Origin: Fimbriimonadaceae bacterium
GTDB taxonomy: Bacteria; Armatimonadota; Fimbriimonadia; Fimbriimonadales; Fimbriimonadaceae
NCBI GenBank assembly: GCA_024710805.1
Contig: JANJUB010000125.1
Coordinates: 1 to 59,419 of the forward strand
Direction: 5' to 3'
Length of the DNA stretch: 59,419 bases
Part shown: positions 1 to 59,419 of the stretch, piece by piece
Numbering within the stretch: position 1 is the first letter of the stretch
Layout: each line of letters opens with the position of its first letter
Translations under genes and position numbers: made by a program
Notes under the pieces: generated by a model
Database searches by the model: none
What the model was told of the DNA's origin: nothing
Seen by the model: the letters and a program-made list of their open reading frames with translations, nothing else

Positions 1-21
1 AGACGTGTGCTCTTCCGATCT
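1..21. other. Illumina adapter remnant (assembly artefact)
   Basis: The first 21 bases end in GTGTGCTCTTCCGATCT and match the 3' end of the standard Illumina read-2 adapter exactly. Genomic sequence starts at base 22, in the middle of the reading frame of the truncated dehydrogenase. These bases should be trimmed; they are not biology. Confidence 0.95.
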
Positions 22-655
22 GACCGTACGCCCAGATTTCGCCGCGGTTGCCCGTTCCGACGAAGGGATTATCGGGCGGGATCGTCCCGTCGGAGTTCAT
101 CCGCAGGATCTTGCCCGCAATCGAGGTGAGGTTCTGCGAGAGTGCAGGATTGGACCCGCCGTCGCCGGTGGCGATGTACAACTTGCCGTCGAGCCCGAAG
201 CGGATGCATCCCGCGTTGTGATTCCCGGCATCGGACGGGATGTTGTCGAGCACGATCGTCTCGCTGCCCGGTACCGCCTGATTGGCGAGTTCGGTGAAAC
301 TCGAGACCCGGTTCTTCGGGGTGGGAGGCGCGCTCAGGCTTAGGTTGTTCGTGGTGTAGTACACGTACACGAAGCGATTTGCCGCGAAGTTAGGATCGAG
401 CGCCAAGCCCAGCACGCCGCGCTCGCTGTTGGTCGAACAGGAAATCGTCGCGAACGTCGAGACAAGCGACCCGTTTTGGTACACCTTGATCGTCCCGCCC
501 TTCTCGCCGACGAACACCCGCCCGTCCGGGGCAAAGACCATGCACGTCGGGGCGTTGAGGCCAGAGATGGCATTGGTTACGGCAAAGCCGTCTTGAGCTG
601 AACTGAGCACCGCCCACAAGCCAACAAGCAACGCCACAAGGATGCACTTTCGCAT
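22..655 (-). CDS. Glucose/sorbosone dehydrogenase family protein, C-terminus cut off by the contig end
   Basis: This is the N-terminal ~211 residues of a secreted PQQ-type sugar dehydrogenase-like beta-propeller. Residues 1-20 (MRKCILVALLVGLWAVLSSA) form a signal peptide. They are followed by family-like blades: APDGRVFVGEKGGTIKVY, ERGVLGLALDPNFAAN, and HNAGCIRFGLDGKLYIATGD, which carries the conserved N-H-x-G-x-x-x-F region. Members oxidise sugars in the periplasm with PQQ, but without the C-terminal half the cofactor and substrate cannot be settled. The start ATG at 655 has a TATCAT hexamer (662-667) six bases upstream, suggesting a leaderless mRNA. The gene follows ygfZ on the same strand after a 31-base gap. 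Confidence 0.8.
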
Positions 656-686
656 CCCTTTATGATAAGGGCAACTGCCGAGAATG

Positions 687-1688
687 TCAAGACAAATCGA
701 GCAAAGGAAACTCTCGGACTTCGGCCTCGACCGACCCATCCTGAGTTTGGACGGTTACGACCTCACCATCGAAGGCGGCCTCTCGACGAATCATCGCGCC
801 CGCGATGAATCCGAACTGCGGCGAGAACTCGGCTGAAGTGATGGTTCCCGCATCCTCTCGGTCCCGATGCGCGACACGGTCGCCTACCGCCATCGGTTGG
901 TCGGAGATGAGTGCCATCCATGTTCGATTCGTGTGGCCACGGCTATGAATCCGCATCAGAACCTCTTGGCCCGTGTAGCAGCCCTTCTGGTAGCTCACGT
1001 GCTTCGATTCGAACCAGGGTCCAAGCTCGGGGGGCAGCACCCGCGCGTCGATGTCCTCACCGAATCGAGGAATGCCCGCTTCCAATCGGGCGATGTTGAA
1101 CGCCCGTTCGTCGATCGGCGCAAACGCGCTCTCGAGGGCCTTCCACGCTTCCTCGGCTTCGTTTGGGACAAGAAGGTCCCAACCGCCGAGGCCCGTCCGA
1201 TTCGAACGCAGACAGATCACTTCGACCCCCTTGAACTGCGAGACGCTGGCATCAAGATGCGGGAGTTCAAGATGCTCTCGAAGTTGAGCAGTCGCATAGG
1301 GACCCTGCAGGCACACCAAGCGGTAAGCCGGAGTCAGGTCGCGAGCGACCACATCCTCCATGATGATCATGTGGTCAAGCCGATGTTGAAATGCCGAACT
1401 CGCGGCACGGTGCATTCGGATGAGATAGCGATCGTCGACCGACCAGAGATCTCCAACCGCTTCCGTTTGTCCGGTCGGCGAGCAGAGGCAGAACGCCATC
1501 GATCCACCGGGCTGCAGGTTCCGCATGTCATTGGTGATCTGACCCTGAAGCCACGCCTTGCGGTCTTCACCGGTCAACTCAAAGAGAGCCGAGTTCTTCA
1601 GTTCGTAACGACCGCAACCGCCGCGAAGCAGTTCATAGCCCTCAGCGGTGGAAGGTGAGATGGGGTCTTGGACTAGGCGATCAGACAT
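687..1688 (-). CDS. ygfZ: Folate-binding YgfZ/GcvT-like protein (Fe-S maintenance)
   Basis: The product is 333 residues long, the usual size for bacterial YgfZ. Near residue 235 it carries the signature KGCYTGQEVLMRIHSRG, with the conserved K-G-C-Y-x-G-Q-E. The N-terminal part (LTGEDRKAWLQGQITND) matches the tetrahydrofolate-binding GcvT fold. YgfZ proteins help folate-dependent assembly or repair of certain Fe-S enzymes such as MiaB. No glycine cleavage genes are nearby, which favours YgfZ over GcvT. The start ATG at 1688 lies 76 bases from the divergent gene at 1765. A CATATT element lies about 30 bases upstream, so this gene probably has a short leader. Confidence 0.88.
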   Translation of the reverse strand: MSDRLVQDPISPSTAEGYELLRGGCGRYELKNSALFELTGEDRKAWLQGQITNDMRNLQPGGSMAFCLCSPTGQTEAVGDLWSVDDRYLIRMHRAASSAFQHRLDHMIIMEDVVARDLTPAYRLVCLQGPYATAQLREHLELPHLDASVSQFKGVEVICLRSNRTGLGGWDLLVPNEAEEAWKALESAFAPIDERAFNIARLEAGIPRFGEDIDARVLPPELGPWFESKHVSYQKGCYTGQEVLMRIHSRGHTNRTWMALISDQPMAVGDRVAHRDREDAGTITSAEFSPQFGFIAGAMIRREAAFDGEVVTVQTQDGSVEAEVREFPLLDLS

Positions 1689-1764
1689 GGATCGAATTCC
1701 AGCAGGAAGTTAATATGGCGCAGAGCACCTGTGCTAGTCTACGATTCAGCGTGGAGTTTCGTTC

Positions 1765-2577
1765 GTGTTAGGCTTTCTCTTGGCGTCCCTTGGCGTACTC
1801 GGGGGATGGGGCAAGATCACCGTGAGGCAGTTTGAACTGTCGGCCGCGGCAGATATCCGATCTCAGCTGACCGGGGAAAACGTCTTTGTGGACGTCAAAA
1901 CGCTCCTGACCGGGATCATCGATGGCCCCCAAGGCGACGTCCGCCGCGGCACGATCACCGCTCGTCACTTCTCGACCCCAGGATTGCCGCTCTACACCGA
2001 ACCCTGGCGATCTCAACGAGGCATCCTCCGCCACCTTCGCCTCGAACTCGACGACTTCTACCTGGGCAACCTGCGCATCGAGAGCCTCCGTGCCGACATT
2101 CCCGACTGCCGTTACGACTATCCGCTCGCTCTCCGCAGTCGGATCATCCGCCTCAGCCGCAGCGGCGTAGGCACCGGCAGAGTTGTGCTCCGCGCGGAAG
2201 ACTTGGGGGCATTCATCCTCAAGAAGTTTCGCGAGATCAAGTCGGCGACCGTCACGCTCGAGAACGACAAAGTCACCGTGGAAGGTGATGGCGAGTTCGT
2301 GCTGCTCAAAACTCGGTTCCTGGTGATCGCCAAGCTAGCTTCTCCGGACGGTTACACCCTCCAGTTGGAACACGCCCGCATCTTCTTCGATGATCGCCCC
2401 GCGGATGAGTTGTCGGGTCAGACGTTGCTCAAGGCGCTTAACCCCGTCGTCGATCTGCGCGCAGACCTGAAGCTGTACGATGCGATTCAAATCGAAGGTG
2501 TCGACATCGCGAACGGCAAGCTGGAAGCGTGGGGCAAGACCAAGATTCCCACCCTGCCGAACTCCGTCAAGCCCTAG
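1765..2577 (+). CDS. DUF2993/LmeA-like lipid-binding domain protein
   Basis: A 270-residue protein starting at GTG 1765, with GTGGAG eight bases upstream as a ribosome site. A short hydrophobic N-terminus (MLGFLLASLGVLGGWG) is followed by a repetitive beta-strand pattern typical of DUF2993/LmeA phospholipid-binding proteins: LELDDFYLGNLRIESLRADIPDCRY, then VTVEGDGEFVLLKTRFLVIAK-type strands. In mycobacteria LmeA works in envelope glycolipid maturation; here the role is only inferred to be at the envelope. It converges with the next gene, and the two stop codons interlock in a palindromic CCCTAGGG (2572-2579). Confidence 0.6.
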   Translation: MLGFLLASLGVLGGWGKITVRQFELSAAADIRSQLTGENVFVDVKTLLTGIIDGPQGDVRRGTITARHFSTPGLPLYTEPWRSQRGILRHLRLELDDFYLGNLRIESLRADIPDCRYDYPLALRSRIIRLSRSGVGTGRVVLRAEDLGAFILKKFREIKSATVTLENDKVTVEGDGEFVLLKTRFLVIAKLASPDGYTLQLEHARIFFDDRPADELSGQTLLKALNPVVDLRADLKLYDAIQIEGVDIANGKLEAWGKTKIPTLPNSVKP

Positions 2578-3254
2578 GGCTTCTTTCGTAAGTCCTCGAC
2601 GAGAACTCCCTTCGGGGGCGTGGTATCGAACGTGCGAGATGGAAACCGCTGTCCGAACCGATAGGTGATTGCCTCGATCTCCATCGGGTCTTGAGGCCGC
2701 TCGTACCACATGGGGAACATCACGTAGCTCGCCAGAGAACCCGGCCGATTGTCATAGGCAATCTCCTGAATCCAACCATCGCGAAGCGTCAACGTCATGA
2801 CCCCCAGACTCTTGGTGGCGAACCGGATCCAGTTGCGGCCGGACTCAAAGTGCGGTTCGTCGGCAACCAACCGCTTATACGACTCGCGCCCCTTCATGAA
2901 CAGAAACAGGATCGCCGAAGACGGCCCGGGCGGATTCAGGCTCGGATGCGCCTCGAGGATGTCCGCGGTGTTGCGAAGCGACACGCGTCCGTCGCCACCC
3001 GAAACGACCAAGAGCGTCTTCCCGTCCGACACGAAGGTCGTTCCGTCGCCCCAATACTCGGCCGAGTCCACTCGGAATCGACGCTGACCGGCGTAGCGAA
3101 CGACCATCTCCGTTCCGGCTTCTTGAGCCTCATGCTTTGCCAACCGCCGCGACCGGCTGATCGAAATCTCGACATTGCGCAGGTTCGCGTAGCGATCGAA
3201 CAGATCGTTTAGCTGAATCTGCGGGGGGATAGCCAGAAAGGCAAGGGCGATCAT
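2574..3254 (-). CDS. Secreted LolA-like/DUF2092-type protein
   Basis: A 226-residue protein with a very short hydrophobic leader (MIALAFLAIPP), then a half-barrel pattern of strands: TEMVVRYAGQRRFRVDSAEYWGDG, TTFVSDGKTLLVVSGGDG, and FATKSLGVMTLTLRDGWIQEIAYDN. This layout (exported small substrate, denatured-looking start, DGKTL..V turn) resembles the LolA/DUF2092 outer-membrane lipoprotein-sorting fold. No enzyme motif is visible. An extended -10 GGTATCCT (TATCCT at 3264-3269) lies nine bases before the ATG, predicting a near-leaderless mRNA. The function is not established; a lipid- or lipoprotein-handling role at the envelope is inferred. Confidence 0.55.
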   Translation of the reverse strand: MIALAFLAIPPQIQLNDLFDRYANLRNVEISISRSRRLAKHEAQEAGTEMVVRYAGQRRFRVDSAEYWGDGTTFVSDGKTLLVVSGGDGRVSLRNTADILEAHPSLNPPGPSSAILFLFMKGRESYKRLVADEPHFESGRNWIRFATKSLGVMTLTLRDGWIQEIAYDNRPGSLASYVMFPMWYERPQDPMEIEAITYRFGQRFPSRTFDTTPPKGVLVEDLRKKP

Positions 3255-3278
3255 TCTGTCTGTAGGATACCGACCCCG

Positions 3279-4514
3279 TTATCGCTGTTTCGCCGCATAG
3301 ATCGCTTCGAGGTGATCGCAGAACTGCTCGCCGAGCTTCCTCCAATCGAACTCCCGCTCGCCCAACGCACGGGCGTTTCGTCCCTGTACCTCCAGTTGCG
3401 AAGGGTTATCTCGCATGGCGATCAGCGCATCGGCCAACGCGGACGGATTCTCCGGTGGCACGGCTTGGCCCAGGTCGTGTTCCTTCACCATGTCGGTCAT
3501 CCAGCCGGGGTAGTTCACCAAAACTGGCAAGCCAGATGCCAAATAGTCGAAGAACTTGTTCGGAGACGTCCCGTAATAGAAGCCGGGCACGTTCGCGAGA
3601 CACATCAGCCCGACATCGGCCTGAGCGCACAGCTTGGCCAACTCGACCTTTGGAATCGCATCGTGGAACACGCAGTTGTCGAGCCCCTCATCTTCGGCCC
3701 GCTTGACAAGCATGGCTTTCTCGCCCCCCTTGCCGATGAACACCAGTCTGATGTTGGTGATGCCTCGTTTCTTGAGTTCGGCCGCCGCATCGAGGATGGC
3801 GCCGAGACCATTGGCGCGGCCGTGGGTTCCGGTGAAGAGCGCGATGAAGTCCCCTTCTTCGACTCCCGGCAACTCGAATCGCCTCGGACCCTCGGCCGGT
3901 CGGAACGTGTCGAGATCGCACCCGTTCGGGATCATCGCCAGCGACTCGCGCTTCATGCCGCCCTTGACCATGCCGTCGACGATGCCGGGCGAGAGGCCGA
4001 TACCTCCGTCCGCGGCATCGTAGGCCGACTTCTCCAGCCAGTTCATGCCCGCGAGACCAACCGGGTTGCTGTAACCCAGAGCCCTAGGCAGCTCGGGCCA
4101 CAGATCGCGTACTTCCAGCACGAACGGTCGCTTGCCTCGACTCCGCTTCGTGAAGATTCCCGGGATCGCGACCGTAAGCGGCGTCGACGTGGCAAAGAGC
4201 AGGTCGTAGTCGTTCTGCTTGGCGAGAGCAACGGTAGCCTTCGCAAACTTCAACCACGATTTCAGGCGGTCCATCGGACCAAAGCTTTGATCGTAGGGGA
4301 TCACGAACTCAATGACGTCGAAGTCCTCAACCCTTCCGCGGCGCATGCCATTCACCACCTCACCGCTGAGTCCGGTGTCGCTCTGGTTCCAGCTTGCACA
4401 CGCAATCGAGACTTGGTGACCACGAGCGGCAAGCGCCTTGGCCATATGGTAGCTCCGCGTGCCCGTGGTGCCCTGCTTGGTCGAATAGTAGAAATGAAAG
4501 TAGAGGATGCGCAT
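3279..4514 (-). CDS. Glycosyltransferase family 4 (WbuB/WcaC-like)
   Basis: A 411-residue GT-B fold glycosyltransferase. The N-terminal domain begins MRILYFHFYYSTKQGTTGTR and includes FATSTPLTVAIPG and LEVRDLWPE, a hallmark of WbuB-like GT4 enzymes. The C-terminal nucleotide-sugar domain has IPNGCDLDTFRP, ALFTGTHGRANGL and the acidic/E-x7-E equivalent GFYYGTSPNKFFDYLASGLPVL. It likely transfers a sugar onto a lipid-linked or surface polysaccharide in the cytoplasm. It lies nine bases downstream of the heparinase-like lyase gene on the same strand, so the two are probably co-transcribed as a small surface-polysaccharide unit. Donor and acceptor cannot be read from the sequence. Confidence 0.85.
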   Translation of the reverse strand: MRILYFHFYYSTKQGTTGTRSYHMAKALAARGHQVSIACASWNQSDTGLSGEVVNGMRRGRVEDFDVIEFVIPYDQSFGPMDRLKSWLKFAKATVALAKQNDYDLLFATSTPLTVAIPGIFTKRSRGKRPFVLEVRDLWPELPRALGYSNPVGLAGMNWLEKSAYDAADGGIGLSPGIVDGMVKGGMKRESLAMIPNGCDLDTFRPAEGPRRFELPGVEEGDFIALFTGTHGRANGLGAILDAAAELKKRGITNIRLVFIGKGGEKAMLVKRAEDEGLDNCVFHDAIPKVELAKLCAQADVGLMCLANVPGFYYGTSPNKFFDYLASGLPVLVNYPGWMTDMVKEHDLGQAVPPENPSALADALIAMRDNPSQLEVQGRNARALGEREFDWRKLGEQFCDHLEAIYAAKQR

Positions 4515-4523
4515 GATCGGGAT

Positions 4524-6473
4524 CTAGGATGCGGGGATGCTGAAGGTGGAGACGATCGCGAGTTCCGATTTGATCGTGAACTCAACTTCGATCAAGGTAC
4601 AGGCGGTGGTCTCCCCGTACGCTTCACTGACCAACGTCGCGGGAGGACTGTCGGTCAGGGTTGATCGGTTAAGTTCCATCTCGCCAACCTGAATGTCCAG
4701 GCACAGCCCATCATCGCGCAGCCAACGGGTCTCTTCCTCGATCCACTTGCCGGCCAAGTGCCAAAGCAACTTGGCGCTCCGCCCTTCTGTACCCCGAAGA
4801 ACGTCGACTATCGTAACTCCGATGTCGCTCACGCCGATCGCCCGCTGATGCTGGATGCCCAGCCCAATCTGTTCATAGGCGTGTGACGTGCCGCCCATGC
4901 CCAGGCCGCGCACAAAAATGGACCCGAACTCGGTCATGCCGTCCTCGTCAAGGTCGCTTCCCATGTCAATATCTGCGTTGGTCCAATGCGTGTACAAGAA
5001 CCGGCTCGCAAGCGGCATCTGGTCTTTGTCGTCGACCATCACCGTGTTGTGGGCGCCGGTCGACTTGAAGTGCTTGGACCAGCCATCGGGGTCGTTATAA
5101 CTGTAGGTTCCCGAATCGATGGCAACTGGACTCCCATTGTGCCAAATATCTACGTGAAGCGCATCCGCTTGACCTGGGCGCCCGTCTGTATACTTCGGCA
5201 CCCGCATAAACACCGAGAACCCCTGCTCCGTTAGACGGGCGTAACCGCCGGATAGCGCGACGTACAGAGGCTCGGGGGATTCCGCTGGCTTGAGGTTCTC
5301 TGTGCGGATGCCTAACCACGCCAGTTCCTCATCCCATGGGCCTGGTCCAAATGCTCGCTGCTCGTCCATAAGGGCCATTCCTGCCTGGATAATCGGGCGG
5401 AAATCGAGGTAATCCGCTTCCGACAGCGCAAGCGCATTCGCGCCGTCGTTTGCGCCATAGTTCGGAAGCCTACCGAGATCAGGCGCGACCATCACTTCGT
5501 GCAGAAACTCCACACCGTACGATACGAGATCCTCCGCGCGGCCCTCCAAGGTGGTGTCTTCTAGCCGACGAGCGGCAAGCGCGGCCAAAAGGCAAGCCCG
5601 CAGGGCGAGGCGCTGGTACACGAACGAGTGCTGAACGTAGCTGCCGTCGACCGCGAACTGCTCGAGGATCAGCCGCTCTAAGATACGCCTTCCCTGCTGT
5701 CGCCAGCGAACGGCAGACGGGTGGTCGGGAAGGCAGCACCCCGCAAGATAAAGTCCGGTCGCTTCGCTCGTACCGTGGTTGTTGTGCTGGCCGATCGCAT
5801 AGTCCATCGTTGGCTCGACCCGCTCGGCAAGCGCCGAAACGGTCGAGGAGATGAGCGTCTGCGACTCTGGCGACCGAAACACCGTGCCCGCGAACACCAA
5901 CGCCATGAGGCGGAGAGAACACTCTTGGCCGCAATACCAGTTGATGCCCTGGTTCGGCGGATTCTGGGAGCGCCAATCCTGCAGCAGATCACGGAAGGTG
6001 CGCTCATACTTCGATTCTCCGGTCAGGGCGTATGCGCGAGCGAGCGTCACCGCCCAGTCGAATCGAGAAGCTTCCCAAATCCACTTGATGTCGCCCTGCC
6101 GCTCGTCGAAGTCGCGAATCTCTGTCCAGTGGACGAGGGGCGTCTCGTAACCGGTCAGAGGATTCGCGCGCCAGGGTCCTCGTCGTTTCCAGTGGACGGA
6201 GAAGTAGCGGAGTTCCCCGTCGACGATGCGGTCTGCCACCCCGATGAGTTGGGCACGCGCGTCCTCGCCCATAACCTGGACAAGCTGACCAGCCGACGGC
6301 AATGAGAAGGGAGAGCGAAGCGTGGTCGCGCCGAACTCAGACCAATCGCGACCCGGCGTGAGCTTCTTGTATGCCCCCCCGCGTAAGCGACGGCGATGCT
6401 GGGCCACCAGCAGAAGTCGCCGTGGCCCGAGACGCAAGAGAGTCTTCGCCAGGGCGAGCTTCCGCTTCAGCAC
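4524..6473 (-). CDS. Heparinase II/III family protein (polysaccharide lyase-like)
   Basis: A 649-residue alginate/heparin lyase-type protein. An N-terminal alpha/alpha toroid (about 90-360) holds QHNNHGTSEATGLYLAG and RLPNYGANDGANAL. The C-terminal beta-sandwich (about 400-640) has the typical block DALHVDIWHNGSPVAIDSGT, with the later AHNTVMVDD. Family members cleave uronic-acid polysaccharides or process bacterial exopolysaccharide. No signal peptide is obvious: the N-terminus is basic (MLKRKLALAKTLLRLGPRR). With the adjacent glycosyltransferase this suggests exopolysaccharide synthesis or turnover, as for WcfE-like PL proteins in capsule loci. Start GTG 6473 has GGTACACT with its last base only six bases upstream (TACACT 6480-6485). 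Confidence 0.85.
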   Translation of the reverse strand: MLKRKLALAKTLLRLGPRRLLLVAQHRRRLRGGAYKKLTPGRDWSEFGATTLRSPFSLPSAGQLVQVMGEDARAQLIGVADRIVDGELRYFSVHWKRRGPWRANPLTGYETPLVHWTEIRDFDERQGDIKWIWEASRFDWAVTLARAYALTGESKYERTFRDLLQDWRSQNPPNQGINWYCGQECSLRLMALVFAGTVFRSPESQTLISSTVSALAERVEPTMDYAIGQHNNHGTSEATGLYLAGCCLPDHPSAVRWRQQGRRILERLILEQFAVDGSYVQHSFVYQRLALRACLLAALAARRLEDTTLEGRAEDLVSYGVEFLHEVMVAPDLGRLPNYGANDGANALALSEADYLDFRPIIQAGMALMDEQRAFGPGPWDEELAWLGIRTENLKPAESPEPLYVALSGGYARLTEQGFSVFMRVPKYTDGRPGQADALHVDIWHNGSPVAIDSGTYSYNDPDGWSKHFKSTGAHNTVMVDDKDQMPLASRFLYTHWTNADIDMGSDLDEDGMTEFGSIFVRGLGMGGTSHAYEQIGLGIQHQRAIGVSDIGVTIVDVLRGTEGRSAKLLWHLAGKWIEEETRWLRDDGLCLDIQVGEMELNRSTLTDSPPATLVSEAYGETTACTLIEVEFTIKSELAIVSTFSIPAS

Positions 6474-6497
6474 CCGAAGAGTGTACCGGCGGGCCGC

Positions 6498-6869
6498 CTA
6501 TCGATAGGGATCTCGGCTGATCCGCCAGTGGATGACCCCGATCGTCAGTATCGCGACCAGCGGGATCACAAAACCCCCGATGTGGCCCAGGAGCATTTTC
6601 CTGCCGTAATCGCTTACCAGGCTCATATAGAAGGAATCGGTCATGCACCACGTTATGGAGCCGCCCGAATACAGACCGAGCAGCAGGAAGAGCATCGAAG
6701 ACCACTTCCACGCTTTCGGCTTTCCTTCACGAGTTTCGCTGAGCATGCCCAAGCCATAAATCGTCGCACCGACGATCGTCATCAGGATCGGCACGTAGAG
6801 CGGCTCATGCCACTTCTGCGGCAAAGACTCACACGACAACAGAAAACCACCGAGTTCAACCATGAGCAT
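6498..6869 (-). CDS. Small membrane protein of unknown function
   Basis: About 123 residues with four predicted membrane segments (PLYVPILMTIVGATIYGLGM, WSSMLFLLLGLYSGGSITW, MLLGHIGGFVIPLVAILTIG, plus the hydrophobic N-terminus). There are no recognisable catalytic motifs. ATG 6869 (MLMVELGG) is chosen because GAGGG sits six bases before it; 6863 (MVELGG) and 6896 are alternatives. A GGGATAGC element close upstream could be the -10. It follows pheA after about 77 bases and precedes the heparinase gene by 24 bases. I do not recognise the family. Confidence 0.6.
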   Translation of the reverse strand: MLMVELGGFLLSCESLPQKWHEPLYVPILMTIVGATIYGLGMLSETREGKPKAWKWSSMLFLLLGLYSGGSITWCMTDSFYMSLVSDYGRKMLLGHIGGFVIPLVAILTIGVIHWRISRDPYR

Positions 6870-6946
6870 CGCTATCCCTCGCAGATTTTGGGCCATCGGG
6901 CGGCAAAAATGCCCGCATGTTTACCAGGATGCCCAAGAATCCCCGT

Positions 6947-8029
6947 CTATGCGCTGGGATAGCTCCCCAGGACGACGGTTTCAAGCGCGAGCTCGCGAAG
7001 CCTCTCGATCGCTCGAGCCATGTTGTCGTCGAGCCGGTGGCCCACACAATCAAGGAAGAACATGTATTCGAACTGCGCACGCTGAGCCGGTCGAGACTCG
7101 ATCATCAACAAATTGACATGCTCCGACTCTAGTGCCCCGAGCGCCCGGTAGAGCTGGCCCGGCTGGTTCCGGAGGTTGAACATCAGGCTCGTCTTGTCCC
7201 GGCCGGTTTGGGCAGGTTCATTAAAGCCGATCACCAAGAACCGGGTTTGGTTCTGCGGGTTGTCCTGAATGTGCTCGACGAGAACGGGAATGCCGACCGT
7301 CTCCGCGCCGAGCCGATTGGCGATCGCCGCGCCGTGGGGATCATTCAACGCGCGCTCCGCAGCCCGAGCCGTCGGCATGACTTCCACGACTTCCGCATGC
7401 GGCAGGTTCTCGCGAAGCCAGCGACGACACTGCAGCGCGGGTTGGGGACCGGCGTACACCCGCTCGATCGCCGCCAGCGACTCGGCGACGCTCACCAGCT
7501 GATGGTCGATGGAGACATAGCGCTCGGCACAGATGCGCGCGTTCGTCAGCGGGAACATGTCGAGCGTCTCCGGAACCACTCCCGCCAATGAGTTCTCGAC
7601 TGGAACCACGCCGTAGTCCGCCGTACCGTGCTCGACCGCCATGAATACGTCGTGGATCGAATCGACGGGCATGAGATTCGAACTGGAGCCAAACGTCTGG
7701 GCAGCGGCGATGTTCGAAAACGTCCCCGGCGGTCCCCAATAGGCCGCGCATAAGGGCTTCTCCAACGCACGGGCCGCCGAAATCACCTCTCGGAAGATGC
7801 TGCGGAGTTGATCGGGCAGCAAGGGTCCAGTGTTGATTTCGCGCAATCGCTCGAAGACTTCTCGCTCCCGCTCGGGAGTGAAGAAGGGCCGCTGGTCTCG
7901 TCCCTTGAGCTTGCCGATCGACTGGGCGAGTTCCGCCCGACGGTTCAGCAACTCGACGAGTTCAGAGTCGAGCTGATCGATTTCGGCGCGAGCCGCGAGG
8001 AGGGGGTTCTGGGCTTCCGGGTCCATCAT
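6947..8029 (-). CDS. pheA: Bifunctional chorismate mutase / prephenate dehydratase (P-protein)
   Basis: 360 residues in three domains. Residues 10-90 are an AroQ chorismate mutase (ARAEIDQLDSELVELLNRRAEL). Residues 95-270 are prephenate dehydratase (AYWGPPGTFSNIAAAQTFG, DYGVVPVENSLAG, and NQTRFLVIG carrying the catalytic T-R-F). Residues 280-360 are an ACT domain with the Phe-sensing E-S-R-P in LLMIESRPAQRAQFEYMFFLD. It converts chorismate to phenylpyruvate and should be feedback-inhibited by phenylalanine. The first two codons are both ATG. An AATAAT-like -10 about 40 bases upstream, near the divergent cdaA promoter, suggests an ordinary leader. Confidence 0.95.
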   Translation of the reverse strand: MMDPEAQNPLLAARAEIDQLDSELVELLNRRAELAQSIGKLKGRDQRPFFTPEREREVFERLREINTGPLLPDQLRSIFREVISAARALEKPLCAAYWGPPGTFSNIAAAQTFGSSSNLMPVDSIHDVFMAVEHGTADYGVVPVENSLAGVVPETLDMFPLTNARICAERYVSIDHQLVSVAESLAAIERVYAGPQPALQCRRWLRENLPHAEVVEVMPTARAAERALNDPHGAAIANRLGAETVGIPVLVEHIQDNPQNQTRFLVIGFNEPAQTGRDKTSLMFNLRNQPGQLYRALGALESEHVNLLMIESRPAQRAQFEYMFFLDCVGHRLDDNMARAIERLRELALETVVLGSYPSA

Positions 8030-8109
8030 GAGTCACATTTGCCGGCCCCGTTGCCGTCATCCTTCATTATTGCCGAGATTGCGGCTAAAATGAACCTACC
8101 CGGAGTGCC

Positions 8110-8973
8110 GTGAACGACACGATCAAGCCCCTACTAGATCTCTTCCGCGAGATGTCGTGGCGAAACGTCGTGTCCGTCGTTGACATTCTGCTGGTGACCT
8201 ACCTCGTTTACCGGCTGTTTTCGCTGGTGCGGGGCACTCGGGCGATCCGTATTGTTGCCGGCATTGCGTTCTTCCTGCTGATCCTCTTCGTCAGCAAGTG
8301 GCTGCAACTCGATACTCTGCATTGGCTTCTCGAAAAAGGAACCCTGCTCGGTCCCGTGGCTCTGGTCATCTTGTTGCTTCCTGAACTACGGCAGGCCCTG
8401 GAGGGATTCGGTCAACTTGGCCTATGGACCCAAAAACTGGTTGGATCGGAGCGGACCGACGTCAAAGCCGAGACCGTGGAGAAGATCGTAGCGGCCGCCG
8501 CCGAGATGAGTTCGGCGCGGATTGGGGCCCTCATGGTGATTGAGCAAGCCAGCCCCATGATTGACGTCGTCTCGAGTGGCGTACCCCTGAACGCCAACCT
8601 GTCGACACCCTTACTCGTGTCGATTTTTTATGAAGGCAACCCGCTCCACGACGGCGCAACCGTCATCAAGGGGGACGAGATCATCGCCGCCGCCTGCCGC
8701 CTACCCTTAAGTGAAAATGCGCGACTCGACCCCGCTCTACATATGCGCCATCGCGCGGGCATCGGCGTTTCGGAACAGCACGATTGCCTGGTCATCATCG
8801 TCAGCGAGGAGCGCGGAACGATCAGCGTCGTGAAAGATGGCCACCTTCGCCGAATGGCGGGCCACGTCGAACTCCGGGAGGTTCTCAATCGAGAACTCCG
8901 CTTGGTCGGCGAAGAGGAACCAGAATCTGAGCCAAAGCGACGGCTTTTTGCGCGAGGTTCGAAACTGCGATGA
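8110..8973 (+). CDS. cdaA: Diadenylate cyclase CdaA (c-di-AMP synthase)
   Basis: A 287-residue CdaA/DacA-type enzyme. Three membrane segments lie within residues 20-95 (VVDILLVTYLVYRLFSLV, IRIVAGIAFFLLILFVSKWL, LLGPVALVILLLPELRQAL). The DAC domain carries the catalytic LHDGATVI (D-G-A) and MRHRAGIGVSE (R-H-R). It condenses two ATP into c-di-AMP at the inner membrane. GTG 8110 is the start, with CGGAG four bases upstream and a TAAAAT -10 at 8087-8092. The 3' end overlaps cdaR by four bases (ATGA), so the two are translationally coupled. The C-terminal tail is rich in E/P and then K/R. Confidence 0.95.
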   Translation: MNDTIKPLLDLFREMSWRNVVSVVDILLVTYLVYRLFSLVRGTRAIRIVAGIAFFLLILFVSKWLQLDTLHWLLEKGTLLGPVALVILLLPELRQALEGFGQLGLWTQKLVGSERTDVKAETVEKIVAAAAEMSSARIGALMVIEQASPMIDVVSSGVPLNANLSTPLLVSIFYEGNPLHDGATVIKGDEIIAAACRLPLSENARLDPALHMRHRAGIGVSEQHDCLVIIVSEERGTISVVKDGHLRRMAGHVELREVLNRELRLVGEEEPESEPKRRLFARGSKLR

Positions 8974-9944
8974 GGCGGCCCAACGTTGGATTGATCGTCG
9001 CGTCCATGGTGGTCTCCGTGCTGCTGTGGCTGCAGGTACGTTCAGAGGCGGCTCTGCAAACGAGCCGCAAGATCGACCTACCGCTGCGCTATGTGAACCT
9101 GGACGAGGAGCGATATGTGGTCAGGAGCCTGCCTAAGTCGGTGGCGGCTCAGGTCGAAGGCACCGCCGAACAGATCGACCGCTTCACTTCGCTCAAGGCG
9201 GGCACGGTCGTCGCCACCGTCGATTTGAGCGATGCCAACCCTGAGATCACCACGTACCGCGTTCGATTGCCGCGCTCCGAGGCCATTCAGCGGACCGGGG
9301 CGGATTTGCGAGCCCTCAGCGACGACATCATCATCATCATCGAAGAGGTCGCGATCAAGGAGTCGCCGGTCACCATCGACCCCTACAACGCGCCCGCCGG
9401 TCTCATGTTCTCGACCGCTGAGGTCACCCCCGAGAAAGTGCGGCTCCGGGGTCCCATGGGTGACCTCGCCCGTGTGGATCAGATCCGCGCTCGTTTCGAC
9501 CTGTCGTTATCCCCCGGGCGAGCCGTGACCGTGCCGCTCGAGATTCTCGATAAGAATCAGCGGCCGCTCGAAGCCGTTCGCGCGATTCCGCCCGAAGTTT
9601 CCGTCGTCGCCCAACTCGCCAAGGTCGCCCCCACCAAGTCGATCATCGTATCGGTGGTGTTTGCCGGTGGGAGCAAGCCCGCCCCGGGCTATCGACTGGT
9701 CGAGTTCGAGGCGATTCCGCCGATCGTGTCGGTGAGCGGCGAGATGAACTTGTTGACCGCGCTCAAGTCCTTGAACACCGAAGCGATTCGCCTCGACGGA
9801 CTCATGCAGCCGACGACCATGCGCGTCAGATTGACGCCTCCCCGCGGGTTGTCGCTCGACAAGAACACGGTCGACGTGCGTTTGAAGATCGAGAAGATCC
9901 CTGAGATCGACGGGCCGCCGGTCGTTGACGGCGACAACCCATGA
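8970..9944 (+). CDS. cdaR: YbbR-domain regulator of CdaA
   Basis: 324 residues. A single N-terminal membrane anchor (VGLIVASMVVSVLLWLQVRSE) is followed by three to four YbbR repeats of about 80 residues (LPLRYVNLDEERYVVRSLPKSV..VEGTAEQIDRF; ITIDPYNAP..VTPEKVRLRGPMGDLARVDQIRA; IPPIVSVSGEMNLLTALKSL). In Firmicutes CdaR binds CdaA outside the membrane and tunes c-di-AMP output. The cdaA-cdaR arrangement with ATGA overlap supports the same role here. The symbol rests on synteny and domain content. Confidence 0.9.
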   Translation: MRRPNVGLIVASMVVSVLLWLQVRSEAALQTSRKIDLPLRYVNLDEERYVVRSLPKSVAAQVEGTAEQIDRFTSLKAGTVVATVDLSDANPEITTYRVRLPRSEAIQRTGADLRALSDDIIIIIEEVAIKESPVTIDPYNAPAGLMFSTAEVTPEKVRLRGPMGDLARVDQIRARFDLSLSPGRAVTVPLEILDKNQRPLEAVRAIPPEVSVVAQLAKVAPTKSIIVSVVFAGGSKPAPGYRLVEFEAIPPIVSVSGEMNLLTALKSLNTEAIRLDGLMQPTTMRVRLTPPRGLSLDKNTVDVRLKIEKIPEIDGPPVVDGDNP

Positions 9945-10714
9945 TCGTTATCCGCCCGATCAACGAAACCGAAGCACCCGCGTTCTTGGCGCTGCTGTGC
10001 CGGGTGTTCAACTTGGACCCTACACGAGCCGAGGGCATTTTCTTTTCCGAGCCGTTCTTCGAGCTCGATCGGAAGTGGGCGCTCTTTGAGTCGGGACGCA
10101 TCCGCAGCATCCTCACGACCGTCCCGCTGGTGTTCGGAGATGGCCCTGCGTACGGCATTGCGGGGGTGGGCACCGACCTCGACCATCAGGGTCGAGGTTT
10201 CGGGGAGAGACTCTTGCGCGCGGTGCTGAGTCACGGCCGAGACTCCGGAGAGGAACGTGCCTTGCTGTTCGCCCACCGCCCCGAGCTTTATGAGCGATGC
10301 GGGTTCGAGGTCCTCGACCACGTCATCCGGGCGCCTCTGACCCCATTAGCCACCGACAATGAAGCTCCGCTGCTTCCCTTCGATGATGTCGAGGCGTGCT
10401 ATGAGCGTTGGGCCAACCGATCGGTACACCGACTCCAACGTCCTCCACGACGCTGGCAGTTCTGGAAGTGGAACCTGCGCATCTGCAGCGAGGTGCCCGG
10501 CGGATACGTTTGCCAAGAAGGTGACACGGTTCGGGAGTGCATTTTTGACATCCCGCTCGGGGCATGGCCGGTTTATCCCGGTGCCGAGTGGTTCGGTTTG
10601 CGATGCATGGCCGAGGAAATGCAGCTGCCGATTGGCGAGGCGAAGGAAGAGCTCATCTACATGGGATACGGCTTCTCTTCGCCCCCGCGCATGTTCATGA
10701 CCGACCAGTTCTGA
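9941..10714 (+). CDS. GNAT-family N-acetyltransferase (Eis-like)
   Basis: 257 residues. The GNAT acetyl-CoA loop is seen in GIAGVGTDLDHQGRGFGERLL (consensus Q/R-x-x-G-x-G/A), with the following helix and ERCGFEVLDH. The N-terminus (INETEAPAFLALLCRVFNLD) and the extra C-terminal region resemble Eis-type lysine/aminoglycoside acetyltransferases, although the C-terminal sterol-carrier-like domain is short. The substrate is unknown. It overlaps cdaR by four bases (ATGA), so it is the third gene of the c-di-AMP operon, where many Firmicutes carry glmM. Confidence 0.85.
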   Translation: MIVIRPINETEAPAFLALLCRVFNLDPTRAEGIFFSEPFFELDRKWALFESGRIRSILTTVPLVFGDGPAYGIAGVGTDLDHQGRGFGERLLRAVLSHGRDSGEERALLFAHRPELYERCGFEVLDHVIRAPLTPLATDNEAPLLPFDDVEACYERWANRSVHRLQRPPRRWQFWKWNLRICSEVPGGYVCQEGDTVRECIFDIPLGAWPVYPGAEWFGLRCMAEEMQLPIGEAKEELIYMGYGFSSPPRMFMTDQF

Positions 10715-10763
10715 ACGGGTTGCTGGGGTGCAAGCTTCGAGTCACGAGCCTACGCTCAGGGCC

Positions 10764-11519
10764 TCACTTGAGAGGCCGGATCTCGATCTTCCGGAACTCC
10801 ACGGGCGAACTCTCAGACTGGAGCGCCATCCAGCCTCGCCTGAGCTTCAGTTCACCGCCCGCCGCGGCGACGACCGCCTTTGCGTCGGCGTCGTTCGGAT
10901 CGAGCTGAGCACCGGAGTATTGGAGCACCTTCTCCCCGTTGATCCGGTGGATGATCTGCCCACCTGGCCACACTTCGAGCTCGCACTTGACCCATTGGTC
11001 GCCGTCGTAGGTCTTGGATGTCGAGTCGGTGCAGTGTTGGGTCCAGAGCTTGTCTTTGTAGAAGATGTGGGTTCCAGGCGTGCAAATGTTGCCGGTTGAC
11101 CGAGTGCCGCTGCCAAGTCCGCCCAAGAACTGAAGCTCCAGACTCACCGGGAAGTCCTGATCCTTAGTCATCGTCTTCGGGTCTTGGCAGTGGAACATCA
11201 CACCGCTGTTGCGGTTCGCCCAGCCCGGGCCATCCTTGATCTGTGTGCCCGTGAAGCGATATTCGAGCCGGAGCACATAGCTCTGATAGGGGCTCTTGTA
11301 GAACAGGTGCCCGAATCGGCCCTTGAACTCGCCGTTGTACTGGTCGTAGTTCACCTGGATCGCGCCATTCGCCACTCGGAACGTGTTGCCGAAGTTGACT
11401 CCGTAGTCGTATCCGGTGATCTTCGGTGTCCACCCGTCCAAGTTCTTGCCATTGAAGAGCGGGGTCCAATCGGAGCCTGTTTGGCCCAGGATGGCGATGG
11501 CGACGACGGCGGTAATCAT
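10764..11519 (-). CDS. Secreted DUF1080 protein (3-keto-disaccharide hydrolase family)
   Basis: 251 residues with a short signal peptide (MITAVVAIAILGQTG), then a concanavalin-like jelly roll with classic DUF1080 blocks: WTPLFNGKNLDGWTPK near the start, NSGVMFHCQDPKT, PVSLELQFLGG, and WVKCELEVWPGGQIIHRINGE. Several members hydrolyse 3-keto-disaccharides or glycosides outside the cytoplasm. The ATG at 11519 has CACAAT (11526-11531) ending six bases upstream, a leaderless-type promoter. It lies downstream of a 192-base gap holding a REP-like hairpin. Confidence 0.88.
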   Translation of the reverse strand: MITAVVAIAILGQTGSDWTPLFNGKNLDGWTPKITGYDYGVNFGNTFRVANGAIQVNYDQYNGEFKGRFGHLFYKSPYQSYVLRLEYRFTGTQIKDGPGWANRNSGVMFHCQDPKTMTKDQDFPVSLELQFLGGLGSGTRSTGNICTPGTHIFYKDKLWTQHCTDSTSKTYDGDQWVKCELEVWPGGQIIHRINGEKVLQYSGAQLDPNDADAKAVVAAAGGELKLRRGWMALQSESSPVEFRKIEIRPLK

Positions 11520-11674
11520 GACGTGATTGTGGCACGCCTAAGGAAGCACTCTCCGCACACAACGAAGGCACAGGTTTCGAGTCATCTATGAGTGGACGAC
11601 GAGGCCAGCGATCAGGCTTGTGCTCGCCGCCTTGCGAGCCAGGTAGAGGGCGTGCGTGCAGAGACTTCTTGGAA

Positions 11675-11700
11675 GGTGAGGGCACGACTCATCCCTCACC
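11675..11700 (+). repeat. REP-like hairpin, A orientation
   Basis: Eight-base perfect stem GGTGAGGG/CCCTCACC around the 10-base loop CACGACTCAT. It sits in the 11520-11711 gap, just past the 3' end of the PhyH gene, and belongs to the dispersed family described in the findings. The rest of this gap shows no gene I can support. Confidence 0.8.
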
Positions 11701-11711
11701 AACCCAATGTG

Positions 11712-12482
11712 TTAAGCACGTTCCGCACGCTTGGCACGAGCGGTTTGTCGAGTCTCCTGCCAAGGGAACCTTCGCTCCCTTGGCGCGGGCTTCGCGGGCA
11801 GGCCGCCCATCATGATCAGGGCGCGACGCGGAACGTCGCTGGTATTGGCACCGGCGTAATGGAGCGTTCGGTTGTGGTGAATCGTGATGCCACCAGCCGG
11901 CAAGGGGCACGGGACAGGATCCACGATCGGGGCAAGATCGCTCAACTCTAACCCATGCACCCGCACATCGCCACCGATCGGTTGGTGGGGCAGCAGCTCC
12001 CAGTAGTGGCTGCCCGGCATAAACCACAGACACCCGTTCTCTACGGTCGCCTCTTGCAGAGGCATCCATACGCTGACGGTGGTGTATTGCTGGTTCGGTT
12101 CCCAGTAGGCCTCATCCTGATGCCAAGGGGTAGGTGCGCCATGACCCGCCGGTTTAAAGATCGCGTGCGCGACGCCCACGCTCGCCTCGGGACCGAGGAG
12201 GTCCTGCACGATCTCATTCGCCACCTGCAAGTACTTGCCGTTCGATAGTTCGGGAGCGTAAGCGAGCGGGTTGAGCACCTGCGGAAGCGCCGCCGACTTC
12301 CCTTCCTCGTCCACGCCAGCAAGGTCAAACTGGTCGCCACTCTCGAACCCGGCTTTTCGCTCAAACATGCCGTCGTAGGCGTCGCGCATCCACGCCAGTT
12401 CGTCGGGCGAGGCGATAGGCTCCGTAACGTTGAGAAAGCCGTTCAAGTGGAAGAAGCGGATCTGCTCGACCGTGAGTCGCAT
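11712..12482 (-). CDS. Phytanoyl-CoA dioxygenase (PhyH) family protein
   Basis: 256 residues of Fe(II)/2-oxoglutarate dioxygenase fold. The iron ligands are WHQDEAYW (H-x-D) and the distal histidine in HHNRTLHYAGANTSDVPRRAL, whose R likely binds 2-oxoglutarate. The fold starts with MRLTVEQIRFFHLNGFLNV, as is usual. The substrate is unknown; members hydroxylate lipids, ectoine or small metabolites. The last ~25 residues (RERRFPWQETRQTARAKRAERA) are an unusual basic tail encoded across a palindrome. It is divergent from a second PhyH gene with only 16 bases between the two start codons and a shared -10 element. Confidence 0.88.
   Translation of the reverse strand: MRLTVEQIRFFHLNGFLNVTEPIASPDELAWMRDAYDGMFERKAGFESGDQFDLAGVDEEGKSAALPQVLNPLAYAPELSNGKYLQVANEIVQDLLGPEASVGVAHAIFKPAGHGAPTPWHQDEAYWEPNQQYTTVSVWMPLQEATVENGCLWFMPGSHYWELLPHQPIGGDVRVHGLELSDLAPIVDPVPCPLPAGGITIHHNRTLHYAGANTSDVPRRALIMMGGLPAKPAPRERRFPWQETRQTARAKRAERA
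11759..11784. repeat. Perfect palindrome within the PhyH 3' end
   Basis: Nine-base arms GCCAAGGGA and TCCCTTGGC separated by eight bases (ACCTTCGC). It lies inside the reading frame and encodes part of the odd basic C-terminal tail. It may be an inserted palindromic element or a hairpin overlapping the gene end. Confidence 0.65.
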
Positions 12483-12486
12483 ATGC

Positions 12487-12493
12487 CATTATG
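12487..12493. promoter_or_regulatory. Shared bidirectional -10 element between two PhyH genes
   Basis: The sequence CCATTATGG supplies CATTAT (12487-12492) on the plus strand, six bases before GTG 12499. On the minus strand it supplies CATAAT (12493-12488), five bases before ATG 12482. One AT-rich element therefore serves both divergent, predicted leaderless genes. Confidence 0.6.
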
Positions 12494-12498
12494 GGCTC

Positions 12499-13263
12499 GT
12501 GACTCCTCACCGCAAGCAGTACGACGAACTCGGCTACACGATCTTCCGAAACGTGCTGGACGCCGACCTTATCAAAGAGGCGAGCGACCATGTCGAATGG
12601 CTCGCCAAGAAGCATCCGGAGCTGCGGCCGGAGGAACTCGGACACTTCCTGGTGCCCGACGACCCGTTCTGGATTCGGCTCGTCTCCGATGACCGTCTGC
12701 TCGACATCGTGGAGCAGTTCATCGGGCCGAACATCGCCCTGTTCGCCTCACACTACATCAACAAGCCGCCGTTCTCGGGGCGCCCCGTGCTTTGGCACCA
12801 GGACGGCAGCTATTGGCCCCTCGAGCCGATGGAGGTTGTGACCCTGTGGCTGGCGGTGGATGCCTCAACGCCGGACAACGGCGGAATGCGGGTGATTCCG
12901 GCGACCCATCGGTTGGACCTCCAGGAGATGAAAGCGAACCCCGAAGTGGACAGCGTTCTCGGCTCGGAGATACCCGTCGAGTTCGTCGATGAATCGCTCG
13001 CGGTGGACTTGGTGCTTGGACCGGGAGACGTCAGCGTCCACAATCCGACGATCGTGCATGGCTCGAGCGCCAACACCTCACCGAATCGTCGCTGCGGTCT
13101 GACGATCCGATACATTCCGACCTCGACGAAGGTGCTGGTGCCCGATGCCGGCTGCCTGTTCCACCTCCGGGGGGACGTCGTCGAGGGCGTCAACACTTAC
13201 CTGACGCGGCCGAAGTATCGTCCTGGAGACCACTTCAAGTTCCGGAGCAGTGATGCGTGGTGA
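12499..13263 (+). CDS. Phytanoyl-CoA dioxygenase (PhyH) family protein
   Basis: 254 residues from GTG 12499 (TPHRKQYDELGYTIFRNV), the usual N-terminus of the family; a longer upstream reading would run through the promoter and the divergent gene. Iron ligands are in VLWHQDGSYWP (H-x-D) and VHNPTIVHGSSANTSPNRRCGLTIRY (distal H plus the 2-oxoglutarate-binding R). The family hydroxylates diverse substrates; none is indicated here. It is paralogous to, but clearly diverged from, the neighbouring PhyH protein. The 3' end is followed by a REP-like double hairpin in a convergent gap. Confidence 0.88.
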   Translation: MTPHRKQYDELGYTIFRNVLDADLIKEASDHVEWLAKKHPELRPEELGHFLVPDDPFWIRLVSDDRLLDIVEQFIGPNIALFASHYINKPPFSGRPVLWHQDGSYWPLEPMEVVTLWLAVDASTPDNGGMRVIPATHRLDLQEMKANPEVDSVLGSEIPVEFVDESLAVDLVLGPGDVSVHNPTIVHGSSANTSPNRRCGLTIRYIPTSTKVLVPDAGCLFHLRGDVVEGVNTYLTRPKYRPGDHFKFRSSDAW

Positions 13264-13274
13264 GCGGAAGGGCA

Positions 13275-13341
13275 CTTGTGGGCGAGGGATGCATCGTGCC
13301 CTCGCAAAACGTCAGGGCACAACATATCCCTGACCCACAAG
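13275..13341. repeat. BIME-like pair of REP hairpins (B then A)
   Basis: Outer arms are CTTGTGG (13275-13281) and CCACAAG (13335-13341). The left hairpin is GCGAGGG/CCCTCGC with loop ATGCATCGTG. The right hairpin is GTCAGGG/CCCTGAC with loop CACAACATAT. The two are in inverted orientation within the convergent gap between PhyH and DinB. Confidence 0.85.
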
Positions 13342-13367
13342 AGAGCTCTTAAGTGATCAGCGCCCTG

Positions 13368-13898
13368 TCATCCTCGTAACATCGCCTCGATCTGCTGAAT
13401 GTGCCGTTCCTTGTGCGTGTCCATCAAGCCCAGCACATCCCCCGCGGTCATTCGGAAGATCGGCATGAAGGGGTTGTTGATCCTCACCCGGTTCAGGTCG
13501 ACACCGCGCAGCCGCTCGGCCTGCCGCCGCGCCTCCGCCAAATGCGCGAGGTAGCGCTCCACAATCTCGCGATCTCGTGGGCCCGACTTCGGCGTCATCG
13601 ACTTCGGAGCCGGCGCATTGCCGCCGGGCCCTCCCGCATTCATGAGGAACTTGCCCAGCCACGTGTAGCGGACCGGTTCGCCTCCCCCAGCCGGCAAGTC
13701 CGTCAGGGCGGCGAGCTTGCCCAAGTACGGATCATCGACGATGAGCAGATGGTCAAGGATCATGGCTGGGCTCCAGTTGGATGGCGGGCCTGGCCGATTG
13801 AACACCTCATCGCTCATGCCCTCAAAGATGGCTTTCACCCGGGCTTCCGCATCATCCAGCTTCGCCAAGGTCGCGTTTACACGTTCTTCGCAGGTCAT
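13368..13898 (-). CDS. DinB-family metalloprotein
   Basis: 176 residues from ATG 13898 (MTCEERVNATLAKLDDAEARV). It is a four-helix DinB/YfiT-like protein with the metal-binding histidines in MILDHLLIVDD and DTHKERHIQQIE (H-x3-H). DinB superfamily members include thiol-dependent transferases such as bacillithiol S-transferases; the substrate is not evident here. Longer upstream frames overlap the divergent methyltransferase and are rejected. GATAAT (13905-13910, minus strand) ends six bases before the ATG, a leaderless-type promoter that faces the methyltransferase promoter across a 30-base gap. Confidence 0.85.
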   Translation of the reverse strand: MTCEERVNATLAKLDDAEARVKAIFEGMSDEVFNRPGPPSNWSPAMILDHLLIVDDPYLGKLAALTDLPAGGGEPVRYTWLGKFLMNAGGPGGNAPAPKSMTPKSGPRDREIVERYLAHLAEARRQAERLRGVDLNRVRINNPFMPIFRMTAGDVLGLMDTHKERHIQQIEAMLRG

Positions 13899-13928
13899 GC
13901 GGGGATTATCCGCCACAATGAACCTTAG

Positions 13929-14582
13929 ATGCCACTCCCGCCGCTCGGGCATACCCTTTTGACCCAGCCGCTGCTGGTCGAGGGTGGGGTGTATGTTCCG
14001 GAACTCGCCAATCGGATGCACGAGCTCCCGCCCCCCAACGTGCTGCTCCACGTCGCCGGCGACGGCGCGCAAGCCATCGCAGACCATCTGCGTAGGCGCG
14101 GACGCCTCGCCGAGGTCAGAGACATCGAACCGGACACGCGGGAAGATCCGGCAACGCGTCCTCGATACCGGCTTTGGCAACCCGACCCTTGGGTCGAGCA
14201 AGTCAGGGGCGTGGGAAGTGCCCTCGACGTCGGCTGCGGCTCGGGGCGCGACGCGGTCGCCCTGGCCGCGACCGGGTGGCATGTCGTTGCCACCGACCCG
14301 CTCCCCGATGCGCTCGAACGCGGCCGAGACTTGGAAGCGCGATACGGCGACGGACCCTCCGTCGATTGGCGCGACAGCCTGCCCGACGAGACCTTCGACC
14401 TTGTTCTGCTCATCCGCTGCGGACGGCCCGAACTCCTCGATCCCGCCCGGGAGCGAGTCGCACCGGGTGGACGTCTGCTGCTCGTCGGCAGAACGGACCG
14501 CTTCGCGGAGCTTGAGCGACTCGACCCGATCAGGCTCGAAATCGGAACCGACTGGACGCGCGCCGAGTTCCGGGCACACTGA
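13929..14582 (+). CDS. Class I SAM-dependent methyltransferase
   Basis: 217 residues. Motif I is SALDVGCGSGRDAVALAATG, followed by the acidic end of strand 2 (HVVATDPLPDAL) and motif IV (FDLVLLIRC). The N-terminal ~85 residues (QPLLVEGGVYVPELANRMHELPPPNVLLHVAGDGAQAIADHL) look like a degenerate rhodanese-like segment. The substrate is unknown, with a TehB-like small-molecule target possible. CACAAT (13914-13919) ends nine bases before the ATG. The gene diverges from dinB. Confidence 0.82.
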   Translation: MPLPPLGHTLLTQPLLVEGGVYVPELANRMHELPPPNVLLHVAGDGAQAIADHLRRRGRLAEVRDIEPDTREDPATRPRYRLWQPDPWVEQVRGVGSALDVGCGSGRDAVALAATGWHVVATDPLPDALERGRDLEARYGDGPSVDWRDSLPDETFDLVLLIRCGRPELLDPARERVAPGGRLLLVGRTDRFAELERLDPIRLEIGTDWTRAEFRAH

Positions 14583-14634
14583 CCCATCAACCCCGCCGAT
14601 TTGCTAGAGAAGCCCGTTTGAGATTCCGATATTC

Positions 14635-14946
14635 ATGGTGGACCCCATGGAATCAGGACACGAACCCGTGATCTATCGAAGCGAGACGCGCCGCCGAATC
14701 GCCCAGTCGAACCTCAAGCGTTGCCCGCTCTGCAACGCGCTGAACGCCCGCGTCAACCGAAGCTGCTTCGTCTGCGAGTGGCACGGCGCTTTCGATCACG
14801 ATCCCTTTCGCATCGAAGAGTCTCTGATTCGCATGATCTACCACGATCAAGCGGTGCGGATCGAAGCCGACCGTACGCCCCGCCGCCAAGGCCTCTTGGC
14901 CATCGTCAAGCGGTGGCTCGGCGGCCGCGTCGATCTGACGGCCTAG
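14635..14946 (+). CDS. Small zinc-ribbon-like protein
   Basis: 103 residues. Two C-x2-C pairs (RCPLCNALN and RSCFVCEW), 13 residues apart, suggest a zinc ribbon. An amphipathic acidic stretch and a C-terminal basic helix (GLLAIVKRWLGGRV) follow. I do not recognise a named family. The start is uncertain: ATG 14635 or ATG 14647 (MESGHEPV), with a GATATT element immediately upstream of the first. It lies 19 bases upstream of dnaB, whose own -10 sits in that gap. Confidence 0.6.
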   Translation: MVDPMESGHEPVIYRSETRRRIAQSNLKRCPLCNALNARVNRSCFVCEWHGAFDHDPFRIEESLIRMIYHDQAVRIEADRTPRRQGLLAIVKRWLGGRVDLTA

Positions 14947-14965
14947 GCGATATACTGGGTGGCCC

Positions 14966-16321
14966 ATGCGGCTCGCCCCCGAAGACCTCGTCCCCCTCCA
15001 CAATCTCGAAGCCGAGATGAGCACGTTGGGGTCGATGATCCTCAAGGAGCAAGCGGCTGAGACCGTTTTCGGCCTCGTATCCGACGACGACTTCCACTTT
15101 CCCGCCCATCGCGAGATCTTTCGCGCCATCCGCCAACTGGCGGTGTCGGGTCGCGCCGTCGAACTGCTCACCGTCAAGAACGAGCTCCAAGAACGCGGCA
15201 AGCTGGCGGAGATCGGAGGCGAGGACTACCTGATCCAGGTCGCCGAGTCCGTCCCCAGTGCGGCCAACGCCGCCCACTACGCCAAGATCGTCCTTGAAAA
15301 GGCCACCCTGCGTCGACTCGACGACGCCGGCCATCAGATTATCCGCGTGGTTCGAGACCCGGAAATCGACACCGACGACAAGCTCGACCAGTCCGAGAAC
15401 CTGATCTTCCAGGTCGGCAACCAGCGGCTTGGTGCCGACTTCCTCAACCTTCGGCACCTCGCCAAGGACGTGATGATCGATATGGATACGCTGGTGGAGA
15501 CCGGCGAGCCCACCCTCGGCATCCCCAGCGGCTTCTATGACCTCGACGCGATGACGACCGGCTTCTACGGCGGCGACATGATCATCGTCGCCGCCCGTCC
15601 TTCCATGGGAAAGACCTCTCTGGTTCTGAAGATGGCGGTGAACGTCGCGCGCCGAGTCCCAGGAAATGTCGCTCTGTTCAGCCTGGAAATGAGCGGCAAG
15701 CAGCTCGCCCGGCGCCTCGCCGCCATGATCTCGGGGGTCAGCACCAGTGTCCTCAAGAAGACCGATCTCAACCCTGACAACTATCGCCGCCTCGCCGACG
15801 CGTGCGAGATCATGTACGACCTGCCGATCTACATCGATGAGTCGTCCGACATCAACGGCTTGGAGATGCGCGGAAAATGCCGGCGGCTTAAGCGCGAGGG
15901 CGGCCTTTCGATGGTGGTCGTGGACTACCTCCAGCTCATGCGTGGCAATCGCAAGACTGAGAACCGGGTGCAGGAAATCTCCGACATTGCGCGCTCCCTC
16001 AAGGGGATGGCGAAGGAGCTCGACGTCCCGGTCATCGCGCTGAGCCAGCTGAACCGATCCGTCGAAAACCGCGAGAACAAGCGTCCCCAGCTCTCGGACA
16101 TCCGCGAATCAGGATCGATCGAGGCCGAAGCCGACCTCGTCATGTTCATCTACCGCGACGACTACTACAAGGACCGCGAGAAGCCCGAAGAGGCCAACCG
16201 CGATCCTGAGCGCACCGAAGTCGCCGATATCATCATCGCCAAGCACCGAAACGGCCCGATCGGCACGGTGAAGCTGGGCTTCCAGCCGACCTACGCCAAC
16301 TTCGAAAACTTGCGGATGTAG
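14966..16321 (+). CDS. dnaB: Replicative DNA helicase DnaB
   Basis: 451 residues. The N-terminal domain (LHNLEAEMSTLGSMILKEQAAE) is followed by the RecA-like motor: Walker A ARPSMGKTSL, ALFSLEMSGKQLARRL, Walker B LSMVVVDYLQLM, and the DnaB-specific ALSQLNRSVENR..RPQLSDIRESGSIEAEAD. The hexamer unwinds the lagging strand template at the fork. TATACT (14951-14956) ends nine bases before ATG 14966. The stop codon lies one base from the stop of the convergent lipoprotein gene. No intein is present. Confidence 0.97.
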   Translation: MRLAPEDLVPLHNLEAEMSTLGSMILKEQAAETVFGLVSDDDFHFPAHREIFRAIRQLAVSGRAVELLTVKNELQERGKLAEIGGEDYLIQVAESVPSAANAAHYAKIVLEKATLRRLDDAGHQIIRVVRDPEIDTDDKLDQSENLIFQVGNQRLGADFLNLRHLAKDVMIDMDTLVETGEPTLGIPSGFYDLDAMTTGFYGGDMIIVAARPSMGKTSLVLKMAVNVARRVPGNVALFSLEMSGKQLARRLAAMISGVSTSVLKKTDLNPDNYRRLADACEIMYDLPIYIDESSDINGLEMRGKCRRLKREGGLSMVVVDYLQLMRGNRKTENRVQEISDIARSLKGMAKELDVPVIALSQLNRSVENRENKRPQLSDIRESGSIEAEADLVMFIYRDDYYKDREKPEEANRDPERTEVADIIIAKHRNGPIGTVKLGFQPTYANFENLRM

Positions 16322-16322
16322 G

Positions 16323-16925
16323 CTACTTCGCCTTCTTCCGCTGGACCGTGATCATCACCTTCGTCTCGGATTCGCCCTTGTCGCGAATGGCGATGACCGC
16401 ACCCTCGGAACCATCCTTCAGCTTGCCACTCACCTGAGCTTGAGCCGTTCCGGATGCCGACGAGTTGAACGTCTGCGGGTCCGTGAACTTATCTTTATAG
16501 AACTCGACGACCTTTTCCGGCGTGTCCGATGTCGCTCGATTCATCGAGTACGTGGCTTGGTCGTTGGTCTCCATCTTGGAGCTGCCGTACTCGACTTCCT
16601 TCGATCCCGGATAGAAGGGCAACCCAAGATCGGCTTCGGTAATCGTGGTGATGCCGCTCTCGAACGTCTCCCCCTTCTCGTTCTTGGTCGATACCTTTCC
16701 GTCCTCGAACTTGACCTCGGTGCCGTCGGAGCTCTTCGCCGTCCACGAGTCGCCCTTATTGTCGACCTCGATCTTCTTGCCATCCTTATCGGTGATGGTC
16801 ATATCACCCGTGGTCGGGTTGACACTGACCTTTTCGCCTTCGCTCCCGGTCACCGTGACCCCTTTGTTCCCGCAACCCACTACCAGCAGCGCGGCGATCA
16901 GCCAAACAATTCCGTGTCGCTTCAT
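16323..16925 (-). CDS. Lipoprotein of unknown function
   Basis: 200 residues with a lipoprotein signal (MKRHGIVWLIAALLVVGC; lipobox V-V-G-C). A hydrophilic beta-repeat follows (SEGEKVSVNPTTGDMTITDK, then KDGKKIEVDNKGDSWTA) and a C-terminal half (LPFYPGSKEVEYGSS..PEKVVEFYKDKF) that resembles uncharacterised periplasmic domains. It is probably membrane-anchored. CATAAT (16932-16937) ends six bases before the ATG and overlaps the stop codon (TAA) of the upstream giant secreted protein. Confidence 0.75.
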   Translation of the reverse strand: MKRHGIVWLIAALLVVGCGNKGVTVTGSEGEKVSVNPTTGDMTITDKDGKKIEVDNKGDSWTAKSSDGTEVKFEDGKVSTKNEKGETFESGITTITEADLGLPFYPGSKEVEYGSSKMETNDQATYSMNRATSDTPEKVVEFYKDKFTDPQTFNSSASGTAQAQVSGKLKDGSEGAVIAIRDKGESETKVMITVQRKKAK

Positions 16926-16932
16926 GGCTCTA

Positions 16933-19515
16933 TTATGGAGTCACGATAAGGGTGGTGGCGCGGGTGATGCCGTTCAGCGAAGCCGTGATCACGATCATCA
17001 GCGTCTGCGCCGGGCGAGTCGTGTTCCCGACGAACAAGCCTTGCGAGTTGCCCGCGCCGATCGTCAGTGTCGCGGGTAGCTGGACAATCGCATTCGCCGA
17101 CGTCAGACCCACCGTCAGACCCGATCCTGCCGCCTTGCCATCCAGAGTGACCAAACCGGCATAGGGGTTGCCTCCCTGCAGCTGGCTCGGCGACACGATG
17201 ATCGACTGCAGCGCCGCTACCCGAACGGTCATCGTCACGCTGCGGACGACTCCTCCGTTGCTGGCACTGATCGTGGAGCTTCGCGTGCTCGTAACCGGAG
17301 CTGTAACGATGTTAAACGTGCCCACCCGGAATCCGGCGGGCACAATCGCCGGGGTTTGAGGAGCCGTGGCTGGCGAGTTGTCGCTGGTCTCGAAAACCAC
17401 TGAGTTCACCAGCGCGTTGCTGGTAAGCGTGATCGTGCCCGTCGTTGACTGACCGCCCACGACCGACAGCGGATCGATCGCCATCGACACCCCGACGATC
17501 GCGACCGTCGCGCTGCGCGTGATGCCATTGCTCGAAGCAGTTACCACCGCCGTTCGCGATGAGGTGACGCTGGCGGTCGGCGCGTTGAAGGTGCCCGCCG
17601 TCTGGCCGGCCGGGACGACCGCTACCGACGGTACGAGGATCGCCGGGCTGTTGTCCACGATGGAAATCGGCATGCCGTTTGTCGGTGCGGGCGCATCGAG
17701 AACCATGCGGAACTGGGCAACGGTTCCGCCCACAATCGTGGTGTTGACCGCTTCGAGCGCGGTCAAGAAGGGCGGATCGATATCGAGAAAAGCAATCTCC
17801 TCCACGCTGAAGTTCCCTTCGTCGGCGGTGATCACTACACGGACAGGTTCGCGAACACGCGCAGTGAACACCGTAAAGAGCTCGGAGTGAGCCTGTCCAG
17901 GGAGAAGCTCGACCGTTGGAGATGAGAGAGCGGTTGCAGTCGAGTTCTCAAAAACCCTTAACGTTTTAGGGACTTCTTGTTGTTGGCCACTCATGATCAC
18001 GCGCCCGGTTACGATCGTCCCGCCCTTGACTCGCGCGGCGCTCAGCTCGATCCCCGTGCCGATAGGTTGCCGTCGGATCTTCACGACACCAAACGACTGC
18101 AGGTTGCCTCGCTGGAGTCGATAGGTGAAGGCGTCCACCATATGCTTTGGCGCGGTCGGAGTAAACAAGAGCGACCCATCCGAGTTGAGGGTGACCGTGC
18201 CAAATGAGGGCTGGCTCACTAGGCTAAGCTGCGCACCCAGCGCGCCAACATCATTGGCCAGAACGCCGGGCGAGTCGATGGTCAGCGACTGAGCGTTGAA
18301 GAACATCTCAAACACGTCGTCGGCCGCTATGGGCCTGACGAAGATGCGTCGGACCTCGGATGTAGCAGTCAAGGGGGTCGCGCCAACAACATAGATCTGG
18401 TTCTTCTGCCCTACGGCAAAATCCTGTGGATCCAGTTGGTCGGTAACTTCGGCTTCAGGCCATGTCGCCGCTGGTGACAGAGCTAATCGCACGCTCGTAT
18501 TGACGTCGCGTCGAAGCAAGGTCAGTGGAATACCGGCGACGCTAGAAACGGCCAAGTCCTGGCCTCTGAAGCCCAGTGATTGCAGGCTCCCTCCCGTGAG
18601 GTCTGCGTTGGCCGTCAAGAGCAGGCGGCTCAAGTTGTCGGTGACCGAGAAGCGGACGTGAAACTTGCCCTGAAACGGAAACAGGATAGGCGGCGTGATG
18701 GTGCCACTGACTTCCGGAAAGGACGTTGACGCTACGACACTGCCATCGGCGAGATCCAGCGCAGAGAGTCTGATCAAGCTGGTCGTAGGGCCATTCGTCA
18801 TCCCGAGCGCGATCAAGGGGATGGAGAAGTTCTGGGCAGAGACCCCTTGCTTTACGCCAGGATAGGCCCGCTCCCATCGCAAGAACCCTCCGTCGTTCAC
18901 ACTCCGGACAAACATCTCGGTCGAGTTGCCCGCCGCCCTGTTGCCGATCAGGTACACGTTCTCCTGGCCATCTCTGGCGACGCTACACTCACGGAGAGGG
19001 GTGGGAATCGTTGTCCTCCACGCTTCCGCACCTGTCTGAGGGTTGAAAGCGATTGCGCCAATCCCGCCGTCCACCGCGGCCGCCACGACGATCTGAATTC
19101 CGGTATCGAGAATTTGAAGCGCCTTCGTACCTTGGCTGCGGGGAGGTTCCACATGCACCCATTCAATCGCGAACGTCGTCACGTTGACGCGAGCAACGAA
19201 CACACGTTCGAGGCCGTTGATGTCGATCGAGCCCGCGACGCACAGGATTCCTGTGCCAATGAAAGTCGCATCAGTTGGATTGACTTGCCCACCCAGAGTC
19301 GTGAAGCTCACAAGCCGGTCATTCGGAGCAAGCTCCCCCATTCGCCGAACCTGCATCCCGTTGACCAGGGGAGAAACCACAAAGCCGAACTCACCCTGGG
19401 CAGCGGCCACGGAAGAACCGATGCTTGTGAAGCTAAGGGAGCGATCCGTCTCAAAGTCTTGAGCGGCGGCAACGGTCGCGACAAGACAGCAGAACCAAGT
19501 TAGGAGTCTCTTCAT
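16933..19515 (-). CDS. Giant secreted Ig-like/cadherin-like repeat protein (downstream paralogue)
   Basis: 860 residues with signal peptide MKRLLTWFCCLVATVAAA. Residues ~20-400 form a propeller-like region of short strand repeats. A cadherin/Big_9-type module follows (VLANDVGALGAQLSL, then GTVTLNSDGSLLFTPT). After that come about three Ig-like repeats of ~95 residues marked by VVGGQSTTGTITLTSNAL, IVGGTVAQFRMVLDAPAPTNG and LQGGNPYAGLVTLDG. It is likely exported as a surface or matrix protein. It is a tandem paralogue of the upstream gene and overlaps it by four bases (ATGA), so the two are co-translated. The last repeat runs to the C-terminus with no visible sorting tag. Confidence 0.8.
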   Translation of the reverse strand: MKRLLTWFCCLVATVAAAQDFETDRSLSFTSIGSSVAAAQGEFGFVVSPLVNGMQVRRMGELAPNDRLVSFTTLGGQVNPTDATFIGTGILCVAGSIDINGLERVFVARVNVTTFAIEWVHVEPPRSQGTKALQILDTGIQIVVAAAVDGGIGAIAFNPQTGAEAWRTTIPTPLRECSVARDGQENVYLIGNRAAGNSTEMFVRSVNDGGFLRWERAYPGVKQGVSAQNFSIPLIALGMTNGPTTSLIRLSALDLADGSVVASTSFPEVSGTITPPILFPFQGKFHVRFSVTDNLSRLLLTANADLTGGSLQSLGFRGQDLAVSSVAGIPLTLLRRDVNTSVRLALSPAATWPEAEVTDQLDPQDFAVGQKNQIYVVGATPLTATSEVRRIFVRPIAADDVFEMFFNAQSLTIDSPGVLANDVGALGAQLSLVSQPSFGTVTLNSDGSLLFTPTAPKHMVDAFTYRLQRGNLQSFGVVKIRRQPIGTGIELSAARVKGGTIVTGRVIMSGQQQEVPKTLRVFENSTATALSSPTVELLPGQAHSELFTVFTARVREPVRVVITADEGNFSVEEIAFLDIDPPFLTALEAVNTTIVGGTVAQFRMVLDAPAPTNGMPISIVDNSPAILVPSVAVVPAGQTAGTFNAPTASVTSSRTAVVTASSNGITRSATVAIVGVSMAIDPLSVVGGQSTTGTITLTSNALVNSVVFETSDNSPATAPQTPAIVPAGFRVGTFNIVTAPVTSTRSSTISASNGGVVRSVTMTVRVAALQSIIVSPSQLQGGNPYAGLVTLDGKAAGSGLTVGLTSANAIVQLPATLTIGAGNSQGLFVGNTTRPAQTLMIVITASLNGITRATTLIVTP

Positions 19516-22154
19516 GGTGTGAGGATGAGGGTCGTCGTTCGAGTGATGCCGTTGTGGCGGGCGGCGATGGTGATCATAAGGGTCTGATTGACCGCATTCG
19601 TCGTGGCCGTAAAGTTCGCAGTGGATTGACCGGCGGCGACGATCACACTCGCCGGAAGCTGGACAATCGCCGCTCCCGGTTGCATAGTGACCACAATCCC
19701 GCCCGCGGGCGCACGTCCAGTCAGCGTCACCGTCCCCGTCGAGTTCTGTCCACCCCGAACCTGAGTCGGGTTCATGGCCACCGATTGCAGTGCCGGAGCC
19801 AAAACCCTAAGCGCCGCGGTCCGCGCGATGCCCTGGCCCGTTGCCGTGATCGTTGCGGTTCGGTCGGTCGGCACCGCCGCCGTGATGATGTTGAACTCGA
19901 CGGCAAGGGTTCCCGCGGCGATCGAGACCGTCGGATTCGCAAAGCCGGTCGATGGCGAGTCGTCGGTGAGGTCGAACGTGATCGGTTGACCGATGGCGTT
20001 GCTCGTCAGGGCGATACGACCCGTTGCACTTGTGCCGCCAGTGACCGAGCTTGGAGTCACGGTCAGCGTACAGCCCACAATACCCACGGTCGCCGAGGCA
20101 CTCGTTCCCAGCGTTGCCGTCACCACAGCGGTGCGCGAGGTCGTCACCTGGGCGGTCGGTGCATCGAACTCGGCGCCTGTTTGACCCGCAGCAACCGCCA
20201 CCGCCGCCGGAGCCAAGATCGCCGTGCTGTCGTCGCTCAGGCTCACCGCGATCCCGTTCGTTGGGGCAACGCCATCCAACTCGACGCGGAATCGACCCAA
20301 CGCCCCGCCGATGATCGTCGGTCTAAGCGCGACCAGGCGGGTGACCTGGGGCGGCCGAATCGTAAACTGCGTCGTGACCGTTGTGCCCCGTAACTGAGCC
20401 GATACCGTCACGAGTCGGTTCTCGCGCGTCGCCGCGGTGATCAGCGAGAAGGTGCCCTGCGTGGCCCCTACCGCCACCGTCGCGTTCGGTGAACTGGGAA
20501 CCGCGAACGCGGAATCCTCAGTGATCGCCACCGCGGCGGGTGTCAGGTGTCGCGGTCCGGTCAGGTTCACCCTGCCGGTCGCCGGCTGGCCGCCAATCAC
20601 AACCGAGGAGTCCATTTCGACCGAAGCGAGCGCTGGCTGCACATGGATCGTGACGGTCGACTGACTGCTTGCCGAACCCCGCTGGGCGGCGTAGTCAAAC
20701 GTTGCCACGCCATCGAAACCCGGTGCCGGAGTGAAATCGAACGAACCGTCCGGGTTCAAAGTCAGTCCCTGAGGCGGATTGACGGCCGCCGCGATCGCGC
20801 CTGCTCCGCCGATGTCGTTCCCAAGCACGCCCGGTGCAGGCACGCTGAGAGTCTCACCTCGAAAAGCTTCAAATGAATCGGGATTCGCCTGCGGGCGAGG
20901 ATTCAGACTTCGAATCGCGATCGTATCCGAGGCTGCGTCGATAGCGAAGGCCACGACATGACGTCCCAGCCGATTGTCGAGGGCGAGGTCGATCGCTTTG
21001 ATGTCGATACCACCTTGGACCAAGTTGAACCCATCAACCGGAGGGATCGAGAAAATTCGCCCAAAGTGAATGAGGCTGTTCGGCTGGCGGACCGAAAGGA
21101 TGCTCACCAATACGCCACCGATTCCCTCTTGAACCTGGCCCATGACCCCTTGCCCAGGCGGGAAGCCACTGACCACGCCGAAGGTGCCGTTCAACGTGCC
21201 TAGCCCCACCGACGTGCTCGGCGGAAGCCCAGATTCGATTCCGATATGCACAAAACCTGGACCTGAGGCCGCGGCCACCGCTGCAATGCGCCCGTCGTCT
21301 CCCGAGAACGTGAACGCCTGCTGAGGAATCCCAATCGCGTTCCATCGTGCAATGAACGGTCGAAACACGCCGAGCGAGTTGATGCTTCCGGCCGTGACGA
21401 TTTGCCCATCGAACGTGCGGCACATCGCCGAGAACTCTGCATTGGCGTTCAGCAAGCGCTCGCTGAGAACCTGCCCATCTTGCGTCATCCGCACCAGAAC
21501 GATGTTCGACGCCGCGTTGCCGTTCGGCTGGCGGGTGCTCGCAAGGTACACATCGCCGGTTGGGTTGATCTCGATGCCAACCCGCTGACCCACAACGCCA
21601 TCCATTCCCGGGAACGTGCGCTGCCACAGCTTCAGACCATCGGCAAGCCGCATTCTCGCCCCGACGAACCCGCTTCCCACCGATCCTGCCGCGTAGGCCG
21701 AGTCCCCGACGATCCGTACGTGCTGGCCGACGTCGGGCAGGAAGTTGGTGTTCTCCGTGTGAATCCAAACAAACGTCCCGTTGCTGGCGCGAAGGTTGAT
21801 GGTCGCCATCTCGCCCTTCGCCGACGGTCCGCCATCTTGTTCACCCGTTACGACCAGGAACTGACCATTGGTCGCCATGTCGGTTGCCCGGAATCCGTCC
21901 GCGAAGCCATCCGAAAGCGTGACCGACCAGATCTCGGTGCCGCTCGGGTCAAAGCGGAAGGCGCGAAAACGCCGTCCATTGGCGGTTTCAACGGTGTAGC
22001 CGACAAACACATCGCCGGTTGAGTCATCGACCGTGACGACGGGCCTCACCGCATCTGCCGCGTCGTGGGAGAAAACGACGTCGTAGGCTTGAACCGAGGA
22101 GACGAGGAAACATGCGAAAACAGCGGCAAACAGCCGGGAAACTCGACGCATCAT
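19512..22154 (-). CDS. Giant secreted Ig-like/cadherin-like repeat protein (upstream paralogue)
   Basis: Up to 880 residues with signal peptide RRVSRLFAAVFACFLVSSVQA. The plan matches its neighbour: a propeller-like N-terminal half (DDSTGDVFVGYTVE..), a cadherin-like module (VLGNDIGGAGAIAAA, LTLNPDGSFDFTP), then four Ig-like repeats marked by VIGGQPATGRVNLTG, IIGGALGRFRVELDG, VTGGTSATGRIALTS and VRGGQNSTGTVTLTG. A perfect TATAAT (22157-22162) sits two bases before the first ATG and five before the second (22151). If the mRNA is leaderless, 22151 is the better start. The pair probably arose by duplication with gain or loss of one repeat. Confidence 0.8.
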   Translation of the reverse strand: MMRRVSRLFAAVFACFLVSSVQAYDVVFSHDAADAVRPVVTVDDSTGDVFVGYTVETANGRRFRAFRFDPSGTEIWSVTLSDGFADGFRATDMATNGQFLVVTGEQDGGPSAKGEMATINLRASNGTFVWIHTENTNFLPDVGQHVRIVGDSAYAAGSVGSGFVGARMRLADGLKLWQRTFPGMDGVVGQRVGIEINPTGDVYLASTRQPNGNAASNIVLVRMTQDGQVLSERLLNANAEFSAMCRTFDGQIVTAGSINSLGVFRPFIARWNAIGIPQQAFTFSGDDGRIAAVAAASGPGFVHIGIESGLPPSTSVGLGTLNGTFGVVSGFPPGQGVMGQVQEGIGGVLVSILSVRQPNSLIHFGRIFSIPPVDGFNLVQGGIDIKAIDLALDNRLGRHVVAFAIDAASDTIAIRSLNPRPQANPDSFEAFRGETLSVPAPGVLGNDIGGAGAIAAAVNPPQGLTLNPDGSFDFTPAPGFDGVATFDYAAQRGSASSQSTVTIHVQPALASVEMDSSVVIGGQPATGRVNLTGPRHLTPAAVAITEDSAFAVPSSPNATVAVGATQGTFSLITAATRENRLVTVSAQLRGTTVTTQFTIRPPQVTRLVALRPTIIGGALGRFRVELDGVAPTNGIAVSLSDDSTAILAPAAVAVAAGQTGAEFDAPTAQVTTSRTAVVTATLGTSASATVGIVGCTLTVTPSSVTGGTSATGRIALTSNAIGQPITFDLTDDSPSTGFANPTVSIAAGTLAVEFNIITAAVPTDRTATITATGQGIARTAALRVLAPALQSVAMNPTQVRGGQNSTGTVTLTGRAPAGGIVVTMQPGAAIVQLPASVIVAAGQSTANFTATTNAVNQTLMITIAARHNGITRTTTLILTP

Positions 22155-22178
22155 GCATTATAGGCCGATGTTCCGCGT

Positions 22179-23186
22179 CTACAGTTCCAAAAATCGTTCG
22201 GCGATTTGAACCGCGTTCAGTGCGGCACCCTTCAGAAGTTGATCTCCCGAGCAGAAAAGGCAGATCGCGTTCGGGTTCGAGACGTCTCGCCGAATGCGTC
22301 CGACCAGCACTTCATCGATCCCGCTTGCTTCGGCGGGCATCGGAAAGTGGTTCCCAACTCGATCATCGACCAGCCGCACTCCGGGGAAGGCCGAGAGCGC
22401 GCCGCGCACCGCTTCCTCCGCCGGTGCCTCCTCCGCGAACTCCACCGTGATGCTCTCGCTGTGGGCGCGCAACACCGGAACGCGAACGCAGGTCACGTTG
22501 ATTTTTAGGCTCGGCATGCCGAGGATCTTCCGACTCTCCTCGATCACCTTCCACTCTTCTTCGTTGTAGCCGTGCTCGTTGATCGCGGTGTTGTGGCTGA
22601 ACAGGTTGAAGGCGTAGGGATGGGGCAGCACCTTCGGCACCGCGGGCTCACCCGCTAAGACCGCGCGAGTCTGGTCCTCGAGCTCCTGCATCGCCGCGGC
22701 TCCGGCCCCGCTCGCGCTCTGGTAGGTGCTCACAACCAGCCGGTCGATGCGGCCAAGGTGACGCAGAGGTGCCACCGCCATCAGCAGAATGATCGCGCTG
22801 CAGTTGGCGACCGGGTACAGCCGTTGGTCCTTGCGAATCTGTTCGCCGTTGATCTCGGGCACGACCAGAGGCACGGTTGAATCCATGCGAAACGCACTGG
22901 AGTTGTCGACCACCAACGCCCCCGCGGCAAGGGCCGCGGGCGCAAACTCCCGCGATCGCGAAGCTCCCGCGCTAAAGAATGCGACATCGACGTCCGCGAA
23001 TGCAGCCGCGGTCAAGGGCTCGACGGTAACCGTCTCGCCCCGAAACGTGTACTCCTTCCCCGCCGATCGCTCGCTCGCGAGAAGTTTTAACTTGCCGACG
23101 GGAAAGTCGCGCTTCTCGAACAGCTTGAGGAACTCTTGACCGACAGCGCCAGTCGCGCCAACCACGGCAACGGTAACGGGGGACAT
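22179..23186 (-). CDS. asd: Aspartate-semialdehyde dehydrogenase
   Basis: 335 residues. The NADP-binding motif is VAVVGATGAVGQEFLKLFE. The catalytic cysteine is in YPVANCSAIILLMA. The substrate-binding segments NVTCVRVPVLRAHSESI (with the H acid/base) and the closing QLLKGAALNAVQIAE are present. It reduces aspartyl phosphate to the semialdehyde for lysine/DAP, threonine and methionine. It lies 25 bases downstream of trpB. GGGTATCCC (TATCCC 23194-23199) ends seven bases before the ATG, so it may also have its own leaderless promoter. The DAP product links it to dapF later in the window. Confidence 0.95.
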   Translation of the reverse strand: MSPVTVAVVGATGAVGQEFLKLFEKRDFPVGKLKLLASERSAGKEYTFRGETVTVEPLTAAAFADVDVAFFSAGASRSREFAPAALAAGALVVDNSSAFRMDSTVPLVVPEINGEQIRKDQRLYPVANCSAIILLMAVAPLRHLGRIDRLVVSTYQSASGAGAAAMQELEDQTRAVLAGEPAVPKVLPHPYAFNLFSHNTAINEHGYNEEEWKVIEESRKILGMPSLKINVTCVRVPVLRAHSESITVEFAEEAPAEEAVRGALSAFPGVRLVDDRVGNHFPMPAEASGIDEVLVGRIRRDVSNPNAICLFCSGDQLLKGAALNAVQIAERFLEL

Positions 23187-23211
23187 CCCCTTAGGGATAC
23201 CCGATAAGGCC

Positions 23212-24396
23212 CTAACCTAACTCGAACATCCGCGCCGCGGTTTCCATGTCCTTGTCGCCCCGGCCGCTCAAGTTGACCAGCACCCGCGATCCGGAAGGCA
23301 AGAACCCCGGCTTCATAAGCGGCGCAAACGCGTGCGCCGATTCGAACGCAGGAATCAGGCCCTCCTTCTCGGCGAGCCAGCGGAACGCCGCCATCGCCTC
23401 GTCGTCGGTCACCGCCATATACTCCGCGCGCCCGGAATCCTTGAGATAGCTGTGCTCCGCTCCCACGCCGGGGTAGTCGAGTCCGGCGCTGATTGAGTGG
23501 GTGCCGATGATCTGGCCATCCGCATCTTGCATCAGGTAGCTATAGCTGCCGTGGAGCACTCCCGGCGAGCCTGCGGTCAGGGGCGCTGCGTGGGCGCCCG
23601 AATCCAGACCAAGTCCACCGGCTTCCACTCCGATGAGCCTCACCGACGGATCATCGACGAACCCGGCGAAGAAGCCGATCGCATTCGATCCTCCGCCCAC
23701 GCACGCGATGCCGACCTCGGGAAGCACTCCATAGCGCTCCAAGTACTGAGCCCGCGCTTCGTCGCCGATCACCCGCTGGAACTCGCGCACCATGTAGGGG
23801 TAAGGATGGGGCCCCGCGGCGGTTCCGATGATGTAGTGGGTGTCGCGCACGTTGGTGACCCAATCGCGCATGGCCTCGTTCAGGGCGTCCTTGAGTGTCT
23901 TGGTGCCGCTGCTGACCGGGTTGACCTTCGCTCCGAGCAATCGCATGCGGAACACGTTCAACTGCTGGCGCGCGCAGTCTTGTTCGCCCATGTAGACCTC
24001 GCATTCGAGGCCAAAGAGCGCGCAAACCGTGGCGGTGGCAACGCCGTGCTGACCTGCGCCCGTCTCGGCGATGATCCGCTTCTTGCCCATCCGGCGTGCG
24101 AGCAACGCCTGTCCGAGCGCGTTGTTGATCTTGTGGGCGCCGGTGTGATTGAGGTCTTCCCTCTTGATGACGATGTCGAGCCCGGTCTGCTCCGATAGCC
24201 GATCCGCTCGGGTGACGGGCGTGGGTCGGCCCACGTAGTCGTGCAGACGCTGCTGGAACTCCGCCCGAAGAGCCGGGTCGTCCCAAGCTTTGGTGAACTC
24301 GGCTTCGAGTTCGTCGAGGGCAGGGACTAGGGTTTCCGGGACGTAGCGTCCGCCGAAGTCGCCAAAACGGCCGCGGACATCAGGAGCAGTCGACAT
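23212..24396 (-). CDS. trpB: Tryptophan synthase beta chain
   Basis: 394 residues from ATG 24396 ([21 protein letters not shown]). The PLP lysine is in [13 protein letters not shown], the phosphate-binding loop is [10 protein letters not shown], and [13 protein letters not shown] is diagnostic for TrpB1. It makes tryptophan from indole and serine, normally in complex with TrpA; no trpA is adjacent. CACAAT (24405-24410) ends eight bases before the ATG and overlaps the stop codon of the upstream EI24-like gene. An in-frame TTG one codon upstream is a less likely start. Confidence 0.97.
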
Positions 24397-24402
24397 CAAT
24401 GT

Positions 24403-25083
24403 CTATTGTGACGTTCCGCTTCGACGCTCGTGTTCTGCCAGCATGAGCGTTCCTCCGGCGACCAAACCGGGCAGCATGAGAACGTTGACAATCGGCACGA
24501 TGGTCAGCAGCCCACTCACCAGGGCAAACGTAGCTGAGCCGCGCACGCCGAACGCCTTTCGGAACTGGGCCGGAAACAGGGTTCCTCTTCGCAAGTAGGC
24601 CGAAGCGGTGTAGTCGTAGAGACACAGCCACGCCGCCAACAGGATGCCGGCCGGAGGCAACCAAAAGCAGGCGCAGGTGAAGCCGAAGATGAAGAGCGCA
24701 AACACGCCGCGCGATGCGGTGTCGACCACTAAGTCGCCGGCTCCGAGCTTCTGATGGGGCGGGTCGGGACGAACCGACCGCTCGACCTCCAGGCTCAAGT
24801 TGTCCCAAAGGAATGAACTCAACAATCCCGCAATCGAGGCGAACACGACACCGGCCAGAAACCACCAGATAACCGCGTAACCCACGCGAATCAGCGTTCC
24901 TCCGATCCAGGAGTCCAGCCCGCGAGACACGAGGAAGCGGTCGCCCATGGGAACGATCAACCAATAGCCGATCATGACGATGGCGAGGAAGACCACGCCC
25001 GAGATCAGCATCGGCCGCCAAATGAACGGCCGGAAGCGCTGCTGTCCGAACACCAAAGCAAGTCCTTGAACAATGAACTGCAC
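24403..25083 (-). CDS. EI24/CysZ-like membrane protein
   Basis: 226 residues from GTG 25083 (QFIVQGLALVFGQQRFRPFIW). Several hydrophobic segments are present (LISGVVFLAIVMIGYWLIVPM, VGYAVIWWFLAGVVFASIAGLL, GVFALFIFGFTCACFWLPPAG, ALVSGLLTIVPIVNVLMLPGLVAGG). The order and the N-P-F/I-W-R-P start resemble EI24 (PF07264)/CysZ proteins; CysZ imports sulphate in proteobacteria, but the substrate here is unknown. A longer upstream frame exists but is basic, Cys/His-rich and overlaps the promoter gap. It lies six bases upstream of trpB. Confidence 0.75.
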   Translation of the reverse strand: MQFIVQGLALVFGQQRFRPFIWRPMLISGVVFLAIVMIGYWLIVPMGDRFLVSRGLDSWIGGTLIRVGYAVIWWFLAGVVFASIAGLLSSFLWDNLSLEVERSVRPDPPHQKLGAGDLVVDTASRGVFALFIFGFTCACFWLPPAGILLAAWLCLYDYTASAYLRRGTLFPAQFRKAFGVRGSATFALVSGLLTIVPIVNVLMLPGLVAGGTLMLAEHERRSGTSQ

Positions 25084-25174
25084 GATGGTGGGTACGTTTG
25101 GAGGCAGGCTTCGGATGCAGTGGATTTTTGCCGACCGCTTGCGGTCGCGGATTGCCTTACCGCACTCTACCGAG

Positions 25175-25247
25175 TTCACGTGGGGCGGGGATGTCTTGTG
25201 CCCCGCCTTCCGGAAGCACGGCACGAGACATCCGTGCCCGACGTGAG
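25175..25247. repeat. BIME-like pair of REP hairpins in the EI24-htpX gap
   Basis: Left hairpin GGCGGGG/CCCCGCC (25184-25207) with loop ATGTCTTGTG. Right hairpin GCACGG/CCGTGC (25216-25237) with loop CACGAGACAT. The stems differ from other copies but the loops are conserved, with a CTTCCGGAA spacer between. It is the only double copy lying between divergent genes. The stretch 25084-25174 holds nothing else I can name. Confidence 0.8.
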
Positions 25248-25284
25248 CATCCCTCCAAGACAATCCCACGACTTGTGCAAAAAG

Positions 25285-25299
25285 GCGGAAACTTTCCGC
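25285..25299. promoter_or_regulatory. Perfect palindrome upstream of the riboswitch, possible operator
   Basis: GCGGAAACTTTCCGC is a 7-1-7 perfect palindrome. It lies about 43 bases upstream of the aptamer, near the probable promoter: a TATGTA (25315-25320) follows it at -10 spacing, and TTTCCG within the palindrome may be the -35. It could bind a repressor or activator. No regulator gene is adjacent. Confidence 0.4.
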
Positions 25300-25327
25300 G
25301 TCGTCCCGTCGTTGTATGTAGAGAACC

Positions 25328-25416
25328 CGAAGGGGAGTAGCGCCCGCCGAATCAGCGGGAGGTGATGGTCGTCAATACGCCGAAAGGCCGGCCTCGCCAC
25401 CAACGCAAGACCTTCG
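25328..25416 (+). promoter_or_regulatory. yybP-ykoY (Mn2+) riboswitch aptamer
   Basis: The aptamer has the diagnostic blocks in order: P1 5' arm CGAAGG running into GGGGAGTAGCG (25332-25342), GGTCGTCAATACG (25367-25379, the Mn2+-site loop), GGCCGGC (25386-25392), and GCAAGACCTTCG (25405-25416), whose CCTTCG closes P1. These match the conserved features of RF00080 aptamers from Lactococcus and E. coli. They occur in this order with the expected hairpins between (CCCGC..GCGGG). It senses manganese and sits 52 bases before htpX. Confidence 0.93.
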
Positions 25417-25445
25417 CTGCGATTGTCGTAGCGGAGGTCTTTTTC
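25408..25445 (+). terminator. Riboswitch-controlled intrinsic terminator
   Basis: AGACCTTCGCT (25408-25418) pairs with AGCGGAGGTCT (25430-25440), 11 bp with extension into the loop, followed by TTTTTCGTTT. The 5' arm overlaps the P1 3' strand of the aptamer (CCTTCG). Aptamer closure and terminator formation are therefore mutually exclusive, which predicts that Mn2+ binding switches transcription ON. Confidence 0.85.
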
Positions 25446-25468
25446 GTTTCGGGCTCGAAAAAGAAGCT

Positions 25469-26317
25469 ATGAACACATTGAGAGTTGGAGTGTTGTTGGT
25501 TGCGCTGACCGCCTTTATGGTGTGGGTCGGCCAGTTGGTCGGTGGTGCCGCCGGGGCGACGATCGCGCTCGGCTTGGCTCTGGCGATGAACATCGGCACC
25601 TTTTGGTTTAGCGACAAGTTGGTGATCAAGATGACGAAGGCTCGTCCGGTCTCCCCGAGCGAGGCTCCGGAACTCCACGAGATGGTCGAGCGCTTGTCGG
25701 CCCGGGCCGGGATTCCCGTGCCTGCGCTCTATGTCGTCGACGATCCTTCGCCCAATGCGTTCGCTACGGGACGTAGCCCCAAACATGGCGTCGTCGCCGT
25801 GAACACCGGACTGCTCGACATCCTCAACAAGTCGGAAGTCGAGGGCGTCGTCGCCCACGAGCTTGCTCACATCAAGCATCGCGACACGCTGACGATGGCG
25901 ATTACGGCTTCTATCGCCGGCGCGATCATGTACCTCGCCCAGTTCGCCCAGATCGCGGCCATCTTCGGTGGCGGCAACTCTGACGAAGAAGGCGGCACCA
26001 ACCCGCTGGTGCTGCTCGTGATCGCGATGATCGCTCCGCTCGCGGCGATGATGATTCAGATGGGCATCTCTCGGGCTCGTGAGTTCGAGGCCGACAAGTC
26101 GGGAGCGGAGATCGCCGGACGAACCGACGGTCTCGCGAATGCGCTGCTCAAACTGCAGCGCGGCGCGGACGCCATTCCCTCGCGGTCGATGACCCCGCAG
26201 ACCGCCCACATGGCGATCGTCAACCCGTTCCGCGGAGTCGGCGGCTTCACGAAGCTGTTCAAGACGCACCCGCCGATCGAAGAGCGGGTGGAGAAGCTTC
26301 GCGCCTTGAACATCTAA
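25469..26317 (+). CDS. htpX: M48-family membrane protease HtpX
   Basis: 282 residues. Two N-terminal membrane segments (LRVGVLLVALTAFMVWVGQLV, AGATIALGLALAMNIGTFWF) precede the zinc site VVAHELAHIKHRD (H-E-x-x-H), two further hydrophobic segments and the third ligand in REFEADKSG. It cleaves damaged membrane proteins at the inner membrane, working alongside FtsH. It is the first gene behind the manganese riboswitch, followed by a zinc-finger protein and a TerC transporter. The weak AAAGAAG ribosome site lies in an inverted repeat (TCTTTTTCG with CGAAAAAGA), so translation may also be structure-controlled. Confidence 0.95.
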   Translation: MNTLRVGVLLVALTAFMVWVGQLVGGAAGATIALGLALAMNIGTFWFSDKLVIKMTKARPVSPSEAPELHEMVERLSARAGIPVPALYVVDDPSPNAFATGRSPKHGVVAVNTGLLDILNKSEVEGVVAHELAHIKHRDTLTMAITASIAGAIMYLAQFAQIAAIFGGGNSDEEGGTNPLVLLVIAMIAPLAAMMIQMGISRAREFEADKSGAEIAGRTDGLANALLKLQRGADAIPSRSMTPQTAHMAIVNPFRGVGGFTKLFKTHPPIEERVEKLRALNI

Positions 26318-26330
26318 TGCGTTAAATCAC

Positions 26331-26356
26331 GGGGCCACGGGAAACCGTGGCTCCCC
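26331..26356 (+). terminator. Strong intergenic hairpin between htpX and the zf-TFIIB gene
   Basis: CCACGG and CCGTGG pair around a GAAA tetraloop and extend to GGGG/CCCC with one bulge. No T-run follows, so it is more likely a processing, stabilising or partial-attenuation element within the operon than a full terminator. Confidence 0.5.
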
Positions 26357-26375
26357 AACCGGAGAGAGGAAAACC

Positions 26376-26711
26376 ATGAAGTGCCCAACGTGTGTTACCG
26401 CAGATCTGATCATGGCCGAGAGGCAGGGGATCGAGATCGACTATTGTTCGCAGTGCCGCGGAGTGTGGCTGGACCGAGGCGAACTCGATAAGATCATCGA
26501 GCGATCTCACCAGACTCAACCCCAGGCTCAGGCTCAGGCGGCGCAGCCGCCCCAACCATCGCAGCCGACGATGGTACAGCCCGTGGTGGTCGGCCACCCA
26601 GGCTACGTGCCACCTACGGCCGCCCCCGGTGCCGCACCCGGTCCCAACTATTACTGGGACGGCCGCAAGTGGAAGCGGAAAAAGAGCTGGTTCGAGGAGA
26701 TCTTCGACTAG
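26376..26711 (+). CDS. zf-TFIIB zinc-finger domain protein
   Basis: 111 residues. The N-terminal zf-TFIIB (PF13453) domain reads MKCPTCVTADLIMAERQGIEIDYCSQCRGVWLDRGELDKII, with the C-P-x-C and C-x-x-C zinc ligands and the typical GVWLDRGELD. A Q/P/A-rich linker (about 46-85) precedes a short C-terminal basic-aromatic segment (YYWDGRKWKRKKSWFEEIFD). The function of these small proteins is unknown; they often sit next to membrane proteases or transporters. A strong GGAGAGAGG ribosome site precedes ATG 26376. It is probably part of the riboswitch-headed operon. Confidence 0.85.
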   Translation: MKCPTCVTADLIMAERQGIEIDYCSQCRGVWLDRGELDKIIERSHQTQPQAQAQAAQPPQPSQPTMVQPVVVGHPGYVPPTAAPGAAPGPNYYWDGRKWKRKKSWFEEIFD

Positions 26712-26735
26712 CGACCCTATTCCCCAGACTCAAAC

Positions 26736-26764
26736 TTGACTCGAGCCTCCATTGGAGGTCTAGT
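26736..26764 (+). promoter_or_regulatory. Possible internal promoter before terC
   Basis: TTGACT (26736-26741) and TCTAGT (26759-26764) are 17 bases apart, and the spacer contains the dyad CCTCC-ATT-GGAGG (26746-26758). The -10 is a weak match. If used, terC could be expressed apart from the riboswitch. Confidence 0.35.
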
Positions 26765-26818
26765 GCACCTTGTGCCTGAGCAACAAGCCCGAACCAACCC
26801 GAACGAACCCAACAAACC

Positions 26819-27823
26819 ATGATGATTGAACTTGCCGGCATTCCCCTTTGGATATGGGGATCCTTCCTCGGCTTTGTCTTTCTGATGCTCGCCCTCGACT
26901 TGGGCGTGTTTCACAAAGAGGCCCACGTTGTCAAGATCCGCGAAGCGCTTGTCTGGAGCGGCGTGTGGATTGCCCTGGCCCTGATCTTCAATGCGGGCAT
27001 CTTCGCGTTCTGGGGTCAGATCTATCCAGACAGCGAGTACACACCCAAAGAGGCGGGTCTGGCATTCCTTGCCGGCTACCTCATCGAGAAAGCACTCTCC
27101 GTCGATAACATCTTTGTGTTCTTGATGGTCTTCGCCTACTTCAAGGTGCCAGCGAAGTACCAACACCGGGTGCTGTTCTACGGCATCGTTGGCGCGCTCG
27201 TGTTTCGCTCCATCTTCATCGCGGTCGGAGCGACCATCCTCGAGCGGTTCATGTGGACGATGATTCTCTTCGGGGCATTCCTCATCATCACCGGCATCAA
27301 GATGGTGAAGATGAAGGATAAGCAGATGAACCCGGACAACAACCCGGTCATCCGCGCCTTCCGAAAGTTCATGCCGGTGACCCCAGGCTACGAGGGCCAG
27401 AGCTTCTTCAAGCGAATCGATGGCAAGCTTTGGGCGACGCCGCTCTTCATCACGCTGCTCTTCATCGAGCTGACCGACGTGATCTTCGCCGTGGACTCCA
27501 TCCCCGCGATCTTCGCGATCACCACCGATCCGTTCATCGTGTTCACGTCGAACGTCTTCGCTATTCTCGGTCTACGTGCGCTGTTCTTCGCGCTCGCTGG
27601 CCTGATGAACCTGTTCCACTACCTGAGCTACGGCCTCGCGGCCATTCTCGTGTTCGTCGGCGGCAAGATGATCTATGCCTACCTCGAGAAGGTGGTTGTG
27701 CCGGAATGGGGCAAGTTCCCGGTTGCCCTGTCCCTCGTGATCATTGCCACGATCCTCGCGGTCTCGGTGTTCGCCTCGCTCCGATGGCCGCCGAAGAACC
27801 CGACCCACGCGATTCCCAGTTAG
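26819..27823 (+). CDS. TerC/Alx-family membrane transporter (probable manganese exporter)
   Basis: 334 residues with about nine membrane segments. TerC hallmarks are LMLALDLGVFHKEAHVVK near residue 25, KALSVDNIFVFLMVF and the matching FIELTDVIFAVDSIPAIFAI, with the paired acidic D-N/D-S intramembrane residues. TerC proteins such as Alx and MeeF/MeeY export Mn2+ or supply it to exoproteins, and alx itself is controlled by a yybP-ykoY riboswitch. Here the same riboswitch type stands two genes upstream. The leader before ATG 26819 (or 26822) is C/A-rich with no Shine-Dalgarno. The stop interlocks with that of the next, convergent gene. Confidence 0.93.
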   Translation: MMIELAGIPLWIWGSFLGFVFLMLALDLGVFHKEAHVVKIREALVWSGVWIALALIFNAGIFAFWGQIYPDSEYTPKEAGLAFLAGYLIEKALSVDNIFVFLMVFAYFKVPAKYQHRVLFYGIVGALVFRSIFIAVGATILERFMWTMILFGAFLIITGIKMVKMKDKQMNPDNNPVIRAFRKFMPVTPGYEGQSFFKRIDGKLWATPLFITLLFIELTDVIFAVDSIPAIFAITTDPFIVFTSNVFAILGLRALFFALAGLMNLFHYLSYGLAAILVFVGGKMIYAYLEKVVVPEWGKFPVALSLVIIATILAVSVFASLRWPPKNPTHAIPS

Positions 27824-28710
27824 GGTTTCGCGCCGGCCTTCACCCACGCCTCCAGCTTCGCCACCGTATCGGCGGGCAGGGGGCGTCCGGGAGGCATCAT
27901 TCCGCGCTTCACCGGTCGGATCATCCGGCTGCTGTCCGGGTCACCTGGCGTCACGTGCTTCGCGACTTCCTGGTACGACGACAGAACAACGCCCTTCTTC
28001 GCGCCACCGCCACTGTGGCAACCGATGCAGTTCGCATCCAGGATCGGCTTGATGTCGGCGAAGGTGAGCGCGGCACCGCCGGCGGGCGCTCCAGCTTCTT
28101 TCTTGGTGACACCGGCGGGTGCGACAAAGACGAACTCCGACTCGGCAATCGGCGTGTCACCAATCTTGAGTTCCTTGGCAAACACAAAGACCTCGGCCTT
28201 GTCCTTCGTCGTGCGGAAGCCTCGTACGACTCCGAGCTGATCGTCCATCTGGACGAGCAAGACCGCCTTATCCTTCCGGGTGATGGTCCAATCGGTAACC
28301 GCAACGTTCCTCAACTTTCTTGAGTTGCCCTTGGTCGCTGACGCGATCTGGTCACCCAACTTTTCGTTGAAGAACGCGGTGTAAACCCACGCGTTCTCCT
28401 GCAGCCAGACTGACGCGGGGGATCCGGCGTCAACGGGCGAATCCTCATAAGTCTTGCCCGATTTGTCATAAATCCAGATCTGCTTGCCGTTCGTCGTGAT
28501 CAGTTGCGCGGAACTGTCGATCCTCATCAGGTTCGGCTTCGAAAGCGTGACCCGGACATCTTCCGTCGTGCCGCCGATCACTGACGTGGTCAGGGTCATG
28601 GAGAGGCTCTGTGCGTCTTGAAGCTTCTTGACGTGGTCGTCGAAGGAGTTCTGCCAGAGAGCGACCGCCGCGAACGGTGTCAGGGCCAAAGTGAGTGCCA
28701 AGAAACGCAT
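27820..28710 (-). CDS. LolA-like domain fused to a cytochrome c domain
   Basis: 296 residues from ATG 28710 (MRFLALTLALTPFAAVALWQ, a signal peptide); a longer start at 28728 runs through the -10. Residues ~20-195 look like a LolA/DUF2092 half-barrel (LSMTLTTSVIGGTTEDVRVTL, QLITTNGKQIWIYDKSGKTY). Residues ~215-296 are a planctomycete-type cytochrome c with haem site CIGCHSGG after FADIKPILDAN, and a likely Met ligand in IRPVKRGMMPPGRPL. The combination suggests a secreted redox protein carrying its own lipid- or partner-binding module. AATATT ends seven bases before the chosen ATG. Confidence 0.75.
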   Translation of the reverse strand: MRFLALTLALTPFAAVALWQNSFDDHVKKLQDAQSLSMTLTTSVIGGTTEDVRVTLSKPNLMRIDSSAQLITTNGKQIWIYDKSGKTYEDSPVDAGSPASVWLQENAWVYTAFFNEKLGDQIASATKGNSRKLRNVAVTDWTITRKDKAVLLVQMDDQLGVVRGFRTTKDKAEVFVFAKELKIGDTPIAESEFVFVAPAGVTKKEAGAPAGGAALTFADIKPILDANCIGCHSGGGAKKGVVLSSYQEVAKHVTPGDPDSSRMIRPVKRGMMPPGRPLPADTVAKLEAWVKAGAKP

Positions 28711-28748
28711 GATGCTGAATATTGCCACATCGGAACGGCAATTCGCGA

Positions 28749-29396
28749 CTAACGCAGTTTCAGAAGCTTGGCAAGTTGCTTAGCTCGAGGGTGCTCCGCA
28801 TCCAAGCTCAGCGCTTCAAGCACCAAGATCCGCGCATCGTCTTCCCGCTTCATCTCGAGCAAGGCAGAAGCCTCCGCGATCAGGTAGTCGGGACTCGCCT
28901 TCACGAGCGTCCGCGCCAAACCGGCGGCAGCGGCGGCTTCGTCGAACTTCTGCAGGAAGAACAGCGATCGAGATGAAACGTAATGCGCCTCGGCGATCAT
29001 CGTGACCAGCTCCACCGGCGGCGTCTTGCTCGGCGGCGGCGCGAGACGGATCGCCTGCTGCATGTACTCCAGCGACTTCTGCCAATCGCCAAGCGCATAG
29101 GCAAGTTTCCCCGCCCCGAAGTACGGCTGATAACGCGCCGGGTCGTAGGCGATGAGCCCTTCGAAGTAGGCGAGAGCTTCCTTGACGTTGTCTTGTTCGG
29201 CCGAAGTTAGCGCTTCATCGCGGCCCGATTTTTCGAGTGCCGCTTTCGAGATCTTCTCGGCCTCGATCAAGTAGTTGTCTGCTTCCGCTGGAGTCCGAAT
29301 GGTGGGCACTTGGATCACGCGGGCTTGCTCGCCGCGATTGCATCCGACGAGGCCCACCGCACAAATCGAAAGAACGAAGACTCTAAACCACCACAT
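28749..29396 (-). CDS. TPR-repeat lipoprotein
   Basis: 215 residues with a lipoprotein signal (MWWFRVFVLSICAVGLVGCNRG; lipobox L-V-G-C at ~19). It is then mostly helical with TPR-like repeats: YLIEAEKISKAALEKSGRDEA, QPYFGAGKLAYALGDWQKSLEYMQQAIRL, SLFFLQKFDEAAAAAGLARTLV and ASALLEMKREDDARILVLEALSLD. It likely acts as a periplasmic scaffold. Its start overlaps the end of leuS by 14 bases, so it is translated from the leuS transcript. Confidence 0.75.
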   Translation of the reverse strand: MWWFRVFVLSICAVGLVGCNRGEQARVIQVPTIRTPAEADNYLIEAEKISKAALEKSGRDEALTSAEQDNVKEALAYFEGLIAYDPARYQPYFGAGKLAYALGDWQKSLEYMQQAIRLAPPPSKTPPVELVTMIAEAHYVSSRSLFFLQKFDEAAAAAGLARTLVKASPDYLIAEASALLEMKREDDARILVLEALSLDAEHPRAKQLAKLLKLR

Positions 29397-32214
29397 TGAC
29401 TAGCTTCCCCGGCACGATGATCACCTTGCGGATCGTCTGCCCGTCCGTATACACCTTGACTTTGGGCGATTCGAGCGCGGCGGCTTCCATGGCGGCCCTG
29501 TCCGCCGTCGCCTCAATCTCGATCGTATCCCGCAGTTTGCCGTTCACCTGAACGGCGATGGTCACTGTATCGTCGACGGTGAGCGAAGGATCGAACTTCG
29601 GCCAAGATTCGCCGTAGGTAAATCCAAGCCGACCAAGCGACTCCCAGAGTTCATCCGCCGTATGCGGTGCGGAGGGTGCCATCAGCAGCACCAGACTCTC
29701 GATCGCCTCAGAGATCGCCAGTTTCTCCGCGCGATTGGGCTGGAGTCCCTTGGTGAGGTCGCTCAGCGTGTTCACGTAGATCATCATTGCCGAGATGTAG
29801 GTGTTAAAGGCGAACCGCTCGATGTCCTCGGTCGCCTTCTGAATCGCCTGATGCGTCGCGCGGCGGAACGCGAGGCTCCTTCCCTCGGCGGGCACGGCAT
29901 CGATCTCCGCCTTCCAACCCACGTCGTAATGCGCGGCGTGATCCGAAACGAACTTGCAGACCCGACTCAGGAAGCGAACGGCGCCGTTCATGCCTTCATT
30001 CGACCACTGCACGTCCGTATCGAACGGAGCGACGAACAGCTCGTACACCCGTAGCGCGTCGGCACCGTACGACTCCACCGCCTCTTCGGGAGTCACGACG
30101 TTGCCTTTGCTCTTCGACATCCGCGCCCACCGGTAGAACTTCTGATCGTCCGGGATGCCCTCGGCTTCCTTGAAGGAGATCAGAACCCCTTCCTCGCCGG
30201 GGGCCAGCGTTTCGCCTTGCTTCGGATGGCGGTAGGGGGTCATCGCGAGGACTTGGCCCTGGTTCTTCAGCTTCTGGAACGGTTCCTTGACCGGCACGAG
30301 GCCGGCATCGAAGAGCACCTTCGTCCAAAAGCGCGCATAGAGGAGGTGCATGACGGCGTGCTCTGCGCCGCCGACATAGCAGTCCACGGGCATCCAGTAG
30401 TTCACCCGTTCCTGATCCCACGGCTTCTCGTCGTTGTAGGGATCGCAGAAGCGCAGGAAGTACCACGACGAGCAAGCAAAGCCACCCATGGTATCGGTCT
30501 CCCGGCGGCCCAGCTTGCCATCGAGATCCGTAACGTTGACGAAGTCAGAGATCTTCGCCAGCGGCGAAGACCCGTCGTCAGCAGGTTCGTAGCTCTCGAC
30601 GTCGGGCAGGTAGACCGGCAGGCAATCATCCGGCACGAGGTGCATTTCGCCGTCCTTGCTGTGAATGACGGGAATGGGGCATCCCCAATAGCGTTGACGC
30701 GAGATCAGCCAGTCGCGGAGCTTGTACTGGATCTTGCGCTCGCCGATGCCGTGACCTTCCATCCACTGCCCAAGCGCGGCGGTGCCTTCCTCGTAGGTCA
30801 GGCCGTCGTACTCGCCCGAGTTCATCATCACCGAATCCTTGGAAGTGAACACGGGAACGTGGTTCTTAGGATTCGCACAGTAGTCCTCGAGCGACGTGCC
30901 CGCGAGGTACTCCTCGGTTGGCTTGATCACCGGGACAACGTCCAGATCGTACTTCACCGCGAAGTCGAAGTCGCGCGGGTCATGGGCAGGGACCGCCATG
31001 ATCGCGCCCGTGCCGTAGTTCATCAGGACGTAGTCGGCGATGTAGATCGGGACCCGCTTGCCATTCGCCGGGTTGACGGCATAGCCGCCGGTGAACACGC
31101 CGCTCTTGTCCTTGGTGTCGGCGGTTCGCTCGGCGTCGGTTTTCCGGCGAGCCTGAACCTGATACTCCCGAACGGCCGGGCCCTGTTCGGGGGCCCGCTT
31201 GATGATCTCGTCGACCAGCGGATGCTCGGGGGAGAGCACACAGAAGGTGACCCCAAAGATCGTATCGACGCGGGTGGTGAATACGCGAAAGGTGAGCGGC
31301 TTCCCTTTGATGGCGAAGTCGTCGGAGCGCGTGATCGGCATCGGGTCGGCACCAACCTTCTGCGCGTGGATTCCCAGCTTGGCTTCAAGCGTGGCGATCT
31401 TCTCAGCGACTGCGCCGGGAACCTGTCCACCGGCTTCCTCGGCGACTTCCGCCTCGAGCGCGGCAAGTTGATCGGTGAAGCTGGTTTGTCCCGACTCATC
31501 GAAGGCGACCTTCAGTTCAAACTCGATACCCTCGCTGCGACCGATCCAGTTGCGCTGCATCGCCTTGATGCCCTCCGGCCAGTCGATATCGTCGAGATCG
31601 TCGATCAGCCGCTGGGCGTAGTCAGTGATCTTGAAGAACCACTGGGGAATCTGTCGCTTCTCAACCGGAGTGCCGCAGCGCTCACAGAGCCCCGCGACAA
31701 CTTCCTCGTTGGCGAGAGCGGTCTTGTCCTTGGGGCACCAGTTGACCTCGGCGTTGGCCCGGTACGCGAGTCCACGCTGGTACAGCAGCTTGAAGATCCA
31801 CTGCGTCCACTTGTAGTAGGTTGGATCCGACGACTTGAACGAGCGCGACCAGTCATAGCTGATGCCGACCAGGTCCATCTGCCGCCGGTACGTCGCCGCA
31901 TATCGGTCGATCATGGGCGCAGGATGGGTCTTGTTCTTGATTGCCTCGTTCTCGGCCGGCAGACCGAAGGCATCGAAGCCCATGGGGTGAAGCACGTTGA
32001 AACCCTGCATGTACTTCATGCGGGCAACGACGTCGTTCGGGATGTAGTTCCGGCAGTGCCCAACACTCAAACCTGCGCCGCTCGGATAAGGAAAGAAGTC
32101 AAGACAATAGAACTTGGGCCGGCCCGGTTCTTCGCGGGTCAGGAACAGTTCAGCCTTGGCCCATCGGGCGCGCCATTTGGCTTCAAACGAGGCAGGTTCG
32201 TAGCGGTCGGGCAT
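29383..32214 (-). CDS. leuS: Leucyl-tRNA synthetase
   Basis: 943 residues, slightly longer than the usual ~860-880. The first class I signature is PYPSGAGLSVGHCRNY: the common first histidine of HVGH is S here, a variant I believe is also seen in some Chloroflexi-type LeuRS. A zinc-like C-P-K..C-E-R-C insertion (WCPKDKTAL, GLCERCGTP) follows, then the CP1 editing domain (near GTGAIMAVPAHDPRDFDFA) and KMSKS as RMSKSKGNVVTPEE. It charges tRNA-Leu. The -10-like TAGTAA is 12 bases from the ATG. A TPR lipoprotein gene follows in the same unit. Confidence 0.97.
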   Translation of the reverse strand: MPDRYEPASFEAKWRARWAKAELFLTREEPGRPKFYCLDFFPYPSGAGLSVGHCRNYIPNDVVARMKYMQGFNVLHPMGFDAFGLPAENEAIKNKTHPAPMIDRYAATYRRQMDLVGISYDWSRSFKSSDPTYYKWTQWIFKLLYQRGLAYRANAEVNWCPKDKTALANEEVVAGLCERCGTPVEKRQIPQWFFKITDYAQRLIDDLDDIDWPEGIKAMQRNWIGRSEGIEFELKVAFDESGQTSFTDQLAALEAEVAEEAGGQVPGAVAEKIATLEAKLGIHAQKVGADPMPITRSDDFAIKGKPLTFRVFTTRVDTIFGVTFCVLSPEHPLVDEIIKRAPEQGPAVREYQVQARRKTDAERTADTKDKSGVFTGGYAVNPANGKRVPIYIADYVLMNYGTGAIMAVPAHDPRDFDFAVKYDLDVVPVIKPTEEYLAGTSLEDYCANPKNHVPVFTSKDSVMMNSGEYDGLTYEEGTAALGQWMEGHGIGERKIQYKLRDWLISRQRYWGCPIPVIHSKDGEMHLVPDDCLPVYLPDVESYEPADDGSSPLAKISDFVNVTDLDGKLGRRETDTMGGFACSSWYFLRFCDPYNDEKPWDQERVNYWMPVDCYVGGAEHAVMHLLYARFWTKVLFDAGLVPVKEPFQKLKNQGQVLAMTPYRHPKQGETLAPGEEGVLISFKEAEGIPDDQKFYRWARMSKSKGNVVTPEEAVESYGADALRVYELFVAPFDTDVQWSNEGMNGAVRFLSRVCKFVSDHAAHYDVGWKAEIDAVPAEGRSLAFRRATHQAIQKATEDIERFAFNTYISAMMIYVNTLSDLTKGLQPNRAEKLAISEAIESLVLLMAPSAPHTADELWESLGRLGFTYGESWPKFDPSLTVDDTVTIAVQVNGKLRDTIEIEATADRAAMEAAALESPKVKVYTDGQTIRKVIIVPGKLVNVVV

Positions 32215-32288
32215 GAGAACCAGAGTTTACTAGGTTCGGTCATTGGCCCTGAACCGACATCGGCCACGGCGGACCGGCGCCCGCCACC

Positions 32289-32711
32289 CTACTCAGTGAG
32301 GTGACAGTTGCATCGGTGCTGCAGCAGCAGGTTCAGCACGTGAAACAGTACGAAGCAGGAACCGCCGATGACCGACAACACGGTGGGCACCGAGCCGTGA
32401 TGATGATGTTGATGCACCGGCCAGCCATGCGAGAAGTCCTCGAAGTGGGCGACTACGATGGCGATCAGACCCATCACATAGAATAAGGCGGGCACAAAAG
32501 ACCCGTGCCTCCGCACCCCGTGGCGAAGCGCGACCGCTCCAACGATAACGGCGGTCAGGACGAACACGATGTCCACCCAGAGGCTGCCGAAGAACCCAAG
32601 TCCGAGCGAACTGAGCAACCCGAGGGCCACACCCGTGAGAATGCAGTGCACCGCGCAGACGGCACTTGCACATGCTCCCACCCGATCTAACAGCTTCGCT
32701 CGTTGCTCCAT
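32289..32711 (-). CDS. MerC-domain membrane protein
   Basis: 140 residues from ATG 32711 (MEQRAKLLDRVGACASAVCAVH). Four membrane segments are present. The N-terminal helix has the MerC-like C-A-S-A-V-C-A-V-H-C-x-L motif (cysteines at ~13, 17 and 21). The C-terminus ends LLLQHRCNCHLTE with another C-x-C-H, and a loop has PVHQHHHHG. MerC proteins bind or transport Hg2+ or related metals in the inner membrane. The longer upstream frame crosses the promoter (TATACT 32724-32729) and is rejected. An inverted repeat overlaps the start region. Confidence 0.8.
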   Translation of the reverse strand: MEQRAKLLDRVGACASAVCAVHCILTGVALGLLSSLGLGFFGSLWVDIVFVLTAVIVGAVALRHGVRRHGSFVPALFYVMGLIAIVVAHFEDFSHGWPVHQHHHHGSVPTVLSVIGGSCFVLFHVLNLLLQHRCNCHLTE

Positions 32712-32729
32712 ATACTGGTACAGAGTATA
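32711..32729. promoter_or_regulatory. Dyad over the MerC-gene promoter and start
   Basis: TATACT(32711-32716)-N7-AGTATA(32724-32729) is an inverted repeat. On the minus strand it provides GGTATACT as the -10 of the MerC-like gene and reaches the start codon. A metal-responsive repressor would be well placed here. Confidence 0.5.
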
Positions 32730-32804
32730 CCTAATTGCTCCCGATGTGCCGTAGAGGACCGCCATGGCACTCCGGGCCGCCTCCGAGCCCCTTGACAATA
32801 AAAC

Positions 32805-32835
32805 TTGTGACCTGAGGGGGAAACTCAGGTATCCT
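32805..32835 (+). promoter_or_regulatory. Promoter of the RRM gene with a dyad filling the spacer
   Basis: TTGTGA (32805-32810) and TATCCT (32830-32835, GG-extended) are separated by 19 bases, exactly filled by the inverted repeat CCTGAG-N7-CTCAGG. A 19-base spacer with a dyad is the layout used by MerR-family activators. The predicted leader to ATG 32947 is about 105 bases. Confidence 0.5.
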
Positions 32836-32946
32836 ATAGATTGGTTACGGATACGCGAATTGGAAAATTGAGTGAGTGAGTCTCGGAGCGTTCCTCCGCC
32901 TTGAAGCTTGAAGACCCGTCGCCTCCAACCAAGAGGAACAAACAAC

Positions 32947-33342
32947 ATGGCATCTAAGACCCTTTACGTGGGCAATATCCCCTATTCTGCTTCCGAGCAG
33001 GACCTGTTCGACCACTTCTCAGCTTTCAGCCCGACCCAGGCCCGCATCGTGCAGGGTCGCGGATTCGCGTTTGTCGATGTCGCTGCCGACCAGTGCGAGG
33101 ACGCCATCGAAAAGATGAACCAGTCCGACATGCAAGGTCGCCGATTGACCGTCAGCGAAGCTCGTCCTAAGGAGGGCGGCGGCGGTGGTGGTGGCGGCTT
33201 CCGCAGCGGTGGCGGCGGTGGCGGCGGCTACGGCGGCGGCGGTGGCGGCCGAAGCGGAGGCGGCGGCTACGGCGGCGGCGGCGGCCGACGGGGTGGTGGC
33301 GGTGGGGGTGGCGGCGGCGGCCGCGGCGGCGATCGCTGGTAA
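32947..33342 (+). CDS. Glycine-rich RRM RNA-binding protein
   Basis: 131 residues from ATG 32947, with AAGAGGAA upstream. One RRM (residues 4-80) has RNP2 as LYVGNI and RNP1 as GRGFAFVDV, and shortened loops as in cyanobacterial Rbp proteins. A low-complexity tail of about 50 residues is almost only glycine with scattered R, S and Y, ending in W. It likely binds RNA and may act in cold or stress adaptation, as bacterial Rbp proteins do. A long leader and a dedicated intrinsic terminator show that it is a single-gene transcript. The G-rich tail is prone to sequencing or slippage errors, but the frame is intact. Confidence 0.9.
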   Translation: MASKTLYVGNIPYSASEQDLFDHFSAFSPTQARIVQGRGFAFVDVAADQCEDAIEKMNQSDMQGRRLTVSEARPKEGGGGGGGGFRSGGGGGGGYGGGGGGRSGGGGYGGGGGRRGGGGGGGGGGRGGDRW

Positions 33343-33369
33343 TCCCAGCCTAGCAACCGAAACGAGACA

Positions 33370-33403
33370 GGCCCCGAGCGACAACGCTCGGGGCCTTTTC
33401 TTT
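33370..33403 (+). terminator. Intrinsic terminator after the RRM gene
   Basis: GGCCCCGAGCG and CGCTCGGGGCC pair perfectly (11 bp) around ACAA, followed by TTTTCTTT. The -10-like TAAAAC of the next gene starts three bases later. Confidence 0.95.
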
Positions 33404-33419
33404 GGTAAAACCGATGCTA

Positions 33420-34589
33420 ATGTCATCCCGCCTCAACGTCGGCCTCATTGGCTACCAGTTCATGGGCAAAGCCCACAGCAACGCTTATCGCCAGGTCAAT
33501 CGATTCTTCGATCTTCCCTATCAAGTCGGGATGCACACGCTTTGTGGGCGCACCGAGTCCAACGTTAAAGCGGCTGCGGATCACTTAGGCTGGGAGGGCT
33601 ACTCAACGGACTGGCGAGAGGTTGTCGCGAATCCCGACATTCAAGTCATCGACATCTCGACCCCGGGCGACAGTCACTGCGAGATCGCCCTCGCCGCCGC
33701 CGCCGCCGGCAAGATTGTGTTCTGCGAAAAGCCTATCGGCAACACGCTTGACGAGGCTCGACAGATGCTGGATGCCGTCCAGCAGGCCGACGTGCCTCAC
33801 GCGGTGTTCCACAACTACCGGAAGATCCCGGCCGTGGCGCTGGCCAAGCAGATGATTGAGAACGGCGATCTCGGCACGCCTTATCACATGCGGGCGACCT
33901 ACCTCCAGGACTGGATCGCCGACCCCAACTTCCCGCTCGTGTGGCGGTTGCAGAAGGACAGGGCCGGCTCGGGAGCCCACGGGGACATCGGTGCGCACAT
34001 TATCGACTTGGGCCGATACTTGGTTGGCGAGTTCGCTGAAGTGACCGGCATGCTCCACACTTTCGTAAAGCAGCGCCCGCTCGCCGGGGCCGTAGAGGGA
34101 GACCTCGGTGGAGCTGCTCAGAGCAAGTCCAGTCATGATGTCCCGATGGGCGAAGTCACCGTCGACGACGCGTCCGCGTTTCTCGTCCGGTTCCAAAACG
34201 GAGCGATCGGCACCTTCGAAGCATCACGGTTCGCGGTCGGGCGAAAGAACCACGGTCGCTTCGAGATCAACGGTTCGAAGGGCTCGATTGTGTTCAATCT
34301 GGAGCGGATGAACGAGCTGGAGTACTACAACGCGGACGATGCTCCCGGAACTCACGGCTTCAGGCTGATCCAGGCCACCGAAAGCCACCACCCCTACGCG
34401 GGGCGATACTGGCCCGTCGGGCACATCATCGGCTACGAGCACACATTCATCAATCTGGTAGCGGATGCGGTGACCGCAATCCACCGAGGCGACCTGCCCA
34501 CTCCCAACTTCTTCGATGGCTACGAGAATCAGCGCATCCTCGACGCGGTCGAGCGAAGCTCAGAGGCTCGCGGCTGGGTGAGTCTCTAA
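33420..34589 (+). CDS. Gfo/Idh/MocA-family oxidoreductase
   Basis: 389 residues from ATG 33420 ([22 protein letters not shown]); ATG 33414 is an alternative. The Rossmann motif is [17 protein letters not shown], the catalytic lysine motif is [15 protein letters not shown], and the C-terminal sheet has [19 protein letters not shown] with conserved H/D residues. It probably oxidises or reduces a sugar or inositol derivative with NAD(P). Actinobacterial- and Armatimonadota-type members of this length act on myo-inositol-like substrates, but that is not provable here. TAAAAC (33406-33411) ends eight bases before the ATG. guaA follows after one base. Confidence 0.88.
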
Positions 34590-34590
34590 C

Positions 34591-36111
34591 GTGCAGCATC
34601 AACGGGTTTTCGTCATCGACTTTGGCGGGCAATACACCCAGCTGATCGTCCGCCGCATGCGAGAGCTTGGGGTGTACAGCGAGATGGTGCCTTGGATGTC
34701 CGCTGCCGAGCGACTCCGCAATGACCGGCCCGATGCGGTCATCCTCAGCGGGGGGCCCCGGTCCGTTCTTGAAGAAGGTGCTCCCGACCTCGACCTGAGC
34801 CTCGTCGAGGGACTGCCGATGCTCGGGATCTGCTACGGCATGCAGCTGATGGCCCACCGGCTGGGCGGGCGCGTCGAGAAGGCGCATGATCGAGAGTACG
34901 GCCTGCGAAACCTCAGCGAGCGATCGGGACTGAGCACAAAGCTTTCCTCGGATCAAGTCTGGATGTCGCACGGTGACCAAGTGCGCGAAGTCCCACCCGG
35001 CTACCTGGTGACCGCGTCGACGGAAAGCTGTCCTATTGCGGGGATGGAAGACGTGGCTCAACGCCGCTATGGCGTCCAGTACCATCCCGAAGTCACCCAC
35101 ACGCCCGGAGGCAAGGATCTTCTCAAGGCCTTTGTCGAAGCCGCCGGACTGACCGGCGACTGGACGGCTGAGAACTTCATCGAAGAGCAGGTTGCGCAGA
35201 TTCGGCAGACCGTGGGCGAGTACGGGAAGGTCCTATGCGCGGTTTCGGGCGGAGTGGACTCCAGTGTCATGGCGGCGCTGCTGATCCGCGCCATTGGCCC
35301 CCGCGCGGTTTGCGTCTTCGTCAACCATGGGTTGCTTCGCAAAGGTGAAGCCGAACAGGTCGTCGAGACCTTCGGCCGCCACTTCCACGGCAACCTCCAC
35401 GCGTTCGATGAGCGCGAGCGGTTCTTTGGCGCCTTGGCCGGAGTCACCGACCCCGAGACCAAGCGCAAGATCATTGGCGAGCACTTTGTGCGCGTCTTCG
35501 AGGATCACGCCCAGGAACTCGCCGGCTGCGACTTCCTGGCTCAGGGCACGCTTTATCCGGACGTGATCGAGTCGGGGTCTTCGACCGCCGCCAAAATCAA
35601 GACCCACCACAACGTCGGGGGTTTGCCCGACTGGATGCAGCTCAAGCTCATCGAGCCCCTTCGCTGGCTCTTTAAAGACGAGGTCCGCGCGGTTGGCCGA
35701 GTCCTTGGCTTACCCGAGGAGATGGTCGATCGCGAGCCCTTCCCCGGTCCCGGACTCGCCGTTCGAATCCTCGGCGAGGTCACTCCCGAACGCGTGGCCA
35801 CCGTGCAGGACGCCGACTGGATCTTTCGGACCGAGCTTCGCAACCACGGTGCCCACGTCGGGATCTGGCAGAGCTACGCGGCGTTGCTGGATGTTCGGTC
35901 GGTCGGAGTGATGGGCGATGAGCGCACCTACATGCACCCGATCGTCTTGCGCGCAGTGGAGAGCGAAGATGCCATGACCGCTCGCGCCGTCAAAATCCCG
36001 TTCGAGGTCTTGGAGTTGGTCGCCCGGCGTATCGTGAACGAGGTGCCGGGAGTCAACCGCGTGCTCTACGACCTCACCAGCAAGCCACCGGCAACCATCG
36101 AGTGGGAGTAG
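34591..36111 (+). CDS. guaA: GMP synthase (glutamine-hydrolysing)
   Basis: 506 residues from GTG 34591. The N-terminal class I amidotransferase has the nucleophile in [12 protein letters not shown] and the H/E pair in [12 protein letters not shown]. The ATP-pyrophosphatase domain carries [15 protein letters not shown], and the C-terminal dimerisation domain ends PPATIEWE as is normal. It converts XMP to GMP. It is tightly coupled to the preceding oxidoreductase gene (one-base gap), an unusual partner. purB, also in purine synthesis, is 9 kb away. Confidence 0.97.
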
Positions 36112-36132
36112 TCACCGGCACTTAAGACCGAT

Positions 36133-36161
36133 TTGGAAATTCCCAAAGGTTGTGCTAACCT
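36133..36161 (+). promoter_or_regulatory. Promoter of the S8 protease gene
   Basis: TTGGAA (36133-36138) and TAACCT (36156-36161) are 17 bases apart. TTTGG-N6-CCAAA overlaps the -35. A GGAGG Shine-Dalgarno (36170-36174) then precedes GTG 36182, so this gene has a leader, unlike many here. Confidence 0.55.
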
Positions 36162-36181
36162 GAAACCCCGGAGGGTTTATT

Positions 36182-38842
36182 GTGAGAGATTCTTTTGCCT
36201 TGCCAAGGAGCAAGCCTGCGCCTTTCTTGAGGGCTTCGATCGTCGTTCTTGCCGCGAGTGTTGTGGCCTTTGGGTGGTTCCGCGGTGGCCCGCCGAACCC
36301 GGGCGTACCGATGTTTGGAGGTCAAATCGAGCAATCGAAGGCGTCCGACGGGAAGTCGACGCTCGAGCAGTTTTCGTCCAGCGGCCAGAATCAGAGCAAG
36401 TATGCGCCCGGGGTCGTCGTCGTGGCTTTTCACGATGATGTCCCGTTCCTAGTGCGTCAAGCTAAGGCTCAGAACTACGGATTGGTTGAAGACATGGCCG
36501 TCCAGTCCCCGTATTTCAACCGGTTTTTCATCGGCAGAACTCCCCAAACCCAAGGCATGTCGGTCGAGGACGCGATCCACGTGCTGGAGCGCGATCCGGC
36601 GATTCGCTACGCCGAGCCGGACATGAGGGTTTACCCGGACCAAGCCTTACCGAATGACCCTCGCTTCAACGAGATGTGGGGTCTCCACAACACCGGGCAA
36701 ACCGGCGGATCGAATGACTCTGACATCGACGCTCCAGAGGCCTGGGCGACCGCGGGCACCAACCCTAAGGTGATCGTGGGCCTCATCGACGATGGCGTAC
36801 AGATCGGCCACCCCGATCTCGCCGGCAACATTTATGTCAACCCCGGAGAGATTCCCGCCAACGGAATCGACGATGACGGAAACGGCTTCATCGACGACGT
36901 CAACGGCTGGGATTTCGCGAGCGGAGACAATAACCCAAATCCGACGGGCAGCAACACCCACGGAACGCACACTGCGGGCACTGTCGCCGCCGTTACCAAT
37001 AACAACATCGGTGTCGCCGGTGTGGCTCAAGACGTCCTTCTGCTGCCCATTCGCATGTACAGCGGCCAATCGACTTGGATGACCGCGCTCGTGCAGAGCA
37101 TCGACTACTCACGCGTGATGGGGGCAAAGGTCGTGTCGGTCAGCTACAACATCGACGGCTACACGCAGGCGCTCTCGGATGCGATCGGCCGTGCCGATAC
37201 CGCCGACATGGTGTATGTCAACTCCGCAGGCAACAACAACCAGAACGCCGACGGACTACGCGGCGCGCTTCGCAACGTTCACCAGAACGTCGTTTTTGTC
37301 GCCGCCACGGACCATAACGACAACAAGGCCTCGTTCTCCAACTTCGGACAGACGGTCGATATCGCTGCGCCGGGCGTGGACATCCTCAGCACCGTGATCA
37401 ACAGTGGATACGCGCTCAATAGCGGCACTTCGATGGCCTGTCCGCACATGGCCGGTGCCGTCGCGGTCGTGCGATCCAAGTTCCCGAACCTGACAGACCG
37501 TCAGTCGCTGGACCGGTTAATCGGCACGGCGGACATGGTTCCGCAGCTTCAAGGAGTCATCGCGGGTGGGCGTCTGAATCTGAACAATGCGCTAGACGAT
37601 GACACCACTCCGCCAAGTAATCCTACGGATCTCCGCTTAATCGCCAAGGCAAGCGCAACGATGAAGCTGGGATTCAAGGGCAGTGGAGATGACGGCACGG
37701 TTGGCCAGGCTTCTCAATACGATATTCGTTACTCGACCGAGCCGATTAACGCCGGCAACTTCGAGCAAGCGACCCGGGCGATCGTCCCGATTACCCCGGT
37801 CAACGCCGGCGTACCGATCGAGGTCGAAGTCTCGGTGCCGCCACGCCAAGACACCTACTTTGCCGTCCGCGCCCTCGACAACCTCGGCAATCCGTCGGGC
37901 ATCGTCACGGCGGGACCGTACATCGGTGCACCGGTTAGGCTCGATAACGTGGAGACCCAAAGCTGGTTCACTCCGGTGAATGGCCCATGGGCCCGGACGA
38001 CTGAGAAGGCCTCCAGCGGCATCCGCGCCTGGTCCGACTCACCAGGTGGCTCCTACGCCAACAATCTGAACATCTCGATGCAGACTGGCCTGGTGTTGTT
38101 CAACCAGTTCATGGCCACTAATGCGAACCGAGGCTCGTATGCGCTTGCCTTCCGTGTTAACCACGACCTTCAGGCGAACTCGGACTTCTTGTACTACGAC
38201 TACTCGTCCGATGGCACCACATGGACGAATCTCGGGAGCATTACCGGGACCAGCAGCGGATGGCGCACGGTAACCGCCGCCCTTCCGCCAAACTTGCAGA
38301 GTGGCTACTTCCGGTTCCGCATGACCACGAATGGGTCAGTCGTCCGTGATGGCGTGTATATCGACGACATCATGGTGCAGCCAGTACGTGTGATCTACGA
38401 CGATCCAATGACCAATCCGGGTAACTGGACCGCGCAGTCGCCGTGGGGCCTGACCACGTCCAACTTCTACAGCGGGCCTACGTCGTGGACGGACAGCCCT
38501 GGTGGAACCTACACCAACAACACCAACATCAACCTCACCAACGTCGGCACGTTCGACATTTCGGCCTATGCAAATGTCCAGGTGACCTTCCGGGCGTACA
38601 TCAGCACGGAGTCCGGCTACGACTTCCTTAAGGTGCTCACTTCCCTGAACGGGGGAGCCTATACCGAGCGTGGCCGCTGGTCGGGCAATCTCGCGTCGTG
38701 GAACCAGTACTCAGTCGCCGCTGGCGGGTCAGGCGCTCTGAACGTGAGGCTCAACTTCACGTCGGACGTCTCGATTGTCGGCGACGGCGTCTATGTCGAT
38801 GATCTGCGCGTTGTAGGCGAACCCTACATTTTCGCGCCCTAG
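36182..38842 (+). CDS. Secreted subtilisin-like (S8) serine protease with tandem C-terminal beta domains
   Basis: 886 residues. A membrane/signal segment lies at ~18-38 (RASIVVLAASVVAFGWF) and an I9-like prodomain at ~75-155. The catalytic domain has Asp in VGLIDDGVQIGHPDL, His in NTHGTHTAGTVAA and Ser in LNSGTSMACPHMAGA. A fibronectin-III-like segment (~475-585) and two ~130-residue jelly-roll repeats follow; the repeats share AWSDSPGGSYANN and SWTDSPGGTYTNN, as in immune-inhibitor-A/MAM-like domains. It degrades proteins outside the cell. The start is GTG, seven bases after GGAGG. Confidence 0.92.
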   Translation: MRDSFALPRSKPAPFLRASIVVLAASVVAFGWFRGGPPNPGVPMFGGQIEQSKASDGKSTLEQFSSSGQNQSKYAPGVVVVAFHDDVPFLVRQAKAQNYGLVEDMAVQSPYFNRFFIGRTPQTQGMSVEDAIHVLERDPAIRYAEPDMRVYPDQALPNDPRFNEMWGLHNTGQTGGSNDSDIDAPEAWATAGTNPKVIVGLIDDGVQIGHPDLAGNIYVNPGEIPANGIDDDGNGFIDDVNGWDFASGDNNPNPTGSNTHGTHTAGTVAAVTNNNIGVAGVAQDVLLLPIRMYSGQSTWMTALVQSIDYSRVMGAKVVSVSYNIDGYTQALSDAIGRADTADMVYVNSAGNNNQNADGLRGALRNVHQNVVFVAATDHNDNKASFSNFGQTVDIAAPGVDILSTVINSGYALNSGTSMACPHMAGAVAVVRSKFPNLTDRQSLDRLIGTADMVPQLQGVIAGGRLNLNNALDDDTTPPSNPTDLRLIAKASATMKLGFKGSGDDGTVGQASQYDIRYSTEPINAGNFEQATRAIVPITPVNAGVPIEVEVSVPPRQDTYFAVRALDNLGNPSGIVTAGPYIGAPVRLDNVETQSWFTPVNGPWARTTEKASSGIRAWSDSPGGSYANNLNISMQTGLVLFNQFMATNANRGSYALAFRVNHDLQANSDFLYYDYSSDGTTWTNLGSITGTSSGWRTVTAALPPNLQSGYFRFRMTTNGSVVRDGVYIDDIMVQPVRVIYDDPMTNPGNWTAQSPWGLTTSNFYSGPTSWTDSPGGTYTNNTNINLTNVGTFDISAYANVQVTFRAYISTESGYDFLKVLTSLNGGAYTERGRWSGNLASWNQYSVAAGGSGALNVRLNFTSDVSIVGDGVYVDDLRVVGEPYIFAP

Positions 38843-38846
38843 ACCC

Positions 38847-38883
38847 GTACTGCCGGGCACCGTTTTACCGGTGCCCGGCGTAC
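38847..38883 (+). terminator. Very strong hairpin between the S8 protease and thioredoxin genes
   Basis: An 11-bp perfect stem GCCGGGCACCG/CGGTGCCCGGC encloses a TTTTAC loop and extends through GTAC/GTAC with one unpaired T. No T-run follows, so termination may be partial. It may instead protect transcript ends or attenuate the downstream gene. Confidence 0.6.
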
Positions 38884-38903
38884 TAACCTCGAGGACCTCA
38901 CCT

Positions 38904-40217
38904 ATGAAAACTATCCTACGCGCATCGCTCCTTGCGGTGGCCCTGTCGGTTAGCTTGGCGTTTGCCCAGGAAGCCGGCAGCGGACAAGCTGCCCTGAAGT
39001 CGCTGAACGAGCTTCAGCAGAAGATGTACGCCGACGCCCAACAGGGCGGCCAGCGTGCCAACGTCGTCGAGATCAACGCCGCGATCCAGCAGCGAGCAAT
39101 CGAACTCACGGCCAACATCGACATTGCCAAGGTCGAAGCCAGCGATTCCTTTGCTTGGGCCCAGGTGTTTAGCCGTGCCGGCAAGCATCAGGAGACCTGC
39201 GATCTCGTTAAGAAGTATCTGACGACGCAGCCGAACGCTCAAGAGAAGTTCAGCGCCCAGATGCTGATGCTGAGCTCCTGCAATGCCCTCGGCGAAGCCG
39301 ACATGCTTCAGAGCACGCTGCGCGACATTCGCGTGCCGACCGCGCTTCAGACCTCCATGCTCGCGAGCAATACGGTCTATCTGTTCATCGACACGGTCGT
39401 CCAGAAGAAGGGCGTAGGTGAAGCCATCGTGACGCTCGACGAAGTCGAGAAGAACCTCGTGATCGAGGCACCTGCTGACTATGCGACGCGGATGTTGGCG
39501 ATGGAGAAGCAGCGAAACGCGAACAATCCGAACTACAAGCCGAAGCCCGACGATGAGCGCCTCAAGGAACTCGAAGTCCAAGGCAAGAGCGCCGGACAGA
39601 GCACCAAGTTCTTGTTCGTCGAGAAGCGCGCCGAGTTGCTCTCGAGTGCCGGCCGCAAGGCGGAAGCTCTAAAGGCGCTGGACGACTTCATGGCCACGCT
39701 CGACGCAGCGTCTCCCGTGCGCCGGCAAGCCAATGGCGCCCGCATTCAAATGAGCCTTCCGGGAGCAACCGCCCCGGCGATCACGTTCGAGCGCGGCTAT
39801 GGCGAGTTCAAAGGCCTCGAGGCGCTTAAGGGCAAGGTCGTCATTCTCGACTTCTTCGCCCATTGGTGCGGCCCGTGCATCGCGTCCTTCCCCGACATGA
39901 AGAAGCTCTACAGCGACTTCAAGGACAAGGGGCTGGAGATTGTCGGATTCACCACCTACTACGGCTACTACAAGCAAGAGCGCGGAATCTCGAAGGATGC
40001 CGAGTTCGCCAAGATGGCCGACTTCATCAAGGACTACGACCTGCCTTGGCCGGTTGTGTATGGTGAGCGGACCAACTTCGACGCTTACGGCGTGACGGGT
40101 ATCCCCCACGTCGCGGTTGTCGGACGCGATGGCACCGTGAAGAAGATCAAGGTCGGCTACAGTGCTGCCAGCTTCAAGGAGTTCCGCGAGTACATCGAGA
40201 AGCTCATCAACGAGTAG
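38904..40217 (+). CDS. TlpA-like periplasmic thioredoxin with long helical N-domain
   Basis: 437 residues from ATG 38904, with signal peptide MKTILRASLLAVALSVSLAFAQ and a CGAGGAC ribosome site. Residues ~25-285 are helical, TPR-like and Q/A-rich. Residues ~300-437 are a thioredoxin/AhpC-TSA domain with the active site FFAHWCGPCIASFPDM (C-G-P-C) and the cis-proline in GVTGIPHVAVVG. It probably reduces or exchanges disulphides in the periplasm, as TlpA/ResA proteins do. The 38871 in-frame start falls within the upstream hairpin and is rejected. Confidence 0.88.
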   Translation: MKTILRASLLAVALSVSLAFAQEAGSGQAALKSLNELQQKMYADAQQGGQRANVVEINAAIQQRAIELTANIDIAKVEASDSFAWAQVFSRAGKHQETCDLVKKYLTTQPNAQEKFSAQMLMLSSCNALGEADMLQSTLRDIRVPTALQTSMLASNTVYLFIDTVVQKKGVGEAIVTLDEVEKNLVIEAPADYATRMLAMEKQRNANNPNYKPKPDDERLKELEVQGKSAGQSTKFLFVEKRAELLSSAGRKAEALKALDDFMATLDAASPVRRQANGARIQMSLPGATAPAITFERGYGEFKGLEALKGKVVILDFFAHWCGPCIASFPDMKKLYSDFKDKGLEIVGFTTYYGYYKQERGISKDAEFAKMADFIKDYDLPWPVVYGERTNFDAYGVTGIPHVAVVGRDGTVKKIKVGYSAASFKEFREYIEKLINE

Positions 40218-40233
40218 CAGCTTGGTGTGTTGG

Positions 40234-40270
40234 ACGGGTCTCGACTTGCACGAGTCGGGACCCGTTTTCT
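40234..40270 (+). terminator. Intrinsic terminator after the TlpA-like gene
   Basis: CGGGTC..CGACT pairs with AGTCG..GACCCG, followed by TTTTCTATT. One mismatch lies in the stem. Confidence 0.85.
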
Positions 40271-40306
40271 ATTGAACATGCGCTAGGCTGAACCGTCCCA
40301 GCGAGC

Positions 40307-41041
40307 ATGCTCGTCCCGTTGATCATGTCGATGCTCGCTCCTGACACCATCGCGGTTACCGTCGGCGACCTCGAACGCACGGCGCGGGTCGCGGTGCCAG
40401 CCGACACCGCCGAGAAGATGCCGGTGGTGTTCGTGTTCCATGGCCACGGAGGAACTGCGGTTGCGGCGCAGAAGAGCTTCAAGATGGAGCACCACTGGCC
40501 TGAGGCCATGGTCATCTACCCTCAGGGTCTTCCGACTCCCACCCAACGCGATCCCGAGGGCAAGCGCGACGGCTGGAACGCCCGCAGTGTCACGGATAAC
40601 CGGGATATCGCCTTCTTCGACGCGCTGCTCGAATGGGCAAGAAAGACGCACCGCATCAATGAGCAGCGGGTGTACGTAACCGGCCATTCTAACGGCGGCG
40701 GATTCACGTACTTGCTGGCCACCCAACGTGGGGACAAGCTCGCGGCGGTAGCCCCCAGTTCGGCAGGGCCCTCGCAGCGGGCCAAAGAGTTCCCCAAGAT
40801 CCCGGTGCTCCACCTGGGCGGCGAGAAGGACATCATCGTTCCCTTCGCGTCCCAGGAGCGGATGGTGAATGCCCTCCGCGACCGCTTTGGGCTGATGGAA
40901 GTCGAGCCCAAGATAGAGGGACTGACCAAGACGTATCGCAAGGACGGGACGCCTGAAATCGTGTTCTTCGCCCACCCCGGCGGGCACAGCTTGCCGGTCG
41001 CCGCCTATCCCCTCATCGCCGAGTTCTTCAGGAGGCACTAG
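40307..41041 (+). CDS. Alpha/beta hydrolase of the PHB depolymerase/feruloyl-esterase (LpqC) type
   Basis: 244 residues. The oxyanion/lid element is VFVFHGHGGTAVAAQ and the nucleophile elbow is VTGHSNGGGFTYLLA (G-x-S-x-G). The acid is in LHLGGEKDIIVPF and the histidine in FAHPGGHSLPVAAYPLI, a complete triad. Family members hydrolyse polyhydroxyalkanoate or hydroxycinnamoyl esters outside the cell. The N-terminus (MLVPLIMSMLAPDT) is only weakly signal-like, and ATG 40325 (MSMLAP) is an alternative start. A terminator precedes the gene, so it has its own promoter. Confidence 0.85.
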   Translation: MLVPLIMSMLAPDTIAVTVGDLERTARVAVPADTAEKMPVVFVFHGHGGTAVAAQKSFKMEHHWPEAMVIYPQGLPTPTQRDPEGKRDGWNARSVTDNRDIAFFDALLEWARKTHRINEQRVYVTGHSNGGGFTYLLATQRGDKLAAVAPSSAGPSQRAKEFPKIPVLHLGGEKDIIVPFASQERMVNALRDRFGLMEVEPKIEGLTKTYRKDGTPEIVFFAHPGGHSLPVAAYPLIAEFFRRH

Positions 41042-41063
41042 GTTGGAGTCGCAATACTCGTCG

Positions 41064-41106
41064 ATCCCTTCCCATGCTTGTGGGGAAGGGATGCGTCGTG
41101 CCTCGC
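41064..41106. repeat. Degenerate REP-like hairpin copy
   Basis: CTTGTGG is followed by GGAAGGG, loop ATGCGTCGTG and CCTCGC, so the right arm has decayed. ATCCCTTCCC upstream can instead pair with GGGAAGGGAT. It lies in the convergent gap between the esterase and OsmC genes. Confidence 0.6.
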
Positions 41107-41168
41107 TGGACCTGCTGGCGCAACGAGCCGCCAGCGCGATCCAGCCGGCAACAACCGGAAGACCGTTC

Positions 41169-41624
41169 CTACCCGCGGACGATCGTGGGTTCGATCTCGA
41201 TCGCGACCTTGTCACGAACCGCGTTGGTGATGATGCAGTAGAGGTCGGCCTTGTGCGACATATCTTCGGCCATCGCCACTTGCTCATCCGTTGCGTCCGC
41301 CGCCAGCGTGATCGTCGGCCGAACCACCACCTTCGTGTAAACAAAGCTCGCCCCGTTCTGCTCCACGTAGCCGGTCACCGCGGTCTTGAGACCCACAAAC
41401 GGCAGCTTGCGATTGGCGGCAATGATTCCGAACGTGATGCTGTAGCATCCGGCGATTGCGGAAGCAAGAAGCTCTTCGGGATTGGTCCCAGCGCCGCCTC
41501 CGCCGAACTCAGGCGGAACGCTCAAGGGCATTCGAACGCCCGAGCGATCAGGGGTGACATGGCCGGATCCGTCGCGCCCGCCCGCCCACTCGACGGTCAC
41601 GGGATACTCGTGAAGATTTGACAT
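41169..41624 (-). CDS. OsmC/Ohr-family peroxiredoxin-like protein
   Basis: 151 residues. The first reactive cysteine is in NPEELLASAIAGCYSIT and the second in HKADLYCIITNAV, the pair used to reduce organic hydroperoxides. The N-terminus (EYPVTVEWAGGRDGSGHVT) and the R in SGVRMPLSVPPEF fit OsmC rather than Ohr. It detoxifies lipid peroxides in the cytoplasm. GGTACACT (TACACT 41633-41638) ends eight bases before ATG 41624, nearly identical to the heparinase gene promoter, suggesting a leaderless mRNA. Confidence 0.92.
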   Translation of the reverse strand: MSNLHEYPVTVEWAGGRDGSGHVTPDRSGVRMPLSVPPEFGGGGAGTNPEELLASAIAGCYSITFGIIAANRKLPFVGLKTAVTGYVEQNGASFVYTKVVVRPTITLAADATDEQVAMAEDMSHKADLYCIITNAVRDKVAIEIEPTIVRG

Positions 41625-41645
41625 CGAACAAGAGTGTACCGGCGG

Positions 41646-42467
41646 CTACTCGTGGAGTTCTGCCAGCTTGGTCTCGACCATTTCGATCCCGCCATCCTCA
41701 GCCCAAACGCCGCAAGGCAGGGAGTCCGGAGCATCGCCAAGCGGCACCACATTGCCTTTCATGTCATACACCGGGTGATACCAGCGCCCGACTTCCTTGC
41801 TGTCCCCAGTCAAGTAGTGGCCGATCAATGCGCGCCGGAAGCGATCGGTCGAGCGATTAGGAAAGCTCCCGTGAACGAGCAGCCCGTGGAAGAAGAGCAC
41901 GTCCCCCGCCTTCATCACGCAGGGAACAATCGGCTGATCGTCCGGCACCGGCACGGTGACGTCGGTAAAGCTCTGTGTCGTATCCGCCTTGGTCGTGCAT
42001 AGAAGGGGCCAGCGGTGCGAACCGGGCACGACCTGCATGCAGCCGTTCTCCTCGTCGCAATCATCGAGCGCAAGCCACGCGGCTAAGCAAACGCCGGGCA
42101 TCGCACGCAGATAGAACTGATCCTGGTGCAGCGCCTGCCCTCTCGCCCCTGCCGGCTTGAAGTACAGCATGGTCTGCACCGCGTAGGGCTCGAGCTGGCC
42201 GCCAATCTCGGTGAGGACCCGATTGATCCGCTCGTCGATCATCCACTGCAGGCTGATGTCGTCCCAGCGGTGCATGTGGATCATCCGGGGGAACCGCTTG
42301 AGGGGATCGTGGCTGCTCGGATCGACGCCTTCGAAGTCGCCAGGATAGGTTCCGCTCGCCCGGAGGGTCATGTAGTGGTCCCGCAACGAGGCGACCTCCG
42401 CGGGGGAGAACATCCCCCGCGCGATCACGTAACCCTGCTCGTTGTAGTGCGCGAGTAACTCGCTCAT
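41646..42467 (-). CDS. Phytanoyl-CoA dioxygenase (PhyH) family protein
   Basis: 273 residues from ATG 42467 (MSELLAHYNEQGYVIARGMF); ATG 42491 would overlap the upstream peptidase gene. Iron ligands are QALHQDQFYLRAMPG (H-x-D) and FFHGLLVHGSFPNRSTDRFRRAL (distal H plus R). The helical insert and the DCDEENGCMQVVPGSH block are standard. It is the third PhyH gene of the window and not closely similar to the divergent pair. It is translated seven bases after the M28 peptidase stop, so probably in one operon. The substrate is unknown. Confidence 0.88.
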   Translation of the reverse strand: MSELLAHYNEQGYVIARGMFSPAEVASLRDHYMTLRASGTYPGDFEGVDPSSHDPLKRFPRMIHMHRWDDISLQWMIDERINRVLTEIGGQLEPYAVQTMLYFKPAGARGQALHQDQFYLRAMPGVCLAAWLALDDCDEENGCMQVVPGSHRWPLLCTTKADTTQSFTDVTVPVPDDQPIVPCVMKAGDVLFFHGLLVHGSFPNRSTDRFRRALIGHYLTGDSKEVGRWYHPVYDMKGNVVPLGDAPDSLPCGVWAEDGGIEMVETKLAELHE

Positions 42468-42474
42468 GGGAAGG

Positions 42475-43935
42475 CTATCCGCCCGATACATCCTTAGTGA
42501 AAGGACGCTCGCGATTTGCCGATTGCAGCGCCGTCAGATAGAAGAGCTTGGCCGCGTTCGTCACCTTCTCATAGTTAATCTTGTCGGGGGTGTCGGTTGG
42601 TTGGTGGTAATCCGGGTGGAAACCACAGAACAAGAACGCCGCTGGGATGCCCTTCGCCGCGAATGCATAGTGGTCGCTACGGGTGTAAACGTCCTCCGAG
42701 TCGTACTTGAACCGGAAGTTGACGTACTGGTTCAGGTCCAGAATCAGCTCATGCAACTCGGTCGAAATCCGCTTGCTGCCCACCAGTCGCATGGTGTCCA
42801 CATTCTCTTCGGCCTTGTCGACGCGGTTGCGGTCTCCATTCTGGATGCCGTCCGAGTTCCGCCCGACCATGTCCATCTGAAGTTCGCAGATCATCTTATC
42901 GATCGGGAACATCGGATGGTCAACCAGATAACGAGAGCCCACCAGGCCTGACTCCTCGCCAGCAAACGCCATGAACAGAATGCTGCGCTTCGGCTTCACT
43001 GCGTTTGCCTGCAGCGCCTTAGCCACGCCAAGCAAAGCGGTGCACCCCGAGGCATCGTCGTCCGCACCCCAGTAAACGACATCACCCCGCCGACCCAGGT
43101 GGTCGAGGTGGGCACCAATGCCCACATACTCGGACTTCAAGACCGGGTCGCTACCCTCGTAAACGCCCACAACGTTGGGCATGTCCTTGCGCTCGGCGGT
43201 GACTTGGACGTCGAACTTCACCATCGCTTCCGACGTGGCGAGGTTGACCGTGCCGTCGACAAGAACCGGGACCTTGATCTTGACGGCTTCCGCCAGTTTG
43301 GCCACCGCATGCGGGTGAATGCGGCCGCTGAGCGCGGGGAGGCGTCCAAAGGCGGTCACCGGGCGCGGCGCGGCGATCAGTTCGCTCACGGTAAGCACCA
43401 GCAGGGCCCCCGACTGCTCGATCTGGCGGCGGAACTCCGTGGTCACCCCGTTCATCTGGGTGATGACGATCTTGCCTTTCAACGGACTCGGGTCGAACTT
43501 CACGTCGCGTCCCTGCGCCGTTAGGATGGCAACCTGCCCCTGGAGCGACTTGTTCTCGTAAAACCCGGCGGCAACAAGTTGCTCGCCTTGTGCCACCGAG
43601 AATCCGTCGGCGGAGAGCGTAGCCGAATTGATCGTCGCGCGAATGTAGGGGACGTATTGGAAGTACGTGCCATTATCACCCGCTGGCTTCAGTCCAAACT
43701 GCTTGTAACGCTCGGCCATGAACGCGGCCGCCTTAAGGTAGCCATCCTGGCCGGAACCTCGACCTTCGCACTCCGGACCGGCGAGATAGCCGAGCCACGC
43801 CTTCGCGTCGTCGATCGTGATCGCTCGGAATCCGGCGGCGAACTCAGCGGGAACGGCGGTTGCGCCTGGATACTGGGCAGCCGACAAGGGAACAAGAACG
43901 GCCAGAGCCGCAAGAAGGGGCATTCCGCGTCGCAT
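42475..43935 (-). CDS. Secreted M28-family zinc aminopeptidase with PA domain
   Basis: 486 residues with signal peptide MRRGMPLLAALAVLVPLSAAQ. A protease-associated domain lies at ~110-260. The zinc site is built from GIGAHLDHLG (H), WGADDDASG (bridging D), MAFAGEESGLVGS (E-E), MDMVGRNS (D) and CGFHPDYHQPTDT (H). It removes N-terminal residues from peptides outside the cytoplasm. TATAAC (43944-43949) ends eight bases before the ATG, and its TAA is also the stop codon of the upstream histidine kinase. Confidence 0.92.
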   Translation of the reverse strand: MRRGMPLLAALAVLVPLSAAQYPGATAVPAEFAAGFRAITIDDAKAWLGYLAGPECEGRGSGQDGYLKAAAFMAERYKQFGLKPAGDNGTYFQYVPYIRATINSATLSADGFSVAQGEQLVAAGFYENKSLQGQVAILTAQGRDVKFDPSPLKGKIVITQMNGVTTEFRRQIEQSGALLVLTVSELIAAPRPVTAFGRLPALSGRIHPHAVAKLAEAVKIKVPVLVDGTVNLATSEAMVKFDVQVTAERKDMPNVVGVYEGSDPVLKSEYVGIGAHLDHLGRRGDVVYWGADDDASGCTALLGVAKALQANAVKPKRSILFMAFAGEESGLVGSRYLVDHPMFPIDKMICELQMDMVGRNSDGIQNGDRNRVDKAEENVDTMRLVGSKRISTELHELILDLNQYVNFRFKYDSEDVYTRSDHYAFAAKGIPAAFLFCGFHPDYHQPTDTPDKINYEKVTNAAKLFYLTALQSANRERPFTKDVSGG

Positions 43936-43944
43936 ATCGAACCG

Positions 43945-44961
43945 TTATACCGATCCTGATGCGTCTTCGGTGCCCGCGGGCGGGGGGAAGCGCAGAACAA
44001 ATCGGGCGCCGCCCTCGCGTCTGAGTTCGGCATGTACGGTTCCACCGTGTCGCCTCATGATGCGCTCGACGATCGCCAAGCCAATTCCCGTGCCGGGAAA
44101 GTGCTCGGCTGACGCCAACCGGGCAAAGGGCTTGAACATCTCATTCGCCTGGTCGACGTCGAAACCGATGCCGTTGTCCTCGATCAGGATCGCCCCATCC
44201 TCACCACGAACACGAATTTCAGCGGAGACAGTCGCGGTGGTGAACTTCCACGCGTTGTGGAGGATGTTCATAAGCGCCAAGTTCACCATCGACTCGTCGC
44301 CGTGCAATCTGAGCCCGAGTTCCACATCACAGTTGACGATCCTCTCGGGTTCGCGACGCTGCAGTTCGGCAAGGGTCCTTCGGCAGAGCGCCGTGACGTC
44401 AACTTCGTCCCGTTTGAGATGATCCTTACCCACACGAGACAGCGCAAGCAGGTCTTCGATCATCTCGCTCATCTGACGGATTTGCTCGCCCAACTCCTCG
44501 ACGAGCCGATGCGAATCATCATCCAGCGGCCGCTGGCTCAGTTCCGATCGCCGCGCATCCATCGCCCGCAGCGGCCTCCGCAAGTCGTGCGACACGGAAT
44601 AGCTGAACGACTCCAGTTCTTGAATTACGAACTCCAAGTCCCCCGTCCGCTCTTGCACGCGCCGCTCAAGGTCGCGCATGAGTTGCTGGCGTTCTTTCCA
44701 CACTCGGTTGCGCGCCGCGTAGATATCGACGACCTGTTTCCGAATCACCGACAACACCCAATAGAGGAGCGACGCGGTGACCAGCACGTAGCCCGTGCCT
44801 TTGATGATCTCGAAATTGGCGATTTGCCCGGGTTCGGGCACCAGGATCTCGACCAGTCGGCCGGATGTAACAATGTACGCCACGCCGATGGCTGCATAGC
44901 CGGCGGCAAGCCGAAAGTGCCAGCGACGCAGCTTGTCGTCGAGTTCCTGTCCCGAGAGCAT
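43945..44961 (-). CDS. Membrane sensor histidine kinase
   Basis: 338 residues. Two membrane segments (LAAGYAAIGVAYIVTSGRLV, GTGYVLVTASLLYWVLSVIRK) enclose only a short periplasmic loop. A coiled linker leads to HisKA with the phospho-accepting H in SYSVSHDLRRPLRAM, then HATPase_c with the N box in NILHNAWKFT, G1 in IEDNGIGFD and G2 in FPGTGIGLAIVERIM. No response regulator gene is adjacent, so its partner is elsewhere. TATTAG (44970-44975) ends eight bases before the ATG. The small sensor region suggests it senses the membrane or a partner protein. Confidence 0.93.
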   Translation of the reverse strand: MLSGQELDDKLRRWHFRLAAGYAAIGVAYIVTSGRLVEILVPEPGQIANFEIIKGTGYVLVTASLLYWVLSVIRKQVVDIYAARNRVWKERQQLMRDLERRVQERTGDLEFVIQELESFSYSVSHDLRRPLRAMDARRSELSQRPLDDDSHRLVEELGEQIRQMSEMIEDLLALSRVGKDHLKRDEVDVTALCRRTLAELQRREPERIVNCDVELGLRLHGDESMVNLALMNILHNAWKFTTATVSAEIRVRGEDGAILIEDNGIGFDVDQANEMFKPFARLASAEHFPGTGIGLAIVERIMRRHGGTVHAELRREGGARFVLRFPPPAGTEDASGSV

Positions 44962-45003
44962 TCCCCAGTCTAATAGAAACTCCGCCAGTTTGTGACGCGT
45001 TTT

Positions 45004-46296
45004 CTACAAAATTCCAACCGATTCGAGGGTCGCCCGGGCATTTCGCAGGTGGTGGGCCAGCGAGAACAACTCCTCGACTTCTTCGCTTGATAGAAGAGCC
45101 ACGACATCAGGGTCCGCCGCAACGCTCGACTTGAAGTCATGGCCCTCCCATGCCTTTGCCGCATTTCTCTGCGCAACTTTGTAGGCGTTTTCTCGGCTCA
45201 TGCCCTTTCCGATCAGCGCGATCATCACGTGCTCGGAGAACACGAGGTCGCCCATGTGGCGCAGATTCGCCATCATCCGATCCGGGAATACCTGCAGGCC
45301 CTTCAAGATCGTCGTGAGTCGATTCAGCATAAAGTCGGCCAGGTAGCACGAATCCGGGAAGACGATTCGCTCGAGCGACGAGTTCGTGAGATCGCGCTCG
45401 TGCCACGTCGCCACCGACTCCACCATCGCGTGAGCGTTGGCGCGTAGGAGCCGGGCCAATCCGCACACTGTCTCGCTGTTCCAAGGGTTTCGCTTGTGGG
45501 GCATCGCGCTGGAGCCGGTCTGCCCCGCCGCAAACGCCTCCTGAACCTCCAGAATCTCGGTTCGCTGCAGGTTGCGAAGCTCGGTGGCGATCCTTTCAAG
45601 ACCCGCCCCCAACAGCGCAAGCACATTCAGGAAGTGGGCGTGTCGGTCCCGGTTGATAATCTGGGTGCTCGCCGGATCAGCCCCGAGGCCGAGAAGTTCG
45701 CAGACGCGCGCTTCGAGTTCGGGTGGGGTCAAGGCATGGATGCCCACCGCACCGCTCACCTTGCCCACCGCGACGCCGTCGCGGGCGTCTTTCAGCCGAG
45801 CCAGATTGCGGTCGAGCTCCGCGTGCCAGTTGGCGCACTTGAATCCGAAGGTGATCGGCTCGGCGTGGATGCCGTGAGTTCGGCCGATGCATGGCGTGTC
45901 CGCGTGTTCTCGGGCGAGTCGCGCGATCTCCGCCTTCAGCGCTTCCCCGCTGTGCAGCAGCACGTCCGCCGAATCGCGGAGCATCATGCCCAACGCAGTG
46001 TCGATCACGTCGTAGCTCGTCACGCCGAAGTGGATGAACCGCCCCTCGGCACCGGTGGTCTCGGCAAGATTGCGGACGAACGCCATAAGGTCGTGGCGGG
46101 TTTCCTGCTCGATCTCGTCGCACCGCTCGAGCGTAAAGCTCGACCGCTCCTTGATCACCGTGACCGCCTCGGCTGGGATGTTCCCGGCCTCGGCGTGCGC
46201 CTCGCAGATGGCGATCTCGACCGCCTTCCAGGTTTCGTACTTGGCATGGCGAGACCAGATGGCGCGCATCGCGGGGGTAGTGTAACGATCAATCAT
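45004..46296 (-). CDS. purB: Adenylosuccinate lyase
   Basis: 430 residues from ATG 46296 ([14 protein letters not shown]); the longer upstream frame would run through parB. The fumarase-superfamily signature [15 protein letters not shown] is intact. So are the catalytic H in [15 protein letters not shown] and [15 protein letters not shown]. It splits SAICAR and adenylosuccinate in purine synthesis. GGTACCCT (TACCCT 46307-46312) ends ten bases before the ATG. It diverges from parB across 39 bases. Confidence 0.96.
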
Positions 46297-46323
46297 GAGC
46301 CCTAAGAGGGTACCGCGACGGGC

Positions 46324-46329
46324 CATAAT
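46324..46329 (+). promoter_or_regulatory. -10 element of parB (leaderless type)
   Basis: CATAAT ends six bases before ATG 46336, with the same sequence and spacing as at the 16925 lipoprotein. The divergent purB -10 (46307-46312) lies 11 bases away on the other strand. Confidence 0.55.
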
Positions 46330-46335
46330 GGCGAC

Positions 46336-47175
46336 ATGCGTCGCGCTCTGGGAAAAGGACTTTCGCAGCTGATCGCTGAACCTACGGATGGGCCGGTCAC
46401 AGAAGTGCGGGTTGAGGATATCACGCCGAACCCGCGCCAGCCCCGGACTCACTTCGACGAGGAGGCTCTCTCCGAACTCGCGGACTCGATTCGGCAACAC
46501 GGCATTCTTCAGCCCATCGTCGTCCGACCGATCGGCAAGGGCAAGTATGAGCTGATTGCCGGAGAGCGGCGGTGGAGGGCTGCCCAACGAGCCGGCTTAC
46601 GGCAGGTGCCGGTGGTCGTTCGCGCCGCCGACCCGAGGGGCTCACTTGAAATCGCCCTCATCGAGAATCTGCAGCGTGCGGATATTGGCGCATTGGAATC
46701 GGCTCGCGCCTATCGACTGCTGATGGATGAGTTCGGCATGACGCAAGAGCAAGTCGCGGATCGTGTGGGCAAGTCGCGCGCGGCAGTTGCGAACACGGTT
46801 CGGTTGTTGCGGTTGCCAGAGCGCATTCTGGCGGCGCTGGAGACCGGAGCAATCACCGAGGGCCATGCCAGGCCGTTGCTCTCGCTCGATTCACCGGCGG
46901 CTCAGTTGGCGCTCTTCGACAAGATCACCCAAGAAGGGCTGAGTTCTAAGGAAGTCGAGCGAGTTGTGCGGCCTGCGGGGCCAAAGCGTCCGCGAAAGCC
47001 GGGAGTGGTCGATGCCTCCGATCCCAACTGGAAGGCGCTGCAGCAAGCCGCGTCAGAACGGCTCGGCTCTCCGGTCCGACTCGATGGCTCTGAGAAAGGC
47101 GGCACGATCTCGATCCGCTTCTTTTCGGAGGAGGACCTCATTCGGATCATGGAAGTGCTGGGCGTGGAGTTGTGA
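46336..47175 (+). CDS. parB: ParB/Spo0J-family chromosome partition protein
   Basis: 279 residues. The CTPase/nuclease-like N-domain has ITPNPRQPRTHFDEEAL, ELIAGERRWRAAQRAG (G-E-R-R-x-R) and ALIENLQRADI (the E-N-x-Q-R CTP motif). The helix-turn-helix is FGMTQEQVADRVGKSRAAVAN, and a C-terminal dimerisation segment follows. It binds parS and loads SMC near the origin. parA is not adjacent, which is unusual for a chromosomal parB, and I see no clear parS in the window. CATAAT ends six bases before the ATG. Confidence 0.93.
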   Translation: MRRALGKGLSQLIAEPTDGPVTEVRVEDITPNPRQPRTHFDEEALSELADSIRQHGILQPIVVRPIGKGKYELIAGERRWRAAQRAGLRQVPVVVRAADPRGSLEIALIENLQRADIGALESARAYRLLMDEFGMTQEQVADRVGKSRAAVANTVRLLRLPERILAALETGAITEGHARPLLSLDSPAAQLALFDKITQEGLSSKEVERVVRPAGPKRPRKPGVVDASDPNWKALQQAASERLGSPVRLDGSEKGGTISIRFFSEEDLIRIMEVLGVEL

Positions 47176-47197
47176 GGACTTGATTCCCTAGCCTCCC

Positions 47198-47273
47198 CTT
47201 GAGGGCGGCGGTTGCGTTGTCCCGCCGCTGTTCACAGCTTCAGCGAGGGCACAACGCATCCCTCACCCACAAG
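47198..47273. repeat. BIME-like pair of REP hairpins (B then A), reaching into the LplA-like gene
   Basis: Left hairpin GCGGCGG/CCGCCGC (47205-47228) with loop TTGCGTTGTC. Right hairpin GCGAGGG/CCCTCAC (47243-47266, one mismatch) with loop CACAACGCAT, then CCACAAG. Outer arms CTTGAGG..CCACAAG mirror the 13275 copy. The element supplies the last codons and stop of the LplA-like gene. Confidence 0.8.
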
Positions 47274-47922
47274 GAGTAGGAGCCAAGTCAAACAACGCAG
47301 CCTCAAGCGCATCTCCCAACCCACTCGCATCCCACTCCGGTGCAAAGGCAACGCTCGGCCGGGCGAACACCCGCTGCGGGTCTACGAGCGGCATGCCGTT
47401 CGGGAGGCTCGCCTGGACCAACACCGCGTGCTGAGTCAGCTTCAGCGCGCAACCGCACACCTTGAGCCCCGTCCGCTCATCCACCACGTCATTCGGAGAC
47501 ACGTGGGCGAAACAGTCGGCGGTACGCCCCCCGGACTTCACAAACCGAGTCTCCTCGGCAAGCGCCGCCGGAACTCCACAAGCGCGCATGGCCGTCACAA
47601 TAGGGCCGATGACCGCTCGATACGCCACCTTGATTGACCGGACATCTCCTCCGATCCAAGCGAGAGGAAGCGCAAGGCCGATCGTCTCGTCGTGACCATG
47701 AAGAACCGCCTTGCCGCCGGTGGGGCGCAGCACGGTCGGAACTTCGCATCCTGGCAACACATCGCGCTCGGCTTGTTGAAAAACTCCCAAGCTGATCCAA
47801 GCGCGGTCCCAGCGATAAACCCGCGCGCCGCCCACACCTTGCTCAGCTGCGGCCAAGAGATCCCGGTCACGATCCATGTTGGTCGGCCCGTCGAGAGCCC
47901 CATCGCGGCAGACAACGATCAT
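47263..47922 (-). CDS. LplA/LipM-like lipoate/octanoate transferase family protein
   Basis: 219 residues from ATG 47922 (MIVVCRDGALDGPTNMDRD); longer starts lie in the promoter. The biotin/lipoyl-ligase fold is seen as VLRPTGGKAVLHGHDETIGLAL (R-x-x-G-G-x-A-V-x-H) and LKVCGCALKLTQHAVLVQASL, whose lysine equivalent is in GLKVCG. A C in DCFAHVSPNDVV may be an acyl carrier. It likely attaches lipoyl or octanoyl groups to carrier domains, but it is shorter than LplA and other cofactor transferases share this fold. TAGAAT (47933-47938) ends ten bases upstream. The 3' end lies in a REP-like element. Confidence 0.75.
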   Translation of the reverse strand: MIVVCRDGALDGPTNMDRDRDLLAAAEQGVGGARVYRWDRAWISLGVFQQAERDVLPGCEVPTVLRPTGGKAVLHGHDETIGLALPLAWIGGDVRSIKVAYRAVIGPIVTAMRACGVPAALAEETRFVKSGGRTADCFAHVSPNDVVDERTGLKVCGCALKLTQHAVLVQASLPNGMPLVDPQRVFARPSVAFAPEWDASGLGDALEAALFDLAPTPCG

Positions 47923-47983
47923 TCTCACCCTGATTCTAGCTTGCCCACATCGTTTGAGATTCTCCAACCGTCTTTGCGGCTAA

Positions 47984-48631
47984 GTGATACCGAGTGCAGA
48001 GCAGTTGTTCGTCGGCCTAGAGCAGACCATCCAAGCGTGGGCAAGATCCCTGGAACTTGCCAGGCGCGAGCCGGATGGCCACCCTTATCGCGTCGCCGAA
48101 ACGACCCTGCGCCTCGCCCGAAAGCTGGGCTACCCGGAAGCAATGCTGGGCAATCTCGTCCATGGCGCTCTGCTTCACGACGTCGGAATGCTTGGAGTCC
48201 CGGAGTCGATCGTCAACAAGCGGGGGAAACTGGAACCGGCGGAGCGCGCCCTCGTGGAGCAACATCCCACCTTTGCCCGTTTACTGCTGGAGCCCGTCGA
48301 AATGCTTCGCGGCGCCCTCGACATCCCAGTCCACCACCATGAGCGTTGGGACGGACGTGGCTATCCTCACGGGCTCACGGGAGAGCAGGTCCCCCTCGCG
48401 GCACGCATCTTCGCCGTCGTCGATGTATGGGACTCGCTCACAACGGATCAGCCATACCGACCCGCGTGGGAAGCCGACGTCGCACGGGAGCATCTCCTTG
48501 AGAACCGTGGGCGACACTTCGACTCCGAAGTCGTAGACGCATTCCTGGTGCTGATGGATGAGCCGAGCGCCGTCGGAGCGGCTGCGCAAGCTCAGCCGCT
48601 CGTGGCCTTTATGCCAGCCAAACGCCGGTGA
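47984..48631 (+). CDS. Stand-alone HD-GYP domain phosphodiesterase
   Basis: 215 residues from GTG 47984; later in-frame starts are possible. Metal ligands are in DGHPYRVAETT, ALLHDVGMLGVPESIV (H-D) and VHHHERWDGRGYPHGLTG (H-H-E-x-x-D-G-x-G-Y-P, the complete GYP loop), then ARIFAVVDVWDSLTTDQPYR. It probably hydrolyses c-di-GMP. A PilZ c-di-GMP receptor gene lies about 2 kb further on. No receiver or sensor domain precedes the HD-GYP. The end overlaps the convergent dapF by 23 bases. Confidence 0.85.
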   Translation: MIPSAEQLFVGLEQTIQAWARSLELARREPDGHPYRVAETTLRLARKLGYPEAMLGNLVHGALLHDVGMLGVPESIVNKRGKLEPAERALVEQHPTFARLLLEPVEMLRGALDIPVHHHERWDGRGYPHGLTGEQVPLAARIFAVVDVWDSLTTDQPYRPAWEADVAREHLLENRGRHFDSEVVDAFLVLMDEPSAVGAAAQAQPLVAFMPAKRR

Positions 48632-49382
48632 ACGAGGTCTCGGCGGGCCCGCTCATGGTTGCATGGCCCGTCGCATCGAGATCGATCCACAGATCGCCCC
48701 CAGGAAGATGCACCTGCACACGGGGGCCAACCAACCCCAAGGAGTAGGCCGCAGCGGCACCGGCCGTAGCCCCCGAGCCACAAGCGAGCGTTATCCCCGC
48801 TCCGCGCTCCCACGTCCGTTGCGTCAGCGTGTCGTGGCCCGTCACCGCGGCAAAGTGGATGTTCGCCCGATCGGGAAACGCAGGATCATGTTCCAGTCGG
48901 GGCCCCACGACCTCAAGCTCGATTGCCCACGGGTCCTCGACGAACACCACAAAGTGCGGGTTACCCACATCGACGAGCACGCCCGTGTATCCCTGAACCA
49001 TCAACTCGCGATGACGGATCTCCGCAACGCCCATCCCTACCGAGATACGATCCGATGAAGCCTGAACGGTCGTCACCCGTCCTCCGGTCTCGATCGCGTG
49101 AGGAGCGACGCCTCGCTCAACCAGCCACTTGACCACGCACCGCAGTCCGTTGCCGCACATCTCCGACTCCGATCCATCGGGATTGAGCATCCGCATGCGA
49201 TAGGGGGCGAGATCACCGGTCTCTACGAAAATTAGGCCATCGGCACCCACGCCAAAGCGACGGTCACACACCGCTTGGGCAAGCGACTCGCGCTCGGACC
49301 ACGGTCCAGAGCGCGCATCCACAAGAACGAAATCGTTGCCGATTCCGTGCATTTTGGTGAAATCGAAGGGTCTAGTCTTCAC
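48609..49382 (-). CDS. dapF: Diaminopimelate epimerase
   Basis: 257 residues. N-terminus FTKMHGIGNDFVLVDA. The two catalytic cysteines are in SEMCGNGLRCVV and ITLACGSGATAGAAAA (usually A-C-G-T-G-A, here A-C-G-S-G-A). It interconverts LL- and meso-DAP for lysine and peptidoglycan. It is the third gene of miaA-hfq-dapF, overlapping hfq by 11 bases, and fits with asd elsewhere in the window. Confidence 0.95.
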   Translation of the reverse strand: MKTRPFDFTKMHGIGNDFVLVDARSGPWSERESLAQAVCDRRFGVGADGLIFVETGDLAPYRMRMLNPDGSESEMCGNGLRCVVKWLVERGVAPHAIETGGRVTTVQASSDRISVGMGVAEIRHRELMVQGYTGVLVDVGNPHFVVFVEDPWAIELEVVGPRLEHDPAFPDRANIHFAAVTGHDTLTQRTWERGAGITLACGSGATAGAAAAYSLGLVGPRVQVHLPGGDLWIDLDATGHATMSGPAETSFTGVWLA

Positions 49383-49629
49383 TGTCGGTCGCCATCTCTT
49401 GGGGCGACTTGTAGGTTCCTACGCTTCGAGAAGGCACGATGCTCGCGATCGCGTGCTTGTAAATCAGCTGCGTTGGCTTGTTGGGCGCATCCAGCAGCAG
49501 CGTAAAGGCGTCGAAGCCGCGCACGAAGCCGCGCAGCTGCACCGAGTTCGAAAGGTAGATCGTCACGCCGACGCCTTCCTTACGAACCTGGTTCAAGAAC
49601 ATGTCTTGCAGGTTGATCGATTTTCCCAT
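49372..49629 (-). CDS. hfq: RNA chaperone Hfq
   Basis: 85 residues from ATG 49629 (MGKSINLQDMFLNQVRKEG); GTG 49635 is the alternative, but GGAG fits 49629 better. Sm1 is VTIYLSNSVQLRGFVRGFDAFTLLL and Sm2 has LIYKHAIASIVPSRSV (Y-K-H-A). The distal face and the short acidic C-tail (QEMATDSED) replace the long tail of enteric Hfq. It binds sRNAs and mRNAs as a hexamer. It sits between miaA (50-base overlap) and dapF, the classic miaA-hfq arrangement. Confidence 0.95.
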   Translation of the reverse strand: MGKSINLQDMFLNQVRKEGVGVTIYLSNSVQLRGFVRGFDAFTLLLDAPNKPTQLIYKHAIASIVPSRSVGTYKSPQEMATDSED

Positions 49630-50506
49630 CTTCACTCCAAAGCAGATCCAGGGCCGTCGCGAGGGCTTCCCCCTCGTCTTCGGCGGAAATCGTGATCAGG
49701 TTAGGCTCCGCACGCAACCACGTTCGTTGACGCTTTGCGTATTGAGCCACCTCGACCTGGGTCGCCTCGATCGCTTCGCTGAGCGATCGCTCCCCATGGA
49801 CCACGTCCCACATTGCACGATACCCGTGCGCGCGCAGTCCTGGGTGCTCCCGCTGGACCCCGCTCAAAATCAATCCGCGAATTTCATCGAGCCAGCCCAT
49901 CTCGACCATCGCTTCGACTCTGCGGAAGATTCTCGTCCGATTCCGCTCCAGCTCGGGCAGGCGAGCCAGCTTGACCTTGCGACAATCGGGAATGGACCAG
50001 TCAAGGGTCGGTAGATCTAGCCGCTCGACCGCACGCTGCACCCGAACACGGTTCTGCAGATCGACTCTCGCGGCCGCCGAGGGATCGCGTGCTTGAAGCT
50101 CGGCGACCAGAACCTCCAAGCTCTGTCGATTCAGTTCCTCACGGCGCCGGGGATCGGGGGCGTCGGCCAGATCCCGGTATCCCTCGAAAAGCGCACGAAT
50201 GTAGTAGCCGGAGCCTCCGACAACGATGGCCCCGCCGGCTTCGGCGAACAGTTGCGGCAACACGTCGGAGACACGCCGGATCCACTCGCCGACGCCAAAC
50301 TCCTCCCACGGATCGACGATGTCGAGCAGGTGGTAGTTGTGGCGGTCGGTGGGCTTCGCCGTGCCGATGTCGAGCCCACGGTACACCTGAAAGGCATCCG
50401 CGTTGATCAGCGGAAATCGTAGTTCAGACGCCATCGCCTCGGCAAGATCGGACTTGCCCGAGGCCGTCGGCCCCATGACCGCAATGAGGATAGGAAGCTG
50501 CTCCAC
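49580..50506 (-). CDS. miaA: tRNA dimethylallyltransferase
   Basis: 308 residues from GTG 50506. The P-loop is VMGPTASGKSDLAEA, with INADAFQVYRGLDIGTAKP (D and Q-V-Y for substrate) and VGGSGYYIRALFEG. The C-terminal region has RAMWDVVHGE and YAKRQRTWLRAEPN (conserved K-R-Q-x-T-W). It adds dimethylallyl to A37 of tRNAs reading UNN codons. GGTAGTCT (50516-50521) ends nine bases before the GTG. The last ~17 codons overlap the start of hfq, so hfq expression is coupled to miaA. Confidence 0.95.
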   Translation of the reverse strand: MEQLPILIAVMGPTASGKSDLAEAMASELRFPLINADAFQVYRGLDIGTAKPTDRHNYHLLDIVDPWEEFGVGEWIRRVSDVLPQLFAEAGGAIVVGGSGYYIRALFEGYRDLADAPDPRRREELNRQSLEVLVAELQARDPSAAARVDLQNRVRVQRAVERLDLPTLDWSIPDCRKVKLARLPELERNRTRIFRRVEAMVEMGWLDEIRGLILSGVQREHPGLRAHGYRAMWDVVHGERSLSEAIEATQVEVAQYAKRQRTWLRAEPNLITISAEDEGEALATALDLLWSEDGKIDQPARHVLEPGS

Positions 50507-50535
50507 GCAGCTTCCAGACTACCGCTTCGCGCCGT

Positions 50536-51141
50536 CTAGGCGGCCTGCTGAGTCAAATACTGGTGAAGCGCGTAGCGCGAGCCGCCAAGGAAGTCGAGGA
50601 ACTCCACGCCAAAGCCCAAGCCGTTTCGGTCCGGATCGGCCCACTTGACCAGGGACAGAGCGCGGATCGGGTTGCCTGCCTCGAACTCCGCCGAGACTTC
50701 GACCAGACTGCCGCCGTCGAGCGATTCGGTGGTCTTTACCCAGGCTCCGCCGATGCTGACATCTTCGGTAACTCCGTTGATAAACAGGATTCTGGCCTCG
50801 CCCTCGGTCTCCACGACCGCACGGATCGTGATGGGAACATTGATGGAGTATCGGGGATACCGGCGACGATCGACGGTTTCCCAGCCAAACGACTTCGCGA
50901 CCAGTTTCCAGCCATCGTTGGTCGGAAAGGCGTCGAGTTCTGCCTCGGCCTTTGAGAACTCGCGTCCGCTCTGAACAATCAGCATGGCGCGGCGGCCACC
51001 CTGCATCAGTCCAGCCTGGCTGTCAGAAGTCATCAGCGTGAAGGGCTCAAGTTCCGTGACCTGACCCGTGATGGCAATCGGAGCTCCATCAACATAAAAT
51101 ACGAGACTGACACTTGCGCCTGAGTTCACCTTTGCCTTCAT
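50536..51141 (-). CDS. PilZ-domain c-di-GMP receptor (YcgR-like)
   Basis: 201 residues. The PilZ domain (~95-195) has the c-di-GMP-binding R-R-R-x-x-R in DRRRYPRYSINVPI and D-x-S-x-G-G in VTEDVSIGGAWVKT. The N-terminal half (SVSLVFYVDGAPIAITGQVTELEP) resembles the YcgR/DUF5634-type beta domain. It probably couples c-di-GMP level to motility or surface behaviour. A ribosome site AGGAAAG lies just before the ATG. The HD-GYP gene 2 kb away is a plausible partner. Confidence 0.88.
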   Translation of the reverse strand: MKAKVNSGASVSLVFYVDGAPIAITGQVTELEPFTLMTSDSQAGLMQGGRRAMLIVQSGREFSKAEAELDAFPTNDGWKLVAKSFGWETVDRRRYPRYSINVPITIRAVVETEGEARILFINGVTEDVSIGGAWVKTTESLDGGSLVEVSAEFEAGNPIRALSLVKWADPDRNGLGFGVEFLDFLGGSRYALHQYLTQQAA

Positions 51142-51196
51142 AGCTCTTTCCTAGGTGAAGTTTCGGCATCTTCCGGCTCCGGGCTCAGGGACACTT

Positions 51197-51230
51197 AGCA
51201 AAACGGGGCAAGCAAGATTGCTTGCCCCGT
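51197..51230 (-). terminator. Intrinsic terminator after the OB-fold gene
   Basis: ACGGGGCAAGCA and TGCTTGCCCCGT pair (12 bp, four-base loop), with TTTTGCT on the minus strand. It closes the aroE-apt-OB-fold unit. Confidence 0.9.
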
Positions 51231-51252
51231 CAACACGCGCGGTCTTGATCGG

Positions 51253-51651
51253 TTACTTGACTTCCTTGATGCCGAAGTCCTTGGTCGTCTTGTCCTTCTC
51301 GTCCTTCGTGACATCGACTTCGAACTTGAAGGTCACGTCGCCGACTTTCTTTTCCTTCGCGAACTTGCCCGTAACCTCGACCGTCACGTCGTCCTTGAGT
51401 TCCTTGTGCTTGCCACGACCGTAGACGCTAATCCGCTCGTCCTTCTCATCGACGAGCTTCATCGTGAAGTAGTCGTTCCCCGCTTTCGAGGTCTTCTGCT
51501 GGAACTTCACCACCTTGCCCTTCACGGTGACGACCTTGCCGTCGAACTTCTCAGGGGTCTTCAGCAGATCGACAATCGTCGCTTTCTGCGCCGCAACGGC
51601 AAGCCCGGCCACCGCCAAGGCAACACCAGAAATCAAGAGAAATCTCTTCAT
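51253..51651 (-). CDS. Secreted OB-fold domain protein
   Basis: 132 residues with signal peptide MKRFLLISGVALAVAGLAVAAQ. A nucleic-acid-binding-type OB barrel follows: DGKVVTVKGKVVKFQQKTSK, YFTMKLVDEKDERISVYGRGKH, DVTVEVTGKF. It is rich in K, D and E. This resembles small exported OB-fold proteins (BOF/YgiW-like), often of unknown role. It starts one base after the apt stop, and TAGAAT (51658-51663) ends six bases before the ATG, so it has both operon linkage and a probable private leaderless promoter. Confidence 0.72.
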   Translation of the reverse strand: MKRFLLISGVALAVAGLAVAAQKATIVDLLKTPEKFDGKVVTVKGKVVKFQQKTSKAGNDYFTMKLVDEKDERISVYGRGKHKELKDDVTVEVTGKFAKEKKVGDVTFKFEVDVTKDEKDKTTKDFGIKEVK

Positions 51652-51652
51652 A

Positions 51653-52174
51653 TCAGTATTCTATCAGAGCTTTGATCGGATATCCGCGCAATGCCGATCT
51701 TCCTTCCAAGAATGTTAACTCGACCATGAATCCGAAGCCGCAGACTTTGCCGCTCAGACGCTCGACCAAGCGCGCCGCCGCCGCCGCGGTGCCACCCGTC
51801 GCAAGCAGGTCATCCACCACGTAAGCCAACTGGCCGGTCTTGATCGAATCCGAGTGCATCTCCACCGTATTGGTGCCGTACTCGAGCGCGTACTCCTCGC
51901 TGATTCGGTCGTAAGGCAGCTTGCCCAGCTTTCGCGCCATCACGAACGGGACGCCAAGCTGCAATGCAATCGGGGCACCGAAAACAAAGCCACGGCTCTC
52001 GATTCCGACAATCGCTTCGGCCCCTTTGGCACGCGCATCTTCCGCCAAGAGATCGACGGCTTCCTGCAAGGCGGCGGGGTGTTCGAGGACCGGTGCGATG
52101 TCTTTGAACATGATCCCCGGCTTCGGAAAGTCCGGAACATCGCGGATCAGCGACTGGGCAATGAGTTCTGGCAT
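51653..52174 (-). CDS. apt: Adenine phosphoribosyltransferase
   Basis: 173 residues from ATG 52174 (MPELIAQSLIRDVPDFPKPGI); the longer frame overlaps aroE. The PRPP motif is AYVVDDLLATGGTAAAA. The family markers FKDIAPVL, GIESRGFVFGAPIA and RKLGKLPYDRISEEYALEYG are all present. It salvages adenine to AMP. GGTATAGT (52184-52189) ends nine bases before the ATG. The downstream OB-fold gene is one base away. Confidence 0.96.
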   Translation of the reverse strand: MPELIAQSLIRDVPDFPKPGIMFKDIAPVLEHPAALQEAVDLLAEDARAKGAEAIVGIESRGFVFGAPIALQLGVPFVMARKLGKLPYDRISEEYALEYGTNTVEMHSDSIKTGQLAYVVDDLLATGGTAAAAARLVERLSGKVCGFGFMVELTFLEGRSALRGYPIKALIEY

Positions 52175-52197
52175 GGCCCTACGACTATACCGGACGA

Positions 52198-52992
52198 CTA
52201 CCGGTTCAGACTCGCCGCTAGGTTCATTGGAGCTCGATCCACGGGTTGTCCCAGCCACCACTCCAACGACAGAGCTGCCTTCTCGACCACGATCTGACGG
52301 CCATCGATCGTGGGCAATCCGCGAAGCTGTGCATCACGCAACAGCTCGGTCGGGACGCGCCGATAAACGAGGTCCATCACCGTCGTCCCGCGCCGAATGA
52401 ACGTCCAGTCCACCGGTGGCTTCTCGCCGGCTCGCTTGCCCAGAGTCGTCGCGTTGACGATCAAACTGCACCCGGTCGGATTCGCGCTGGGCAACACCTC
52501 GATTTCGCCAAACGCCTTGAGGGTCGTTTGCAGCAGTCGAGATCGCATCCCGTTCCTATTCCAGACTCTCACCCGCCACCCTAAGTCCAGCAGGGCAACG
52601 GCCGCGACCCGGGCACCGGCTCCTGCTCCCATCACTAGCGCCGTTCCTGCTTCAAGGTGCTGGACAAGGTCTTGGATCGCCGGGACTTCATTGTTTTGTC
52701 CCCAAATGCCGTTCTCGAACTTGAGCACGCTGGCATGGCCCAACGCGTGACGAACCGTTGAGAAGCGATGAGCGAGCCTGGCCGCCGCCACTTTGTGGGG
52801 CGGCGCGATGGCCGCGCCGAGGTAGCCCGCCTCCTGCAACGCATGGACTGCAGCCTCGAACTCTTCTTCAGCGACCTCGACGACTTTAACTTCTCCGTCA
52901 ATGCCAAGGCCGCTCAGCCCCGCCCGCAACACCGCGGGGAGGAGCGAGTCCTCAAGCTGATCTCCGATCATCGCAAGCTTAACCGCATTCAT
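52198..52992 (-). CDS. Divergent shikimate dehydrogenase-like protein
   Basis: 264 residues. AroE fold is shown by VMGAGAGARVAAVALLDLGWRVRVWNRN (NADP Rossmann), MDLVYRRVPTELLRDA (D-x-V-Y-x-P-x-x-T) and GLPTIDGRQIVVEKAALSLEWW. Key substrate residues are altered: the S-x-S of the N-terminus is lost (MIGDQLEDSLLP), the catalytic K is kept in APPHKVAAA, the N-T-D-G aspartate is N-N-E-V, and the closing Q is E. It may act on another substrate, or be a weak AroE; hence no symbol. GATAAT ends seven bases before ATG 52992. Confidence 0.7.
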   Translation of the reverse strand: MNAVKLAMIGDQLEDSLLPAVLRAGLSGLGIDGEVKVVEVAEEEFEAAVHALQEAGYLGAAIAPPHKVAAARLAHRFSTVRHALGHASVLKFENGIWGQNNEVPAIQDLVQHLEAGTALVMGAGAGARVAAVALLDLGWRVRVWNRNGMRSRLLQTTLKAFGEIEVLPSANPTGCSLIVNATTLGKRAGEKPPVDWTFIRRGTTVMDLVYRRVPTELLRDAQLRGLPTIDGRQIVVEKAALSLEWWLGQPVDRAPMNLAASLNR

Positions 52993-53011
52993 CCAGTTGA
53001 TTATCGGTCAG

Positions 53012-53056
53012 ACAAACTAAGAAGGGCGCGTCGCCGATCAAGATCGTGACGCGCCC
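53012..53056 (-). terminator. Terminator of the candidate ncRNA
   Basis: GGGCGCGTC pairs with GACGCGCCC (9 bp) with an inner CGATC/GATCG helix, followed on the minus strand by TTCTTAGTTTG. Confidence 0.8.
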
Positions 53057-53353
53057 AATACGCGATTGCTCGCGCGAGCGGCTAGGCCGCACGAGCCTCG
53101 AACGGGGTCGGTGCAATCCGGAGACACACTTGGCTCTCCGGCGCTACTCTCACGGGACTCTGGTCCAAGGATCCCCGCGAGGTCGCGACCTCGTTCTAGC
53201 TCATTACCGGTTACCGGACTACTCAACCTCAGCCCGACCCTTACGGGTATCTTCGGCGTCTCCGAAGATTTCTACGGTAATAGATCCGTCTGAAGGGATT
53301 AACGTCTTCAGTCTTCGTTTCCGAAGCGGTGGTCCTCCACCACCGTCGTCTCT
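53012..53353 (-). ncRNA. Candidate structured non-coding RNA
   Basis: A ~340-base region between aroE and map with a good promoter, a terminator and no convincing reading frame. It is packed with local hairpins: GGTGGT/ACCACC, CTTCG-GAAA-CGAAG, CTGAAG/CTTCAG, ATCTTCGG/CCGAAGAT, ACCC-GTAA-GGGT, CGAGGTCGCGACCTCG, GGAC-CAGA-GTCC, CCGGAGA/TCTCCGG and GCGGC-CTA-GCCGC. It lacks the conserved core motifs I know for tmRNA, RNase P, SRP or 6S RNA. The function is unknown. The rest of the 52993-53534 gap (53389-53534) shows nothing I can name. Confidence 0.6.
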
Positions 53354-53359
53354 GTAGTT

Positions 53360-53388
53360 ATCATACGCGATCCATTGGCGCAATGCAA
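53360..53388 (-). promoter_or_regulatory. Promoter of the candidate ncRNA
   Basis: TTGCAT (53383-53388) and TATGAT (53360-53365), 17 bases apart, give near-consensus sigma-70 elements. Transcription should start near 53353. Confidence 0.7.
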
Positions 53389-53534
53389 CGGGAATTCAAG
53401 GAAGTTTTCCACAACCGAAAAAATGGGCTCGAACTGCGGTCGAGATTCGCCAGTGGGACAGCACTTCGACATCTCGCTACGACCCTCCCACAGAGTCTGT
53501 GCGACGACCCAAACCGTGCCGACCCGAGCCGAAG

Positions 53535-54284
53535 TTATTCTTTCGTAAGAATCTCGGCCCCATTGGGGGTGATGTGGATCGTGTGCTCGTAATGCGCAGC
53601 CAGTCGCCCGTCTGCCGTCACGATGGTCCACTCGTCATCCAACTGATTAACCTTCCACGTGCCCGCGTTGACCATCGGCTCGATGCACATTGTCATTCCG
53701 GCCAGCAACTTCATGCCTTTGCCGGGCTTGCCGTACATGGGAATGTTGTGGGGCTCGTCGTGAAGCTTCTCGCCGATACCGTGACCGACCAAGTCGCGAA
53801 CCACGTTGTAGCCGTTGCGCTCGACGTAAGTTTGAACCGCCGCTCCGATATCGCCGATCGTGTTCCCCGGCCGAGCCTTGGCGATCCCCTGATTGAGCGA
53901 CTCCCGCGTGACGTTCATCAGTCGTCGTGCCTCATCCGAGATGTCGCCGACCGCGTAGGTCCATGCACTGTCGGCGTGCCAGCCATTCTTCACAACGCCG
54001 AAGTCGAGCGTGATGATGTCCCCCTTCTCGAGAGGCGTCGAGTTCGGAATGCCGTGCACAACGACCTCATTCACCGAAATGCAGGTTGCCCGAGGGTAAC
54101 CCCGGTAGCCCAAGAAACTCGGCACCCCACCCTCGGCGCGAATCAACTCATGCGCGTACTCGTCGAGTTCCACCGGGGTGACACCCGGGGCGATCTTTTC
54201 CGAAACAAGCCGCAGCGTCTTGGCAACGATCCGGCCGGACTCCCGCATCAACTCCACTTGAGCTGCAGATTTGATCAACGGCAT
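53535..54284 (-). CDS. map: Methionine aminopeptidase type I
   Basis: 249 residues. Metal ligands and active-site residues: H in NEVVVHGIPN, D in TLDFGVVKNGWHADSAWT, H in LVGHGIGEKLHDEPHNIP, E in MCIEPMVNAG and E in AHYEHTIHIT. It removes the initiator Met from nascent proteins. It lies two bases after adk, as in many spc-region clusters. infA, rpmJ, rpsM and rpoA, which usually follow, are not here. Confidence 0.96.
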   Translation of the reverse strand: MPLIKSAAQVELMRESGRIVAKTLRLVSEKIAPGVTPVELDEYAHELIRAEGGVPSFLGYRGYPRATCISVNEVVVHGIPNSTPLEKGDIITLDFGVVKNGWHADSAWTYAVGDISDEARRLMNVTRESLNQGIAKARPGNTIGDIGAAVQTYVERNGYNVVRDLVGHGIGEKLHDEPHNIPMYGKPGKGMKLLAGMTMCIEPMVNAGTWKVNQLDDEWTIVTADGRLAAHYEHTIHITPNGAEILTKE

Positions 54285-54286
54285 CG

Positions 54287-54940
54287 CTAGACGATCCCCT
54301 CCGTAATGCTCGCGTAGACGGCCTCGGGGGTCTGATTCGCATCGATGCGCCGCAAGAGGCCGCGCGCCTCGTAAAACTCCACCACGGGCTGCGTGTTCTC
54401 CTTGAACACGCGCAGCCGCTCTCTAACGGTCTCGGGACGGTCATCCTCACGCATCAGCAACGGCGTGTCGCACTTGTCGCACAGTCCTTCTCGACGCGGG
54501 GGCTTGTTGGCGGCGTGATAGATCTCGCCGCACTTCGTACAGCCCATCCGGCCGGACAGCCGGGCGACCACAACTTCCAGGTCGATCTCGAGCGATACGA
54601 CTCGGTCGAGGTGAATCTCCATTTCGGCGAGCAGTTCCTGGAGCGCGTCGGCTTGCCTCAACGTTCGAGGAAATCCGTCGAGCACAAATCCGCGACGACG
54701 CACCTCATCGGACCGCAGTCGCTTGGCCATCATCTCGATCGTGATGCCGTTCGGAACGAGTTCGCCTCGCTTGATGTAGCTGTTCGCCAACCGCCCCAGA
54801 TCGGTCTCCGCTTCAATCTCCTGGCGGAAAATCACCCCCGAGGAGAGCGTTCGAGTCCCAATCCGCTCTTCCAAGAGCGCAGCTTGAGTTCCCTTGCCCA
54901 CGCCGGGCGGTCCGATGAGTACGAGATGGATGGGCGACAT
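54287..54940 (-). CDS. adk: Adenylate kinase (zinc-lid type)
   Basis: 217 residues from ATG 54940 (MSPIHLVLIGPPGVGKGTQAA); the longer frame crosses the secY terminator. P-loop GPPGVGKGTQ, FVLDGFPRTLRQA and LSSGVIFRQE are standard. The LID carries four cysteines (GCTKCGEIYH and GLCDKCDTPL), so it binds structural zinc. It balances AMP, ADP and ATP. A GGTAGCCT -10 lies 11 bases before the ATG, downstream of a strong terminator, so adk-map form their own unit. Confidence 0.96.
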   Translation of the reverse strand: MSPIHLVLIGPPGVGKGTQAALLEERIGTRTLSSGVIFRQEIEAETDLGRLANSYIKRGELVPNGITIEMMAKRLRSDEVRRRGFVLDGFPRTLRQADALQELLAEMEIHLDRVVSLEIDLEVVVARLSGRMGCTKCGEIYHAANKPPRREGLCDKCDTPLLMREDDRPETVRERLRVFKENTQPVVEFYEARGLLRRIDANQTPEAVYASITEGIV

Positions 54941-54981
54941 AGTGTGAATCAAGGCTACCTTGGCGGCGATCTTCAGGCGGC

Positions 54982-55011
54982 AAAAAAGGCCCGCAGGCGA
55001 ACCTGCGGGCC
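54982..55011 (-). terminator. Intrinsic terminator after secY
   Basis: GGCCCGCAGG/CCTGCGGGCC pair perfectly around a four-base loop (54988-55011), followed on the minus strand by TTTTTT. It ends the ribosomal-protein unit before adk. Confidence 0.95.
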
Positions 55012-55024
55012 CCTTCGTCACCAA

Positions 55025-56383
55025 CTACTGCTGATATTGCTTCATCAGAATGTTGGCTTCGATCTGGCGCATCGTCTCGAGGGCGACACTAACCATGATC
55101 AGCAACGACGTACCACCGATGAGCCGAGCGGCGTTCTGCGCGGGCATTCCCGAGATCGCGGGGGCGATGTACTGCATCAACGCCACAACCGTCAAGAAGG
55201 CGGCGCCGGCAATCGTAATCCGGCTGATGACGCCATCCAAGAAGTCCTTGGTCTGCTTGCCGGGACGAACTCCAGGAATGAACGATCCAGCGCGCTTCAG
55301 GTTGTTGCTCAAGTCTTCGACGTTGTACTGGATAGCCGTGTAGAAGTACGTGAAGAAGAAGATCAGCAGCGTATACATCGCCATGCCGACGAGGCCCTGA
55401 GGCATCGCCGAACCGGGGTTCATGTACTCTGCGATCTTGTTCAACGTGAAGTGGATCTGGCTCGTCGGCGGGAACATATTCGCGAACTGCATCGGCAGGA
55501 ACACCAGCGAGATCGCAAAGATGATCGGAATGACGCCCGCCGTATTCACGGGGATCGGCAGATAGCTCGTCTGACCTCCCATCACCTTGGTTCCGACTTG
55601 CCGCCTCATATGCTGAATGGGCAATCGCCTCTGCGCACTCGTGAAGAGCACGATGAACCAGGTCGTGGCGAGGAACAAGATGACGAGGATGACCGCTTGC
55701 CACCAGAACAGAATGCCATCGGCAATCTGCTGATTGATCATGCCAATCTGTGCAGGCATCGAGATGACGATACCGGCGAAGATCATCAACGAGACGCCGT
55801 TACCGATACCGCGCTCGCTGATCTGCTCACCGAGCCACAGCACGAACATCGCACCTGCTGTCCAAAAGACGAGGGTGCTGAACTTCGCAATCGGCGTCAG
55901 CGCCAAGCCGGCGCTGCCCATGATCTGCAGGAAGCCCATGCCTTGCGCCACGCAGAGCACGAGCGTCAGCATCCGAATGCGCTTATTCTGTTGCTTGCGG
56001 GCGTACTCACCACCCTCTTGCAGATCCTTCTTCCACTGCGGAAACGCCGTGGTGAGAACCTGGATGATGATCGAGGCCGTGATATACGGGTTCAAGCCAA
56101 GGGCGAAAATCGACACCCGCTTGATAGCTCCTCCACCAAACACGTCGAGCAGCTGGAAGTACGGGTTGTTCTTCAGCAGCTCAGCGATCTGGTCGGTTTT
56201 GAGGCCCGGGATCGGCACCTGAATGTGGACGCCGATGACGTACACGGCGAACATCGACAAGACAAAGAGGATTCGGGCGCGCAGGTCCGGATCGGCCCAC
56301 GCACCCTTTAGCGTATCGATAAATGACAGCTTCAGCGACTTGCTGCCGCCCGTGAAGCCGCCACCTCCGCCAATAACGCTCAC
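55025..56383 (-). CDS. secY: Protein translocase subunit SecY
   Basis: 452 residues with ten membrane segments. Early marker [13 protein letters not shown], the plug/TM2 region [19 protein letters not shown], and the conserved cytoplasmic loops [13 protein letters not shown] and [11 protein letters not shown] are present. It forms the export channel with SecE and SecG. It starts GTG, overlapping the rplO stop by four bases (GTGA), and is followed by a strong terminator. Confidence 0.97.
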
Positions 56384-56826
56384 AGAACGGTTACCTCGCC
56401 TCCGACCTTTTCAATGGCCGCTTGGGCAGCCTTGCTGAACTTGTGGGCCGAGACCTTGAGCTTCTTGTTCAAAGTCCCGAAGGCGAGAATCTTGACGCCG
56501 TCGCGGATGCCGGGAATGATGCCCTTGGCGATGAGCACTTCGGGATTAATCTCCGCGCCCGCCTCGAACAGTCTTTCCAGGTCATCCAGATTGACGATCG
56601 CAAACTCCTTGTGATTGATGTTGCGGAAGCCCTTCTTTACGGGAAGTCGGCGATGGATCGGCGTCTGGCCGCCTTCAAAGTGCGACGGGATTTGGCGACG
56701 AGCCTTCTGGCCCTTCGTTCCTCGCGTCGCGGTCTTGCCCATTCCGGAGCCGATGCCGCGGCCGATACGACGGCGTCGCTTAACGCTGCCTTCCGCCGGT
56801 TTCAGTTCGTGCAAGTTCACGTCCAT
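56380..56826 (-). CDS. rplO: 50S ribosomal protein L15
   Basis: 148 residues. [24 protein letters not shown] is followed by [20 protein letters not shown] and the C-terminal domain [21 protein letters not shown]. It binds 23S rRNA. Strong GAAGGAG precedes a TAATG overlap with rpmD, and the 3' end overlaps secY by four bases. Confidence 0.97.
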
Positions 56827-57086
56827 TACTCCTTCGTTTCCTCGGAGGGCTCAGGGCTCTCCGTCTTCTTCGCCCGCTTCGGCTTCTCCGCCGGCTTTTC
56901 CGCAGCCACCGGGGCAACCGCTTCGACGATCAGCATGTGCTTGACTTTGTGCACCATGCCGCGAATCGTCGGGGTGTCCTGGTGCTCCACGGTCTGATGC
57001 ATTTTTCGCAGGCCGAGCGACGCCACAATCTTGCGGTTCTGGGCCGTCTGCCCGATGATGCTCTTCACAAGCTTAATGCGCAGCAT
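56826..57086 (-). CDS. rpmD: 50S ribosomal protein L30 with C-terminal extension
   Basis: 86 residues from ATG 57086 ([19 protein letters not shown]). The L30 core ([28 protein letters not shown]) is complete by about residue 55. It then continues into a ~30-residue A/P/K/E-rich tail ([20 protein letters not shown]), absent in the usual ~60-residue L30. It overlaps rpsE by 14 bases upstream and rplO by one base downstream. Confidence 0.93.
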
Positions 57087-57639
57087 CCGCTTCCTCCTTA
57101 CGCGCCTTGGCAAGCCACGGCACTAATTCGTCGGCGTCCATGCCCCGCTGCTTGGCGCGATCTTCCGGCGAGATCAACTCGCGGAAGGCTTCGATCGTCG
57201 CATACGCCATGTTGATGGCGTTGCGGCTGCCGAGGCTCTTGGCAAGCACGTTGTGAATGCCGGCCGCTTCAAGGCACATGCGAACCGCGCCACCGGCCTT
57301 AACGCCGGTACCGGGCGAAGCCGGCCGAAGTACGACCCGCGACGAACCCGCGACCGCGTTAACCTCGTGCGGGATGGTGTCGCCGATCATCGGGACCTTG
57401 AACATCGCCTTACGAGCGGCCTCTTCGGCCTTGCGGATCGCGTCGGGGATACCCCGCGCCTTTCCGAGTCCGACTCCGACACTGCCCTTGTTGTCGCCGA
57501 CCACGACGAGAATGGACCACGAGGCCGTCTTGCCGCCCTTGTGGGTCTTAAACACCTTGTTGGTGCGGATAACCCGGACGTCGAGCTGGGGCCCTTCGGT
57601 ATTGCGGGATTCTCGTTTCCCGCTCAATCGCATTTTCAT
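57073..57639 (-). CDS. rpsE: 30S ribosomal protein S5
   Basis: 188 residues from ATG 57639. The double-stranded-RNA-binding region is LDVRVIRTNKVFKTHKGGKT with VVVGDNKGSVGVGLGKA, followed by the C-terminal domain RPASPGTGVKAGGAVRMCLEAAG and GSRNAINMAYATIEAF. It acts in decoding fidelity. The longer upstream frame overlaps rplR and is rejected. Confidence 0.97.
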   Translation of the reverse strand: MKMRLSGKRESRNTEGPQLDVRVIRTNKVFKTHKGGKTASWSILVVVGDNKGSVGVGLGKARGIPDAIRKAEEAARKAMFKVPMIGDTIPHEVNAVAGSSRVVLRPASPGTGVKAGGAVRMCLEAAGIHNVLAKSLGSRNAINMAYATIEAFRELISPEDRAKQRGMDADELVPWLAKARKEEADAAH

Positions 57640-57640
57640 G

Positions 57641-57994
57641 TTAGAACTCCAACCCTGCCTCGCGGGCACCCTCGGCGAGGCTTGCCACGCGGCCGTGATA
57701 CTGGAAACCGCCGCGATCGAAGACGACGGCGGTGATGCCCTTCTCCTTCGCTCGCTTGGCCAGTTCGGAGCCGATGAGCTTTGCGCCCTCAGCGTTGCCG
57801 GTGGCCTTCAGCCCCTTCTCGTGGCTGCTGGCGGCGACGAGGGTGACCCCCGTCGAATCGTCGATAATCTGTGCGGTGATATGCTTGAGGCTGCGGAACA
57901 CCGCGAGACGCGGTCGTTCGGTCGTGCCATCCAAGCGCTTTCGCAGACGCCCGTGGCGTGCGACCCGCAAATCGGCTCTTGATCGTTTTGCCAT
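57641..57994 (-). CDS. rplR: 50S ribosomal protein L18
   Basis: 117 residues. A basic N-terminus ([21 protein letters not shown]) and [21 protein letters not shown] lead to the typical end [32 protein letters not shown]. It binds 5S rRNA. It is in the middle of the spc-type operon, one base upstream of rpsE. Confidence 0.97.
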
Positions 57995-58006
57995 TGTTGC
58001 CTACTC

Positions 58007-58570
58007 CTACTTCTTGGCGGCCGCTCGCTTACCGGCCTTCAACTTGATCACTTCGCCCTGGTAGCGGATGCCCTTACCCTTATAGGGTTCCGGCTTTCGC
58101 ACCTTGCGAATGTCCGCGGCGATCTGGCCAACCAGCACCTTGTCGATGCCCGAGACCCGAATCTGCTGCGCACGAGACTTCTCTTCCTGCACCAACTCGA
58201 ACGTGATGCCCGGCACTTCTTCGATCCGAACTGGGTGCGAATATCCCATGTTCAGGATCAGTGCCTTGCCATCGAGCTGCGCACGATAGCCGACGCCGAC
58301 GATTTCGAGCGTCTTGCTGTGGCCGGTCGTCACACCGACGACGCAGTTGTTCAGCAGCGTCCGAGCAAGGCCGTGCTGGCTGCGCGCGCGGCGAAGGTTG
58401 TCGGGACGCTCCACAAAGAGCGTGCCTTCTTCCTGCTTCACCGTGAGTTCGCGAGCGATCGGGCAGTCAAGCTGGCCCTTCGGCCCCTTAACGGTGACCT
58501 TGTTCATCGCGTCCACCGAAATGGTGACGCCGCCAGGAACGGGAATGGGTAGTTTTCCGATTCGCGACAT
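58007..58570 (-). CDS. rplF: 50S ribosomal protein L6
   Basis: 187 residues from ATG 58570 (MSRIGKLPIPVPGGV), overlapping the rpsH stop as TAATG. Two L6 repeats are present; the second ends with the signature EPYKGKGIRYQGEVIKLKAG. It binds 23S rRNA near the GTPase centre. A TTG two codons upstream is not needed as a start. Confidence 0.97.
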   Translation of the reverse strand: MSRIGKLPIPVPGGVTISVDAMNKVTVKGPKGQLDCPIARELTVKQEEGTLFVERPDNLRRARSQHGLARTLLNNCVVGVTTGHSKTLEIVGVGYRAQLDGKALILNMGYSHPVRIEEVPGITFELVQEEKSRAQQIRVSGIDKVLVGQIAADIRKVRKPEPYKGKGIRYQGEVIKLKAGKRAAAKK

Positions 58571-58965
58571 TACCAAACCTCACAAAGGACTTCACCGCCG
58601 ATCTGCTTGCGTCGAGCATCGCGATCGGTCATCAGCCCCTGGCTGGTCGAGACGATCCGGGTTGCCAGGCCCGAACGGATCGGCTTCAGATCGCCCGCGC
58701 CCTTGTAGACCCGAAGACCGGGCTTGGAAACGCGCTTGATCATCTTGATGACCGGGCGGCGGCGGGCATCGTAGCCCAACTCGACCTTGATCATCGGGAA
58801 GCTGGATTCAGTGGTGACCTCGTGGCTCTTGACGTAGCCCTCGGCCTCCAGAATCTTCAAGATTTCGATTTTGATTTTGCTGTGCGGAACCGTGATGTGC
58901 GTCTGCTTGGCGTGGGCGCCGTTGCGGATGCGCGTCAAAAGGTCCGCGATAGGATCGCTGTGCAT
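58570..58965 (-). CDS. rpsH: 30S ribosomal protein S8
   Basis: 131 residues. MHSDPIADLLTRIRNGAHAK is the family start, and the C-terminal signature is GLATRIVSTSQGLMTDRDARRKQIGGEVLCEVW. It is a core 16S rRNA binder and, in E. coli, the translational repressor of the spc operon. A perfect AGGAGG precedes the ATG. In E. coli the S8 target lies in the L5 gene, which is absent upstream here. Confidence 0.97.
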   Translation of the reverse strand: MHSDPIADLLTRIRNGAHAKQTHITVPHSKIKIEILKILEAEGYVKSHEVTTESSFPMIKVELGYDARRRPVIKMIKRVSKPGLRVYKGAGDLKPIRSGLATRIVSTSQGLMTDRDARRKQIGGEVLCEVW

Positions 58966-58984
58966 TGAGTAGACCTCCTGAGCC

Positions 58985-59170
58985 TTACCAGCTCGACTTC
59001 ACCACACCGGGCAGCTCGCCACGGTGCGCCTTCTCGCGAAGGCAGATTCGGCAGATACCGAAGAATCGGAAGTAACCGCGAGAGCGGCCGCAAAGGCTGC
59101 AGCGGTTGTAGGCGCGCGCCTTGAACTTCGGCTTCTTCTTCTGTTTTTCAATCAGACATTGCTTGGCCAT
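58985..59170 (-). CDS. rpsZ: 30S ribosomal protein S14, zinc type
   Basis: 61 residues from ATG 59170. The compact zinc-binding form has [24 protein letters not shown] (C-x2-C-x12-C-x2-C) and the end [11 protein letters not shown]. It is the first gene of this transcription unit, preceded by GGGGAA. Upstream lies a ~92-base leader with two adjacent hairpins (ACGGG-T-CCCGT and TGTCGC-CATGC-GCGACA), then an unrelated gene instead of rplE. Confidence 0.97.
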
Positions 59171-59268
59171 GTGTATTCGTTCCCCGCCGTGATCGGGCCG
59201 GTATGTCGCGCATGGCGACACGGGACCCGTGGCAAAGTTGTAGGCTCCCTCGTTTGAGAGCTCGGTGG

Positions 59269-59274
59269 AGTATA
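59269..59274 (-). promoter_or_regulatory. Extended -10 of the S14-SecY operon
   Basis: GGGTATACT just after the stop of the neighbouring gene gives the best promoter match upstream of rpsZ. The predicted start near 59262 leaves a ~92-base leader, which is room for ribosomal-protein autoregulation. Confidence 0.6.
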
Positions 59275-59280
59275 CCCACG

Positions 59281-59419
59281 CTAGCCGCCAAACACCAGGC
59301 TCGAGCCTAAGTGGCCGGCAACAATCGTCGCCGCACTGGCGAAGGCCAGCAACATCCAGTAGCCGGGCTTCGTCGGCGGGTCGCCTTTTCGGCGCACAAA
59401 GAAGGTCGCAAGCATCGAC
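59281..59419 (-). CDS. C-terminal fragment of a membrane protein (DUF2231-like)
   Basis: The last 45 residues before a TAG stop; the rest lies beyond the window. They include a basic stretch ([15 protein letters not shown]), a membrane segment ([17 protein letters not shown]) and the end SSLVFGG. The G-H-L-G-G/S-x-L-V ending resembles DUF2231 membrane proteins. This is a tentative call from a short fragment. Confidence 0.4.

Follow-up and report, generated by a model that had tools for sequence, protein, structure and literature searches.

Two minus-strand genes, map (53535-54284) and aroE (52198-52992), are separated by 542 bases, which raises the question of whether this gap encodes an RNA of its own and, if so, of what kind. 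In the window, which is the whole stretch of 59,419 nucleotides that was analyzed, this gap contains a putative promoter, then approximately 340 bases of serial hairpins with a branched core, and then a GC-rich terminator stem, all on the minus strand. The structured noncoding RNA of about 340 nt was placed at 53019..53358, with its start set from the -10 box and its end from the terminator stem, and is supported by its fold and by homologues in 16 genomes. A 350-nt stretch was predicted to fold at -159 kcal/mol, compared with -126 +/- 5.8 in dinucleotide shuffles (z -5.7, none of 100 shuffles as good), and the 340-nt transcript gave a z of -5.9. For all 17 related or promoter-sharing RNAs that were folded, z was between -1.6 and -7.4. 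The earlier note on this DNA had described some 300 bases dense in hairpins with short, mutually overlapping reading frames, and both descriptions were borne out, the former by a fold far better than that of shuffles (z about -5.8). The 5' domain (53207..53347, minus strand) is a row of short hairpins, one of which (53290-53311, minus strand) carries the loop ACGUUAAUCCC, a pattern that recurs in other genera.

The putative promoter at 53360..53388 (minus strand) consists of TTGCAT, a 17-base spacer and TATGAT. When 15 copies were laid out, boxes with a 17-base spacer, usually TTGGNN-17-TATNNT and picked by eye, were present in 13. As such, the promoter proposed from this sequence recurs in homologues and is kept at 95% identity in a congener, but its -35 box is not near-consensus as had been claimed, matching at 3 of 6 positions, and a strict promoter scan does not report it. 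Likewise, the proposed terminator at 53019..53056 (minus strand) has a strong GC-rich stem, GGGCGCGUC...GACGCGCCC, with similar stems at the end of the homologues, many of them with better U tails; its own U tail (UUCUU) is poor and a strict scan is silent. Since strict scans miss both elements, their reality rests on comparison, from which we infer that the RNA gene is independently transcribed.

The same gene lies at the same place in this congener (G001). The two are 93.5% identical in the RNA and 95% in the promoter stretch, but the upstream spacer reaches only 77% and the short spacer on the downstream side 76.5%. Thirteen substituted positions fall within predicted helices, where a standard pair was kept at 10 and broken at 3. 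Two of the 10 pair-keeping positions form a single compensatory double change, from U-A to C-G, in the second hairpin of the 5' domain, and a further 8 substitutions are in unpaired positions. These comparisons demonstrate purifying selection on the predicted promoter and RNA as one unit.

The RNA was then compared with known families. An Rfam scan of the whole window (4227 families, Rfam 15) gave nothing at gathering thresholds, and a permissive scan of the locus with E up to 10 returned only chance-level matches, with E above 7. Ten homologous loci did not match Rfam either. OLE, ROOL and GOLLD are included in Rfam, and none of their covariance models matched at the locus or at the ten homologous loci; 6S RNA and SRP RNA did not match at the locus in scans with the whole library. 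The earlier note had seen no tmRNA, RNase P, SRP or 6S signature here, in agreement with the empty scans of the locus, and had offered a lineage-divergent form of a known RNA as an alternative. The size of the RNA is within the range of RNase P RNA and tmRNA, and it has its own promoter. However, RNase P RNA (244 bits, contig C198) and tmRNA (170 bits, contig C67) are encoded elsewhere in the same genome, so the RNA is not a divergent form of either. 6S RNA is one long bulged hairpin and SRP RNA has one SRP hairpin, architectures that misfit this RNA, although these two families were searched at the locus only. Moreover, most close relatives do not have the RNA. Taken together with the permissive scan, in which no Rfam match with E up to 10 was credible, these facts make a divergent housekeeping RNA barely conceivable, and the alternative is largely refuted.

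To find homologues, as the earlier note had called for along with a covariation analysis and the Rfam scan that gave no significant match, a DNA search was carried out and located the conserved stretch in three further genera. A first covariance model found 15 carrier genomes in the class; a sixteenth match was not a homologue. A second model found the same set among 291 genomes of the phylum. The divergent member in G013 was first spotted through the palindrome upstream of the promoter, and a third model scored it at 54 bits, a score that is not independent because the alignment of this model contained the G013 member. In total, the family comprises 17 copies in 16 genomes and 6 genera of one bacterial family, which we infer to be Fimbriimonadaceae, with covariance-model matches at E from 1e-10 to 1e-27. 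The core model found no member outside this family among the 291 genomes of the phylum. Weak model matches (L051, L071, L072, L073 and L135-L139) were inspected and rejected, as they fell within coding regions or repeats. When 85,000 named genomes were scanned with a sequence pattern, one true member, in Chthonomonas sp. UBA1950, and one chance match were recovered, but the P3 loop of this pattern was one N too long and the outcome is no guide to distribution outside the phylum. The carriers represent 6 of approximately 32 genera of the family surveyed, a patchy occurrence that counts against an essential role. One genome (G012) has two divergent copies (L058 and L066), both with the second module described below. 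In another (G076, L061), the RNA is apparently cut off inside this module and followed by apparent coding sequence; this copy is possibly decaying.

The RNA has a conserved core of 95 nt (53101..53195, minus strand), captured by covariance models R1-R3. In this core, P1 has 8 pairs, P2 has 7 pairs and the loop CUUGGACC, and P3 has 7 pairs and the loop GCCAAG, and the strands at the junction are CRACC, AGNGUAGCG and GCA. The window RNA has the features that define the new family, namely the three-way junction core and the CUUGG and CCAAG loops. Among 16 distinct sequences, 86% of the cells pair, and 17 of the 27 pairs have changes on both sides. Double-change cells numbered 57, compared with 19 +/- 4 in shuffles (none of 500 as good), and the signal collapsed when partners were slid by one base. 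Several positions of P2 show four or five pair types. This covariation demonstrates a predicted three-way junction in which compensatory changes have preserved the helices P1, P2 and P3. There was no sign of a conserved peptide, as substitutions follow base pairs and distant homologues share structure but not frames. The suggestion of a new RNA class is supported by these results, namely the lack of an Rfam match, the presence in relatives with strong covariation and the absence of any sign of a conserved peptide, and we consider it almost certain that the RNA represents a real new family.

The P2 loop (53162..53169, minus strand) and the loop of the P3 hairpin (53118..53141, minus strand) are near-invariant and mutually complementary, CUUGG being invariant in all 16 aligned sequences. 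Pairing between CUUGG and CCAAG is possible in 97.5% of the cells, with only one change, from G-C to G-U. Because the bases are near-invariant, covariation lends the pairing almost no support. In pseudoknot-free predictions, the P2 and P3 loops are partly or wholly open in most members. Considering that two near-invariant loops are complementary, a loop-loop kiss between CUUGG of P2 and CCAAG of P3 is likely. Such a kiss would lock the P2 and P3 hairpins side by side.

Some relatives are longer than the window RNA. The Fimbriimonas-type copies and those of G012 and G013 have a second three-way junction 3' of the core, which, folded in isolation, formed in nearly all of the 8 members tested; its helices vary, the junction is common to them, and its strands CUCC, AGNGUAG and GC echo those of the core. 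These comparisons demonstrate that the longer relatives have a second predicted three-way junction sharing the junction consensus of the core. The window RNA and that of the congener do not have this module; 3' of the core they have a short hairpin region and then the terminator. The last hairpin of the second module exposes the loop UGUACA, or GUGCAC in one member (one of the G012 copies), and the switch between these palindromic loops is a single event. Since both are self-complementary, dimers are possible, and the longer relatives might dimerize through this loop, a proposal that we hold only tentatively.

The earlier note had raised the possibility that the RNA keeps its place downstream of the spc-region genes, which was found to be true within the genus, from the comparison with the congener, but not in other genera, where the neighborhoods are different. 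The neighbors vary by genus: the RNA adjoins map and aroE in the window and, in other genera, LeuRS together with an aldo-keto reductase, a region encoding PhoU, a kinase and a CAP-domain protein, or further genes. The map-aroE position is therefore confined to the genus. This setting bears on whether the RNA is a cis-acting element, either the 3' tail of the map mRNA or a leader or attenuator of aroE, as its co-directional position between the two genes in the window genome and the congener would allow. However, in other genera the neighbors are unrelated and some are opposite in direction, and the RNA has its own promoter and terminator. Since it occurs in different neighborhoods between genera, it is neither the leader nor the trailer of one gene, and the comparison demonstrates that the predicted RNA gene is independent of its neighbors. 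Synteny thus refutes a cis-acting role, which we regard as highly improbable, unless the genus of the window has co-opted the RNA.

Patchy occurrence and the two copies in one genome could instead point to a mobile element or prophage. However, the neighbors are housekeeping genes, and some neighbor families are common to carriers within genera and also between g12, g14, g18 and g19, which argues for inheritance with loss. Moreover, searches of 50,697 phage records, 72,556 plasmid records and viral contigs gave no match; a looser pattern gave at least 120 chance matches in viral contigs, and none of the 80 loci checked was confirmed by the model. An origin in a mobile element is therefore very improbable. 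The shared neighbor families suggest one inherited locus that underwent rearrangement and repeated loss. In the genus Fimbriimonas, only two species have the RNA at the LeuRS-adjacent site.

Upstream of the promoter, most copies have the palindrome TTATCCACA-n6-TGTGGAAAA or a variant of it, some 15-20 bases from the -35 box. The window genome has a recognizable right half only, GTTGTGGAAAAC (53404..53415, minus strand), and its left half is degenerate; most relatives have the full palindrome, equally far from the -35 box. It was the best match within 16 kb at 12 of 16 loci, and when one mismatch was allowed in 113 genomes, seven carriers of the RNA had the palindrome only at the RNA promoter. 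The palindrome looks like paired DnaA boxes, but this identity gained no support, as no cluster of such boxes was found around dnaA in five genomes. At approximately 1500 in L109 (G077:C5), three TTATCCACA-type boxes lie directly upstream of an ftsZ-like gene, which suggests that whatever binds the palindrome might have a part in cell division as well. On the minus strand of L115 (G011:C1), from approximately 1500 onward, a palindrome GTTTTCCACA...TGTGGAAAAC and promoter-like boxes precede a stretch rich in hairpins, after which comes a sequence called tRNA-His with anticodon atg by ARAGORN.

The palindrome also stands in front of another set of structured RNAs, arranged in tandem, in G066 and G079, and similar sequences are found in G067. 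These array RNAs did not match the core model or Rfam, and we treated them as a separate set sharing the upstream palindrome. The arrays (L119, at 655-1880 of G066:C6; L129 on G067:C19; L130 and L131 in G079) are near rplI and a MlaD-domain gene and contain RNAs of 210-280 bases, each of them preceded by a promoter and a TTATCCACA-type palindrome; those of G066 start with AUGUCUC at the 5' end and fold with z from -3.9 to -5.6.

A stand-alone gene, a dedicated operator and tandem arrays are typical of regulatory RNAs. The main rival reading is a trans-acting RNA that base-pairs with mRNAs through exposed conserved single strands (such as CUUGGACC, AGNGUAGCG or the AAUCCC loop) and uses its hairpins for stability; the stand-alone gene, the operator-like palindrome and the tandem arrays of three relatives, in which shorter structured RNAs share this palindrome, are all in line with it. 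However, the conserved bases are inside a covarying junction and two complementary loops, which points to tertiary structure, and 340-520 nt with two structured domains exceeds the needs of a seed region. We consider base pairing with mRNAs unlikely, though it has to be taken seriously.

Another rival is a decoy for the RNA-binding protein CsrA. CsrB and RsmZ soak up CsrA with many GGA hairpins, and the RNA resembles them in its several hundred bases of serial hairpins, some with GGA in their loops, in its size, and in that CsrA is encoded in its genome, as in 35 of 35 relatives tested. In contrast to CsrB and RsmZ, GGA is not enriched, with 9 in the window RNA and 9.0 expected from shuffles, and apical loops hold only 2 of them (0-5 across the family). 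In addition, conservation lies in the junction core rather than in GGA loops, and CsrA is also encoded in genomes without the RNA. A CsrA decoy is thus very unlikely.

With its cellular role left aside, we have good confidence that this is a new stand-alone, trans-acting RNA with a locked three-way junction. It would be noncoding, architecturally folded and the type of a new clade-restricted family. A role as a scaffold or in a particle, rather than as a base-pairing regulator, has slightly less than an even chance in our judgment; the RNA might act as a rigid scaffold in an RNA-protein or RNA-only particle, and its synthesis might be switched on by a regulator bound to the upstream palindrome. 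A more ambitious reading is doubtful: an ornate RNA class of repeated three-way-junction modules with the consensus GC-nCC-hairpin-AGnGUAG-hairpin-GC, which would be locked by the kiss, dimerized via the palindromic loop and governed by a dedicated operator serving only the RNA in several genomes, and which would form, with the tandem arrays that share its palindrome, a single, rapidly evolving RNA system of Fimbriimonadaceae. To our knowledge, few large structured bacterial RNAs are without an assigned function, and any further family that shows clear covariation offers a chance of a new RNA activity. The repeated junction module, like the palindrome dedicated to the RNA promoter, is a concrete handle, and because the carriers very probably include one cultured species with a complete genome (G062), expression, probing and structure work are feasible.

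No matching family or paper was found in Rfam or in the open-access literature. The purine riboswitch forms a three-way junction in which the P2 and P3 loops kiss, and the seven-pair P2 and P3, the complementary loops and the adjoining P1 stem of the core resemble it, a likeness that serves as a lead only. Unlike that riboswitch, the RNA has no Rfam match, has other junction bases, controls no downstream gene and contains the junction within a longer independent transcript. It is a new family among orphan structured bacterial RNAs of the OLE, ROOL and GOLLD kind and a member of none of these. Like them, it is a stand-alone, long, multi-domain and structured RNA with an unassigned role, a restricted occurrence and probable loop-loop contacts (PMC12286853). 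OLE and GOLLD loops switch between palindromes (PMC12286853), and the new RNA may, by analogy and as the sequences of its longer relatives suggest, form homo-oligomers via a palindromic loop as well. It differs from OLE, ROOL and GOLLD in that it matches no profile, is smaller (340-520 nt), is found on Armatimonadota chromosomes and is built of two like three-way junctions.
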